DNA from: Globodera rostochiensis
Lineage: Eukaryota > Nematoda > Chromadorea > Rhabditida > Heteroderidae
DNA: 64,000 bases
Direction: 5' to 3'
Assembly: GCA_018350325.1 (NCBI GenBank)
Contig: JAEVLN010000026.1
Location: 620,001 to 684,000, forward strand
Part shown: positions 1 to 64,000 of the stretch, one piece after another
Layout: each line of letters opens with the position of its first letter
How positions within the stretch are numbered: position 1 is the first letter of the stretch
Program-made: the position numbers and the translations under genes
The notes under the pieces: generated by a model
The model's input: only the letters and a program-made list of their open reading frames with translations
Told to the model about the DNA's origin: nothing
Databases searched by the model: none

Positions 1-153
1 TGTCTTGAAGAGTGATCGATCGATCGCTTCGTTTTTTACTCTCCTTCTCTGTCAGCGGTTCACATACATCATCTCAGTGCCGGGACACTTCAGTGCCAGC
101 ATTGAGTGATTTTTAATCAAAGTGCACAGCATTTAAATCAGAGTTGTCATAAG

Positions 154-355
154 TAGTGCTCGGCAATGGCATCGATACGATATATCGAACGATATTTCGA
201 TAAAATATCGGTATCGAAAAATATCGAATTCCTAACATTTTTCCGATACGATATATCGAACGATATTTCGATAAAATATCGGTATCGAAAAATATCGAAA
301 AAAAACCGATATATCGCGATATTTTTATCGAAATATCGTATCGTGCCGAGCACTA
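154..355. mobile_element. hAT-type MITE, ATATCG-rich
   Basis: A 202-bp foldback element begins TAGTGCTCGGCA and ends with the matching inverted terminus. It is flanked by a perfect 8-bp direct repeat, GTCATAAG, at 146-153 and 356-363. The interior is built of repeated CGATATATCG-like words. TAGTG termini plus an 8-bp target duplication are the hallmark of the hAT superfamily. No transposase is encoded, so it is non-autonomous. Confidence 0.85.
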
Positions 356-836
356 GTCATAAGTAGAGATCGAACTTGAGGACCGATCGAGAAACTGGGA
401 AAATCTTAAATCTCGAAAAAAAAACGATCAAGATCGTTCGAGATCACTGAAAATCTCAAAAAAATCTTGAATGTCACGGTAAAATTTCTTCGATCGAGAA
501 TCTCGAAGATCTCGGTAAATTTCGTCGATCGAGATCATCCTTTAAAAAATAAAGATCTTGCTGGTCAAATAAAAGACACATTTTTTTAACAATTTATTCA
601 CGAGATTGTGCATATATTTTTCTGATTTTTTCTAACAAAATTTTTCTTTCGAAGGCAGCTTGTGCATGCATCTCAATGGGAGAGGTCCGGGGCGGTGCAT
701 TGTTTTGTTTTGTTAAATTTGACTTCAATTTTAGTCCCAATTTTATATTTACGCCCAGCAGCTGGTCGGTCGATCATCGCTATTTTCCAAACAATCAAAT
801 TCAATCAATTATTTTAATTTTTTATTAATTTGTTTC
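310..836 (+). repeat. Left copy of 527-bp direct repeat flanking the LINE
   Basis: This block recurs at 4800-5326 with a single difference noticed (A/G near 476 and 4966). It starts inside the 3' end of the MITE at 154-355 and stops where the LINE 3' tail begins. The arrangement target-LINE-target is that of a very long target-site duplication, although a segmental duplication or assembly artefact is also possible. Confidence 0.85.
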
Positions 837-961
837 TATTATTATTATTATTTATTCGACATCAAAGGAAATGCATAACATGCAAATCGCTGACATGATG
901 GACATGGAGGGCGGTTTACGTAAAAATGTGTCAACAATCGTTTGGGAGTTTGGGATTTTTG

Positions 962-3924
962 TTAGGGCAGAGGAGAGTTTGGATCGGGGAAGCTTTTAAG
1001 AAAGAGAGCGAGTTTGGGTTTGAAAATTTGGGGGTGCGTTATAGATACCAAATCGCGAGGGAGACAATTCCATCTATTAATACACCGATTAACGAAGAGA
1101 TTGGAGGTGATGGGGGACTTTTTATTTTTGTAAATTTGGAATGGATGTTTACGACTAGGACGGTCAGAGAATTTGAGAATATCTGTGGGGTTGATGTGTG
1201 TGTGATTGTGACATATTTTGTGAATTAAACATAAGTCGTTAACGAGACGACGGAACGCCAGGGACTCAAGTTTGAACACGGCAAGACGTTTTGAATAGGG
1301 GCATTTGGCGATATGACATTTTGCGAGAGCTCTTCTAGTGAAAAACTTTTGAAGACGTTCTATTTTGGCTGACAACACTTTGTATGGGGGGTTCCAAACA
1401 ACAGAGGCGTATTCAACAAGCGGACGGATGTATAATTTGAAGGCCCGGGACCAGATGATGGGGTTTTTACAATTGAGCGCTTGGAAAATTTGCATAGAAC
1501 GCATGTAGGCTCCCCTGAGCATCGAGTTTATGTGTGGGCGGAAGTCGAGTTTGTGATGAATAAGTACCCCGAGGTCTTTCATTTCAAATGTGTTGCGGAT
1601 GGGGGTGCACATAATTGAGTAGGTTGGGGCCAGATATGGGCGTCCTCGGACTTTGGGAAGAATGCGCAGAGCCAATGTTTTATCACGTGAAATTTGGAGG
1701 GCCCAGGATACACACCATTTATACAAACTGTCGATGGAGTTTTGCAATTGGGGGGAGTGGGAATCACCGTTGTGGGAAGAAAAGATTTTGATATCATCGG
1801 CGTACATTCGAATGTGGGTGTGAGAGTTGACTGAGGAAGTTATGTCATTGATATAAATTATGAAAAGTAGGGGTCCTAAAACCGAGCCTTGTGGTACACC
1901 CGAACGGATTGGATTGGGGGGTGAAACGGAGTCCTCGATTTTGACAACAAATGATCGTTCAGTGAGAAAATTGCGGATCCAACGGAGAAGTTTACCACGG
2001 ATGCCAATCCAGTGCAGTTTATGAAGGAGATATTCGTGAGGTACAGAATCGAAAGCCCGGCGGAGATCAATGTAAATACAGTCAATACATTTTCCCTCGG
2101 TTAGTGAATTTCCCCAAGATTCAAGAGTAGAAATGAGTTGAGTGACCGTGGACCTTTTGGGAAGAAATCCGAATTGGTTTACATCGAGACGTTTGTGTTT
2201 TAGAAGGAACTGGGTGATGCTTTTGGAGATAACACGTTCAAATACCCGACAAGTGGTGGATGTTATCGAAATGGGGCGGTAGTTGGTGGGGTCTGACTTA
2301 GAGTTCTTTTTGTGAAGTGGTAGGATAATGGATTTGTGCCAAATGCGTGGAATGTGACCAGAATCGAGTGAATTTCTAAATAGATCAGTAAGGGGTGTAC
2401 ACAATCCAATTCGGCAACTTCTGAGGAGGCGGTATGGAAGATTTTCGGGTGATAAGGACATATTGTTGGGAAGGGACTTCAGGGTTTCAACAACTGAAAG
2501 TACATCGAAATCGATATCAGTGATACATGGTGGTCATTGCCTGGTAGGCTGGGCGGTGGTTTGTCGGGAACATTATCAAAATGTTGAGAAAAGATGGATG
2601 CGAATAGATCGGCTTTGGCTTGGGGGGTAGAGAAGATTTTACCCTGATGTATGAGGCTGGGAATGGGTTCATGGGGTTTGGTTTGAGACCGAATGTATTT
2701 GAAAAATTTGGTCGGAGAGGAAGAGAGCTTATTGAGGCGTTGTTCATGAACATTACGGATGAGCCTTTTAACTGTATAGCATAAGATTCTATATTCTGAC
2801 TTATAACGACAAGGCGAGCGTTTTGATAGTTTGAAAAGAGCAAGTTTCTGGTTTACAATTTGGCGGATGGATGAAGGGTACCTGCATTTTTGAGAAGAGA
2901 CATTGCGTTTTATCAGTGGGAAGTGTTGATCCATAATTTGACAAATACAATGGCAAAGATGATCAAATTTTTCGTTGATATAAAATTGGTCAGTAAGTGA
3001 GATGTGGGAGATGAGAGGGGTTATTTTTTCGAGGTTACAGTCAGACATGTCCCTGACAAATATTGGTTTTGGTTTGGGTAATGGGGGGTGCTTTAATTTA
3101 AAAAGGAGAGAGTGATGGTCAGAAGTTGACAATCCTGGATCTACAGTGAGAGAGGTAATGATTTCCTGGGTATTGCTAAAACAGAGATCCAGAATGTGGG
3201 AGCCTCGGGTGGGAACAGTTACATATTGCAAAAATCCAAGCACAGCTGATATATCCATAATGGGGTGAGCCTTGAAATTTATGTCAGACCAGTTAAGAGA
3301 AGGGCAGTTGAAATCTCCGGTGATAATCATAGTGGGGGTGAGATAATTTTGGATGGTTTTAAAGAGCTGGGTTTTTTCGGCCTTAGTGCTGGAGGGGGAG
3401 AGGTAGACAACCACAAATCTGATATGAGTGTAGCAATTAGAGCCTAGAATGTCAATGAATAGCACTTCAAACCCTTTGGAAGATAGAGAAAAGATGAAAC
3501 GGGAGGAAATACGGGCATCGACCAGGAAGGCTACTCCGCCACCCCTCATTTTGTTGGTTGTGCGATGGCATAAGTAAGTATGGAATTTACCTTGAAATGA
3601 GAGGTGGCTTACACATGAATCGGGGTTGAGCCAGGTTTCGGTAAGTGCGATGATGTTTAAGTCTTTGGATGTGATTAATTGGTCCAGATCAGGGATTTTG
3701 TTGGCGATGGATCTACAATTGATGCTTGAGCAATTAATAGAATTGAGTGAAAAAGGATTTTTGTCAAGTGAGCGGTTAGAGGTAAATGAGCAAAGATTTT
3801 TGTCAATTGAGCGGTTAGAAGTAAAAGAACTAAAAGAAAGGTTTTTGTCAATTAAGCAATTGGAATTGAATGAAGAGAGGTTTGTGTCAATTGGGTTTAC
3901 ATCGAGTAAAGGACTGTTGTCCAC
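962..3924 (-). pseudogene. LINE ORF2: endonuclease-reverse transcriptase, frameshifted
   Basis: The first part (about 3924-2530) has exonuclease-endonuclease-phosphatase motifs: TETWLNPD, GDFNCPSLNW and a SDHHSL terminal histidine region. The second (2461-962) is a reverse transcriptase with LPLHKKNSKSDPTNYRPIS, the fingers/palm block, PQGSVLGPLLF and the catalytic YADD box. The two parts lie in different frames; conserved coding resumes in the new frame near 2525-2560, so a single small indel breaks the ORF. The RT C-terminus is present up to the stop near 962. The protein would nick target DNA and copy its RNA by target-primed reverse transcription. Confidence 0.85.
1075..1192 (+). repeat. 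118-bp direct repeat, source copy in RT
   Basis: This segment of the RT C-terminal coding region is repeated in the same orientation at 4683-4800 with no difference seen. The second copy lies between the ORF1 start codon and the duplicated flank. Confidence 0.9.
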
Positions 3925-3947
3925 AGCGCATGGACCCCTGCCGAACC

Positions 3948-4682
3948 TTAGTTTTTTGACTGCTGCTCAGTCGAGTTTCTTGCGTCCTGTCCCGGGTTCT
4001 GTGTGTTGCGCGCTCGCACCATTTTCTCCGCTTCCCGTGCCTCCTTTGTCATAGAGGGTCGGATGATCAGTCGGTTGAGACCAGGCGTAGCACGGATCTG
4101 CTGGCGAACACGTTTCCAACCACCGAGGCAGTGATGCTGAAAACGACTGGCCGAGAAGATGATTTTGACCAGGCGCGGACCCTTGCTGGCTGGGTTTGGT
4201 GGCCTCCCCATTCGGTAAATTGAAACCGGGGAGTTCTCGACCCCCAGCCGGTCGAGGACGTCGGTCACCAGTTTTCGGTCTCCCTGAACGCGTTCGGACG
4301 GCACGGACGATTGTTGTTCGGGCAAACCAATGATCACTATGCTGCGGGCGCGTTCGTGAGCCTCGTCGTCGGAATTGGGTATCGATTGGGTCGGTGGTTG
4401 TGCTGAAATGCTGTTGTCGTCTCGAGCTTTGAGCGCCTCCTGTAAGGAATTGAATGAACCGGCCAGTGTTGACATCATGGCTTGGAGAACGGTTCGGGTC
4501 TCCTCCGAAAGTGGACCGAGGAGCATGCTGCTTATCGATTGAATAGAGATGTGAATGACATTGAGATTGTTGTCAATGAGTTTAGTGATTTGAGCATTGT
4601 TTTGAATTTGCATTGGAGACAGGGTGTGAGGGTTTATTGGCGAGAATCCAGCCTGGCTGGCTGTGCGTAGGCGCTTATCCAT
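3948..4682 (-). CDS. LINE ORF1 protein
   Basis: This 244-residue ORF starts at an ATG (4680-4682) and is uninterrupted. The C-terminal half has the pattern seen in nematode CR1-like ORF1 proteins: a strand around RSIVIIGLPE, then a YRMGRP and GPRLVKI segment, and IRPSMTKEAREAE near the end. Such proteins bind the element RNA and form the retrotransposition particle with ORF2p. The N-terminal part looks helical and is not diagnostic. It lies immediately upstream of ORF2 on the same strand. The ATG abuts the foreign 118-bp segment, so the true 5' UTR is missing. Confidence 0.75.
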   Translation of the reverse strand: MDKRLRTASQAGFSPINPHTLSPMQIQNNAQITKLIDNNLNVIHISIQSISSMLLGPLSEETRTVLQAMMSTLAGSFNSLQEALKARDDNSISAQPPTQSIPNSDDEAHERARSIVIIGLPEQQSSVPSERVQGDRKLVTDVLDRLGVENSPVSIYRMGRPPNPASKGPRLVKIIFSASRFQHHCLGGWKRVRQQIRATPGLNRLIIRPSMTKEAREAEKMVRARNTQNPGQDARNSTEQQSKN

Positions 4683-4800
4683 TATTAATACACCGATTAA
4701 CGAAGAGATTGGAGGTGATGGGGGACTTTTTATTTTTGTAAATTTGGAATGGATGTTTACGACTAGGACGGTCAGAGAATTTGAGAATATCTGTGGGGTT
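4683..4800 (+). repeat. 118-bp direct repeat at LINE 5' end
   Basis: This is a copy of 1075-1192, fused to the ORF1 ATG on one side and to the duplicated flank on the other. It fits a template switch at the end of target-primed reverse transcription, or a misassembly. Confidence 0.85.
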
Positions 4801-5326
4801 ATATCGCGATATTTTTATCGAAATATCGTATCGTGCCGAGCACTAGTCATAAGTAGAGATCGAACTTGAGGACCGATCGAGAAACTGGGAAAATCTTAAA
4901 TCTCGAAAAAAAAACGATCAAGATCGTTCGAGATCACTGAAAATCTCAAAAAAATCTTGAATGTCGCGGTAAAATTTCTTCGATCGAGAATCTCGAAGAT
5001 CTCGGTAAATTTCGTCGATCGAGATCATCCTTTAAAAAATAAAGATCTTGCTGGTCAAATAAAAGACACATTTTTTTAACAATTTATTCACGAGATTGTG
5101 CATATATTTTTCTGATTTTTTCTAACAAAATTTTTCTTTCGAAGGCAGCTTGTGCATGCATCTCAATGGGAGAGGTCCGGGGCGGTGCATTGTTTTGTTT
5201 TGTTAAATTTGACTTCAATTTTAGTCCCAATTTTATATTTACGCCCAGCAGCTGGTCGGTCGATCATCGCTATTTTCCAAACAATCAAATTCAATCAATT
5301 ATTTTAATTTTTTATTAATTTGTTTC
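4800..5326 (+). repeat. Right copy of 527-bp direct repeat
   Basis: This copy is nearly identical to 310-836. It begins at the 5' border of the LINE and runs into unique sequence at 5327. Confidence 0.85.
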
Positions 5327-6232
5327 CTCCAAATTTTCCCATAATCGGTCGGGGACATAAATAAATAAAAAATTGGGTCATTGTTTAAATGAAGTGTTAT
5401 CGAACTAGCATAAACAGAGGACGATGAGTGGTGGGGTGACCTTTTATGTAGGACCCATTTTCTAGTAAAATTCGCAAAATGTGCTTACCTAATTAATTTT
5501 TTCATTTAAAAGACAGAAAATTGTAAATGAATATACATATAAAAGTCAAAAGAAATTGACGAGTTCAATTTTTGTGGCATTCTTTCAGCTCCTCCTCCAT
5601 CACCAATTTGTTGAGTTCAGAAAGATTGTTCATGAAAACTCTAGAAATTGAAATCAAAAAAAAAAAAACGTTCTCAATGCATTCATTCTGAACATTTAGG
5701 AATCCCAAGTGATAAAATGAGGATTAATAATTTTTTGTAAGGCCATCTGTTTAAAATATTACCAAAACACCTAATCGTGAAAATTATTTGGCAGCGCATT
5801 GGGCAAAGTGTGAGGGGAAAGTCTATAGTTTTCCTGAATACGGCTTAAACTGGGCAAATGTACCATTTACAACTCTCTTCTGCTGCAGGCGTCTGTTTCA
5901 ATTCACAACTTGTTAAAAATTCAAAGTTAAAGTTGCAAGTAACAAAAAATGCGTTTCAATTGTTACTTTAAAGTTAAAAGTTAAAGTGGAATTGAAACGC
6001 TAACCTTTAACTTGTTAAAAGTTAAACTAAAAATCTTCAAAGTGATTTTATATGCCGCTTTAAAAACGTACAGTTTGAGGGGGGGAGGGGGGGGGGGAGG
6101 TATTTTACACATTAAGCGTAACTTTTGCGTTCCTTTCTCACATTTTCTGGGTCAACATTTGCTTAGAGCAAATCAAACATTCAAATTTATGAGACAAAAT
6201 GAGATTAATTGCAGAAAAGTGAATGTGCAAAC
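5327..6232. other. Gene-free AT-rich spacer with a small inverted repeat
   Basis: I see no coding exon here. It contains an 11-bp inverted repeat (GCGTTTCAATT at 5951-5961, complement at 5990-6000) around GTTAAAGT-type words, resembling a small MITE core, and a G-rich run near 6075-6100. Confidence 0.4.
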
Positions 6233-6472
6233 TAGGGTGGCACGGGACCGGGACTTTTGGGAAAACCGGGACCGGGACTTACCGGGACCAGAAAAACCGG
6301 GACCGGTTCCGGGACCAACCGGGACTTTTCAAGGAAAAATTTTTCTTTTACCAAACACTAAAAAATTTTAATTTTCCGGCAACACATATTGTTGATCGTC
6401 TTGATCTTCGACGTCATTGTCATCATCATTCTTTTTTTTTGAGATTCTGCTTTACTTTTAGGGAGGGTGGGG

Positions 6473-6500
6473 CTCGGCGGTGCCGATAGGCGCCGCCGAG
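6473..6500. repeat. Dispersed GC hairpin, copy 1
   Basis: Twelve paired bases (core GGCGGTGCC / GGCGCCGCC, outer CTC/GAG) enclose a GATA loop, with one G-T pair. It is followed by GAGAAAAATTT and a GTTAAGAAA word that also follow the other copies. Confidence 0.6.
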
Positions 6501-6620
6501 AAAAATTTCTGAAATTTTGACTCAATTTTGTTAAGAAAGTTAATCAAAATTTTAGCAAAATTAAGCATTTTGCTTTGGAATTTCAGAGAAAAAAAATGGT
6601 TTACGTAAGAGTGGAGGATG

Positions 6621-6648
6621 TCCGGCGGTGCCGACAGGCGCCGCCGGA
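6621..6648. repeat. Dispersed GC hairpin, copy 2
   Basis: This has the same core stem as 6473-6500 with loop GACA. The outer three pairs are TCC/GGA instead of CTC/GAG, so both sides changed together and pairing is kept. Confidence 0.6.
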
Positions 6649-6839
6649 GAAATTTTTACAAAAATTGGCAATGTTTGTTAAGGAAATTGAAGCAAAATTC
6701 AAAGATGTGATGAATTTATTTCGAAAATTCTTGGATCTATTCTTTTTTGCGCGATTTAATTAAAAAATATTAGAATATTAATTTAAAAAATCTTATTAAT
6801 GAGGGGATGCCTATTTGAGGCAGAGGGGGAAACCAATAA

Positions 6840-6925
6840 ATAAGTGCGTGCACTCAAGCGGGTTCGAACACAACAAATAAAATACGACTCACGAAACAGA
6901 AGAACCACTAGGCCATCGACCTATT
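6840..6925 (-). repeat. tRNA-like (SINE-type) sequence inside the MITE
   Basis: Read on the minus strand it has an A-box-like TGGCCTAGTGG and a B-box-like GTTCGAACCC about 45 bp downstream, as in tRNA-derived SINE heads. A diverged relative lies at about 54,120-54,190. I found no plausible full cloverleaf, so it is not called as a tRNA gene. Confidence 0.45.
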
Positions 6926-7153
6926 GGGAGACATAAGTAAAAATGGTTCAAATTGTCGGTCGATGATGCCATCATTAGGGGTGTACTTTTTTCCTGGTTG
7001 GTCCCGGTCCCGGCGGGACCAAAAAACCGGGACCGGGATTTTTCATTTTTCAAAAATCCCGTCCCGACCGGGACCGGGACCTGAAAAAACCGGGAAATCC
7101 CGTCCCGTCCCGGTCCCGGAACCGGTCCCGTGCCACCCTAGTGCAAACAAAAA

Positions 7154-8032
7154 AAATACGGAACACGGAAATACGGAATGCCAAAACACGTAAATATGGA
7201 ACGCTAAAAAATACGGAACACGGAAATACGAAACCTTAAAAAAATACGGAACACGGAAATACGAAACGCTAAAAAATACAGAACACGGAAATACGAAACG
7301 CTAAAAAAATACGGAACACGGAAATACGAAACGCTAAAAAATACAGAACACGGAAATACGAAGCGCTAAAAAAATACAAAACACGGAAATACGAAACGCT
7401 AAAAAAATACAAACACGGAAATACGGAACGCTAAAAAATACAGAACACGGAAATACGAAACGCTAAAATTCAGAACACGGAAATACGAAACGCTAAAATT
7501 CAGAACACGGAAATATGGAACGCTAAAAAAATACGGAACACGAAAATACGGAACGCTAAAAAAATACAAAACACGGAAATACGAAACGCTAAAAAAATAC
7601 AAAACACGGAAATACGGAACGCTAAAAAATACAGAACACGGAAATACGAAACGCTAAAATTCAGAACACGGAAATATGGAACGCTAAAAAAATACGGAAC
7701 ACGAAAATACGGAACGCTAAAAAAATGGAACACGGTATAAGAAAAATTTTTGAATCTGTTGCATTTGTTTCTTATTTCCGTGTTCTGTATTTTTTTAGCG
7801 TTTCGTATTTCCGTGTTCTGTATTTTTTAGCGTTTCGTATTTCCGTTTTCCGTATTTTTTAGCGTTCCGTATTTCCGTGTTCCGTATTTTTTTAGCGTTT
7901 CGTATTTCCGTGTTCTGTATTTTTTTAGCGTTTCGTATTTCCGTGTTTTGTATTTTTTTAGCGTTTCGTATTTCCGTGTTCCGTATTTTTTTATCGTATC
8001 GTATTTCCGTGTTCCGTATTTTTTTAGCGTTT
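7154..8032. repeat. Inverted tandem array (foldback), ACGGAAATACG unit
   Basis: About 7154-7736 is a head-to-tail array of a roughly 33-bp unit built on ACGGAAATACGAAACGC, and 7778-8032 is the same unit in reverse orientation. The two arms can pair into a long hairpin. The array starts a few bases after the target duplication of the neighbouring MITE. Confidence 0.8.
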
Positions 8033-8821
8033 AATCAATTGTAGAGGGTGCATTTTCTCGTTATTTGTTGAGAGATTTGTAACCAAAATTTTAAAAATAT
8101 GGTAATTTTTCAAGTTATTAGGAATGGAAGGAGTCGTGCTGCCACGAAAAAATTTAGAATTTGTCTTAACGATATTTGTTAAAAATTGGTCTAAAAATTA
8201 AAAATTTGTTATAAATTTAACATGATGACGTCAACAGAGAACAAAAAAGGGGATGCCGATTTGCGTTGCGTACAATCGGCCGTGCCCTTGTCCAAAGATC
8301 AATCAAAAGAATTGCCCTTTATTAATTAATGTCCAGATTTTAAGTCCCAACATTTCACATATTAGTGCTAACCGGACGTTTCGCACATAGACTCTAGGTG
8401 AGAGAGTTGTTTAGTCAATATTTTAAGTTTCGTAATCCCTGACCACCCGAGTCCTTGTAATAATAAAAATAATTTATTGAACAGAATTTTGGTAGAAACA
8501 AAGCCTCGATCAAAGAATAAACTTGAGTTGCTCGCTTTTTGACAGGATTTGCGTATAAAACCACAAACTTTAAAAGGATCTCAAATTAATTGCATTTAAA
8601 TTTCAACTTTCAATAAAACTTGGGCTAAGGAATATGTCGCTAATTTATTTCTTCACGGAGTGTTCACTTCAATTTTTTCAGTTCTTTTTTTCTTTGTTAG
8701 ATTCCAGGCCCACAAATTATCATCCGACGAGGGCATCGGATGTTCAGAAGTGCTACAATAAGAAAATTTATTTACCCTTAAAATTAAATTGTCTTTTAGT
8801 TGCCGACAAAATTAATTATTT
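8033..8821. other. Gene-free stretch
   Basis: This is AT-rich sequence without convincing exons or repeats that I can define. Confidence 0.3.
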
Positions 8822-9987
8822 TTAAGTTGAATACTCATTATCAGCAAAAGATGGCAGATTCTCCAGAAATGAATGTTCATCAATGGAATTTTTATTAAAT
8901 GTTGGACCATCAAACTGTCTTTTCCATCTATATAGTGTTGCTATCCCAATGTTCAGCCTTTTGGCAATATCAGTGACATTTAATTTAGGATTTATTTGTT
9001 TAATTTTGTAATATTTTTCCATCAATTCCAATTTTTCGCTTTCAGAAAACGCTGGAAGACATTTGTTAACAAAAGGCAATGAATGTTCATCAATGGAATT
9101 TATAAATTCTTTTTTCCACATGAATAGTGTTGTTCTCGGAATATTTAGAATATTAGCAATGCCACTTTCACTAATTTTAAGATTTCTTTGCTTAATTTTA
9201 AAATATTTTTTCATCAATTGCAATTTCTCATTTTCGGAGTATATAATTTTCGCTAAATTAAATTTAAAAATTTTTTTAAATAAATTCAAAAAATACAATT
9301 GACGGGAAGTTCAAATTCTTTTTTCCAACGAAAAAATGTGTCTCGAGAAATAGCCAAATCTTTAGCAAGTTTATTTTGTTCTCCCCGTTGGCACATTTTG
9401 ATCTCATCAATTCTTGCAATAAATTCGCGCTTTTTCTTTTCATAAAAACTTTTTAAATTCCTTTTATGTTTGCGACTTAAGCAAAATTCTTTTTTCCATT
9501 TATAAATTTGACTGCGATTGACTCCCAATTTGATTCCAATTTTACGCTCAATCATAAGCCTTTCTGTTGCTGGAAATTTTCCTTTTTTGTTTACTTCTTC
9601 TCTCATCGCATGAAATTTGGAAATAATTTCTCGTTTTTCTTGCTCAGTGAATTCATTTTCATCATTAATTCCTTCAATTGTTTCATCATTACTTTGATCA
9701 ATGCAATCCGGGTCTTCCTGTGTAAGATTCTGATCAGTTGAATCCGAATTATAAGCTTCAACATCCTGATCTATATTGTCATCATGATCAGCTTGTTCAT
9801 TTAGTGCATTTTCTCCCGAGTTTAACGGCGATGTTTCCACTTTTATTTGTTGATGTTCGTCTTCGTCCCATCCTTTCCCATATATTTCATCAAAAGTTGG
9901 TCGAATTTTTCCATCTTTTGGATCATTAACCGTCCAAATTAAATGTAATGCATTTAAAAATAGAAATAATAAAACCAACAAATTCAT
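8822..9987 (-). CDS. Secreted protein with four helix-turn-helix repeats
   Basis: Two exons, 9987-9297 and 9252-8822, join in phase (donor GTATTT, acceptor TTTAG) to give about 373 residues. The start ATG is 20 bp downstream of a TTTCAG acceptor. Residues 1-20 form a hydrophobic signal peptide (MNLLVLLFLFLNALHLIW), followed by an acidic D/E/N-rich segment to about residue 120. Four related modules follow, each with a helix, a charged linker and an HTH ending in an aromatic-basic signature: IYKWKKEF, FFRWKKEF, LFMWKKEF, LYRWKRQF. Such folds resemble transposase or Psq-type HTH domains and suggest DNA binding, but the signal peptide argues for export. In a plant parasite this could be a host-nucleus-directed effector; that is inference. 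No known family name can be assigned. Confidence 0.7.
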
Positions 9988-10006
9988 TTTCTTGAGTAAT
10001 ATTGGC

Positions 10007-10020
10007 TCTGAAATATAAAT
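10007..10020 (-). promoter_or_regulatory. Probable trans-splice acceptor
   Basis: On the minus strand a T-rich tract ends in TTTCAG with cleavage between 10,008 and 10,007, 20 bp before the ATG of the HTH protein. No upstream exon is apparent, so it fits a spliced-leader acceptor and supports that start codon. Confidence 0.5.
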
Positions 10021-11001
10021 GTTTTATTTCAATTATTACCCAAATAAAAACTTCATTTATCAAATTTAAGTTTTTAAACCATAATTATTCATTTTTAAAC
10101 ATTTAGCGTGATTTACAAAATCTAAATTGTGCAACTTTAATTAAATAAAAACTAATATAAAATTTTTAATTCATATAATGTAAATAAATGCTTAAATTGA
10201 TTTTTTTTTACGTGGTATTTCATTGAAAAAAAGCTTAACTAGGATCAATATATGATGTGTATGAATGTAGTAAGAAAACAAAATGAAAGGTTCCAATTTA
10301 AAAAATATATATAACTAAACAAAAATTTTCGCCTTTTTTTCCGGCCATGCAATCCGCGATTTTAACTTCGCAATTGTTGCCGCAGAATTTGTAGAATTCA
10401 AATCAAATCTGTAAATGCCTTTTATAACCGAAATTTTGAAAATACGGGTTTTAGGAAGGAGCGTATGCAGGGGACAGGGGTAGGGGCATACCCTCCCACC
10501 CCCCCCCCCCCCCCCCATCAGCACCGCTAAAAATTTATTTGTTCCATTAGCTTGCCACAACTGCTCAAACGGCGGCTCAATTGTTCGGATCGTCGCCATG
10601 CAGTGGCGGGTTGTTTATTTTTATTTTTAGCGTCGGTCAGAGCCTTCTTCACTACCTTTAGGGCGTTTTACTCGTTTGTGTGCTCATCATTTTATATTAC
10701 ATCCTCTCAAATTGTTTTTGTGTTCATCGAAATTTACATTTTTCATTTATCGAATAAACGTTTCACTATTTTTAATTAAATGATAGCAAATAATCTACTA
10801 AATAGTTTTAATTAAATAATGATAGATTAACACAAAACAAAATTTAAATTCAAAGCAAATATGGAAACAATGAAAATAAAAATGGTCCTTTTTGAATTAT
10901 ATTTAAACAATATTTTACTTTTAGCTCAAAATGAAGTTGATTTAAAAATTGTAAAACTTTAAATATTTATAAAATAATCTTAAAAAGAAAAACATTTTTA
11001 T
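10021..11001. other. Intergenic AT-rich stretch
   Basis: No gene is seen. A C15-type homopolymer lies near 10,495-10,517. The segment about 10,690-11,000 is repeated with changes at about 49,110-49,420, downstream of receptor beta. Confidence 0.4.
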
Positions 11002-12964
11002 TTATTTGTTCCACAATTGTTGAAGCATTTTAAAATGTTCCGTTCCTTCATTGTTGTCATTCCTTCCAATGGCGGTCTCCGTGCAATTTGGCTCAACGCC
11101 GACTTGATTGCGTTTGAAGCAAAATATATTTTTTAAAATTCGGACAAAACGTTTTTTCAACAATGGATGGTGCCTGAATTTTTATATTAATGTTAAATAT
11201 TTTAGTGAAATGAAGCGAAATTGGGGAGGGGTCAAATTGTAAATGCCTTTTATGGCGCTATCTATGGACATTAATTAGCTCAAAATTGATCGATCAAAAT
11301 GATTTATTTACTCCAAATGATGTAATTTTTTTTTTTTTTTTTTATTAAACCGCAATTTAAATAATTGAATAAAATTTACGTGATTACGGTGAGTTCAATT
11401 GCGGCACCAAGCATTGTATCAGTCCACGTGAAAAATGCGTAAGCCAAACTTATTTGGTAGCTTTCATTGACCAAATTGAACGCTATGATACTGTAAAGTA
11501 AAGCTGTGACTAAATTGGACAGAAAAATGCAAAAAAAGGCGGGCAAAAGTTGTTTGGCGGTCTTCACATTCTCCGATACCTTTTTAAATAAAAATTAATA
11601 TTTTTAACATATTTAAATGTTTCTATAAAAATTGAGAATACTTGATATCGCTGTCCAATGTGATAATTGTTTGGAGATGCTTCTTCAATTTGACTATCAT
11701 ATTTTCGTTGATTGTAACGCCCAATTATAATGATTATCTGTCAAATTAATAATATTTAATTCTTAATAATCTAAAAAAAGTTTTTACCAAAAATTCCACA
11801 AAGCTAGAAACGGTAGAAAAAATGACGGTAATCAAATTGAACGCAGTGACTGTCCACGATTGCCCGTTAGTTATCGTGTTTATAAAGGCAATAATAAACT
11901 TAAAATATTAAATGCTAATTAATTTAACTAAATTTTTTAAAATACCGTAATGCTGAACCAAGCCATACTAAAATAGAATTTTCTGTAATTTTCGTATGAA
12001 TTTGTAAACAAGGTGGCAACAACTCGTTCAATGATCAACGCATGGCCAAGAATTCGACGGAATATTGCTTCAAAGACAATGACAATCTAAAAAAATGTAT
12101 TTCACATTTTCACGATTAAAACGTTTAAATCCAAATTAAAAAAAGGATCGAATAACATTATATTGTATACCTTTTGTACTAAGGTTATTCCCCGACCCCT
12201 CGGGGGCGGAAAAAGTCGGGGGTGGGGGATAAAAACCCCGAAAATTTAAAAAAGTCGGGGACGAAAACTCGGTAAATACCCAACTCGCTACTTTGACCCG
12301 ACTCGCTACCTTTATCCCGACTCGCTACTTTTATCCCGACTCGCTACCTTTATCCCGACTCGCTACTTTTGTCCCTATCGCTACTTTTGTCACAACTTTT
12401 TTCGTGAACTTAAACCTATATAATTCAGCTCATGGTTGTTACCAGAGCCTAAAAATAGTACCATTCGTTTTGTCTCCAATGAATGGAATCGAATGTATAT
12501 CATTTATAAGGAAAATCGGTGATTTTTGAAAGTAAAAAAGGGTCGAAAGTAGCGAGTCGGGATAAAGGTAGCGAGTCGGGATAAAAGTAGCGAGTCGGGA
12601 TAAAGGTAGCGAGTCGGGATAAAAGTAGCGAGTCGGGAGTCGGGGTTTGGCTTGGGGAACAACCCTATTTTGTACATCCAATTCAATAATTTGCATTTAC
12701 CTGTAGAATCAGATTGGCTGGTGTAAAAAGGTCGTCTGTGGAAAAGAATTTGGGGACAAGCATCGCTGACCGATTCAACACGCACAACATGACAGTCACA
12801 CTCTGAGTGATCAGAATAAACTTCAGATTTGGGTGAAGCAGTTTGGTGGGCCCGATCACTGCCAAGTTAAGGCAGGCAATGGTCAACACGAAAATGTTGG
12901 TGATGAATTCAAACGAGAAAAATGTGTAAGCCAAAAGGACGACGGCCTCGGACGGAGATGCCAT
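11002..12964 (-). CDS. Sra-superfamily chemoreceptor alpha (Srab/Sre-like)
   Basis: Six exons join in frame: 12964-12701, 12086-11946, 11898-11788, 11737-11642, 11579-11380 and 11173-11002, giving 327 residues. Hydrophobic segments fit seven membrane spans. Visible family marks are LLHPNLKFILITQS after TM2, IIERVVATLF with a tyrosine/glutamate motif in the third loop, and HHPLLKKRF at the cytoplasmic tail. These patterns belong to the nematode sra/srab/sre receptors, which act as G-protein coupled chemosensors in ciliated neurons. The exon structure is identical to receptors beta (49421-50987) and gamma (54489-55884). Intron 1 carries a MITE (12180-12667). No break is seen, so the gene looks functional. 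Confidence 0.85.
12180..12667. mobile_element. hAT-type MITE in receptor intron 1
   Basis: This 488-bp element has termini TAAGGTTATTCCCC and, inverted, TAGGGTTGTTCCCC, with an 8-bp target duplication TTTTGTAC at 12172-12179 and 12668-12675. Inside, a CGACTCGCTAC array (12,285-12,390) is answered by its inverse (12,545-12,640). A shorter relative sits at the same intronic site of receptor beta (50612-50690). Confidence 0.8.
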
Positions 12965-13071
12965 TTTCTTCTGTTGGTTGAATTTGAAAATCTTTAATTC
13001 AAATTTTATGTGTTAGAGCGAAACAAAATATTTTAGGGAGATAAGCTTAGTTGGGTCGCAATTCACAATAG

Positions 13072-13310
13072 ATTTGTTCCCGCGTTATTTCTACGAACCA
13101 TTTTACGTTTTGTGACGTTAGTGAATTTGACCAAAAATGGAAATGTCATTTAAATGGGCATTTTTGATGTGAAACTTAGTTAGGTGAAAGTCTGGGAACT
13201 TCTTGCACGGCCCTTTTAATATGTCAAGTCGAGTAATTAAAATAAATTTAAAAATTTTTGTTCTATGCAAAAGTTGGGTTTCAATATTTCTGATTTATAA
13301 ATATGTTATT
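13072..13310 (-). repeat. Receptor upstream block, copy 1
   Basis: The region upstream of receptor alpha recurs at about 51,092-51,318 (upstream of beta) and again without a gene at about 52,209-52,442. It may hold shared promoter elements; I cannot point to a specific site. Confidence 0.6.
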
Positions 13311-13552
13311 TATTTTTGCTTTTTTTAATCGTTTCGGTTGTGCGTAATTTAAAATGAGTTTAAATATTCAAAATTTAAAAAGTGAATAAAACATTGAATG
13401 CATAGAAACAATTAGTTCGAGCAATGGAATTGAGAACGAATTACTAAGTATTTACAAATGCCAACATATTTAATCGTGTTAGACAAAAAAAGATCAAAAA
13501 CATGCACTATAAATAAAATTTTATAACCAATTACAACCCGCGAAGCCGCTTC

Positions 13553-13823
13553 CGATCCGAGTGTCGAATGGTCCGAGTGTCGAATAGAACAAAAAATGTC
13601 CGAGTGTCGAAAGTCCCAGTGTCGAAAAGTCCGAGTGTCGAATAGTGCAAATACAGTCCGAGTGTCGAAAGTCCCAGTGTCGAAAAGTCCGAGTGTCGAA
13701 TAGTGCAAATACAGTCCGAGTGTCGAACAGAACAAAAAATGTCCGAGTGTCGAACAGAACAAAAAATGTCCGAGTGTCGAAAAGTCTAAGTGTCGAATAG
13801 AACAAATACGACCAAGTGTCGAA
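13553..13823. repeat. Minisatellite CGAGTGTCGAA
   Basis: This is an array of CGAGTGTCGAA words with short variable spacers, about 14 units. Confidence 0.8.
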
Positions 13824-14123
13824 TTCTAATTTTTTTCACTGCAAAAAGCAAAATCTGATCAATTTCAGATTTATTATTTAGTTCTTTCTTTCAAACGATT
13901 GGTGCCGAAGAAGAAACTCCGGAAGAGATAGTGGAAGAAACGGCGGAGAAAAATATGCCGTTGTTTGAAGAGCAGAATGAAATTTTTATTGGGCACGACC
14001 ATTCTTACTTATAGGTCCCTTTATGTTCAACACATTTTTATCCCAGAAATTTATTATTTTTGTGATCACTTACAATAATCTGATCATTACACCCTTTTTA
14101 TGATTAATTAATAATTAATTATC

Positions 14124-14735
14124 TCTACATAAAGAAATAGGGGCTCTCCAACATAAATGCTCCGTGAAACAAAAGATGGCTGGATGTACGGCTTAACTTT
14201 TGCTTGCAAAGTTGTAGAGGAGCTCGCGGTGCATCCTAAACACCGCGGTCGTAAGGGTACTTTTGTGGCAAAATTTTCCGCAAAAGTGATCAGAAGTTTT
14301 GATCAGTCAACTTTTTGACGCTTTTCGCGCTGTGCAGCCTGGCAGCGTATCTGCACTGGCCAAGTGTCGCTGGGGAAAAGATGCGGCCGGCGATGCCGGA
14401 TCTTTTAAAAAAAAAATTGTGCCGATCAGACAAATTTGAAGGGGTGACCCCTCTTGTACCCCTGGCCCGATCAGCATTTGATCAGTAGGGGCTCTGCGCG
14501 AGATTTGACTTTTTTTACCGTATCCGCCTCAAAACAGAGTTGGAGGGGTAGTTTGATGTGCTGATTACGAATATGGCGGAATTTTTGGTCTACAGACAAA
14601 GTGTCGACAACTTTTTGGACAAAGTGTCGAATTTGTTGCTGGGATGGATAAAATTTGGTAGCGTTAGGTATTTTACTGCGCTGATCACGAATATAAAGCT
14701 CTTTTTTTACTCCAGACAAAGTGTCGACACCCTTT
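14124..14735 (+). repeat. ~615-bp duplicated block, copy 1
   Basis: It starts CTCTACATAAAGAAATAGG and recurs at 15313-15930. It contains a perfect 7-bp hairpin (CGCGGTG / CACCGCG near 14,226-14,250) and several GACAAAGTGTCGAC words near its end. No coding sequence is recognised. Confidence 0.75.
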
Positions 14736-14751
14736 GGACAAAGTGCCTAAG

Positions 14752-15190
14752 AGCGCTTGCCCGCCGTATAAGGTGGCGCGAGAGGGGAAGGCGCTTGGCC
14801 GGTGTAAAAGGCAAGGAGAGAGAGGGCAGTGGGGCTTGCCCGGTGTAAAAGGCAGCGAGAGAGAGGGGAGGGGGCTTGCCCGCTGTAAAAGGCTGAGAGC
14901 GAAAGGGGAAGGGGCTTGCCCGGTGTAAAAGCCAGAGAGAGAGAGGGGAGGGGGCTTGCCCGCTGTAAAAGCCAGAGAGAGAGGGGAGGGGGCTTGCCCG
15001 CTGTAAGAGGCTGAGAGCGAAAGGGGAGGGGGCTTGCCCGGTGTAAAAGGCGGCGCGCTAGGGAAAGGGGCTTGCCCGGTGTAAAAGGCAGAGAAAGAGA
15101 GGGGAGTGGGGCTTGTCCGGTGTAAAAGGCAGAGAAAGAGAGGGGAAGGGGCTTGCCCGGTGTAAAAGCCAGAGAGAGAGAGGGGAGAAG
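14752..15190 (+). repeat. Minisatellite of ~40-bp units
   Basis: About eleven units follow the pattern GCTTGCCCGGTGTAAAAG plus a purine-rich AGAGAGAGGGG tail. The array separates the two ~615-bp blocks. Long open frames here are by-products of the repeat. Confidence 0.85.
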
Positions 15191-15312
15191 GCAGGTAGAG
15201 AAAAAATTTGCAAAAAATTTCTTTTTAATTTTTTTACAAAATCTATTTAAACCACAAACTCGCTAGGCTCAGCCCTCTTCTATTCACAGGCATGCCCGCG
15301 GGGTGACTAGTT

Positions 15313-15930
15313 ATCTCTACATAAAGAAATAGGGGCTGCCCAACATAAATGCTCCGTGAAACAAAAGATGGCTGGATGTATGGCTTAACTTTTGCTTGCA
15401 AAGTTGTAGAGGAGCTCGCGGTGCATCACAAACACCGCGGTCGCATAGGTACTTTTGTGGCAAAATTTTCCACAAAAGTGATCAGAAGTTTTGATCAGTC
15501 AACTTTTTGACGCTTTTCGCGCTGTGCAGCTTGGCGGCGCATCTGCACTGCCCAAGTGTCCCTGGGGAAAAGATGCTCCTGGCGATGCCGGAACTTTTAA
15601 AAAAAAAATTATGGCGATTGAACAAATTTGAAGGGTTGACCCCTCTTGTACCCCTGGCCTGATCGGCACCTGATCAGGAGGGGCTCTGCGCGAGATTTGA
15701 CTTTTTTTGCTGTTTCACGCTCAAAACTGAGTTGGCGGGGTAGTTTGATGTGCTGATTACGAATATGGTGGAAATTTTGAGCTGCAGACAAAGTGTCGAC
15801 AACTTTTTGGACAAAGTGTCGAAATAGTGGTTGAGAAGGCTGAAATTTGGTGGGGAAGGGTATTTTGCCGCGCTGAGCACGAATATAAAGGTCTTTTTTT
15901 ATCCAGACAAAGTGTCGACACCTTTTTGGA
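15313..15930 (+). repeat. ~615-bp duplicated block, copy 2
   Basis: This is a diverged direct repeat of 14124-14735, including the CGCGGTG/CACCGCG hairpin and the GACAAAGTGTCGAC words. A third, weaker set of these words continues to 16,310. Confidence 0.75.
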
Positions 15931-16317
15931 CAACATGTCCCGACTGTGTTGCCTTGCCCGCTGTGTTCGCGCGCGTTTGTGTCTCTAGCATGAAGTTGAA
16001 GGGGTGCACGGCGCTGAGGCCGGTACGAGCTTCAAACCGGTTTGGGCGCGACCATCAGTAGTATAAGGGGACAGTGTGTTTTTTGAGGAGAAAAGTTTAA
16101 GCCTAAATAGGTTAGGGTGAGGTAGTTTGACATGCTGATTCCAGAAATGAAAAAATTTTTGCCCTACGACAAAGTGTCGACAAGTTATGTGACAAAGTGT
16201 CTAATGGCTGGGGGAGGTCGGGAAATGTGGGCGAAAGTTGGGGGGAGCTTGGAATAGGTCGTTTCAGTGGTAAGACAAAGTGTCGAAAAAATGGACAAAG
16301 TGTCTAAAAGGGGAAAA

Positions 16318-16519
16318 TGCGGGCGGGCAAGTGTGCGAAGTGCGCGGAGCGAGTTCACGGAATGTGGTGTGGGGAAAGGGGCCATGCCCGGGGGTAAAGG
16401 CGGGCGGGCGAGCGCGCGAAGCGCGCGGAGCGAGTTCACGGAATGTGGAGGGGGGTAAGGGGCCATGCCCGTTGGCGGGCGGGCGAGCGCGCGAAGCGCG
16501 CGGAGCGAGTTCACGGAAT
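16318..16519 (+). repeat. GC-rich tandem repeat running into a gap
   Basis: Roughly 70-80-bp units contain GCGCGAAGCGCGCGG and GAGTTCACGGAATG. Three units are visible before the sequence is lost at the Ns, so the true array may be longer. Confidence 0.8.
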
Positions 16520-16529
16520 NNNNNNNNNN
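16520..16529. other. Assembly gap (10 N)
   Basis: Ten Ns follow the GC-rich palindromic array. Ten is a conventional placeholder, so the real distance is unknown. Confidence 0.95.
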
Positions 16530-16687
16530 GTAATCGAGAATCTCATAAAACCTTAAAATTTCGTTTATTGAGAATAACGAAAAATCTCGATAAAAAGTGC
16601 CGTGAATCATCATATTGTCCGGGCTCAGTCCAAAACCTCAAGCTTGAATGTGACGGAATCTGTCAGAATCATAATTTTATTTGACAG

Positions 16688-17002
16688 GTATATGGAAATG
16701 CTTGCTTTTCCGGACGCTAAACTCAGCTTTATCTCAAATATTGGTGAACATCAGCTCACATTTGGGTGGCTTTTTTGAATTAATTTATTTTTCAACAATT
16801 AAAAAAAACTTTAAATAGACCCAGCGGCAAAGTCTTCTACCCTTCGAAGAGGTCCATTGAACTTCGGCTTCAACTGGCAGAAACGATGGGCTTAGGAGGA
16901 GTGGCCATTTGGGACTTGGGGCAGGTCATTTATTAACTGCAAATATTAATGAGCATTTAACTCAATTTTCAGGGTCTTGATCATTTCACAACAGTGCTCT
17001 GA
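16688..17002 (+). pseudogene. C-terminal exons of a CHID1-like GH18 protein (5' part missing)
   Basis: Three short exons can be read: about 16688-16765, 16818-16924 and 16973-17002, ending in TGA. They encode a segment with YMEMLAFPD, then VFYPSKRSIELRLQLAETMG, GGVAIWDLGQ and GLDHF close to the stop. This order matches the end of chitinase-domain-containing protein 1 (stabilin-1-interacting chitinase-like), a secreted or lysosomal GH18 fold protein. The catalytic half is absent and would lie across the N gap, so either the gene is interrupted by the assembly break or this is a truncated relic. The introns have normal GT-AG ends. Exon 2 borders may be off by one base. Confidence 0.7.
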
Positions 17003-18038
17003 ATTGGCGGCTTATGAACAGATGCCATTTTTTGCTTTGCCACATTATTTATTGCCTTTTTTATTTATAACATTTTCCTTTAAATTTAAAAAATAGCAAA
17101 GTGTTTGTTTTAGAAAGGGACGACATTCAATTTTAAACGTTTTGTTTAAATTAGTCATTCCTTAAAAAGAGAATAAAATGTTGCTAACAGTGCCTTTTCA
17201 AAAGTTTTTCTGATTCTAAAAAAATAAATGTCTGAACCTTTTTTTTGTTGGTTGGTTTAAACGTTTTAATTTTTGTCTTTCATTTTTCACTGAAAATTTG
17301 TCAGCTTATTGAAATGGTACTTACCTACTTTAACACAACTAGCAGTTTTAAGTTATCGTTCAATATAAAAGTTAAATCAGGTTTGCCAAATATAAGGTTT
17401 TAGCCCTTTTTGTGGCTTTTTGAAGGTCGTGAGTTTTTTGGAAATTTTGATTACTTTTTTATTTTTCTTAGCGAATTGATCTTCAAATGACAGGCTTTTG
17501 AAAATTTGTTTGGCTATTTATTTTGATTTTTATTGGTTAATAGGAATTTTAAATTTATTGCATTTCGTTGAAAATTTCAAAATGGCAAAATAGGAACAAA
17601 ATAGCGACAAAAAGCCTCTTGGTGCTTAAAAAATTACCCTAGTATTTTTCTTTAGATACTTAATAGAAAAGAGTTAAGCGATCCAACTTCATAAAGAAGT
17701 TATGATTCAGCGTGCCAAGGCACGTGATTTTTACATATTTTAAGCTAAACCTTTTGTTTAGCTATCGCTTAATCAAAGGTTCAACAAGCTGAGAGGCTTT
17801 GTATTGTAACAAATTTTTATTTTTTTAGCTAGTGACTAATTTGTTGCCACCTTTTTATAATAGTTAAGCCAACTAAAAAGAATTTATCGAAAGCCAACAA
17901 ACCAAACAGAAATATAAAAATACCCCCATCAGTCATAAAAAACTACGAATAAACGTAAACAATGCCCGAAGAGAAATGCAAAAAAACCAATAAAAATTTC
18001 GTTTCCAGAATCGGGCGTCGAAGAATTTTAGGGTGTTG
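17003..18038. other. Gene-free AT-rich stretch
   Basis: I recognise neither exons nor defined repeats here. Confidence 0.3.
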
Positions 18039-18647
18039 CTAAATGTTGCGAAACGGCGATTTCAAGAAATAACCATAAATATCACTCTTTTCATATCGAG
18101 TACTTATTTTTTCGCAGTTATTCACCGTAGTTTCATACATTCGCTTCAGGAATTCGTGAAATTGTTTCCCAATTTGTGTTTCGGAATTCCCAACGAATTG
18201 GTGACGAATGTCCAACTCCAGCGTAATTTTGAATTTTTCATCGTCGAATTTTGCAAAATATTTGTCACTTTTCAGCTCCTCATTAATTTCAGCCAAAATT
18301 TGCACAATTTTTTGGTCACTCCGCTTGAGTTGATGCATTTGAATAATTTCGTCCACTTTTCCAGCGCTTTCTCATTCAAGAATGTTGGTTTGATCTTTAA
18401 CCAATTTAAATTTTTTCTTCCTACTGTATTCCAAGTTAAAATAGAATTTTGAAGTTTTATTCAATAATTCTATAATGTCGATTATTGAATACAACCAGTA
18501 AGTATGTTGAAATCGTGGCGCGACTGCAGGCATTTGTTCACTCAGCTTCGGGTCAGCAGCTTGAAATGTTTTTTGAAAAAGGGGCAGGTTTTTCAGAATA
18601 CAGATTAAAAAAATACTTATAAAAAAATAACTAAGCAAAGTTTTCAT
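18039..18647 (-). pseudogene. Secreted protein gene with an in-frame stop
   Basis: One continuous minus-strand frame runs from ATG 18647 to a stop at 18039 and is interrupted by a single TGA near 18,372. The first 91 residues begin with a strong signal peptide or anchor (MKTLLSYFFISIFLICIL). The second part (from about 18,369) is lysine/glutamate-rich and mostly helical, with VDEIIQMHQLKRSDQKIVQ. I found no splice pair that removes the TGA in frame, so this is a recently broken gene or carries a sequencing error. The family is unknown; small secreted helical proteins are common among nematode effectors. Confidence 0.45.
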
Positions 18648-19074
18648 TAACTGTTTTTAATCGATAAATTTATCTGAAGCCAAAATAAAATAAAATGTCA
18701 AATTGTTGGTTATTTATCCTTTTTATTGCTATAGGCAAAATGAATTCGAAATAAATCCAATTTAGCTGTCATCCAAAATCCAGTGATTGATTCATTAAAA
18801 AATTTAAATACTTTAAATTATATAAAAGTTTTGATTGCATCATTTAAAAAAAATTCTAATAAAATGTCCCCAAAATGCTCTCAAACCTTAGAGCCAAATC
18901 TTCTCTCAGCTTCGTCAAAATTCAATTGTGTCAATTTCGTGTGCTTTTCTTTTATTCCCTCAAGGAGATTATACAGTTTATCTTTTCCAAAATGGCACTT
19001 CCAAACGATGCCGTCCGCGCCCCTTGGGCTCTGTAGTGTTTTTTGTTTTTGCTTTTTTTCTGATCAAAATTTCT

Positions 19075-19560
19075 TTTTTTTTTGATCTTACGCCTTCCTT
19101 GGTCAGTTTGTTTTTTGTTGTTTTTGCTTTCTGATCAGAATTTCTTTTCTTTTTTTTGATCTTCGCTTTATTTGATCAGTTTTTTTGTATGTTGTCCTGA
19201 GTTGTTTTGTTTTTTGTTGTTTTTTTCTGATCAAAATTTCTTCTTTTTTTTTGTTGATCTTACGCCTTCCTTGATTAGTTTGTTTTTTGTTGTTCTGCTT
19301 TTTTCTGATCAAAAGTTCTTTTTTTTTTGTAGATTTGTATGTTGTCCTGAGTTGTTTTGTTTTTTGTTGCTTTTTTCTGATCAAAAGTTTTTTTTTTTTT
19401 TTGTAGATCTTACGCCTTCTTTGATTAGTTTGTTTTTTGTTGTTTTTGCTTTTTTTCTGATCAAATTTCTTTTTTTTTATGTTGATCTTACGCCTTCCTT
19501 GATTAGTTTGTTTTTTGTTGTTTTTGCTTTTTTTCTGATCAAATTTCTTTTCTTTTTTGG
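19075..19560 (+). repeat. T-rich tandem repeat
   Basis: About five imperfect units of 75-95 bp contain TGATCTTACGCCTTC and CTGATCAAAATTTC with long T runs. Open frames here are composition artefacts. Confidence 0.75.
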
Positions 19561-19569
19561 TGGCTGGAA

Positions 19570-19830
19570 CGGGTTTATGGCTGCAATGACAATGGCGGTG
19601 ACTTGGATGTGCTCTAGCCCCCCCCCCCCCTGGGCCCCCTGGGGTTCAGATCCGCCCGACTGAAAATGTTTTTTTTCGCTTTTTCACGCAAAAATATGTA
19701 TGGGAAAATATTTTTAATAAATATTACAAATTTTTCTGCATCTTTTAAAATTAAATTTGTTTGTGTGGAGGCTAAATATGAATTTATTAAAAAATAAAAC
19801 ATCAAAAAAATACAGTTATATATCAAACTT
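19570..19830 (+). repeat. tRNA-derived-like repeat, copy 1
   Basis: A C-rich run is followed by a B-box-like GGGGTTCAGATCC, then CGCCCGACTGAAAATG and an AT-rich tail. Related copies lie at about 21,445-21,690 and 23,135-23,345. Confidence 0.5.
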
Positions 19831-20296
19831 GATCAAAGCGTAACTTGCCCAATTTTATCACCAGACTCTCAAATTTTAGTTTGTTAGAATCAGATTTTTT
19901 TCCTCTTTCTACACATATAAAGTTTGTTGGCGAAATATGAAAAATAAACAATTTGAATTTTTGGATTTTTTGGCCAAAATTGATCAACGCTTAACTTGGC
20001 CAATTTTATCACCAGGCTCTCAATTTAGTTTTTTAGAATCAGATTTTTTTGCTCTTTCTACACATATAAAGTTTCTTGGCGAAATGTGAAAAATAAAAAT
20101 TTGAATTTTTGGATTTTTTGGCCAAAATTGATCAAAGCTTAACTTGGCCAATTTTATCACCAGCAACTCCAACTTTGTTTTGTTAAAATCAGCGTTTTTT
20201 TCTCTTTTTATACATATAAAGAATGTTGAACAAAAGTTGTCAAGTTGGATCATCATCTCTTCCCGCATGTAGAGCTTAGCTTTTTTTTTAAAAGAA

Positions 20297-20876
20297 AGAG
20301 GAGCTCTTTTAGAAACTTTTGAACCCCGCAGAATAAAATGACTATTAACATTTATTTTTGGCAAAATGCCGTTGAAAATTTTTACCCCTCTTTTTTTTGC
20401 TCCCTTTTGACCTTTGACCACGCCCAACTTTTTTCCGTGCATCACCAGCGCCATGCCGTTGGTTACGTTTACCTAGCGCATGGAATTGCGCACTCGATGG
20501 CGCCGCCCCTGGCCCCCTCCCACTTCTGTGGCACCCGTGCCACAAATCGCCCCAACCCTCCCACAATGGCACTTTTTCACTTTATCCCCTATAGCGCAGT
20601 GGCGCAAGGGCGCTTAACGGAATGTTAGACTTTTACGAGCTGCATCTTTAGAGCCGTTAAGCATGTACAGCGCGATGCCATGAGCCGCGCTGGGCCCAGC
20701 CAAAGTGCCAAAAACGGCTTTGACCCTCTCCCAGGTCGAACTCGCTTCATTTTATGCGCAGCCTCCTGAAACAAAGTGCGCTGGATAGCGCGTAAAATTT
20801 GCACCAACTCTTCTTCACACTTCTGAACTGCTTGAACAAGTTGGACTGGTGATTTAGTGCATGACATGTTTTATGG
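20297..20876 (+). repeat. 580-bp tandem duplication, unit 1
   Basis: This unit is followed directly by an almost identical unit (20877-21456); one difference was noticed (G/C near 20,367 and 20,947). The unit carries GC-rich sequence with open frames on both strands but no recognisable domain. Confidence 0.9.
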
Positions 20877-21456
20877 AGAGGAGCTCTTTTAGAAACTTTT
20901 GAACCCCGCAGAATAAAATGACTATTAACATTTATTTTTGGCAAAATCCCGTTGAAAATTTTTACCCCTCTTTTTTTTGCTCCCTTTTGACCTTTGACCA
21001 CGCCCAACTTTTTTCCGTGCATCACCAGCGCCATGCCGTTGGTTACGTTTACCTAGCGCATGGAATTGCGCACTCGATGGCGCCGCCCCTGGCCCCCTCC
21101 CACTTCTGTGGCACCCGTGCCACAAATCGCCCCAACCCTCCCACAATGGCACTTTTTCACTTTATCCCCTATAGCGCAGTGGCGCAAGGGCGCTTAACGG
21201 AATGTTAGACTTTTACGAGCTGCATCTTTAGAGCCGTTAAGCATGTACAGCGCGATGCCATGAGCCGCGCTGGGCCCAGCCAAAGTGCCAAAAACGGCTT
21301 TGACCCTCTCCCAGGTCGAACTCGCTTCATTTTATGCGCAGCCTCCTGAAACAAAGTGCGCTGGATAGCGCGTAAAATTTGCACCAACTCTTCTTCACAC
21401 TTCTGAACTGCTTGAACAAGTTGGACTGGTGATTTAGTGCATGACATGTTTTATGG
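20877..21456 (+). repeat. 580-bp tandem duplication, unit 2
   Basis: This is the second, near-identical head-to-tail copy. Such identity implies a recent duplication or an assembly duplication. Confidence 0.9.
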
Positions 21457-21690
21457 CTATAGTGACAATGGCGGTGACTTGGATGTGCTCTAGCCCCCCC
21501 TGGGGTTCAGATCCGCCGGGCTGAAAATGTTTTTTTTTTTTGCTTTTTTACGAAACAATATGGAGGGGAAAATATTTTTAATAAATATAACAAATTTTTC
21601 TGCATCTTTTAAAATTAAATTCATCTATGTGGTGGCAAAATATGAATTTATAAAAAAATAAAACATCAAAAAAAAGACAATTAAATTCAA
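21445..21690 (+). repeat. tRNA-derived-like repeat, copy 2
   Basis: It has the same layout as 19570-19830, with GGGGTTCAGATCCGCC followed by CTGAAAATG and an AT-rich tail. Confidence 0.5.
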
Positions 21691-22814
21691 TTTTGTTTAG
21701 AATAAAAATGCAAAGTCTTCCGCAAAAATGTCTAAATTGCTTATTAAATATTCCTACATCCTCCGGAACAAATTGGAGTTAATTTTACAAAAATAAAATT
21801 TTTTTCATATTTTGGCAAAAATACCGCTTCCTCAAATTTGAATAAAGCTTGCAAAATTCATAACTATCATCAAACTCATGCTATTTGCATCAAATAAATC
21901 TTATTAAATGTAGAAAATTATGCTCTATTTTTTATGCATAATACAATTTAGGGTTGTTTACTCGGAACAAAGATTTGGCTAATTTTTGGGATTTTTTTCA
22001 AATTTCCTTAAAAAACATAACTTTTTTTGGGCCAAAGGTTTTTGCAATCTAATTGCATAGTAAAATAGCTAATTTTACGCTCTACAAATTTTTACTTGAG
22101 TTCAAGTTTCTATCATTGCTCACTCTTGCGTTATAGTGAAATAACTGATTTTGGTTTATCCGGCCAAAGGGGGTGGTACCCTTTTGTTATTTTACGCGCA
22201 CATTGTCTGCCTCATAACTCCCCCAGATTTGGTCCAAATCGAGCAAACTTTTTTTTGTTGGAATCAACTTTTTTTGCTTTTTCAATACATATAAAGTTTG
22301 ATGGACAAAAGTAAAATTAAAAATTTTAATTTTCCAACTTTTTGGTCAAACTTAATCAAGCCATAACTTTGGCCATTTGATCACCAGCAACTCAAATTTA
22401 CATTCGTTAAACTTAGCTTTTTTTTCTCTTTTTATACATATAAAGATTGTTAAGATTGGACTAAAACTGACGAAGTTACAGAATTGTCAAAAAAGACAAA
22501 AAATACAAAACTTCAAATTTGTGTTTTTTGAAATTTTAAAATGTTAAATTTGTTCAGTTTTTTACGGCGAATACAATAAAAAAAAATTATTCAAATTGGT
22601 TTAAAATTGACGAAGTTACAGAATTGTCAAAAATGACCAAAAATACAAAACTTCAAATTTGTGTTTTTTGAAATTTTAAAATGTTAAATTTGTTCAGTTT
22701 TTTACGGCGAATCTAACAAAAAAAAAATTATTCCAATCCCATCAAAACCTGGCGAGATATCGAACCAAAAAATGCTGTATATTATCCTTTGGAATTAATT
22801 CAAAGGAAATGGCT

Positions 22815-22956
22815 GCAGTGCTGGCCGAGGGGAGTTGCGATTCAGCGTCCGACCCGGCGACTTACGCAACGGTGAGCCTCCCCAGCACTGCCTGTGGCCC
22901 CGCGGAAACCCGGTTGGCCCCCGGAGGAGTATTTTCTACTCCTCCGGGTTTTTTTT
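22815..22956 (+). ncRNA. Candidate structured RNA ending in T8
   Basis: A GC-rich island in an AT-rich satellite folds well on paper. GCAGTGCTGG (22815-22824) pairs fully with 22882-22891. Inside it GAGG pairs with CCTC and GTTGCG (22834-22839) pairs with CGCAAC (22865-22870). Downstream, CCCGGAGGAGTA (22920-22931) pairs perfectly with 22937-22948 around a TTTTC loop, followed by eight Ts (22949-22956), as at a Pol III stop. I recognise no RNA family, and expression is not shown. Confidence 0.35.
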
Positions 22957-23134
22957 CGATTATGCTGATTTTAGTTTGCGTCCGATTGACAAATTTTGGA
23001 TTTTATATCGCCCATAACTTTGCCTTTTTTGTGTTTTTTCAAATTTTAAAATGATAAATTGGTTCAGTTTTTTACGGCGAATCCAACAAAAAAAAAATTA
23101 TTCAGATTGGACTTAAACTCACGGAGTTACAGAA

Positions 23135-23345
23135 GTGTCAAACATCCCCCCCCCCCTGGGGCCCCCTGGGGTTCAAATCCGCCCGACTGAAAATGTTTTT
23201 TTTTGCTTTTTTGCGCAACAATATGGATGGGGAAATATTTTTAATAAATATTACAAATTTTTCTGAATCTTTTAAAATTAAATTCATCTATGTGTAGTCA
23301 AAATATGAATTACTAAAAAATAAAACATCAAAAAAATACAATTAA
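23135..23345 (+). repeat. tRNA-derived-like repeat, copy 3
   Basis: A C-rich run, B-box-like GGGGTTCAAATCC, CGCCCGACTGAAAATG and an AT-rich tail match the copies at 19.6 and 21.5 kb. Confidence 0.5.
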
Positions 23346-24075
23346 ATTTAACAAAACTTCAAATTTGTGTTTTTTGAAAATTTTAAATGATAAATTTGTT
23401 TAGTTTTTTACGGCGAATACAATAAAAAAAAAATTATTCAAATTGGTTTAAAATTGACGGAGTTACAAAAGTGTCAAAATGACCAAAAATACAAAACTTC
23501 AAATTTGTGTTTTTTGAAATTTTAAAATGCTAAATTTGTTCAGTTTTTTACGGCGAATCCAACAAAAAAAAAATTATTCAAATTGGTTTAAAATTGACGG
23601 AGTTACAGAATTGTCAAAATGACCAAAAATACAAAACTTTAAATTTGTGTTTTTTGAAAATTTTAAATGCTAAATTTGTTCAGTTTTTTACTGGCGAATC
23701 CAACAAAAAAAAATTATTGAGATTGGTTTAAAATTGACGGAGATACAGAATTGTCAAAATGACCAAAAATACAAAACTTTAAATTTGTGTTTTTTGAAAA
23801 TTTTAAATGCTAAATTTGTTCAGTTTTTTACGGCGAATCCAACAAAAAAAAATTATTGAGATTGGTTTAAAATTGACGGAGATACAGAATTGTCAAAATG
23901 ACCAAAAATCTAAAACTTTAAAACTCGCGTGCGCCTTCAGCTGCCATTTCCCTTCTTGTCACGCGTGCGCCACCAAACATGAGGGAATTGTCATCATTTT
24001 TTCCTTTCTCTCTTTTCTCCCTCAAACTAACGTTGTCTCTCGGATACTCTTTCTCTGATTCACTTAAAGTGTCTT

Positions 24076-24262
24076 AGTAGTTACTACCTGCTTTTTCACC
24101 GGGTACGGTAATGACGTCATCAAAGCCAAAAGGTATGAGAGGGTTGGCGGCCAATTGAGCGCCCGCCAGCCAGATGAGCGCCAGACCATTTGAGCGCTGG
24201 CCATCTGAGTCCCAGAGCCCAGACCTATTGGCAGGGCTACTGCGAGACTTTATGCAAATTTC
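24076..24262 (+). repeat. Maverick terminal inverted repeat, left
   Basis: It begins AGTAGTTACTACCTG followed by CACCGG and TACGGTAA, and holds several TGAGCGCC-type words (24,155-24,215) and TGCAAATTTCG. The same landmarks occur inverted at 47,995-48,164. Confidence 0.85.
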
Positions 24263-24774
24263 GAAATCTTAAGACGTTTGACCATCTTGCGCACCCCTAT
24301 ATGGGGGAGAATGACGTCAGCCAAAGGGAATAAACAAATTGTCTCCACTGCAGTAGTGAGTGAGGGGGTCTGCAGCCAACAGCCAAGTTCAAACCCCTGC
24401 GCGAGCAAATATTATTTTTTAAAATTAAATATTTAAATTTAATTTAATAAATTTATAAAATTCTAAATTATTTACAAAATATAAAAAAAAAAAATTTATA
24501 AAATCCAAAATTTCTTAATAAATATCATTAATAGAAAAATCGTAAAGTAAAATAAAAAATTTCAAAATTTAAATAAAATTGCTTTCGATTGAAATTTGAT
24601 ACCTCATTTTGTTTATTTTACATCCAATAATTTCTCAATAAAATTTAGCTTGGTTCAAAAAACGTAAAGTAAAATTAAAAAAGTTTTCGCGTTAATATTC
24701 TGGCATTGTTTATTAGCCTTAAAGATTTGGCTTCATTGCTGCGACAATCTAAGGTTGACTTAACGATTTGAATA

Positions 24775-25262
24775 ATGGAATTTTTGGAGGATGACGGAAG
24801 GCCGCCAATGTTGGACGGTCCCTTTACCCCTGCGCGAAATGAAAGCATGGCAGAAACAAACTACAGCGACACCTCCAAAGATTTTCGTCTTGCCGACTGT
24901 CTGCCAATTCTCGAAAGCGTTGCGCGGGCTTATGACTGCATATACCCGCTGCCAAAGCTCGGGTCTGCCAATTTTTTGGCTCGCTTATATCTAATTTTAG
25001 GTCAAGACGCGACCATCACATGAGGGGGTGTTTGCTGATCCGTTCTTTGGCCTCGGCGAACAGATTGTACATATTCGAGTGGGAGGAGTGTTTAGAGGTT
25101 TGTTCCGAAACAGTTATTCAAAATTAAAATCAAACTTTAGCTGAAAGGCCACCTCGAAATGGAGGATGGATCGAGCAAGCGGGTACTTCACAAATTCTAC
25201 GAATAGTATAACGGGATTGAGGGCTTCGGCCGATTTCTTCGCGAGTGTCTGTTTAACTTTTT
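24775..25262 (+). CDS. Left-end small gene of the Maverick (uncertain structure)
   Basis: An ATG at 24775 opens a frame whose start has the pattern G-R-P-P-M-L-D-G-P-F-T-P. The gene at the opposite end (47243, minus) begins with a similar PPILDGPFSP, so the two face inward within the inverted ends. The frame may continue through short introns (possible donor near 24,960, acceptor near 24,997; another pair near 25,098 and 25,139) to about 25,262, but an in-frame TAG near 25,205 breaks the last part. I recognise no domain. It may be a decayed terminal gene. Confidence 0.3.
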
Positions 25263-25327
25263 CTATTTGATGTATTCCGCAGTGGAAGATTAAGCTTTTG
25301 TAAAATTTATTTATTGTAAACTATTTG

Positions 25328-25796
25328 TTACAAAGGCATAAACAAACTCGTCGGGCCTATTTGATCGATTAAAAAATGCATAACAACTTCAAAATCAAAG
25401 CCAACGGACATCAAATAAATAAAAGTGATTACATAATGGCCACAAACATTAGAAAAGATTGATTGAAATATACTTTTGTTAAAATAAATTTTCTTAAATT
25501 TTTCTGACAAAAATTTTTTAATTAAAGAGTTTGGCATATCGCCATAAGAATCAAAAAAATAGGCCTCTGTTGGCGACTTGGCCCAAATCGCGCACCAGTG
25601 AGAACCCGGCCTGCCAGCTCGGTCCTTAATATAAAATTAGCAATAAATAGTTTTGCAAAAACATTACCAAATTAACAATAAGGCTGCAGGGGAATCTTGA
25701 ACACGAGGGCAAGCCATCCGAAGGGAAGGTGCCCATAAAAAATTTCCTTGTCGCCGGATTCTCAAAGAGAATCTTGTCGATGAACCGGTTGTCCAT
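25328..25796 (-). CDS. Adenain-like cysteine protease (Polinton PRO)
   Basis: Two exons, 25796-25668 and 25624-25328, join in phase (GTAATG...TTAAG) into 141 residues. The family signature is clear: an N-terminal FFMGTFPSDGLP segment, GSHWCAIW with the catalytic histidine, YFFDSYG with the acidic residue, and a glutamine followed by NVCGHYV with the nucleophile cysteine. Adenovirus-type proteases mature capsid and core proteins; Polintons encode a homologue. The start is placed at the ATG inside the 3' end of the upstream small membrane gene, which overlaps by about 35 bp in another frame. All catalytic residues are present. It lies directly downstream of the major capsid gene on the same strand. 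Confidence 0.88.
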
Positions 25797-25998
25797 TTTG
25801 GCGCCGAATTCTCCTTTCTCGCAAGAACAAATAAAACCCAACGGCTGCAGCCCCTGCAGTCCCAAACAAATAGAGAAGGCAGAGCGCAAAGTGTATAGGC
25901 GACTTTTCGATCACCTCCGGGAAACAAAGAACAACCCCCTCGCGCGGGGATGAGGCCATTTGAATAATTTTTTCCAAGGAGTAATTGTCGTTTTTCAT
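25762..25998 (-). CDS. Small single-pass membrane protein
   Basis: This 78-residue ORF starts within the MCP stop codon (ATGA overlap) and ends inside the protease gene. Residues about 37-60 form one hydrophobic helix (FALCLLYLFGTAGAAAVGF), followed by a basic RERRIRR stretch, which predicts a single-pass protein with a positively charged tail. The family is unknown. Tight overlap with capsid and protease genes suggests a structural or maturation role, but this is inference. Confidence 0.5.
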   Translation of the reverse strand: MKNDNYSLEKIIQMASSPREGVVLCFPEVIEKSPIHFALCLLYLFGTAGAAAVGFYLFLRERRIRRQNGQPVHRQDSL

Positions 25999-27382
25999 AA
26001 GGACAGGTCACTTGTAATTGATCTATTACGATCAATTAGAATGAGGCCGTCGGCCTCTCCGTAGGCTATTAAGGTGACGCCCTCGGGGGGAACAGGCTCG
26101 GAAAATCGAATGTTCACCGCAGTGCATCCCTCCTTGATCAGCTCAAAGCCAGGCGAGTCTTCCTGCGAGTTGGTCATTTGAAAGACATAAAGGCAAAAAG
26201 CCGTCTTGAACATGCTGTAGCTGAGGCCGTTGCTTTCGGTTGTACAAGCAAGGCCGAGGTGTTCCTGCGCGTCATGATAGGCCCTTGCATAATTGTTGTT
26301 TTTGTAGTCCAAATTGTAGGGGTATTGGGGGTATGTTCTGCCAGAGGCCGTTAGTTCAATGTCCCTAACCTAAAAAGGAAAAACGCGTGAGCAAGTTTTT
26401 AATTGGTTCTTACGTTATGGTGATTAAAGAAAAAGGGGTTCTTTTGTTTATGGCCAATGTAGTTCTGGTTGGCGACTAGCCCGATGATGACCCTTCTTGG
26501 CACTTCCTCCGTGAACAAATTCGCAGAAAAGTCGTATCGGCCCCCGGTAATGAACAGGGACTTCATAAACGATTTGCGAATCCCAAATCTGGCCGGCTCA
26601 ACATCCAGCTTCCTTGCAATGTCCAAACTCAGCCCGTCCATTAGATCGACAGTTTTCACAATCAGCCGGCAGTCGGAAATTTCCAAAACAAATTTATCTT
26701 TTTCTTTTTCTTGGTGCAGCATAAAATCGTCAGACTGCAGCGCGAGCTCAATGTCAATCTCCACATTGCTAATCATATACAAGTCTTGGTTGAATATATC
26801 GGCACTTAGCTTGCTGATTGTTTGATAGGCTTTGCTTTCAGCCAACGGCTTCCTTCGCTTATCATTGGCCTTAGAAAGGTCAGTATCGCGAAAATAGCCC
26901 GCCACCCCAAAATAGGCATCCTTTGCAGCAATCGGATAACTGAGTTCCGTGTCGAGGTACACCTTGTAGCTGTACAACTGGTTGGAGTCGTACACCTCTC
27001 GCTGGTTGATATGCACTTTCAAGTTTCGAATAAAGGTTGCCCCGGGCATTTGGATTAGCCCAACCGAGTCAGACGGCCCAATATTATTAAGCAATCCATC
27101 TTCGGCAATCTTTTTGATCTTAAACTCAGTGAACACAAAGACCTTGCTCAGATCAATATAACTGGTTATTGGGTGAATCTAAATTTAATTGGCGATTGAG
27201 TACGCAAAGACAAATTTATCGATCACCTTAAAATGAAAAGGCCTAGAGCTTATCGGGTTCAAGGTCAAATATTCCCTGTAGCTTGAGTTTGACACTGCGC
27301 AGTTTGTTGGGGGAGTCGTAAAAAAGTCTAGCCCTGCATTTGCCACCTCCGCACTCGCAACATCCACTTTTTTATACAACAT
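25995..27382 (-). CDS. Major capsid protein (double jelly-roll, F54H12.2-like)
   Basis: Three exons are proposed: 27382-27212, 27178-26414 and 26369-25995, giving about 436 residues. The first intron would be only 33 bp (GTCTTT...TTTAG); the two stops in it lie in the coding frame, which supports splicing. The protein shows the order typical of the nematode F54H12.2-like family, now known as Polinton capsid proteins: an N-terminal DFFTTPPT and YREYLTLNPIS, a YIDLSKVFVF strand, INQREVYDSNQLYSYKVYLD, and a C-terminal segment with GRTYP and YARAYHD. It would form the pseudo-hexagonal capsomers. The real start is ATG 27382; the TTG at 27397 just upstream is in frame. The gene sits between the core-like protein and the protease. 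Confidence 0.85.
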
Positions 27383-27397
27383 TAGCAAAGCAAACAA

Positions 27398-27916
27398 TTA
27401 ATAATAACCGAGGGAATCAAATCGTTTCTTTTTTAAAAGAGCTCTCTGGGGGACAGTTTGTCCAACAACGTCAAAAGGCTTCAAAATGATTTCCGCTTTT
27501 GTCTTCTTCCCTCTCCTCTTTCGTTTACCCCTGCCCTTTTGTAGTGATGAGGAGGCCTTGTCCAACAGCTTTTTCGCCCCCTCTTTTCCCTCCGCCAACA
27601 GAGCTTCCTTTATGTCGCCGCCTTTCGAGACTTGGTTGAGGACTCTCGCACCAGTTTCGAGGCCCTCCTTGCCAAGTTCTGTGGCAATATTTGCAGCGTA
27701 AGGCTTAGCAGCAGAGATCATGGGGCGCAGGTAGCGCCACAAATTTCGCAGAACAGCCCCGACTCCTGCCCCTTTTTGGCGAGGGACCCCCAAAAAGTAC
27801 CCGTATCCCCGCTGAAAAGTCGGCAAGCCCTCAAAGTAGGCTATAGGTCCGCTGCCTGTTTGCTGATAAAACTGGTCCACCCGCAAGTTGGAGCCGTCGA
27901 ATATTACACGAACCAT
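27398..27916 (-). CDS. Basic core/minor capsid-like protein (PX-type)
   Basis: A single uninterrupted ORF of 172 residues. The N-terminal third contains FQRGYGYFLGVPRQKGAG, the middle is an amphipathic alanine/lysine-rich helix (KPYAANIATELGKEGLETG), and near residues 130-140 is a strongly basic GKRKRRGKKTK cluster that could bind DNA. Small proteins of this layout, compared with adenovirus pVI or pX, occur next to the capsid gene in Polintons. The glycine-rich site before the helix could be a protease cleavage site. It starts 3 bp after the penton stop and ends 15 bp before the MCP ATG, so it sits inside a tight gene row. Confidence 0.6.
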   Translation of the reverse strand: MVRVIFDGSNLRVDQFYQQTGSGPIAYFEGLPTFQRGYGYFLGVPRQKGAGVGAVLRNLWRYLRPMISAAKPYAANIATELGKEGLETGARVLNQVSKGGDIKEALLAEGKEGAKKLLDKASSSLQKGRGKRKRRGKKTKAEIILKPFDVVGQTVPQRALLKKKRFDSLGYY

Positions 27917-27919
27917 TTT

Positions 27920-29940
27920 TCAAAAGGTCAGAACCTTTTTAAACTGAAGCGTCAAAACTACTTGCCCAAAATCAAATGGAACTTCCCTAAAATAGATTTT
28001 AAAAGGGGCCTTAGAAGTAAGTACACATACCGGCCGGTCAGTGTTCTAATCTCAACATCCAAAACATCCACCTCGCGGGCGATTATTTTATGAAATAAGG
28101 GGGTTTGGAAATCTTTCTCAACCACGCTCCCTGATTTGCCTTCAACTGCAATCACTTGGAGGAGATTGGCAAAAGTATTTCCGAAAATCATGCTTTCAAT
28201 GATCCCGCTGTTGAGGTAGATACACAAATGGCTCACGCCGCCGCCCAAATCAACCGAATATTTGGCGAGATCCTCGTTTAGGATCTGCTGTTCCTGTTCA
28301 TAGCCAAGTACGTAGGCCAGCTGGTCGGTCAATGTGATATGGGAAATTTTGTTGTCGAAGATTTTCAGCATAAATCTGCCAATATCCTCCATATAATAGA
28401 AACGGAATCCTTTGATGAGCGCGATCAACTCTTGTTTTTCCTCTCGCGTTTTTGACCCATAGTTTTCGTCGTACCCTTCGCGTTCAAACAACCCTTTGAA
28501 CTCTGCGATGTTCCGCTGAATTTGGGCGGAAGGGTTAAACGCCGGCAGATCCCAGGGCAACTCTGGGTGGTGAATCCGATATTTATCAACTGCGTTGGCA
28601 AAGTGGTATTCATCTTTTTCGTGCAGATAATGAACATCGGGGGTTGGGTCTTTGCCATGCGCTAGGCGCATCCATCCACCCCTATACGGTTTCAACTCCT
28701 TGAGAAACTCGAGCTCTCGCAGTTTAAATTTTCTTTCTTGATCTCGCCGCATTCTCTCTTCTTCTTTATTTTTGTCTTGGCTGGCGCTCTCTTGTTTTAG
28801 TTTGCCAACTCTCTCGCTCTCCTTCCGCTCATTCTCCTTCCGCTCATTCTCCTTCCGCTCATTCTCCTTCCGCTCATTCTCTTTCCGCTCATTCTCTTTC
28901 CGCACATTCTCCTTCCGCTCATTCTCCTTCCGCTCATTCTTTTTTCGCTCATTCTCCTTCCGCTCATTCTCTTTCCGCTCATTCTCCTTCCGCTCATTCT
29001 CTTTCCGCTCATTCTCCTTCCGCTCTTTCTCCTTCCGCTCATTCTCTTTCCGCTCATTCTCCTTCCGCTCATTCTCTTTCCGCTCATTCTCCTTCCGCTC
29101 TTTATCCTTCCGCTCATTCTCTTTCCGCTCATTCTCCTTCCGCTCTTTCTCCTTCCGCTCATTCTCTTTCGGCGCATTCTCTATCCGCTGTAACCTCTCT
29201 GTCTCCTTACGCACAGCCTCTAGCCGTTGTCTCTCAGTCTCTTTGCGGCCATCCTCTAGCCATTTCTGCCCCTTGGCCTTTCGCTCATTCTCCGACTGTA
29301 GTCTATCTTTCTCTTTTTGCTCAGCCTCCACCCGCTGCAGCCGCTCTGTCTCTTTACGGTCTTCCTCCAAGCGCCGCAGGCGCTCTTTCTCTTTACGGTC
29401 TGCCTCCAAACGCCGCAGCCTCTCATTTTCTTTTTCGTACGCAGCTCTCTCTTTTTCCTCCCTTTGGGCACGCTCCCTCTCTTGAGCTTCAGTCTCATTT
29501 CTCACAGACAGGAGAGGGGCTTCCTCAACGACTTCTAGGTCAAAGAGCTCTCCTTCCTCTTCTACAAGAGCTGCCCTTTTCCGCGTCATCAACCGTTCCA
29601 TCTCGGATATCATGCCATGATGGATCCCACGCTCAAGTTGTTGTGGCGAAAGAAAACTCCCGCTTGGCACTCTGAACCTATATTTACGGCCATCGCGCAG
29701 ATGTACAATCACGTATTGTTTCTCAAGGGTGCCCACTGTTGCCCAACTTAAAGGTAATTGGCTAAAAGCTCTTGCCCAATTGGCCTACCTGTTGGGATAA
29801 ATTATGCCAGACATTCCCACCATCCACCCGGACCCCTCAAACACCAATTTCTTTGGCAGATGAACTTTAAATTTATTCGTTTTATTCCCAACAAACCCAG
29901 GCGTATTGCTGGGTAAAATTACAAAAAAGGAGTTGCTCAT
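27920..29940 (-). CDS. Penton-like minor capsid protein with a KENER repeat
   Basis: Three exons are proposed: 29940-29789, 29746-28025 and 27986-27920. Exon 1 has SFFVILPSNT and GWMVGMSGIIYPN, the usual N-terminus of Polinton minor capsid proteins. Residues about 90-370 are a highly charged predicted coiled coil that includes more than 20 near-identical five-residue repeats (K-E-N-E-R, encoded at 28,805-29,165). The C-terminal single jelly roll follows: YSVDLGGGVSHLCIYL, FGNTFANLLQVI, LDVEIRTLTG. The last short exon restores the expected terminal strands after a GTACTTAC donor. The protein should close the five-fold vertices. The copy at 34490-35976 lacks both the KENER tract and the jelly roll. 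Confidence 0.8.
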
Positions 29941-29972
29941 TTTTAACAAATCGACAAAATGATCAAGTGAAA

Positions 29973-30726
29973 TCACTTCCCGCCTGTGTACGGGTGATAG
30001 TGTCCGTTCTTTGTCGGGGCGTCCCTCTTTTGGTGCTTCATGATCAAGTCCGTGCAGTCAAAGTTCAGCTTGGCACAGTCGCGGCAGAAAGTTTGGGTGA
30101 ACTCCAAACGGCCCTCGCCATTTTGGGGAGACAGCATGAAACGGCGGTCGCCCAGCAGGAAATTGGCGTTTTGGCAATCTTTGCACATAAACGTGAAGAT
30201 GCCATACTAAAAGGGAAAAAGTTTAAGTTTAAGTTATTTAGCAGGGGTTCTCTTACCTTGGGTCGAGCGAGCTTCCAAAAGATGGTTGGGTAGTCAAACA
30301 CACTTGGCTGGCTCTTTTCCTCGCCTGAAGTGAATAAATCGCAAGGCCTGCGATCTTAGAATACCGTCACTTTCGTTGGCCCGAATTTTTCGGGGCGGCA
30401 GCTCCTCTGGTTCTTGTTGTTGTTGTTTGTCCCAGCGAGGCTTTCTTCCCCGTTTGGAAGGCCCAGATTTTTCCACAAGGGGCTTTCTGTCGTCCTCGTC
30501 TTCGTCCAAAATGATGACATCATTTTCGGGTTTTTCTAAGTTTTTTGTTTTAAAAAAATTGTAATAACGGAAAAAGTAACCTTGTTTAATTTTACGAGGC
30601 CCATTATTCTCCTTGCTTGAATCCCCAAAGTTTGGCTCTATAAAACGGCGCTTATGACGATTTATAAATTTTGAAATTACTTTGGCTTTCCTCCAGAAAT
30701 TGTTCATTTTGTCTTTTAGGAGCCAT
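29973..30726 (-). pseudogene. AT-hook/zinc-finger protein, copy 1 (frameshifted)
   Basis: This is the counterpart of the intact gene at 36012-36764. The ATG is at 30726, but one extra base in exon 1 near 30,662 shifts the frame and ends it after 24 residues. Later exons are preserved: an acidic stretch, an AT-hook-like KRGRKPRWD, then MCKDC, FCRDC and a final cysteine in NFDC with the GGK C-terminus. It is transcribed divergently from the PAZ gene. Confidence 0.7.
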
Positions 30727-31025
30727 GAATAAAAGATGACAAAAAATAATGACTTTCGCGTAAAATGATCTGCAAAAATGTTTGGGGGAAAAGGGAAAAA
30801 GAAATAAGGGTGTTAGCTCGCAGGGACCTCCAGACAGTTGCGTTACGAAATAAACGCCCCGCCCATTCGCCTCCTTGAGAGAGAGAGAGAGAGAGTACGT
30901 GCGTGTTGAGGGGCCCCAACCAAAGATAGAGAAAGAAAAAGGCGGGAAAACCAAATTTAAAAGCTAAGGCCCAAGCCCTTTATTGATTTTTTTTCGTCAA
31001 ACATTTATTCTTCATTTGTTCAAAG
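30727..31025. promoter_or_regulatory. Divergent promoter region, copy 1
   Basis: This 299-bp non-coding interval separates leftward structural genes from rightward PAZ/packaging genes. It contains a GA run (30,876-30,895), ACGTGCGTG and GCCCGCAGGGACCTCCAG-like sequence shared with copy 2. No TATA box is obvious. Initiation here is inferred from gene orientation. Confidence 0.5.
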
Positions 31026-31578
31026 ATGATCCCATTGACTACCGCCCTGTCAAAATTGTTAAATTGTAAGCCGGAAAATTTGGCGGAATATTTGAATAAC
31101 CCTGAGGCGGTGAACAAAGCGTCCGGCTACTTGGGCGGCAAAAAACTCAAAACAACATACTTGAGCCGTGACGGCACAACAAAGGACGTCAAATTTGGCA
31201 ATTTTTCACTAAAATCAGCGTCGGACACCTACGCTTTTGAAGGATTTCTTGGCATGTTTTGTCATCATTTTCCCCCTTCACACTACCACCCTCCTTTTCC
31301 AGAGGTCAAAGTCCACCAATATTTCTACATAAAACACCGAATTCGGCTTCTTTACCCTCAGTTGAAGTGTGTGGTGGAGTACCACAACAAAGGCCACAGC
31401 AAATATTACCCCTTGGGCAAGTTTAATACCTAAGGGGATTTCGAGAATTGGCCCTTTATTTATTTATTTAGAGTTGTTAGCCATTGACGAAAGTGCCGAA
31501 GGAGGCGATAAAGCGTCTGACGACCACAACTACTTGGACTACTTGAGTTTCCGAACTTGGCAGACTCCAGTCTATTGA
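31026..31578 (+). CDS. Stand-alone PAZ domain protein, copy 1
   Basis: Three exons, 31026-31251, 31303-31416 and 31472-31578, give 148 residues. Both introns start with GC instead of GT (the second is GCAAGT, the classical GC donor); splicing them brings all parts into one frame. The C-terminal half has the PAZ core: VHQYFYIKHRIRLLYPQLKC followed by VVEY and KYYPLELLAI, which is the nucleic-acid-binding end of the domain in Argonautes. The N-terminal half (LKTTYLSRDGTT to DTYAFEG) fits the PAZ beta barrel. There are no MID, PIWI or Dicer RNase domains. PAZ binds 3' ends of small RNAs, so a role in blocking or hijacking host silencing is conceivable, but that is inference. It stays intact although neighbouring genes in this copy are broken. 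Confidence 0.78.
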
Positions 31579-31590
31579 GTGGCGCAGAGA

Positions 31591-32009
31591 ATGAAACGGG
31601 CAAGGCCATCGCCGGAGTTTCCGGAGATTGAGTTCAACGTCAACACAATGGGTCTGACCGTGTATTGTCCCCGGCACCTGAAAACCCCGCGCTTGGTGCC
31701 ATGGGACCAGCCGGGCCGCTGCTCTCGCTGCAGGAGCGGCACTGTCGAGCTCGACTACTTCATTCAGGCAGAGGGCGTTACAGTTTTCTCGACTCGGCTC
31801 AAAAACAGGGGCGAACACTTTGTGCCATTTGACGAGATCGGTAAAGGTTTTTGTGTAAATTAATCAATAAGTTGATTTTAGTGGATTTTGGCGACAACGC
31901 CAAAATTCGAATAAGATCGCGCAACAAAGTGTTCACTCTGCCATTGAGGCAGCCGGAGGTTTGGCAAGCTGAATCTGTTGCAGGGGCCGGCCAAGTGTTG
32001 GCAGTTTAA
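31591..32009 (+). CDS. Zinc-ribbon-like protein, copy 1
   Basis: Two exons, 31591-31840 and 31882-32009, encode about 125 residues. CPRH followed 20 residues later by CSRC could bind zinc, and a tryptophan-containing C-terminal tail follows (LRQPEVWQAE). The ATG lies 12 bp after the PAZ stop. Copy 2 (37597-38067) is 142 residues; this copy stops earlier. I recognise no named family. Confidence 0.6.
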
Positions 32010-32116
32010 CCGCCGACGGAAGTGATAAAGGACGGAGAGGAGAGGAAAGACACAAATTGATTTCTTACCTAAAATTGAGGCCGATCAATCAATCAATCAT
32101 TTTAATCTTTTTTGTA

Positions 32117-32803
32117 ATGGACTATCCAAGAATAAACGAGCAAGAGTTAAAATTTCCGATCCCCTGCGGGATTATTGTCAGTGGGCCCTCATCGTCGGGC
32201 AAAACCCAACTGGTCCTTCGCCTATTAAGCTGCGCAGACGAAATGTTTGCCCCCCCCCAAGGCAATAGGTTAGCGCTTGATGTTTACAGATTTATTGGCT
32301 GATTAAGTTTGGGCGTACTGCGAATACTCTGCGCAGATTCCGGAATTGGAGAGGCAGGGCATAATTGTTCACGCAGGGGCCCCATCCGACGAAATGTTGA
32401 ACAAGTTGCCAAAACCCTTTCTCATTGTATACGACGACCTGATGGGCGAGATTGACGCGAAAAAGTTGGCCGACCTGTACACCAAAAAGTCACACCATAA
32501 CAACTTTGCGGTGATTTTCCTCACGCAAAACCTATTCGACAAGGCAATGAGAGTGCCAAGGTCAAACGCCCAGTATATTTTCCTCATGAGGGCACCAAAC
32601 GATATGTTGAGTATTCGTTGGCCACTCAAATATTTCCCCGCGAGCAGGGGTTTCTGATTGACGCTTATAAACAGGCTTGTGCAGAGCCGTATGGGTATTT
32701 GTTGGTGACCCTTCACGCAAACACTAACAACATTTTACGACTGAGGACAAACATTTTTCCGGAGGACGACGAAAAAATTATATTTATTTCCAAAAATGGG
32801 TAA
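32117..32803 (+). pseudogene. Packaging ATPase, copy 1 (frameshifted)
   Basis: This is homologous to 38111-38803. The Walker A segment GPSSSGKT is intact. A C9 run near 32,250 is two bases short relative to copy 2, and four bases are missing near 32,617, so the frame is broken at least twice. Walker B (LIVYDDLM) survives in an isolated frame. Confidence 0.8.
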
Positions 32804-33170
32804 ACACGAAAAGAAACAGCTGTTCGGACAACGCGTGTTGGAAAATTACGAATATTTGAAAACCCTTGGAAAAGACATCCTCCCAGAAGAAGATACGTCC
32901 ATTTGTTAAGCAGAGCCGGGTGTGAGGAGCTGTTGACGTTGGTGGAAATCTGTTTGAATATTTTAAACGGAAGCTTTTGTCTGACCACAAACAAAAAGCA
33001 GAAGATTACCCCCTTTGCGAACTTTATTCGAAAAGTTGGCTCGAGCGAGAACGAAAAAGTGGCAGGAATTGGCTTTCAATCCGGCGGTTCACTGTTGCCC
33101 CCCTATGGCACCGTAATTGATGAGTCGCGCGCGATATTTGCTTACCGGGACGAGAGATGGCAAACAAACT
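32796..33170 (+). pseudogene. Conserved 131-residue Maverick protein, copy 1 (frameshifted)
   Basis: This corresponds to 38796-39191. Homopolymer indels, for example an extra A near 32,870, and base losses up to 33,120 split the frame, while segments such as LLTLVEICLNILNG remain readable. Confidence 0.75.
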
Positions 33171-33890
33171 AATTCGGCTCCAATTAACCTACAGGGACTG
33201 TTGCGGCGAGGGATAAGTAGGGTGACTTCACGTCAACAAAATTGGTTTGTCAAACAACAGTTTGAAAAGGCAAAGAGAAAGAGGCGGCAACGTCAGCGAA
33301 AGAGTGCTGAGTACATCCGCAGTTTGATGAATATTGTAAGCTTCGCAAGAGTCAGGCAACCGGTCAAGTCCAACTCGCAAGGATGCGCCTGATGAACCAG
33401 CCCTGAAACAGCTAAATGAAGCCTGGGCCTGAAGAAGTGAAGGACTATTTGATTGGTGCAGTGAGCGTCTGAGCATGAGCCTGCGGCAATAAGCACCCCC
33501 AAGTTTTCTACGCCAAAGGAGGTGGAAGTTGGCCCAGAGCCAAGGCCCAGCAGGAAGAGGGATCTCAAAAAGCAGGAGATAATGGCCAAAGAGCAGCAGC
33601 TTTTGTCGATAATAAAATCAGACCCTAAGCGGTTTGGCGTAAATGCGCGCGATAAAATCATCAACCCCTCAACAGGGCGAGAATTTATTGATTTTGATTT
33701 GACGAGGGCTATTGAACGCCTGGTGAACCCCCGTCCGGAAAATGCCCCGTCGCCAAGCGGTACTCGGGAGCTGACAAAAAAACTCTTGCAAGACCCAACC
33801 GCCAGGCAGTTGCTCAATCCGCTATTTGTCGGATCCGGAAAGCCCATCAAACGCGCAGGATTTTGCCCCTCAAAATGGAAGAAAAAATAA
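33157..33890 (+). pseudogene. Maverick 243-residue protein, copy 1 (frameshifted 5' half)
   Basis: The region 33,157-33,500 contains many small deletions relative to 39160-39520. From about 33,522 the frame is open and nearly identical to copy 2, ending in a lysine-rich KWKKK just inside the integrase start. Confidence 0.75.
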
Positions 33891-34489
33891 ATAAAATATA
33901 CACGGACCCCTCCAATCCTGGGGGGTTTGCGGGCGCAAAGCCTCTATACGCGGCAGTCAAAAAGGAACACCCTGGCGTGAAGAGGGCAGAGTTTGACGAC
34001 TTTTTGCGGGGAAGTACCACCTATACGCTGTTTAAACCTAAGCGCCAAAAATTCCGCCGCCTAAGAACAATCCCCGGCGGGTTTATGACCGGTGAGTTAC
34101 CCTCCCTTTAGCCCTTTTAACTTTGCGTTCAGATGTTCAAGCCGACTTGGCAGACTTCCAAGCCCTATCGCGAAAGAATTCGGGTAATCGGTACCTTTTG
34201 TTGGCAGTTGATGTGTTGTCGAGGCGGATGTTTGGAGCGCCGGTTAAAAGTAAAAAGCCTGCGGACATGAAAAGGGCCTTTGAAGAGCTTTTTGGCCAAA
34301 TGCCAAAACTTCCGGAAACGCTGTACACGGACCGAGGGCTGGAGTTTGTGGCAAAGCCTCTCAAGGAATTTTACGCCGAAAAGGGCATCCAAAAGTTTGA
34401 GACAAGTTCAAAGAAGAAGGCCGCCGTTGCAGAGCGCGCAATACGTACGCTCAAAACCCGTCTGTACAAGTATTTTTCTGCCAAAAATA
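33875..34489 (+). pseudogene. Integrase, copy 1 (3'-truncated)
   Basis: Exon 1 (33875-34091) and the first part of exon 2 (from 34133) match 39916-40530 closely, including the first two acidic catalytic residues (VQADLADF, LYTDRGLEF) and the glutamate in AVAERAIRTLK. At about 34,489 the sequence switches to minus-strand penton sequence, removing the rest of the core and the chromo-like domain. Confidence 0.9.
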
Positions 34490-34505
34490 TCGGCCATTCC
34501 TCCAT
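34476..34505. other. Duplication junction
   Basis: Up to about 34,489 the sequence follows integrase (compare 40,530); after it follows penton (compare 28,378). Both parents contain TCTGCCAA at this point, so the breakpoint has short microhomology. Confidence 0.85.
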
Positions 34506-35976
34506 ATAATAGAAACGGAATCCTTTGACGAGCGCAATCAGCTCTTCTTTTTCCTCTCGCGTTTTTGACCCATAGGTTTTCGTCGTACACTTCGCGTTCA
34601 AACAAACCCTTTGAACTCTGCGATATTCCGCTGAATCTGGGCAGATGGGTTAAACTCCGGCAGCTCCCAAGGCAGCTCGGGGTGATGAATCCGATATTTA
34701 TCAACAGCGTTGGAAAAATGGTATTCATCTTTTTCGTGCAGATAGTGAACATCTGGGGTTGGGTCTTTGCCCTGCACAAGGCGCATCCATCCTCCCCTAT
34801 ACGGCTTCAACTCCTTGAGAAGTTCGAGCTCTCGCAGTTTAAATTTTTATTTCTTGATCTCGCCGGATTCTCTCTTCTTCGCCTGCTGGGTTAACTGCTC
34901 GTTCAGTGCCGTTATTGGGGCGATTCCCTACGTCTTCAGGTTGTTTGGCAGAGCTTTCTTCCTCTTTCTTTTCGGTTTCTTCCTTTGTTTGGCTAACCTG
35001 TCTTCTTCTTTCTTGCCGGGGTCTTCTTTTTGTTTGGCTAACCTGTTTTCTTCTTTCTTGCCGGGGCTTTCCTTTTGTTTGGGTAACCTCTCTTCTTCTT
35101 TCTGTTTCTCTAGCATTTCGTTCACCGCCTGCTGGGGCGCTTGTTTGGGGGTGCCTAACTTTTCTTCTTCTTTCTTTTTGCTTGCAGCCCCTTCTTTCGT
35201 CGCATTTGTCATCCGTTGCAGCCTCTCTGTCTCCTTACGCAAAGCCTCTTGCCGTCGTCTCTCAGTTTCTTTGCGGCCATCTTCTATCCATTTCTGCGCT
35301 TTACGCTTGCGCTCATTTTCTTTTTCCTGCGCAAGTCTCTCTGTTTCATTCGGCGGGACAAGCTCCCTCTCGCGAACTGCACCTCTCTGTTCTGGGGGTC
35401 TTACGTTTGCCAAAGGGGGTTGTCGTGTTCTCTCAGCTGCTTGTTCACTTGCAAATTTTGTTTGGCTCATTGGCAGGAGAGGGGCTTCAACACTCTCTTT
35501 TCGTTCTTCCTTAGCGACTTGCAGGCCAGTAAGCCCTCCTTTCTCTTCTTCAACGACTTGTACATCAACAAGCTCTCCTTCCTCTTCCTCGTCTTCTTGA
35601 AAAGCGGCCCTTTTCCGCGTCATCAGGCGTTCCATCTCGGCGATCATGCCATGATGGATTCCACGCTCAAGTTGTTGTGGCGAAAGAAAACTCCCCCTTG
35701 GCACTTTGAACCTATATTTGCGCCCATCTCGCAGGTGGACAATCACGTATTGTTTTTCAAGCGTTCCCACTGTGGCCCAACTTAAACGTAATATTGGCAA
35801 AAAGCTCTTACCCAATTGGCCCACCTGTTGGGGTAAATTATGCCAGACATTCCCACCATCCACCCGGGCCCCTCAAACACCAATTTCTTTGGCAGATGAA
35901 CTTTGAAGTTATTCGTTTTATTTCCAACAAATCCAGGCGTATTGCTGGGCAAAATTACAAAAAAGGAGTTGCTCAT
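34490..35976 (-). pseudogene. Penton-like minor capsid protein, copy 2 (truncated)
   Basis: Exon 1 starts at ATG 35976 and matches copy 1 (SFFVILPSNT, IYPN). The charged middle differs strongly: it has KQKE.PGKKEE-type repeats rather than KENER repeats. The frame breaks near 34,930 and again near 34,600, and the gene is cut at the duplication junction, so the whole jelly roll is missing. Confidence 0.85.
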
Positions 35977-36011
35977 TTTTAACAAACAAATAAATAAAGT
36001 GATAAGTGAGA

Positions 36012-36764
36012 TCACTTCCCGCCTGTGTACGGGTAATAAGGGCCGTTCTTTGTCGGCGCGTCCTTCTTTTGGTGCTTCATGATCAGGTCAGTGCAATCAA
36101 AGTTCAGCTTGGCACAGTCGCGGCAGAATGTTTGGGTGAACTCCAAACGGCCCTCGCCATTTTGGGGTGTCAGCATGAAACGGCGGTCGCCCATTTGAAA
36201 ATTGGCTGTCTGGCAATCCTTGCACATAAACGTGAAGGTGCCGTACTAAATGGGAAAAGCTTAAGTACAGTTATTTGCAGGGGAGCTCTCACCTTGGGGC
36301 GTGCGAGCTTCCAAAAGATGGTTGGGTAGTCAAAGACACTTGTCTGACTCTTTTCGTCGCCTGAAGTGAATAAATCGCAAGGCCAGCGATCTTAGAATAC
36401 CATCGCTTTCGTTGGCCCGAATTTTTTTGGGCGGCAGCTCCTCTTGTTCTTGCTGGTGTTTGTCCCAGCGAGGCTTGCGGCCCCGTTTGGTTAGCGCGGG
36501 TTTTTCCAGCAGGGGCTTTCGGTCGTCGTCGTCGTCGTTCAAAATGATGACATCATTATCCGGCTTTTCTAAGGAGCTTTGTTTAAAAAAAAGTTTTTAA
36601 TAATTGAAAAAGATACCTTGTTTAAATTTGCGCGCTCCATTGTTGTTGTCCTTGCTTGAATCCCCAAAGGTTTGCTCTATAAAGTGGCGCTTATGGCGAT
36701 TTAAAATTTTGATATTACTTTGACTTTCCTCCACAAATTGTTCATTTTGTCTTTTAGGCGGCAT
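36012..36764 (-). CDS. AT-hook and zinc-finger protein
   Basis: Four exons, 36764-36617, 36568-36401, 36360-36293 and 36245-36012, give 205 residues. After a basic N-terminus (MPPKRQNEQF) come an acidic NDDDDDR run and KRGRKPRWD, which resembles an AT-hook for the minor groove of AT-rich DNA. The last exon has MCKDC, FCRDC and NFDC, probably one zinc site, and ends in TGGK. A small basic/acidic protein with DNA-binding marks beside the divergent promoter could be a transcriptional regulator or a DNA-packaging protein; I cannot decide. The strong TTCAG acceptor before exon 3 explains an apparent stop in both copies. Confidence 0.65.
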
Positions 36765-37042
36765 TAATAAAAAAATAACAAAAATAAAGGTTTTAGAGAG
36801 AATGATCATTAAAAATGTGTGGGGAAAAAGGAAGAACAGGTGTTAGCCCGCAGGGACCTCCAGACAGAGGCGTTACGAAATATGCGCCACGCCCATTCGC
36901 CTCTTAAGGGATAGAAAGAGAGAGAGAGAGTACGTTTTGAGAGAGCTTGAAGATAGAGAGAAAAAGGCGGAAAAATCAAATTCAAATGCTAGTACCCCAA
37001 GCCGCTTATTGATTACCCCGTCATTCTTGCGTTTGTTGAAAG
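36765..37042. promoter_or_regulatory. Divergent promoter region, copy 2
   Basis: This is the counterpart of 30727-31025, with the shared CGCAGGGACCTCCAGACAG and a GA run (36,917-36,930). It drives the zinc-finger gene leftward and the PAZ gene rightward, judging from orientation. Confidence 0.5.
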
Positions 37043-37585
37043 ATGGTCCCATTGACTACCGCCTTATCAAAATTGCTAAATTGTAAAGCTGAAAACTTGG
37101 CGGAATATCTGAATAACCCGGAGGCAGTGAACAAAGCGTCCGTTTACTTAACCGGCAAAACGCTCAAGACAACATACTTGAGCCGTGACGGCACAACAAA
37201 ACAAGTCAAATTTGGCAATTTTTCACTAAAGTCAGCGTCGGACACCTACGCTTTTGAAGGATTTCTTGGCATGTTTTGTCATCATTTTTCCTCCTCGCAC
37301 TAGCCCCTCCCTTTTCAGAGGCCAAAGTCCACCAATATTTCTACATAAAATACCGAATTCGCCTTCTTTACCCTCAGTTGAAGTGTGTGGTGGAGTACCA
37401 CAACAAGGGACACAACAAATATTACCCCTTGGGCAAGTTTAAAATAAGGGGATTGCGAGAATTGGGCCCCCTATTCAGAGTTGTTGGCCATTGACGAGAG
37501 TGCCGAAGGAGGCGACAAGGCGACTGAAGACAACAACTACTTGGACTACTTGAGTTTCCGAACTTGGCAGACTCCCGTCTATTGA
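37043..37585 (+). CDS. Stand-alone PAZ domain protein, copy 2
   Basis: Three exons, 37043-37268, 37319-37432 and 37479-37585, again 148 residues and again with GC at both donors. In this copy intron 1 contains an in-frame stop, so splicing is required. The PAZ core VHQYFYIKYRIRLLYPQLKC and KYYPLELLAI is kept. The acidic tail (DESAEGGDKATEDNN) ends in WQTPVY. Compared with copy 1 there are scattered amino-acid changes (for example GYLGGKK to VYLTGKT) but no length change. It is the first gene of the rightward row PAZ, zinc-ribbon, ATPase, integrase. No catalytic silencing domain is fused to it. Confidence 0.8.
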
Positions 37586-37596
37586 GCGGCGCAAGA

Positions 37597-38067
37597 ATGA
37601 AACGGGCAAGGCCTTCGCAGGAGTTTCCGGAAATTGAGTTCAACGTCAACACAATGGGGCTGACCGTGTATTGCCCCCGGCACCTGAAAACCCCGCGCTT
37701 GGTGCCATGGGATCAGCCGGGCCGCTGCTCTCGCTGCAGGAGCGGCACTGTCGAGCTCGACTACTTCCTTCAAGCAGAGGGCGTTACAGTGTTCTCAACT
37801 CGGCTCAAAAATGGAGGCGAAAACTTTGTGCCATTTGACGAGATCGGTAATGGAGCTTTTTTCGGCCAATTAATAATTTGAATTTCAGTCGATTTTGGCG
37901 ACAACGCCAAATTCCGAATAAGATCGCGGAACAAAGTGTTCACTTTGCCATTGAGACACCCGGAGGTTTGGCAAGCAGAACCTGTTGCAGGGGCCTCCCA
38001 AGTGTTGGCAGCTCAACCGCCGGCAAAAGAAATGAAAGACGGAGAGGAGCCAAAAGGCCCCAATTGA
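37597..38067 (+). CDS. Zinc-ribbon-like protein, copy 2
   Basis: Two exons, 37597-37846 and 37889-38067, give 142 residues. CPRH and CSRC may form a zinc ribbon (residues about 27-52); the C-terminus is rich in charged residues (KEMKDGEEPKG). The start is 12 bp after the PAZ stop. The function is unknown; conservation in both copies argues that it is a real gene. Confidence 0.62.
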
Positions 38068-38110
38068 TTCACTGACCCTTGAACCGATCAATCATTCTAA
38101 TATTTTTGTA

Positions 38111-38803
38111 ATGGACTATCCGAGAATAAATGAGCGCGAGTTGAAATTTCCGATCCCCAGCGGGATTATTGTCAGTGGCCCCTCATCGTCGGGCAAAACC
38201 CAACTGGTCCTTCGCCTATTAAGCTGCGCAGATGAAATGTTTGAACCTCCCCCTAAGGCAATAGGTTAGCGCTTGATGATTAACGATTTATTGGCTGATT
38301 AAGTTTGGGCGTACGGCGAATACTCTGCTCAGATTCCTGAATTGGAGAGGCAGGGCATAATCGTTCACGCAGGGCCCCCAGCCGACGAAATGTTGAACAA
38401 GTTGCCAAAACCCTTTCTCATTGTATACGACGACCTGATGGGCGAGATTGACGCGAAGAAGTTGGCAGACCTGTACACCAAAAAGTCCCACCATAACAAC
38501 TTTGCGGTGATGTTCCTCACGCAAAACCTATTCGACAAGGCAATGCGAGTGCCAAGGTCTAACGCCCAGTACATTTTTCTTATGAGGGCGCCAAACGACA
38601 TGTTGAGCATTCGCAATTTGGCCACTCAAATATTCCCTCGCGAGCAGGGGTTTCTGATTGACGCGTATAAACAGGCGTGCGCTGAGCCGTATGGGTATTT
38701 GTTGGTGACCCTTCACGCAAACACTAACAACATTTTACGACTGAGGACAAACATTTTTCCGGAGGACGACGAAAAAATTATATTTGTTTCCAAAAATGGG
38801 TAA
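38111..38803 (+). CDS. Genome-packaging ATPase (FtsK/HerA, A32-like)
   Basis: Two exons, 38111-38264 and 38304-38803, give 217 residues. Walker A is GPSSSGKT near residue 25; the splice restores the family motif IVWAYGEYS; Walker B is LIVYDDLM near residue 95; FLTQNLF after it matches the sensor strand (motif III). These ATPases drive DNA into the capsid of Polintons and related viruses. Its last codons overlap the start of the next gene by 8 bp. No break is seen in this copy. Confidence 0.92.
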
Positions 38804-39191
38804 ACAAGATAAGAAACAGCTGATCGGACAACGTGTGCTGGAAAATTACGAATATTTGAAAACCCTTGGAAAGACATCCTCCCAGAAGAAGATACGTCAT
38901 TTGTTAAGCAGCGCCGGGTGTGAGGAGCTGTTGACGTTGGTGGAAATCTGTTTGAATATTTTAAACGGAAGTTTTTGCCTGACCAACAAACAAAAACAGA
39001 AGATTGCCCCATTTGCGAACTTTATTCGAAAGTTGGCTCGAGCGAGAAGCGAAAAGAGTGCCAGGAAATTGGTTCTTCAATCCGGCGGTTCACTGTTTGC
39101 TCCCCTATTGGCGCCGATATTGATTGAGGCGGCGCGATATTTGCTTTCGGCACAAGAAGATGGCCAACAAACTAATTCTGCTGCCAATTGA
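38796..39191 (+). CDS. Conserved small Maverick protein with QSGGSLF motif
   Basis: This 131-residue protein starts within the ATPase 3' end (ATGGGTAAACAAG). It is helical and basic in its first two thirds (CEELLTLVEICLNILNG, KQKQKIAPFANFIRKLA), then has LQSGGSLFAPLLAPIL, a glycine pair followed by a hydrophobic helix. I recall this layout as common in animal Polintons next to the packaging ATPase; the pair of glycines could be a protease site and the hydrophobic end membrane- or virion-associated. The exact role is not established. The 3' end overlaps the next gene. Confidence 0.6.
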   Translation: MGKQDKKQLIGQRVLENYEYLKTLGKTSSQKKIRHLLSSAGCEELLTLVEICLNILNGSFCLTNKQKQKIAPFANFIRKLARARSEKSARKLVLQSGGSLFAPLLAPILIEAARYLLSAQEDGQQTNSAAN

Positions 39192-39931
39192 ACACTACAG
39201 GGGGCTGGTTGCGGCGAGGGAGAAAATAGACGATGACGTCACCTGAGCAGACAAACTTTGGCTTTGTCAAACAACAGTTTGAAAAGGCAAAGAGAAAGAG
39301 GGCGGCGAACGTCAGCGAAAAGAGTACAATGTACAATCAGCAACTGAGGAGATATTTAAAGCTACGCAAAGAGGTCAAGGACAAGCCGGTCAAAGTCCAA
39401 CTCAGCAATGGAATGCGCCTGATGACTAAACCACCGGCAACAGGCGTACAATTGAAGCCTGGGCCTGAAGAAGTTGAAGAGACTATTGTGATTGGTGGCA
39501 GTGAAGCTGATGATGATGAGACTGCGACAATAAGCACCCCCAAGTTTTCTACGCCAAAGGAGGTGGAAGTTGGCCCAGAGCCAAGGCCCAGCAGGAAGAG
39601 GGATCTCAAAAAGCAGGAGATAATGGCCAAAGAGCAGCAGCTTTTGTCGATAATAAAATCAGACCCTAAGCGGTTTGGCGTAAATGCGCGCGATAAAATC
39701 ATCAACCCCTCAACAGGGCGAGAATTTATTGATTTTGATTTGACGAGGGCTATTGAACGACTGGTGAACCCCCGTCCGGAAAATGCCCCGTCGCCAAGCG
39801 GAACTCGGGAGCTGACAAAAAAACTCTTGCAAGACCCAACCGCCAGGCAGTTGCTCAATCCGCTATTTGTCGGATCCGGAAAGACCATCAAACGCGGGGG
39901 ATTTTGCCCTTTAAAATGGAAGAAAAAATAA
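39160..39931 (+). CDS. Conserved Maverick protein upstream of integrase
   Basis: Two exons, 39160-39237 and 39278-39931, give 243 residues when a 40-bp intron (GTCACC...ACAACAG) is removed. The N-terminus MANKLILLPIEHYRGL and the YNQQLRRYLKLRKEV segment follow the pattern of a recurrent Polinton protein of unknown function. The middle is acidic and low complexity; the end is basic (PLKWKKK). The gene overlaps the integrase start by 16 bp. It could be virion-associated, but no domain supports this. Confidence 0.55.
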
Positions 39932-41069
39932 ATAAAATATACACGGACCCCTCCAATCCTGGGGGGTTTGCGGGCGCAAAGGCCCTATACGCGGCAGTCA
40001 AAAAGGAACACCCTGGCGTGAAGAGGGCAGAGTTTGACGACTTTTTGCGGGGAAGTACCACCTATACGCTGTTTAAACCTAAGCGCCAAAAATTCCGCCG
40101 CCTAAAAACAATCCCCGGCGGGTTTATGGCCGGTGAGTTGCCCTCCCTTTAGCCCTTTTAACTTTGCGTTCAGATGTTCAAGCCGACTTGGCAGACTTCC
40201 AAGCCTTGTCGCGCAAGAATTCAGGAAATCGGTACCTTTTGTTGGCAGTTGATGTGCTGTCGAGGCGGATGTTTAGCGCGCCGGTTAAAAGCAAAAAGCC
40301 CGCTGACATGAAAAGGGCGTTTGAAGAGCTTTTTGGCCAAATGCCAAAACTTCCGGAAACGCTGTACACGGACCGAGGGCTGGAGTTTGTGGCCAAGCCT
40401 CTCAAGGAATTTTACGCCGAAAAGGGCATCAAAAAGTTTGAGACAAGTTTAAAGAAGAAGGCCGCCGTTGCAGAGCGCGCAATTCGTACGCTCAAAACCC
40501 GTCTGTACAAGTATTTTTCTGCCAAAAATACCTCAACTTGGGTTGATGTACTTGCGGAATTTTTGGCTGCCATAAATAATTCGGTGTGCCGCGCAACCGG
40601 CCTAAAGCCCAACGACATTGACGAACAAAACGCGCGGGAGGTGTGGAAAAAAGTATATGGCGAAGCTATTGAGCCCTCTAGCAAGGGGCCCAAGATCAAA
40701 TTGGGGGAAAATGTCAGAATTCCAGAGCCCAAACACATTTTTGAAAAGGGTATGAAAGTTCAAATGTATTGTTTTTAAAATTTATTTTTAGGATATATGC
40801 CAAACTATTCGGACCATGTCTATACTGTTGATGAACGCCGTTCATCCAAGCCCGAACACTATTTTCTCAAAGATTATTATGGGACAAAATTGAAAAGAAA
40901 ATTTTATTTGCCCGAATTGACAAAAGTAAAAGTGGACAAAAATACACTGTACAGGGTGGAGAAGAAGTACAAGGAGAGGATGAGAGACGGTCAAAAAGAG
41001 ATGTTGGTAAAATTTATTGGATTTCTGGAAAAATATTGGGTTACAAGTGATGATTTTGTCGAACAATAA
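39916..41069 (+). CDS. DDE integrase (Polinton C-INT) with chromo-like C-terminus
   Basis: Three exons, 39916-40132, 40174-40749 and 40792-41069, give 356 residues. The N-terminal zone has IYTDPSNPGGFAGAKALY and FKPKRQKFRR. The rve core carries the triad: D in VQADLADF, D in LYTDRGLEF, E in AVAERAIRTLK. The C-terminus YRVEKKYKERMRDG with LVKFIGFLEKYWV fits a chromodomain-like fold, as in Polinton and Ty3 integrases, which can guide insertion. The enzyme would join element ends to host DNA, giving 6-bp target duplications. It is complete here and truncated in copy 1. It converges on the polymerase gene with 22 bp between the stops. Confidence 0.95.
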
Positions 41070-41091
41070 ATTTAATTAAAAAAAAGACAAT

Positions 41092-44000
41092 TTAATCGGA
41101 TTCGGGAGCAAGATCGGCAATGTCAAAGTTATACTCGGGGTCTGGCACAAACACTTGGCATTCGCAGCAATGGGGGTTGTTTAGCTGGCAGTACTCCCAG
41201 TCGGTGTAGCCAAAGGGCACGACCCGCACTCCATGGTCCCTGATCACGCCCTTGTTGACGGTCGGGTTGAACCTCTTTGCTAGGGGGACGGTGAAGATGT
41301 CGCCCTTTTTGGTGATCCGGAAGTTTTTGGTCGGGTAGTTGAAGCTGACAAAGTTGTCCTGCGCGCCCCACTTCTCCAGCACCATCTCCTTCATCTTGGC
41401 GTAGTTGATCTGCTGGCAGGCGTCCGAGTCGAGGGTGATGCCGCGCAGCTTCATCTTGTATTGGTCCTCGCCGGTGTTGTTGTCGCGCAGCCAGAGGGCG
41501 TAGGCCTTTGGGCCCGCTAAAATAATTTAAATATTTTTTGCCATTTCCCCCGAAACATACCGCAAATGAACTCCACGATCGTGTGTGCCGGATATTCATC
41601 CGTCAGCTCTCCTAAAAAGGGAAATTTATTTAAATTTTTAAATTGAAAATCACCAAGTTGCTCCCCTCCCGGCAGCGGGTCCCCCAATGCCGTCTCGTAC
41701 TCGTAGAAAATGCTGTCGGTGTCCTTAAAGGGGCAAGAAATTATTTTATTTTCTTAAACCCAAATCACCATGTAAAGTACGCGCGTGTCCGTGCGGCCCG
41801 GCCCATTAGCAGCTCCGAAGACTTTGCACAGCGAGTCGAGGAGATGTATCCGAGCCGCTGAAGTCGTCCAAAGCGCTAGCGCAACCTAAACAGTTTTAAT
41901 TTAATTTAATTTCCCAGCCCCAAATTTTTACATTGCTCGTGTCGTGTTCCACTACGTGCTCGTCCTTGGCCTTGTAGCAGACCATCCAGAACTTCTCCGT
42001 CAGCTGGTCGATGCTGCTGATGTCGATCTTGTCGTCGTTGAGCAGCTTGGCCAAGTCCGCGTGGTTGTCGATGATTTCCGTCTTGGTCAGCCGATTCCTA
42101 AATTTGGTTTTTGTTTCGGATTTATTTTCAAAATTTACCTGAGCGCGAAGCGGCCCCAAAGGGAGTTCAAGCAAAGCTTGGACACGTACCGCAGCCCCGG
42201 GTTGTATTTGATGTTGTCCGGGTTGAGACGCACTTGGCACACGCTAAACGCCTTGTTGATGTACGCCTGTTTCCGCGCGGCCGCCTCCTCCTCGCTGATG
42301 CCCTCCTCTGAACAATTTGCCGGGTAGCCGCTAGCTAAATTAAATTATTTTGTTTAAATTTCACCAAATAAAAATATTACCCTCAAACTTCATTTTCAAA
42401 AACTTTTCGAGGTAGCTGTGGAACAAAAAGCCACTCCAGTCGCTTGCCAACGGCCAGTTGTACGCCCTGTAGACTCGCGTGACCCTGTAGCCCACCTTGA
42501 GGGCCTCCGCCAACTCAATGTGCGGGATTGTCACCGAAAAGCCTAAAAACTCAAATTAATTTTAATTATTATTATAAAAAAAAGCCTTACCTCTATCCTC
42601 GTCCTCAAAGTGAGGGCAGCTGTACACCCTGTCCAGCGCGCCGTTCGGAAACAGCTCCGAGCACTTCCGGCACAAAGGGAAGAGCGTCCTTTTGTTCATG
42701 CGCAGAGGCAAAACGGGAATTCCGCAATGGACGTGACGAGGCGGCACGACGAAGCACTTGATGATTCCCTCGAGGGGGTATCCGTCGTCCCCCTTCATGT
42801 CTGCTGGCTTGCACCAATGGACGTCTTTGTCAAAGTGCAAAAGGGTTGGATGGCCGACGGGGTAGTTGGTGAACATGTTCCTGAATTTTTTCAAATGTAA
42901 TGCCAAAGTTTGGGTGGCACTTACCGGGAGGGATACAGGCTGTTGAAGTCCTTGATTTTGATCGTCCTGGGCAGGAGTTCGCCAGATTCCAAAATCACTG
43001 ACGCCCCTAACCACTCAGGGCCTGTTCGGCCTTTAATTTAATTTATATTTTTATTCAACTTTTTAAAATTTACCGCCAAAAAAGGCGTCATGGAAGTCGA
43101 TAGGCCCAGAGTCGGGGGTGTTGTCGAAGAAGGCTTTCATCGCCGGGGTGTCGTCCAGCAGTCGGTTGAGGTGGCATTCCCACACAATTTCAACCTCAAA
43201 CTCCCGCGCAATTTGGGCAATGCGCTTCGCGTCCCTTGCGCGGATGGCTCCCGCTGTCTCTCCTCCTGCAACAATTGCCGCGTCGTCGGGGAAACAGTGC
43301 GGGCAGGCATGCCAGAAGCACCTGTTTGCGCGAAGAATAATAATACAGAAGGCGCCCTTTTTTCACTTACCCGTTGACCTCGATTGCGAGGTTATTCCCC
43401 TCCCCCGGCCTCTCGAGCATGCCGTCCAAGCTGAAGTTCCCAAACTTGTACTCGCCGCCCGGGCTTTCGACATGGCGAAGAGTCAGGCCATTCTCGCGCA
43501 TCTCTTCCTCTGCCCGCCACTAAAAAGTATTATTTCTTATTTTATTTTTAAATTTTAATAAACCTTTAGATATTTCCGCGCGATGGAGCTTTGCTTCCCT
43601 CTCTTCTCGTAACCAAGGTGCGGGATTATTGCGATCTTCTGTTTGTCGTAGTGCGCCAAGGTGACAAAGACCTTCATGCAGGCGGACTAAATTTAATTTG
43701 AATAATTTATTCAATTTAATCAAACTAACCGGAATTGTCACCGAATCGGTGATGTCATGTCTCGTTTCGTTGTAGAACAGCTCGCGCATCTTAATCACTC
43801 CGTGTGCGAGAATTTGGACATCTTAATTTTAAAAAAGTTTCCAAATTTTATTGTTTTAAATTGCACCGGTTTTGCAGTAGTCCGCGATCACTTCGCGCAG
43901 GAGGAAGGGCGTGTTGAAGTTTTCGCGGTGCCAGCGCTCAAGTTTTTTGCGCTCCTCCGGGAAATGCCCACCTGGGTAGTACATTTCCAGCGGCGGCAGA

Positions 44001-46305
44001 GTGTCGAGCGCATTGTCGTAATTTTCTTCCTAAACGGCAAGTTAATATATTTAATTAATTTATTTTAAGTTACCTTGTTGAACTTGTGGGGGAAGTACTT
44101 TTTGTTCTCCACCCCATCAATTTCAAGGCCGAACGTTTTGACAAACGCCGCCAGTTTCAATGGAATCAATTTATAACTGAAAAAATTTAATTAAATTTGG
44201 ATTTTGATTGATTTTCTTTTACCTGTCCCTAAAGACAGTCGCCGTTATGCCGCCCTTTTTGGGGGCGCGCAGCTCCAGCAGATGGTTCCCCTGACGCACC
44301 AGGTTAGGGCGGACGCCCATTCTCAGCATTTCGCCGTAGACCAGTACGTGATCGTAGCGTGAACCTTAATTGGCCAATTTATTATTATTTTTATGTTTGT
44401 TTATTTTTTACCGGCGTGCGCGTACGCGTACGTTGTGACGGAGACAGGTTTTTCGCCTTTCTCGCCAAAGATCATCCAGTTGGCGTCGTCATCGTCGCTA
44501 TCGACGTCGTCAGCCTCCTCGTCCAGTAGGTTGTTTTTGGCCGGGGCACGCTTCCGCTTTCGGCGTTCATTGGTGTCAAGGCCCAGCGTTTCAGCCTCAA
44601 AGTGCAGCAGCCATTTGGTGAACGCCGCCAGCGGGTCGTCCACGCGAAAGGCCCTGTCCACCTCGGTGTTGTCGTAGTAGAACGGCGCCCATGAGTAAAA
44701 GCGGAGGGGCCCACAAATTGCGCAGGCCTTTTCCAGCTCCTTGTCCCATATGCCCTTCTCAATGCACCTTGTGCATGTGACGTGGGCGTAGCAGAAGTTG
44801 ACCTGTAAAAAATTTAAAAAATATTGCGTGAGGGCAATAATTACCAGATGCTTAAATCGCGCAAGTTCGGGGTCCGGTTTGAAGTCCGTCGTGCACTCAA
44901 AATCGAAGAAAATGAGGCGCTTGTCTTTTTTCTCTTTTGGTCGGTACGGGATGTAACAGTCGCGCGGCGCGTGAAATCCAAGACAGACTCGGCAGAATTT
45001 TTGGCCGCACTGATGCCCCTTCTGCTTGTCCTGATCCTTAAAAATAAAATGCAAATTTATTTAAAATATTTGTTTACCATAGCTAGGTAAATAACGCCGC
45101 AGTCAATACACTTTTTGGAGCTTTTGCAGATGGCGTTTTGGGTAGTCGTCGTCTCTTTTCCGCGCTTAGTTTTCCGAATCGTTATTTTGGCGTGGTGCTC
45201 ATAGCATTCAACGCATTTGAAAGTCTAAAAAGTAAAATTAAATTACTTTAAATTAGTTTGAATTAGCCTTATTGCAGTCCAAGCATGTCTCAAAGAAGGT
45301 GTCGTTTTTGTTGTCGCAGTTTCCTCTGAACAAGTTCCCCACGCGTTGACAATTGTGGCACTTCCATTTGCAGGTTGCGTTATGGCGATTTGGTTGAAGA
45401 TAAGGCATTTCGCACTAAAATTTAAATTTTTTTATCTCGCATCTTAGCCGCTTTGCATACCCCAAAGCAGTAATTCCCTTTCTGGTTGAAGAGCCGCCCA
45501 GGCGCCTTGATGGCATCATAGTGCCCAGCAGCCCCTTCATCCCCCTCCGTGAACAGCACACAAAGCTCGTGCTGGTAGTCGTCCACATCCGATTTCCAAG
45601 AAGGCTTCATTTTGCCCGATGTCTCGAAGCAGAACAACCGGAACATTCCGGGATGAAGTTGATTATAAAAGGCCTTAAAATAAATATTATTGCTAATAGT
45701 TTATGCCAAAATACCTGAATTCTCTCCCCGTACTCCTCAACAGAATAAAATGGCTGCGCCAAATCAATGTTGCATGCGTTGCACAACGCGTGCACATCAT
45801 TCAACTGCTTTGCCGGTGCCCGCTTATATTCGCTGAAGCGTTGTTGAGGCAGCACAAACTTCATGCGCAAAAATTCAAACGCCCGGAAGAGACAAAAGTT
45901 GTCACTGTTAGTCAGTTCAAATGTTGCTCCCTGATGGATGTTGTAGTTGATGCTGAACTCCTTGGGACGCCCTTTGCCTGCCAGTTTTTTCCGCTTCCCT
46001 CCGCTGTCAATCGCTGTGATGTCAATGACGAATGATTCCTCGCAGATTGAAGGCCTCTCCTTTGATTTGTTGCTTTGGTCCACCATCTCAAAGCGCGTCA
46101 AAATTGTCTCCGTCGTGGTGTTGTCGATCTTTTTGAAGTGTAGTGCAATTTCGTAGTCCAAGTGCCGCGCAGAAAGTAGAAAGATGAAGTGATCAGCGAC
46201 AATATTCATTCCGTCCGCTCCCTGCACCGCGTAAGCCAAGGTCATAGCGAAGAGCGCCTTCAAAACGTCTTCGGGGTATGCCGACCCCCAAATAAAGTTG
46301 AGCAT
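41092..46305 (-). CDS. Protein-primed DNA polymerase B
   Basis: The gene starts at ATG 46305 and ends at TAA 41092, in about 20 exons and roughly 1,400 residues. The N-terminal part has several CxxC clusters (45,070-45,420). Exonuclease motifs follow: IFFDFECT (about 44,900), SRYDHVLVYGE (about 44,350), YCKTDVQ (about 43,870). Polymerase motifs are DFNSLYPS (about 42,950), KLCLNSLWG (about 42,165), DTDSIFY (about 41,705) and KAYAL (about 41,505). All catalytic acids are present. This is the replication enzyme of Polintons, primed by a terminal protein rather than RNA. Nearly all introns are 40-70 bp. No internal frameshift was noticed, unlike in copy 1 of the packaging genes. Confidence 0.93.
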
Positions 46306-46380
46306 AAAGCGGCCGAGAAAACGAAATGCTTGAACAAAATAAAATTTTAAAAATAATTTTTACTTTATAAATATTTAAAG

Positions 46381-46705
46381 AAATAAATGAAAAAGAAGCG
46401 CTAAAGGAATTTTTAATGAAATTTTTGGCTTATAGGCGAATTATATTCCCTTTCACTCAATGAAGTTGTGGCCAAGTGGTTAATGTGCGAGGTTCGGCCC
46501 CCGACGAGCGAGAGTTCAAATCCCGCGGGATGAAAATGCTTTTATTTGATTAAAAAATAATTTTTAAAATATTTGAAATCTCGCGCAGTCAAAAAGTTCG
46601 AAATTTAAAATTAAATAATTTAAAAAAATCGCGCAGGGTGCGCAAGTAACTCGCGCAGTGAAAAAATAAAAATATTAAAATAAATAAAATATAAATATAA
46701 TAAAG
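46381..46705 (+). repeat. tRNA-like repeat block, copy 1
   Basis: The block matches 47606-47926 in the same orientation. It contains A-box-like TGGCCAAGTGG (about 46,469) and B-box GTTCAAATCCC (46,514-46,524), followed by GATGAAAAT and several TCGCGCAG words. The T-arm does not pair well, so I do not call a tRNA gene; it is tRNA-derived. Confidence 0.6.
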
Positions 46706-46898
46706 ATGCCCAGGGGAGGTGGTACGCGCAAGATAAAAAAAATTTGCATAATTTCGCGCAGGGTGCGCAAGTGGCCTGCGCAGGCGAAAAAATTTACATA
46801 AAGTTGCGCAGGGCCCAAAAGGCAGGGCGCTGTGCGCGAGAGACCCCTTCAAGGCGTATGAGAGGGGCAAAAGCCCTTTTGTTCAGTGATTGAGTTAA

Positions 46899-47243
46899 TT
46901 ATTTCGCCGCACCTTTAAATCGCCCACTGCAAGCCTGTGCCGCTGCCAGGCACATCCAATGCTCCCCATTGAACTGCTCGGCGCCCAACTGCTTGTTCAC
47001 TGCCGGCTCTTTCCGTTGTGCGCGTACTGCTGCCTTTGGTTGCGCAGGAACCTGAAAAAAATCCCGAACACTTAGAAAATGTTTTTATAGTTTATTAAGG
47101 GGCCCCACAATCTCCTCATGATGAAGGCGTTCAAGTACAGCTTCCAGCGGCGGTGCTTCTTCCAGCAGGGCATCGGCATCCATTGTAGGGCTGAACGGCC
47201 CGTCCAAAATTGGTGGCAGGTCGCCGTCCGGCAAAGCTGCCAT
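46899..47243 (-). CDS. Right-end small gene of the Maverick
   Basis: Two exons, 47243-47109 and 47051-46899, give 95 residues (donor GTGGGG, acceptor TTTTTTCAG). The start MAALPDGDLPPILDGPFSP resembles the start of the frame at 24775 at the other end, so both are likely remnants of a gene in the inverted ends. The second exon has GEHWMCLAAAQAC and is basic. The function is unknown. Confidence 0.45.
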
Positions 47244-47605
47244 TATTTTTAAAATTTGGCTAAAATCGTAAAGTAAAAAATGCCGAAGAGCAGCAATGAG
47301 TAAAAATTGGTACAATTTCTCCCAAGCAGCCCCTTTTTATTTGAATTTAAAAGCTAAAAATAGAAACCCATCAATCAAATCGAGAAATCCATTATAAAAT
47401 TGGCGCGCAATTTTTTATGTGTTTACTATACAAATCCCTTTCAAATATTTGGTCAATGCAATTAATCTTGTCGCTAAAACTTGCCAAAGTTTTTTATTTT
47501 TATTTTTGGGCAAAATTTAGAATTTATTTTTACGTTTATAATTATTATTATTTAACTGGGCCTTTTTAAATTATTTTTATTATTTTAAAAATATTTATTG
47601 AAATG

Positions 47606-47926
47606 AAATAAATGAAAAAGAAGCGTTAAAGGAATTTTTGGGGAAATTTTTGGCTTATAGCAGAATTATAATCCCTTTCTCGCAATGAAGCTGTGGCCAA
47701 GTGGTTAGTGTGCGAGGTTCGACGACCGATCTGCGAAAGTTCAAATCCCGCTCGATGAAAATAATTTTATTTGATTAAAAAATAATTTTAAGAATATTTG
47801 AAATCTCGCGCAGTCAAAAATTCAAAATTTAATAATTTAAAAAAGTCGCGCAGGGTGCGCGAGTGACTCGCGCAGGTAAAAAAATTAAAATAAATAAAAT
47901 ATAAATATTAAATAAAGTCGCGCAGT
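47606..47926 (+). repeat. tRNA-like repeat block, copy 2
   Basis: This is a diverged direct copy of 46381-46705, with TGGCCAAGTGG near 47,694 and GTTCAAATCCC near 47,739. It lies between the right-end gene and the terminal inverted repeat. Confidence 0.6.
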
Positions 47927-47994
47927 CGAAATTTGCATAATCTCGCGCAGGTGCGCGAGCCAGGTGCGCGAGAGGGTCGCGCAGGACCAAAATT

Positions 47995-48164
47995 TGCATA
48001 AAGTCGCGCAGGACCCTGCCAATAGGTTTTGGCTTTAGGACTGACTTGGCTGGGCCTCAGGTGGCCGGCGCTCACTTGGCTGGCTGGCGCTCAATTGGCG
48101 CCCCACCCCCTCCATAGGTTTGGGCTGCTACCGTAATCCGGTGAATTTTCAGGTGGTAACTACT
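47995..48164 (-). repeat. Maverick terminal inverted repeat, right
   Basis: Read on the minus strand it begins AGTAGTTACCACCTG with CACCGG and TACGGTAG, matching the left end with mismatches and small indels. The GGCGCTCA words and AAATTTGCATAAAG are shared in the inverted order. Confidence 0.85.
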
Positions 48165-48384
48165 CCGAATAGTACCGATAAAAATTGTCGGTACTTTTTC
48201 GGTTTTCGGTACCAAAATTTTTTAGAGTCACTTTTTAACAAAATTCGTTTATTTTGAAAATTTTCGCTTTATCAAATATTTATAATTGAGTTTTGGGAGT
48301 TGCGGTTTAAAAAAATCAGCATTTTGACCTGTTCCTGTCTAGTGGAAAGAATTTTAATAGTTTTTGGATCAATTTGAAGGGGGA

Positions 48385-48410
48385 TCGGTGGTGCCGATAG
48401 GCGCCGCCGA
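48385..48410. repeat. Dispersed GC hairpin, copy 3
   Basis: An eleven-bp stem with two G-T pairs around a GATA loop (CGGTGGTGCC / GGCGCCGCCG), followed by GAGAAAATTT and later GTTAAGAAA, as in copies 1 and 2. Confidence 0.55.
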
Positions 48411-48615
48411 GAAAATTTGGTATTTTTGATGGAATTTGTTAAGAAAAATGGCCCAAAAAATGCATCGCGGAAGGGGGAAAAATGATTTTACAAAATTTTC
48501 CGGACATTTTTGAAATCCAGATTCCGAGTACTCGAGACTTTTTAAAAAATTTAATTTTAGGTTCAGAAAACTAGACGAAAATGTTAGTCGTTTTATTAGG
48601 GGTTTTTGTCGGTGA

Positions 48616-48640
48616 TGGCGATGCCGATAAGCGTCGCCGA
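48616..48640. repeat. Dispersed GC hairpin, copy 4 (diverged)
   Basis: GGCGATGC pairs with GCGTCGCC (one G-T pair) around CGATAA, followed by GAGGAAAAAATG. It is the same design with changed bases. Confidence 0.45.
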
Positions 48641-49420
48641 GGAAAAAATGAAAATTCTTACGATTTTAAGCCGAAAAAATATTGTTTTTCTTTGCCATGA
48701 AGTTAATTGAAAGACAAAAAATATTTACACAGTCGGGGGTTTGAACCCCAGGCACCCACGTCCCTCACCAGGGCATTCAATTAAAAGAGAATTTCACTCG
48801 AGGAATAGAACTTGAGACAAAATAGAACTTTACCACACAGTTTAACCACTGAGCCACGTGGGTTTATGGAAGGTGATTGAAAAAACTCAAATATATTATC
48901 ACATTTTTCCGTTCGGTACTTTTTTCGGGACTCAAATTTTTTCGGTCGGTTCTTTTCGGTAAAGTACCGAAAAAGTACCGGTACCGAAAAGTTTCGGTAC
49001 TTTCCAAAAAGGTTCGGTCGGTACTTTTCGGTAAAGTACCGAACAAAAAGTACCGAAAATCCCGAAAAAGCGTCGGTACTTACGTACCGACCGAACACTA
49101 ATTTATATTACACCCTCTCAAATTGATGCAAATATTTTGTTTTTGTGTTCATCGAAATTTACACTTTTTATTTATCGAATAAACGTTTCACTATTTTTAT
49201 TTAAATGATAGCAAATAATCTACTAAATAGTTTTAATTTCCATTGACAGATTAACACAAAACAAAATTTAAATTCAAAGCAAATATGGAAACAATGAAAA
49301 TAAAAATGATCCTTTTTTGAATTATATTTAAACAATATTTTATTTTTAGACTCAAAATGAAATTCTTTTTAGAACAAAAAAAATATTTAAAATAATTTAA
49401 AAAAAGAAAAACATTTTTAT

Positions 49421-50987
49421 TTATTTGTTCCACAATTGTTGAAGCATTTCGAAATGTCCCGTTCCTTCATTTTCGCCATTCCTTCCAATGGCGGCCAATT
49501 CCGTGCAATTTGGCGCAACGCCGACTTGATTGCGTTTGAAGCAAAATATATTATTTAAAATGCGGACAAAATGTTTTTTCAACAACGGATGGTGCCTAAA
49601 TTTTTATATTAATGTTAAATATTTTAGTGAAATAAAGCAAAATGGGGAGGCGAAAAACTGCTCGATGGCCTTTTATGGATTGGGCATTAATTAGCTCAAA
49701 GTTGATCGACCAAAAGATTTATTTACTTTAAATGATTGAATTATTTAATTTCTTTTTTTTTTATTAAACCGCAAATTAAATAAATTGAATAAAATTTACG
49801 TGATTACGGTGAGTTCAATTGCGGCACCGAGCATTGTGTCGCTCCATGTGAAAAATGCGAAAGCCAAACTTATTTGGTAGCTTTCATTGACCAAATTGAA
49901 CGCTATGATACTGTAAAGTAAAGCTGTTACTAAATTGGACAGAAAAATGCAAAAAAAGGCGGGCAAAAGTTGTTTGGCGGTCTTCACATTCTCCGATACC
50001 TTTTTAAATAAAAATTAATATTTTTAACATATTTAAAACATATTTAAATGTTTCTATAAAAATCGAGAATACTTGATATCGCTGTCCAATGTGATAATTG
50101 TTAGGAGATGCTTCTTCAATTTGACTATCATATTTTCGTTGATTGTAACGCCCAATTATGATGATTATCTGTCAAAAAATAAATATATTTAATTCTTAAT
50201 ATTCTAAAAAAAATTTACCAAAAATTCCACAAAGCTCGTTACGGTGGAAAAAATAGATGTGAGTAAATTGAATTTTGTAATTGTCCACGATTGCCCATTG
50301 GTTATCGTGTTTAAAAAAGCAATAATAAACTTAACATATTTTAAATACGGTAATTAATTACTAATATTTTTTGAAAATACCGTAATGCTGAACCAAGCCA
50401 TACTAAAATAAAATTTTCTGTAATTTTCGTATGAATTTGTGAACAAGGTGGCAACAACTCGTTCAATGATCAACGCATGGCCAAGAATTCGACGGAATAT
50501 TTCTTCAAAGACAATAACAGTCTAAAAAAACGTATTTCACATTTTCACGATTAAAAGTTTCGAATCTAAATTAAATACTGGGTCGAAAACATTATATTGT
50601 ATACCTTTTGTTAAATCCCCGAAAATTCAAAAGTCGGGGACGAAAACCCCAACCAAAAAAAGTCGGGGTTTGGCTTGAGGAACAACCCTATTTTGTACAT
50701 CCAATTCAATAATTTGCATTTACCTGTAGAATCAGATTGGCTGGTGTAAAAAGGTCGTCGGTTGAAATGAATTTGAGGACAAGCATTGCTGATCGGACCA
50801 ACAGGAACAACACAACAGCCACACTCTGAGTGATCAGAATAAACTTCAAATTTGGGTGCAACAGTTTGGTGGGCCCGATCACGGCCAAGTTAAGGCAGGC
50901 AATGGCCAAGACGAAAATGTCGGTGAGGAATTCGAACGAGAAAAATGTGTAAGCCAAAAGGACGACGGCGTCGGACGGAGATGCCAT
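49421..50987 (-). CDS. Sra-superfamily chemoreceptor beta (Srab/Sre-like)
   Basis: Six exons: 50987-50724, 50521-50381, 50329-50219, 50168-50073, 49999-49800 and 49595-49421, giving 328 residues. Exons 2 to 5 have exactly the lengths found in receptors alpha and gamma. LLHPNLKFILITQS, IIERVVATLF and the HHPLLKK tail motif are present, and seven hydrophobic segments are visible. It is a close paralogue of receptor alpha (11002-12964), with similarity extending through introns and both flanks, so the duplication was recent. Substitutions cluster in exon 1 and exon 3 (membrane segments). Start ATG 50987 is preferred over an upstream in-frame TTG. Confidence 0.85.
50612..50690. mobile_element. 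Short MITE remnant at the receptor intron-1 site
   Basis: It sits at the position of the 488-bp MITE in receptor alpha. The right end GAGGAACAACCCTA and following TTTTGTAC are kept; the left end and internal arrays are missing. The insertion therefore predates the alpha/beta duplication. Confidence 0.65.
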
Positions 50988-51091
50988 TTGCTTCAATTGA
51001 TTGAATTTGAAAATCTTTAATTCAAATTTTATGTGTTAGAGCGAAACAAAATATTTTAGGGAGATAAGCTTAGTTGGGTCGCAATTTACAA

Positions 51092-51318
51092 CTAATTTGT
51101 TCCCGCGTTATTTCTACAAACCATTTACGTTTTGTGACGTTAGTAAATTTGGTCAAAAATGTTAAATGAGCATTTTTGATGTGAAACTTAGTTAAATGAA
51201 AGTGTGAGAACTTCTTGCACGGCCCTTTTTAATATGTCAAGTCGAGTAATTAATAAAATAAATTTGTAAATTTTTGTGCTATGCAAAAGTTGGGTTTCAA
51301 TATTTCTGATTTATAATA
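51092..51318 (-). repeat. Receptor upstream block, copy 2
   Basis: This is upstream of receptor beta and homologous to 13072-13310 and 52209-52442. Confidence 0.6.
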
Positions 51319-51639
51319 ATCAGAATAAAAAAAAGAAGAAAATTGTTACAAAATTATTTCATCTGGCGAAGAAGAGTCATTTGAACCCCAATGTTTATTC
51401 TTCACTGAAATTGACAAATTGAAATGAATCAAAGAAAGAAGTTTTAAAAAATTGTTTAATTTATTATCAACCTGTAAAGATGCATTGTTGAAGAAAGCTT
51501 CTTTACTTTATTTCATTTGAATATCTCAATTTAAGCTGCGATTTGCATTCTTTAAAAATTCACCTAATTTTTCTGAGCAAAAAATGATAATTCCAATAAA
51601 TTTGTAAATGCTGCCAATGTTTACAAATTTGCATTTACC

Positions 51640-51822
51640 GATTACCGAAAATTACCGAGGTGAACAGAAATAACTCGGTCGGTAATTGGTAACGGTAAAT
51701 CGGTAAATTACCGTTACCCAAAAATACCTACCGAAATTTCAACATTTTTCTCGTTGGTATACCGAATCGCTAATACCGAAAAAATTACCGCGATAATACC
51801 GTACCGTGACTAACACTAGGGC
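51640..51822. mobile_element. MITE remnant, GGTAATTACCG-rich
   Basis: The right terminus reads TAGTGTTAGTCACGG in inverse orientation, followed inward by GGTA/TACC words. No left terminus or target duplication was found. Confidence 0.5.
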
Positions 51823-51987
51823 CGAGACGAAATGATCGTTGGTATTGTTTTCACCGATTCCTATACTGGAAATTCAACCTTGATCATGATATTCCGAGAG
51901 TTGAGCTAATCAGAAATGTAAAGTCGACAGTGTCAAGGTTTCTATAATGCTAGTTGCTAACACGAAAAAGCACCCTAAAGAGCGAGA

Positions 51988-52015
51988 TGTCCGGCGCTGT
52001 CGATAGGCGCCGCCA
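51988..52015. repeat. Dispersed GC hairpin, copy 5 (degenerate)
   Basis: TCCGGCGCTGTC - GATA - GGCGCCGCCAGG keeps the right arm and loop, but the left arm has lost pairs. It is followed by GGGAAATTAAT and a TTAGGAAAAAG word. Confidence 0.45.
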
Positions 52016-52208
52016 GGGAAATTAATAAAATTTTCACTAATTTTCTTAGGAAAAAGTGTCCAAAATTTGGTACAGCCGCAACTCATACACGCAACATCTC
52101 ATACACTAAGCAAAAAAACGACCTTTCATATACTAAATCAAAATACGACATTTTCAAAATATTACCACTCCCATTCCTAAAAAAACTTCAAAAATAAATT
52201 TCAACTAA

Positions 52209-52442
52209 TTTGTTCCCGCGTTATTTCTACAAACCATTTACGTTTTGTGACGTTAGTGAATTTGGCCAAAAAATGGAAATGTCATTTAAATGGGCATTTT
52301 TGATGTGAAACTTCGTTAGGTGAAAGTGTGGGAACTTCTTGCACGGCCCTTTTTAATATGTTAAGTCGAGTAATTAAAATAAATTTGAAAATTTTTGTGC
52401 TATGCAAAAGTTGGGTTTCAATATTTCTGATTTATAAATATG
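52209..52442 (-). repeat. Receptor upstream block, copy 3 (no gene attached)
   Basis: This is the third copy of the receptor 5' flank. On its expected downstream side there is no receptor exon 1. Confidence 0.6.
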
Positions 52443-52869
52443 TTATTAATTTTAATTTTTTTAAACGTTTCGAGTAGTTTTCTGTTGGGGGTTGGCTTTT
52501 AATTAGGTTTGCTCTCCAACCTTGCGGAGATGGGAAAGTCGGGGGTCGAGGTTCTTTATGCGTAAAGTCGTCGGAGGTGAGGCTTAATAAAAACGCGGTA
52601 ACATAAAAAAGTTTTATAAAATTAGTTCGGATATCGGATCTATCGAAACGCAAACCATCGGATGTAGTGCTATATTGTTTGGGTGAAAATATTATTTGAA
52701 TGTTTTGGCATTTCCTGGCATTTATCTTGCAACGATGTTGACACTAAATGAGGAGTTTGACCGCCAATTGCCGAGCAATTTTTATTCAGAAACTTGAACT
52801 AATACATAATAAAAATGATAATTCAAATACAATAATCTGAAAATTTGCAATTCGGCTTTCAATTTAGCC

Positions 52870-53425
52870 ACGGCAATTCTTTTGCAACTTCTGAGCTTGG
52901 CCGAATGTGTTCTGCGTACTTTAATAATAGAACAATTAAATATAATTGAAAAATTTTTATAGAAAATATCGAATTTTTTTAAGATCCTTCATAGAATTTC
53001 AAAAAGTAGCAGCCATTTTGATTGATAATTTTACCATTAAGCCATTATTGTTATTTTTACACATATTTTTTTCGAACCTATTTTTGCTTATGAATCTGGG
53101 TTTAATACCTATTTTGGCATTTTGTTTCTCACCTGTTTAGGTACCTATTTCGAGATTTTTCAAACTAAAAATTTTTTCCTGATCATTAAGTAAATACTGT
53201 TTAAAACATAAATTATTTATTCCACTTTCAGTCACCATCCGGTACTGAAAAAGCGTTTCAATTTTTTGCTTAACAAATTTTTTTCGTTGTCATGGAGGGC
53301 AAGTGACTGATGCCATTGTCAAACTTCAACGTTAGCAGCAAAACGATGGCACTCCGGCAATTAAGAAAAATGGAAAGGCGCAATTTGAAGACCATTTTAA
53401 GATGATGGGCGTTATGAAAGTAATT
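52870..53425 (+). pseudogene. Chemoreceptor fragment related to gamma
   Basis: The end of an exon-3-like piece (about 52,876-52,912, TTGGCCGAATGTGTT) and a complete exon-6-like piece (from the CAG at 53,230) match receptor gamma at 55,200-55,233 and 55,681-55,860. Exons 4 and 5 are missing and the last exon is frameshifted. It is a relic of a tandem duplicate. Confidence 0.7.
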
Positions 53426-53755
53426 AATTTCTGTTTAGATGCTTTATAGTCAATTAAAAATGCACGCAAATCCCTCACAAATTTTTTTTTTTCAATTTTT
53501 CGTGAGCATCCATTCAAAGACATTTCTATACATGTACAAAGCTGTACATAAAATATTTAATTTACTCAAAACTAAGCCAAAAGCTATTCCTTTAACCAAA
53601 AGGACAGATTTTGAACGGACTCACCATTCTCAATAATTTGTGTCGCAAACTCTTAAATTTTTGCTTAAATGTGATTGCTCGTTTGGTACACACATTTTTG
53701 AGATTGTTACTGTGCTCCCCCCCCCCCCTCAAATGATCGGCTATGACATCAGCAC

Positions 53756-54088
53756 TAGTGATCGGCCAGAAGGTTTGGTCGGTACTATTCGGTAAAATAC
53801 CAAAAAGTACCGGTACCAAAAGTACCGAAAAACTGGTCGGTACTTTTTCGGTTTTCAGTCCCAACATTTTTTAGAGTAATTTTTTTAACAAAACTCGTTT
53901 ATTTTGGAAATTTTGGCTTTACCCATATTTATAATTGAGTTTTTGAAGATTTCGCTCAAAAAAATCAAAAGTACTAACAATTTTTTTCGGTGTCGGTACT
54001 TTACCGAAAAGTGCCGAAAATTTTCGGTAACGGTACTTTATCAGTATTTTACCGAATAGTACCGACCGAACTCTCTGGCCGATCACTA
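53756..54088. mobile_element. hAT-type MITE, CGGTACT-rich
   Basis: Its termini are TAGTGATCGGCCAGA and the exact inverse at 54,074-54,088; 333 bp. Subterminal GGTACTATTCGGTAAAATAC words are inverted at the other end. The interior matches 48,171-48,330. The flanking 8 bp do not match, so the target duplication has decayed or recombined. Confidence 0.75.
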
Positions 54089-54207
54089 GAATGTGAGGCT
54101 GCCATAAAAGGAAAAAAGTGCTCGCATTCAAGCGGATTCGAACCCCAAACACTTCAACATCATAATTGCCGAAATACATACCAATAAACCATCGATTCCT
54201 GTCCGGG

Positions 54208-54420
54208 CGGCACCGTAGCTCAGTCGGTAGAACACCCAACCGGACATCGGAAGACCCCGGATCGTTCCCGGGCGTTGTTTGCCTGCCTTTTCCACGGGAA
54301 AAGGGTAAAAGCCAGCGGCGAGGAGAAATGAGTGTAATCTGATCTGAGTGAACCAAATCTGAAAATCAGGATTGGCCAAGAATAACATTAATCACTAGAA
54401 ATTGATCCGAATTCCGATAA
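54208..54420 (+). repeat. tRNA-derived SINE candidate
   Basis: The head has A-box TAGCTCAGTCGG (54,218-54,229) and B-box-like GGATCGTTCCC about 40 bp later, followed by an unrelated body with GGGAAAAGGGTAAAAGCC. It sits just upstream of receptor gamma. Confidence 0.5.
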
Positions 54421-54488
54421 AACAAACTGACCCATCTCAAATTATAATAAAAACAGACCGTTTAAATAATATTTGAAAGCTTTAAACT

Positions 54489-55884
54489 ATGGAATCGTTG
54501 AATTCTACATCTGTTTTCGAACAAACTCCACAAACAACACCAGCAACTTCAACTCCAGTATCATCATCATCTCCGGAATCGAATTCTGTTCTAAATTTGA
54601 TCACATATTTTCTGATCAGCGGCGAATCGATCATTCACATCGTCACTTTAGCCATTTCTACGCTGAATTTGATGGTTTTGACGTGCACAAAATCGCTCCA
54701 TCCAAACTTAAAATTCATTTTAATCTGCCACAGTTGCACTATTTTTTTCTTTGAATTTTTCCGAATAATGCAAATTTTGAACATATTTATTTCATATAAC
54801 AGTTCCATTCAATTCGCCGTCTTTTTGCAGGTTGAAAAATTTGATGAGCTTAAAAATACTTTTAAAATAATTTGTTCAGATGGTTCTTTGGTTTTTTGGA
54901 TATTTTCGTTCTTCAACAATTCATTTGCTTTTTATTGAGCGTCTAATCGCAAGCGTTTGGCTGGAAAAATACGAATCCTACAAAAAACCGACATTCAGCA
55001 TTTGTTGGTGCACATTTGTGGTGAATAATTTGTTATTTTAAATTTGTTAAAAATTAAATTTTATTTTAAAAAACCATTTTTTGTTTTATTACATCAAAAA
55101 ATCTCTATAATTAACCTTTTAGATTGCCCTATGCTTTATCAATATGGCAACAAATGGGCAATCCTGGGAAGCAACTACGCTCAATATTGTCACGGTATTT
55201 GTTCTGCAATTTCTGAGTTTGGCTGAATGTGTTGTAAGTACTTTAATAATAGAGCAATAAATATATTTTAAAATTAAGTTTATCGTAATAATTGGCATTT
55301 ATAGTCAAGGACAATATAACCAACAAATGGGAAATGCTCACAATTTAAACAATTTTCTTGGGGCCAGGTATCAGGTACGGTACATTTTAAATTAAACTCG
55401 TTTTTGTTATTATTTAAATAAATATTTTTATTCAGCTGGCAGAAAACATGAAGACAAGCCGACAGCTGTTTTCGGCATTTTTTTGCAATTTTATAGGCAA
55501 TTTCCTTGGATTTTTTATGTTATTAAATTTTATGTTCAAATGGATTGTTGTACATAATTCAATGGACATCATTCTTTCATCTTTTGTTGCATTTGGTTCT
55601 ATTTTGAATGCGATCGTTGAAACCACAATCATAACGTAAATATTATTTTAAATATTAAATAAAATTAATTTTTATTTTATTCCACTTTCAGTCACCATCC
55701 GGTACTGAAAAAGCGTTTCAACTTTTTGTTTGACAAATTTTTTCGTTGCCATGGAGGGCAAGTGACTGATGCCATTGTCCAACTTCAACTTCAGCAACAA
55801 AACGATGGCACTCCGGCAATTAAGAAAAATGGAAAGGCGGAATTTGAAGACCATTTCAAGATGATGGACGAATTATGGAAATAA
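54489..55884 (+). CDS. Sra-superfamily chemoreceptor gamma (Srab/Sre-like)
   Basis: Six exons, 54489-54830, 54880-55020, 55123-55233, 55279-55374, 55436-55635 and 55692-55884, give 360 residues. Exons 2 to 5 match the exon lengths of alpha and beta exactly. The N-terminus is longer and Ser/Thr-rich, so it would be extracellular and possibly glycosylated. Family marks: SLHPNLKFILICHS, IERLIASVWLEKYESY, and HHPVLKKRFNFLF at the start of a longer cytoplasmic tail rich in Q, D and K. All splice sites are GT-AG and no break is seen. It is clearly diverged from alpha and beta, so the family split is old. Confidence 0.88.
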
Positions 55885-56233
55885 CTTTTACTTCGTTTTT
55901 TAAAAAAATATTCTCATTTTGATTAATTCGAAGATTCTTCCAACTATAAATGCGTAAAAATGTCCAAATCCTAAAGCAGTCGCACTAAATTTTTTTCATA
56001 TTTATGTTTTTGTTAAAAAATATTTTGGAAAATATCGGTTATACGGTCCAGACTCAAAATCGAACGGAATATATATCAATCGACTCCATTCTAAGCCTAA
56101 CGCACGAATCCGTATAATTTTTTTTTGCGGCAACCATTCCCTGAAGAGTTACAGACCCGGGACTGAAGTATCTTTTGAATGGGGACTCAGTTGTCCACTG
56201 TATTAAAAAATGGGGAAAATCACTCATAGAGGC

Positions 56234-57918
56234 CAGTGTTTTCCCGGTTCCATTTTTTCTAACGGTTCCACGGTTCCGGTTCCGAAGCGGTTCCGGATTT
56301 TCGCGGTTCCGGTTCCAAACCGGTTCCGGATTTTCGCGGTTCCGGTTCCAAAGCGGTTCCGGATTTTCACGGTTCCGGTTCCAAAGCGGTTCCGGATTTT
56401 CGCGGTTCCGGGAACCGGTTCCAACGGTTCCGGTTCCAAATGCCGAGTTGCGGGTCACTTTGGCAGTTGCACAAAGGGAAATTTTTTTCTTTTTGCTCCA
56501 ATCGCTTAGCACGCGCTGGTAAGAAACTAAGTTGGAATGTTTGGGACAACTTTGCTGTTGATCACTTTTTGATCAGAGCAAAGCCTGGTCTGGAAAAATC
56601 TCAACAAATTGCTGGGTCGAAATTTTGAAAATCGTTTTTTGTCCCTAACTTTTTTTGGTTTGCCCGTGTTAGTTTGCGATGTTTGTGATTATGTAGAGCT
56701 TTTCAAACTGCGTCGAATGGTGTTTAGTTGGTGCGAAAATTTTTTGAAATTTTCGAGCTAGGCCCCCTCGAAGGTTTTTCGGTTTTTTGTCATTAACTTT
56801 TTTGGGGTTACATTCCAGGCGAAATAAAGATTGCTTTCAAAACCCAACTTTTGAAGAGCTATCGATTGGTGTTTAAGGCCTAAAAATTCCGAAAAACGCT
56901 TTTTGCCAGCCAAGTGCACCGGTGGCGGAATGGTGAGTGGTGTTGGTGTGGGGGGTCGGGTGGGGGTTCGGATCCGCTTGGCTTAAATCATTTTTTCCGA
57001 CTTCCTTTTGATATGTAAGGTAGTGGAAACAATTTCTAAAATTCTATAAATTTTTCCCGAGTTTTACAAATATTTTTAGGTGGTATTTGGAAATTTTTTG
57101 AAATTCAATTTTTTTGGTCACGAAAATTGGGGGAATGTTATGAAAATTCATAACTTTTTTCAAAGTTAAGTTATCATAATAAGTTTAGTATGATAAAATG
57201 CAGAAAAATACGCGCATTTATTAGTATTTTAGTTTTACGAAAGTTCAAAAATTTGAGGTCAAATTAACGAAAAAAAACGAATTTTTCACAAAAAAATTCA
57301 TAAAATAAATAGCTTATTTTTTTCTCGATTAGAAACTATTTTTGTTCACCTTATAATGACGAGGGAAGTATTTAAAAGAATTAAAATCACTATTTCCAAT
57401 TTTTTGAAAATATTTTTGGAGGAAATTCAGAAATTTTAAAATTTTCATTTTTTTACAAAAAAAATCGAAACAATTTACCAAAAAAGGGGTGAGAGGGTGA
57501 GGTTATACCTGGCGTGATCATGGGGGGGGGGGGTATTTAGCGTGATTGGGATGCACTCCCCGCACCCCAAACCGTTGTACCTGGCTCAATCAACGGTTCA
57601 AATCTGCCATCCCCGCACCCCGAACCTTTGTACCTGGCCTCTTTTTTGTGTGTAAAAAGGCTATTCGCTTCAAAAATTAATCATAATTTAATTCATTATG
57701 CACTGAAAAAACATGTATCGGAACCGGTTCCGGAACCGGTTCCGCAGCGGTTCCAAGCTCTTTACGGTTCCATTTTGGCGGTTCCGGTTCCGAAGCGGTT
57801 CCGGATTTTGGCGGTTCCGGGAACCGGTTCCAAAATCGGTTCCGAATTTTTTGCGGTTCCGGTTCCGGAACCGGTTCCCGGAACCCTTGGAACCGGCACC
57901 GGAACCGGGAAAACACTG
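56234..57918. mobile_element. hAT-type MITE, GGTTCCGG-rich
   Basis: This 1,685-bp element starts CAGTGTTTTCCCGGTTCC and ends with the perfect inverse. The 8-bp target duplication ATAGAGGC is at 56226-56233 and 57919-57926. Subterminal arrays of a ~33-bp GGTTCCGG unit lie at 56,265-56,440, with related words at 57,715-57,900. The AT-rich middle encodes no transposase. Open frames in the arrays are composition artefacts. Confidence 0.88.
56910..56990 (+). repeat. tRNA-like sequence inside the MITE
   Basis: GGTGGCGGAATGGTG (A-box-like) and GGGTTCGGATCCGC (B-box-like) are spaced as in tRNA-derived repeats. It is not foldable as a normal tRNA by eye. Confidence 0.4.
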
Positions 57919-57926
57919 ATAGAGGC

Positions 57927-59386
57927 CTTCAAAATTACGAATTAGTTGATAGAAAATAAAAATTGGGTATTTAAATCCGTTTTTGAACTAACCCTAATTC
58001 GCCACCCTTGCCGGGCGGCCGGCATCCAAATGGCGTCTGATCGTGTCCCATCATATCTAGATCGATTTGTCTCGTCGAGAGCTTTCGAATGATACTAAAT
58101 TTTGAGTAATTTTGCCTTTTGTAGTGTACCTATGTACCTATATAGAAAAAAACACCAATAATAATGGATGTCTTTGACCGGGGGTCCCGGCTTTCGGTTA
58201 GGCCGGTTTTACGACCCCCGGTTTTCGGTTTCGGTTTTTGGGCCAAAAAAGCCGGTTTTCAGTTTCGGTTCGGTTAACCGACCGTGCACTACTCTAATAT
58301 ACGCTTTCAAAATTACGAATTTGACGATAGAAAAATAAAAAATTGAGAATTAAAGACGGTTTTTGAATCTTTGTTGACACTGCGTGCGCAAAGCAAAGCA
58401 GATTAAGTTTTTTGTGGAAATGGAATTGATTGTTTGTTCACGAGGTGAAAGATTTTGTGCGGGGAACGATGGATGCTGCGGGCGTGTGGCGGCGCGGTTG
58501 ATGGATTTTTTTTTGTTGGCGAACCGTCCCGTCACACTGTGGGGAAAATGTTGTGATGAATCATCCATTTTCTGCAAATATACAATAAAATTTGTCCGCC
58601 ATTTGCTTTAAATAAATAAAAAAAAAGTAATTTTACCAAAATTCTGTTTTAAGAGGCCGCCCGCGCGTGCAATAAAATACGAAATTTTGCATATTTTGGA
58701 AAAAAAAATTGATAAAAAAATGCATATTTTAGCCATTTTGGTGCATATAAATCCGTTCCCTAGTTATATGTATATTAAACAGGTTTAAAATAGTGCCTAA
58801 ACAAACCAAGCGAGATTTCCATTTTCATAAAATCGTTTAAAATTTAAATTGATTATTTCTCGGTAAATAAAAATTAATTATAATGCCCTATTTTTGTTTA
58901 TATGTACCAGCCGACGGCTGGCAGATGAGTCTGTCACCCACAACATCCATTCACAACAACAAAAAAACAAAGGGTTTATAAAATAATATAGTAAATTTTA
59001 ATTTAAAAAATGGCTTGGGGGTATGTATGTTTTTAATTAGTTTTTAGAAATAAAATCAACACTTTCTTTCCACTTCGAAAAAAATTATAAAATTTATTTT
59101 ATTCGAATTTTGATAACAGAGATCGACCGGCCCTTCTCTTTGCCCGTTCTTTATTCTTAATGGCATATGAATCAACAACTGACTCTCGTAACAATCTTTT
59201 AGCGTTTTATCATCAAAAAAACCCCACAAAAATACCTTGGAAATATTCTGACGGAAATCTAACACATGTCGAGTTTAAATATCTAAATTAAAAAAGTAAG
59301 AATCTTTTTAAAATTAAATATTTTTTAGAATATTTTGTTGAAATAAATTTTTATTGGTACATTTTCTAATTTTAAGCGATCGGAGA
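57927..59386. other. Gene-poor stretch with a MITE remnant
   Basis: Near 58,180-58,285 a CCGGTTTTCGGTT-rich segment ends with a TAGTGCACGGTCGG-type inverse terminus, a truncated foldback element. I see no exon I can defend; open frames at 58,384-58,611 and 59,056-59,265 lack domains. Confidence 0.4.
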
Positions 59387-62300
59387 ATGAGTTCCGGTCG
59401 GCACCGGGCTATTGTCTTGGGAATATTATTATTTCAAATTTGCCTTTTTTCTCCGATCACATCGAACACCATTCGTTTAAAACGTCAATTTGTACAACAA
59501 ACTCAACAATTTGGCCAATTCCAACAACAATACCAAGTGCCAAGTCCGCTTAATGTGCAGCCGATACAGCCACAAAATGTGCCGCAGCAAATCCAACCGA
59601 TTAATGGACAACCGGTTGACTTTAAATTCCAATAAAACACATTTTTTAAAAATATTTTTGCAACTAATAATTTGCTCACATTACAAACAGTTCAAAATAG
59701 AAAATTTAAAATTATTTCTATTTATTTTAAAAATTTTTGTTTTTTCTTAAGTTAATCGGCAAAATTTTGGGGTTGGTATCGTCGAGATCTTGTTAAGATT
59801 TTTTTTTTGAGTTCTTGATCGAAATCTCGATCGATTCTCTCAAGTCCGGGCTCAATTGGCTAGTTTCAACGGCAAATTATTTTCTAAAATAAATTGAAGC
59901 ATGGTTTTAGAGAAACCTAGACGAAAAATATTTCTTAAAGAAATATAAATCTCTTTTTTTTTAATCTTTCGAGGTTTCTAATAAAATATTTGTTGAGCTA
60001 ATCCCAACGCTTTAAATAGAAATAAAATGTTTAAATTTTGAGATTATTAAATTTATATAATATGTTACCACAGAATCCAGCTCAAAATCCAGTCCAAAAC
60101 ATTGTGCCAAAGGCGAAGCTTACAAAATACAATGAACAGTATGCCAAGATCATGTTAGCATTGTCCGCTGGTGCCTATGGTCGCTCGGCACGTTCGGCAG
60201 AAGAATGTGTGGCGAAGTATTAAAAATTTTTTTAAATTAAATCATTTTTCTCATAAATCTATGATTGAAAAAAATTCAAATTTAATCGATAATTAAAATA
60301 AATTTCAATTTTAATTTTTCTCTTTTTGAGTTTCTGAAATAAACACATTAACAACAGTTGGATGCCAGACGCGAGCGTATGGCGCATTTATGCCTCCATA
60401 AACCACACTTGCGATATTCTTGACAACCCGTGCTCATCGTATACGGTACGATACAGTACCCACATAATTTAATTTTGTTTAAAGACTTGCATAATACTGC
60501 CCCCTCTTCACAGGGGGTTATTGCAAAAATAAAAGGTGAACCATTTCCTAAAACAAGTGCTCGTATAAAAAACGCCTGAGGGGATGCAAGTTTTATTTTC
60601 TTCTTAAAAACAACGATTATGAGGAATGAAGCCTACAATAATTCTGTACAAAAATGCTTTTAACTCTAAGCTCAAAGACTTTTCACAGCAAAAATGCTGG
60701 AGGTTTTGGTTGCCGGATTTCTTACGATAGAACAGAAAATAGGCAATAGTTAATTCCTTAAAATATAAAACTAAAAACCTTTAATTTTAGAAGTTTTGTT
60801 TCTTGGGGTCAAATCTCGATTCCCGAGCATCCAGGGGGTGGGGGCTTAATTCGTTACAAAATTTGAACTTTATTGATTTTGGCAAAATGCCTCCATTCCA
60901 ATTTAAAATTTTCGCTTAGGTTGTGTCCGAGGCACGGCGCGAGATGGTTATTGTTTTTCGCGGCACTAAAACCAAAGAACAACTGTTCATGGAAGGCTGG
61001 CAAAGTATACGTCCGGGCAAGGACTTTTATGGGGCAGGAAAGGTGTCCAAATTTTTATTAAAAAAATAGGTAAATTGTTTTTAGATATTACAAATTTTAG
61101 GTTAACAAATATTTCTTCCACGCCTTAAGCGTTCTTTGGCCAAAAGTACATGCTGCATTAACAGATGCCAACCATAATGTATGAAACTAATTTTTGGGTA
61201 TTGAAATTCCAGGGGTTTTAAGTTTGTTACAAATAAATTTTTAATTAAAGCTATTTTTACTTTATAAAAACTTTATTCCTTATAAGTTTTAAATATTAGA
61301 GTCTCTTCCTTTTATTATTTTATTTGAATTTATTGATTGTTTTTAAATTATTTTTATATTTGAAAAGAAAATTCAGAATTTTCAAGTGACTTTTACTGGG
61401 CATTCATTGGGAGGTGCGTTGGCATCACTTGCCGCAATGCGAACTGTCCTTGAAGGAATTCGGAAGTTCAAAAAATTAAATTTGATTATAACATCAATTT
61501 TTTTTATAGAAATGATCAAATAAAATTGTACACATTTGGCCAGCCGAGGGTTGGCAACGTCGAATTTGCATTCAAACATGATGAACTTATTCCTGAGAGG
61601 TATGAATAAATTGATCACAAATCTCTGATCAATTTTTTAAGGGAAAATCATAAAAGGAATTTTTTGTTTAATTAATTTTCAAAATTTTGGATTAACGGGT
61701 CTTGAGCAATCAGACTCGTTTTCAGAATTTTTTGATATAGAATACCTTTTTGGTCACACATTTTATGGTCCATTAAACCATTAACATAATTGTTTCGAGT
61801 GATTTATTTCTTAATCCAAACTAAATCGAACTGAATATACATAATTCAGCATCAGTCTGAAAATTTGTTATTAGGAAATGGGAAAAAACCTAGAACAATT
61901 AATTTTATTGATTTTTTAATCAATACTTTTATTTTAAAGGATCGTTTAAATTTTTTTTTATTAGTTTTCGAGTTGTTTTCCGCATGGACATTGTGGCACA
62001 TATGCCGCCATGTGCCAAAAATGAACATTATGACGGTGTGGACCAAAAGGATGACAGCAAACCATGCGATCCCAGTGCGTCCAATGGCATTGCCTATCAC
62101 CATGGCACAGAAATTTGGTATAAAAAGTGTTTAAGTTCAAAAAAGTTGGCAAAATTCTGGTTGGGCTTAAACGTATTTTTTAAATGTATACATACCTTAT
62201 ATGTCGGCATATTATTTGATAAAAATATTTATAATAATACGAGGAGTTAGTTTATTTGAATTCCAAAAATAAATTTTTTTAGTAAAATTCGAATTTTACT

Positions 62301-62914
62301 GTAATTTTTGAACTAATATTCATAATACGCAGACATTTCAGACATTTAGGTAGTACATATCAATATATATATATATATAAATAAAATAAATTTCAAAGGT
62401 ATCCTAACGGGATGGATCCGGGCGACCCGTACTTTGAGTGTGTTGGCTCACCTCGTGACGAAGACTTCCACTGCAGCGACTCGTTGTCCTTTGAAATGTC
62501 CAAATATTCAACGTACATTTCCGATCATCGGCATTATTTTGGACATAAAGTACCAAAAAACCAATAATTTTATACAATTTTATAGAATAATGAATGATGG
62601 CCTAACAAAAAAGCTATTTACAAAAAAAATTTCAATTCATAAATTCCACTATTAGTTAAAATATGTTTTTCGATTAATTGAATTTATACATAATGGCAAA
62701 AACCTTTAAAACGCTAATAAACATTGAATTTAAGACAATTTTCAATTTTTCCTATAAGGTCCCGGCCTTTGGAAAGCTTGGATGTCCGCCAAATTCGCGA
62801 GGAATGGAAGCATTGTTGCCGAGTGAGCCAAAAGAAGAAAAAAGTGCCGGACTTTTCCAGCGATGGGCGCAAAAAGTGAAAACGCTGGGAAGAATATTGC
62901 GTAGTGTTTTTTGA
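59387..62914 (+). CDS. Secreted class-3 lipase with Q/P-rich linker
   Basis: Ten exons join in frame: 59387-59614, 60074-60216, 60358-60445, 60920-61042, 61101-61178, 61377-61465, 61510-61599, 61965-62117, 62399-62549 and 62759-62914, giving 432 residues. Residues about 1-28 are a signal peptide (hydrophobic IVLGILLFQICLF), followed by a Q/P-rich linker that continues across intron 1. The alpha/beta-hydrolase domain follows: MVIVFRGT, the nucleophile elbow GHSLGGALAS, YTFGQPRVGN, the acid in FRMDIVAHMP and the histidine in YHHGTEIWY, so the Ser-Asp-His triad is complete. The enzyme would cleave acylglycerols outside the cell, either in digestion or at the host interface. Cysteines in exons 3, 8 and 9 suggest disulfides. 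All introns are GT-AG. Confidence 0.92.
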
Positions 62915-62995
62915 ATCTAATTTTTTGACCACTAAAAATTTATGATTTTGTTCTTTTTTTGAGCCTGAAGAAAATTTTCTCATAACTTTGAACTA

Positions 62996-63450
62996 GTGTT
63001 TGGTACGGTAAGGTATAGTGAGGGAAGCGCATTGTGCCCCCCAGATTAAGCACCGTTGACTCCCCGGATGGAATTGGGGGAAGGGGAAAGATGGGGAGGA
63101 TGCCCGGGCCCTGGGCATTGGTGATGGACTCCCCAACTGAAGGCTGATCGTTTGGGGAAAGAGGGGAACAGGATGGAACAATGTGGGCGGGGACATTGTT
63201 GAAATGAATAAATGTGATCAATACCCGGGGTAAAGTCCAGAAGTTCTTTGAGGGGTGAATACAATGGGAAATGCCGACCGGAAACCTTTACAGTATTAAC
63301 ACGATAATTTTTGGCATTACCGCGATATTTTTGCGATGTTACCGACGCGGTATGCTGACCAAACAAAAAAATTCTGTGATTTCGGTGGTATCGGTAATTT
63401 ACCGAAATACCGTTACCAAATAACCGCAGAATTTTTCGGTAATTTTAAAA
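62996..63450. mobile_element. MITE remnant, GGTACGGTA-rich
   Basis: The left terminus TAGTGTTTGGTACGGTA (62,996-63,012) is typical of the hAT-like elements in this window. Inverse GGTAACGGTA-type words appear at 63,385-63,430, but no right terminus is seen. Confidence 0.45.
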
Positions 63451-64000
63451 AATGCAAATTTGTTGAAAACATTTTTCTACACTCGACCAGGGTGGTGTAG
63501 TTAGTGGTGAGTGCAGAACTCAGCTTAAAGTTGCGATTTCAAATAAAATAAAGTTTAAAAAATGCAGAATAAATCATTTTGAATACTCTTGACAAGTTTT
63601 TTTCATTTAAAAAATTTAAAAGTTATTGTCAATTTTTTATCAAAGTTGAATAAACCCGGAAACCGCTTAAATGCTTACAGGGTGGCTAAAAAGTCAAGGA
63701 ATTGTTCTAAAACAATTTTAATGGGAGAACAGAAATAAGTTAACCTTTTTAATATTAAATGAACGTCATGATATGCCATGAACAGAAAAAAATAAAACTT
63801 TCCAGAAATGGGGTCATTTAAAAAAATACATGCATTCAAACGTGCTCAAAAATTATTGCGTTGGTCGCGCCTCTTTTTCGGCCATGGCGCCACTACATAC
63901 TCAAGCTCTGTTTCTGTGTAATAAAGCATTCAAACATTTTAAATCGGCTTCTGCCACTCAAATAACGACCTTTTGCAGCTAGTCTTGAGATTTTTATCAA
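63451..64000. other. Gene-free end of window
   Basis: A degenerate tRNA-like GGTGTAGTTAGTGG (about 63,493) and CAGGGTGGCTAAAAAG (63,678), a terminus type common in MITEs, are visible. No exon is supported. Confidence 0.35.

What the first reader, a model, noticed from the sequence alone, without database searches (positions are those of the whole stretch)
31026..37585. A virus-like transposon carries a stand-alone PAZ domain gene, intact in both copies
The rightward gene cluster of the Maverick opens with a 148-residue protein that is essentially one PAZ domain (VHQYFYI..RIRLLYPQLKC, KYYPLELLAI), without PIWI, MID or RNase III domains. PAZ binds small-RNA 3' ends and is otherwise known from Argonaute and Dicer. 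I know of no described Maverick gene of this kind. In copy 1 the neighbouring ATPase and later genes are frameshifted, yet the PAZ frame is intact, which hints at selection. A decoy or adaptor acting on host small-RNA silencing is a reasonable hypothesis. Capture from a host Argonaute is the likely origin.
Basis: partly seen in the sequence, partly recalled or inferred. Interest (0 to 1): 0.92.

Follow-up and report, generated by a model that had tools for sequence, protein, structure and literature searches.

The report
Argonaute PAZ domain carried by Mavericks
A virus-like transposon of a potato cyst nematode carries a small gene that is just the part of Argonaute that grips the tail end of small RNAs, and most of the related stand-alone genes in that genome sit beside a transposon DNA polymerase, which points to an old, conserved tool possibly aimed at the host's RNA silencing.

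The parts
31026..31578 (+). Stand-alone L1-PAZ gene, copy 1 (subfamily 1): exons 31026-31251, 31303-31416, 31472-31578; GC-AG introns 31252-31302 and 31417-31471
   Evidence: same junctions in gene model P0062; orthologues pass Pfam PAZ cut-off
37043..37585 (+). Stand-alone L1-PAZ gene, copy 2 (subfamily 2): exons 37043-37268, 37319-37432, 37479-37585; GC-AG introns 37269-37318 (with in-frame TAG) and 37433-37478
   Evidence: dN/dS 0.14 against copy 1
24076..24261 (.). Left terminal inverted repeat of the element
   Evidence: local alignment with 47990-48164
47990..48164 (.). Right terminal inverted repeat; no matching 6-bp target duplication outside (TGTCTT / CCGAAT)
40140..40775 (+). Integrase (rve), copy 2
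   Evidence: PF00665 35.9 bits, cut-off 32.6
41095..46359 (-). PolB region in pieces (for example 42565-43014)
   Evidence: piece 42565-43014 matches a frame at C80 that holds the genome's best DNA_pol_B_2 match (E 9.3e-21); the window frames themselves hit no Pfam PolB
25331..25636 (-). Adenain/Ulp1-like protease frame (weak)
   Evidence: 39% identity over 84 residues to the L039 protease-like frame, which itself scores just below the Peptidase_C5 and C48 cut-offs
38306..38800 (+). ATPase-like gene, main frame of copy 2 (copy 1 at 32307-32657 is frameshifted)
   Evidence: the copy-1 piece hits Pox_A32 at 14.3 bits, below the cut-off of 22.8; the copy-2 piece hits no family

Best explanation
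The gene encodes a free-standing piece of an Argonaute: the end of linker L1 plus the PAZ domain, followed by an acidic, probably disordered tail. It is an old accessory gene of cyst-nematode Mavericks, kept under purifying selection and passed on with the element. Shown here: Argonaute kinship, predicted fold, linkage to PolB, constraint. Inferred: the protein binds the 3' ends of small RNAs in the pocket that Argonautes use but, lacking MID and PIWI, cannot act on a target, and so lowers the supply of guides to the host's transposon-silencing Argonautes (in Globodera probably RdRP-made siRNAs, as clade IV nematodes lack PRG-1/PIWI). In effect it would be a transposon-encoded silencing suppressor.
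Against: No RNA binding, expression or silencing effect was tested. Part of the pocket is changed: in the 12 element sequences aligned, the F294 position is never aromatic and Y279 is F, V or I (the alignment is uncertain there), and H271 is Y in 48 of 53 rows. The constant place beside PolB fits an element-internal role as well. 23 of 62 PolB loci have no PAZ nearby, so the gene is not needed by all elements.
Confidence: 0.5

Rival explanations
1. Argonaute mimic or docking protein: it does not soak up RNA but docks on host Argonautes or their loading machinery, through the PAZ surface and the acidic tail that ends in a tryptophan (somewhat like GW-type hooks), and blocks loading or partner binding.
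For: W within the last 12 residues in 33 of 38 proteins examined, in acidic tails (40 chosen, 2 dropped for tails under 15 residues); the tail is low-confidence in the model.
Against: The R315 and H316 positions are kept, which a pure docking role would not need. The likeness to GW hooks is recalled, not tested.
Confidence: 0.2
2. Element-internal role: the PAZ fold was reused to bind 3' ends of the element's own RNA or linear DNA, helping replication, integration or packaging.
For: The gene faces PolB tail-to-tail at 39 of 39 linked loci, an arrangement kept across families.
Against: 23 of 62 PolB loci lack PAZ nearby, so it is not required for replication in general; the fixed arrangement may simply be inherited.
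Confidence: 0.2
3. Passenger: a decaying host fragment carried along without function.
For: Many element copies are decayed, and 11 of 60 PAZ-like loci have neither PolB nor PIWI nearby. One close pair, L050-L051, has dN/dS 0.52, from few changes.
Against: dN/dS 0.14 between window subfamilies and 0.13-0.18 in other usable pairs; exons ungapped in 16 of 18 window-family copies while introns vary in length; presence in about eleven families beside PolB.
Confidence: 0.05

Closest known systems
Argonaute L1-PAZ segment (human AGO1-4, Drosophila Ago1 and Ago2; PF02170)
   Same: Fold over AGO2 227-350 and sequence profile; R/K and H at the R315 and H316 positions
   Different: No MID or PIWI; encoded by a transposon; several pocket aromatics changed; own acidic tail
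PAZ domain-containing proteins of Globodera and Heterodera in UniProt/NCBI
   Same: The same genes, named automatically from the domain
   Different: No link to Mavericks in those names
Maverick/Polinton accessory genes of nematodes
   Same: A non-core gene carried between terminal repeats with PolB and integrase
   Different: I recall no silencing-related gene among described ones; the 2023 nematode Polinton paper is not held
Viral suppressors of RNA silencing (p19, B2 and the like; recalled)
   Same: Supposed target: small-RNA silencing
   Different: Those are not Argonaute-derived; suppression is untested here

Membership tests
PAZ domain (PF02170) | Pfam gathering score 28.8 bits | tested here: inconclusive
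   Window frame 11.6 and G. rostochiensis gene model P0062 23.8 bits fail; orthologues P0004 32.7 and P0006 30.2 pass; 5 of 10 proteins of the other families pass, the rest have E 5.2e-5 or better
PAZ domain (PF02170) | PAZ fold | tested here: met
PAZ domain (PF02170) | Binding of nucleic-acid 3' ends | not testable with these tools
   Needs an assay; R315 and H316 positions kept, others not
Argonaute | PIWI domain in the same gene | tested here: not met
   No PIWI within 5 kb of any of the 39 PolB-linked loci; 10 other PAZ loci do have it
Dicer | Dicer-type PAZ with RNase III | tested here: inconclusive
   No Dicer chain up to E 1 by profile nor among the 50 fold rows shown; RNase III was not searched
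Maverick/Polinton (the element) | rve integrase | tested here: met
   35.9 bits, cut-off 32.6
Maverick/Polinton (the element) | Protein-primed-type PolB | tested here: met
   By homology of a window piece to a DNA_pol_B_2 frame elsewhere in the genome; direct Pfam scan of the window pieces found none
Maverick/Polinton (the element) | Terminal inverted repeats | tested here: met
   24076-24261 and 47990-48164
Maverick/Polinton (the element) | 6-bp target site duplication | tested here: inconclusive
   Flanks differ, but the ends come from alignment only and the copy may be old or rearranged
Maverick/Polinton (the element) | Protease and packaging ATPase | tested here: inconclusive
   Weak or below cut-off
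Maverick/Polinton (the element) | Major capsid protein | not tested
   Frames 25998-26369 and 26402-27178 hit no Pfam family; likeness to Polinton capsid is recalled only
Viral suppressor of RNA silencing | Lowers RNA silencing when expressed | not testable with these tools
   Bench assay needed

The most novel reading that the evidence does not exclude
A whole lineage of virus-like transposons has turned Argonaute's own guide-holding domain into a free-standing guide trap, with an acidic, tryptophan-ended tail that may dock on host Argonautes: a transposon-encoded, Argonaute-derived silencing antagonist. Some PAZ-bearing elements of the same genome also sit beside TBP genes, so these Mavericks may carry a small host-takeover kit like that of larger viruses.
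Probability: 0.35. Interest if true: 0.93.

Novelty: new variant of a known kind. Interest (0 to 1): 0.82.

Why it matters
How animal Mavericks persist against small-RNA silencing is open, above all in nematodes without piRNAs. A conserved, small PAZ protein encoded by the elements themselves makes this directly testable with one purified protein and one RNA-binding assay. It would also add an Argonaute fragment to the genes known to move from hosts into virus-like elements.

Tried and rejected
Chance similarity: rejected. The unspliced window frame alone is weak (11.6 bits; PDB phmmer E 0.21 to AGO2, beside equally weak collagenase matches), but orthologues, profile, fold and linkage agree.

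Fragment of a host Argonaute gene: rejected. No PIWI within 5 kb of any of the 39 PolB-linked loci.

Recent capture from a host gene of this genome: not supported, not excluded. In a tree of 19 sequences the 5 host sequences and human AGO2 group together (support 0.99) apart from the window family. But the element families are not clearly one group: the two TBP-associated ones (P0070, P0073) and the uncertain L008 fall on the host side of the unrooted tree (support 0.78; L008 placed at 0.20). The alignment is short and several host exons are partial; other host loci were left out because their exons were too short or partial.

Literature: the listings (titles and starts of abstracts; one search showed 20 of 792) have nothing on PAZ in Mavericks; in PMC11071308 the words PAZ and Argonaute do not occur. 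The 2023 nematode Polinton paper is not held.

One search, with PolB alone and 10 kb for both, gave 24 PolB, 10 PIWI, 26 neither, 0 both. The genome searches score only the best candidates, so counts are lower bounds. Related copies are not independent, so the binomial p is only indicative. The grouping into about eleven families is mine, from identities, not from a clustering run. dN/dS left out L015 and L026, the two of 18 window-family copies with gaps in exons. Of 45 intronless pairs, 38 were over my divergence limit and not used.

Full report
What is there. The window (C19:620001-684000 of a 92.6-Mb genome) is from Globodera rostochiensis or a very near relative: the PAZ protein of locus L047 is identical over its full length to a G. 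rostochiensis UniProt entry (P0029). Between inverted repeats at 24076-24261 and 47990-48164 (no target duplication) lies an element of about 24 kb with an rve integrase, a PolB region (by homology), a protease-like frame (weak) and an ATPase-like gene (weak). It holds a repeated block of about 6 kb, and each block opens with the gene in question.

The gene. Copy 1 has exons 31026-31251, 31303-31416 and 31472-31578; copy 2 has 37043-37268, 37319-37432 and 37479-37585. The introns are GC-AG. Such introns are reported as unusually frequent in this species and as restricted to Heteroderidae at that level, with a donor consensus that fits intron 2 (PMC4901422, passages). The database gene model P0062 shows the same junctions, though it runs on into the next gene. 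All 18 window-family loci were compared: exons are ungapped in 16, while introns vary in length; the 16 have no stop inside exons. The two window copies belong to two subfamilies (dS 0.30, dN 0.042), while another part of the 6-kb blocks is 98% identical, so the element looks like a mosaic and not a fresh duplication.

Pocket. With AGO2 numbering taken from the alignment, the H316 position is H in 46 of 49 rows with a residue and R315 is R or K in 46 of 49. Y311 is Y in 17, H in 31 and F in 2 of 50; H271 is Y in 48 and H in 5 of 53. In the 12 element sequences of the small alignment, F294 is never aromatic and Y279 is F, V or I, where the alignment is uncertain; the 5 host sequences have Y at H316. 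That these residues touch the guide 3' end is recalled; a PDB entry with R315 and H316 both changed is listed. The pocket is thus altered but keeps two notable residues.

It is a gene of many Mavericks here. Searches with Pfam PAZ and three PAZ proteins give 60 merged loci. Of these, 39 have PolB within 15 kb, all 39 tail-to-tail; 10 have PIWI within 5 kb; 11 have neither; none has both; about 2.1% of the genome lies within 15 kb of a PolB locus. By my reading the 39 form about eleven families: single-frame proteins of 169-223 residues (L004, L007, L044-L051, L053), the three-exon window family, the L039 type, L052 and types close to TBP genes. Of ten proteins of these families scanned, 5 pass the Pfam cut-off and 5 do not, with E 5.2e-5 or better. 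23 of 62 PolB loci have no PAZ nearby.

Selection. Between the window subfamilies dN/dS is 0.138 over 63 pairs; for the two window copies 23 of 92.7 synonymous and 14 of 342.3 non-synonymous sites differ (p 1.8e-8). Of 45 pairs of single-frame genes, 7 were below my divergence limit: five give 0.13-0.18, the close pair L046-L048 0.18 and the close pair L050-L051 0.52.

Origin. In a small tree the 5 host sequences and human AGO2 form one group (support 0.99); the window family lies outside, but two TBP-associated element sequences fall on the host side of the unrooted tree (support 0.78), so one capture cannot be told from several. Named relatives are all Globodera or Heterodera; unnamed metagenome proteins show further diversity.

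How it may work. Clade IV nematodes lack PRG-1/PIWI, and G. pallida has antisense-biased 5'-triphosphate G-RNAs against transposons (PMC4323106, passages). A PAZ without PIWI can at most hold a guide. The simplest account is a guide trap that weakens siRNA silencing of the element. The alternatives are docking on Argonaute by the tryptophan-ended tail (W in the last 12 residues in 33 of 38), or a role in the element's own replication, suggested by the fixed place beside PolB. None of these steps was tested.

Novelty. UniProt names many of these proteins by domain. My searches of the held library (listings only) show no paper on PAZ in a Maverick, and no viral protein model matches the fold at E 0.001. 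The main nematode Polinton paper is not held, so an earlier mention cannot be ruled out.

Noticed in passing
G000:C24:640614, C49:51041, C1:3282410, C56:1828530, C3:1066134, C26:264106, C45:4111687; and next to PAZ at C1:3139826 and C14:1251295: TBP (TATA-binding protein) genes lie within about 3 kb of PolB in seven elements and directly beside PAZ in two more. Database models P0075 and P0072 even join PAZ to TBP, and P0072 to a thymidine kinase; these joins may be gene-model errors.
   Followed up: partly
L065 (G000:C56:3565839-3566105, -): A PAZ-like stretch inside an open frame of 3279 residues, with no PolB or PIWI near.
   Followed up: no
L041:3041-3979 (-), L039:414-1352 (+): A 313-residue frame with a signal-peptide-like start beside PAZ in the L039 family; no Pfam match.
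   Followed up: no
window 28708-29294: About 28 copies of a 15-bp repeat inside the 608-residue frame 27961-29784 (-), giving a charged ERKEN-type repeat.
   Followed up: no
window 31000-42000; G000:C30:104829 and 110858: Repeated block of about 6 kb, mosaic in identity (89-98%); a second locus on C30 also has two PAZ copies 6.0 kb apart, there with the same exon proteins.
   Followed up: partly
window 31591-31998 (+): The frame after PAZ looks like a small zinc-ribbon protein (paired cysteines); gene model P0062 joins it to PAZ.
   Followed up: no
P0025-P0059 (database proteins): C-termini share an acidic GR(D/E/N)ECSQ...W-type end in many members.
   Followed up: partly
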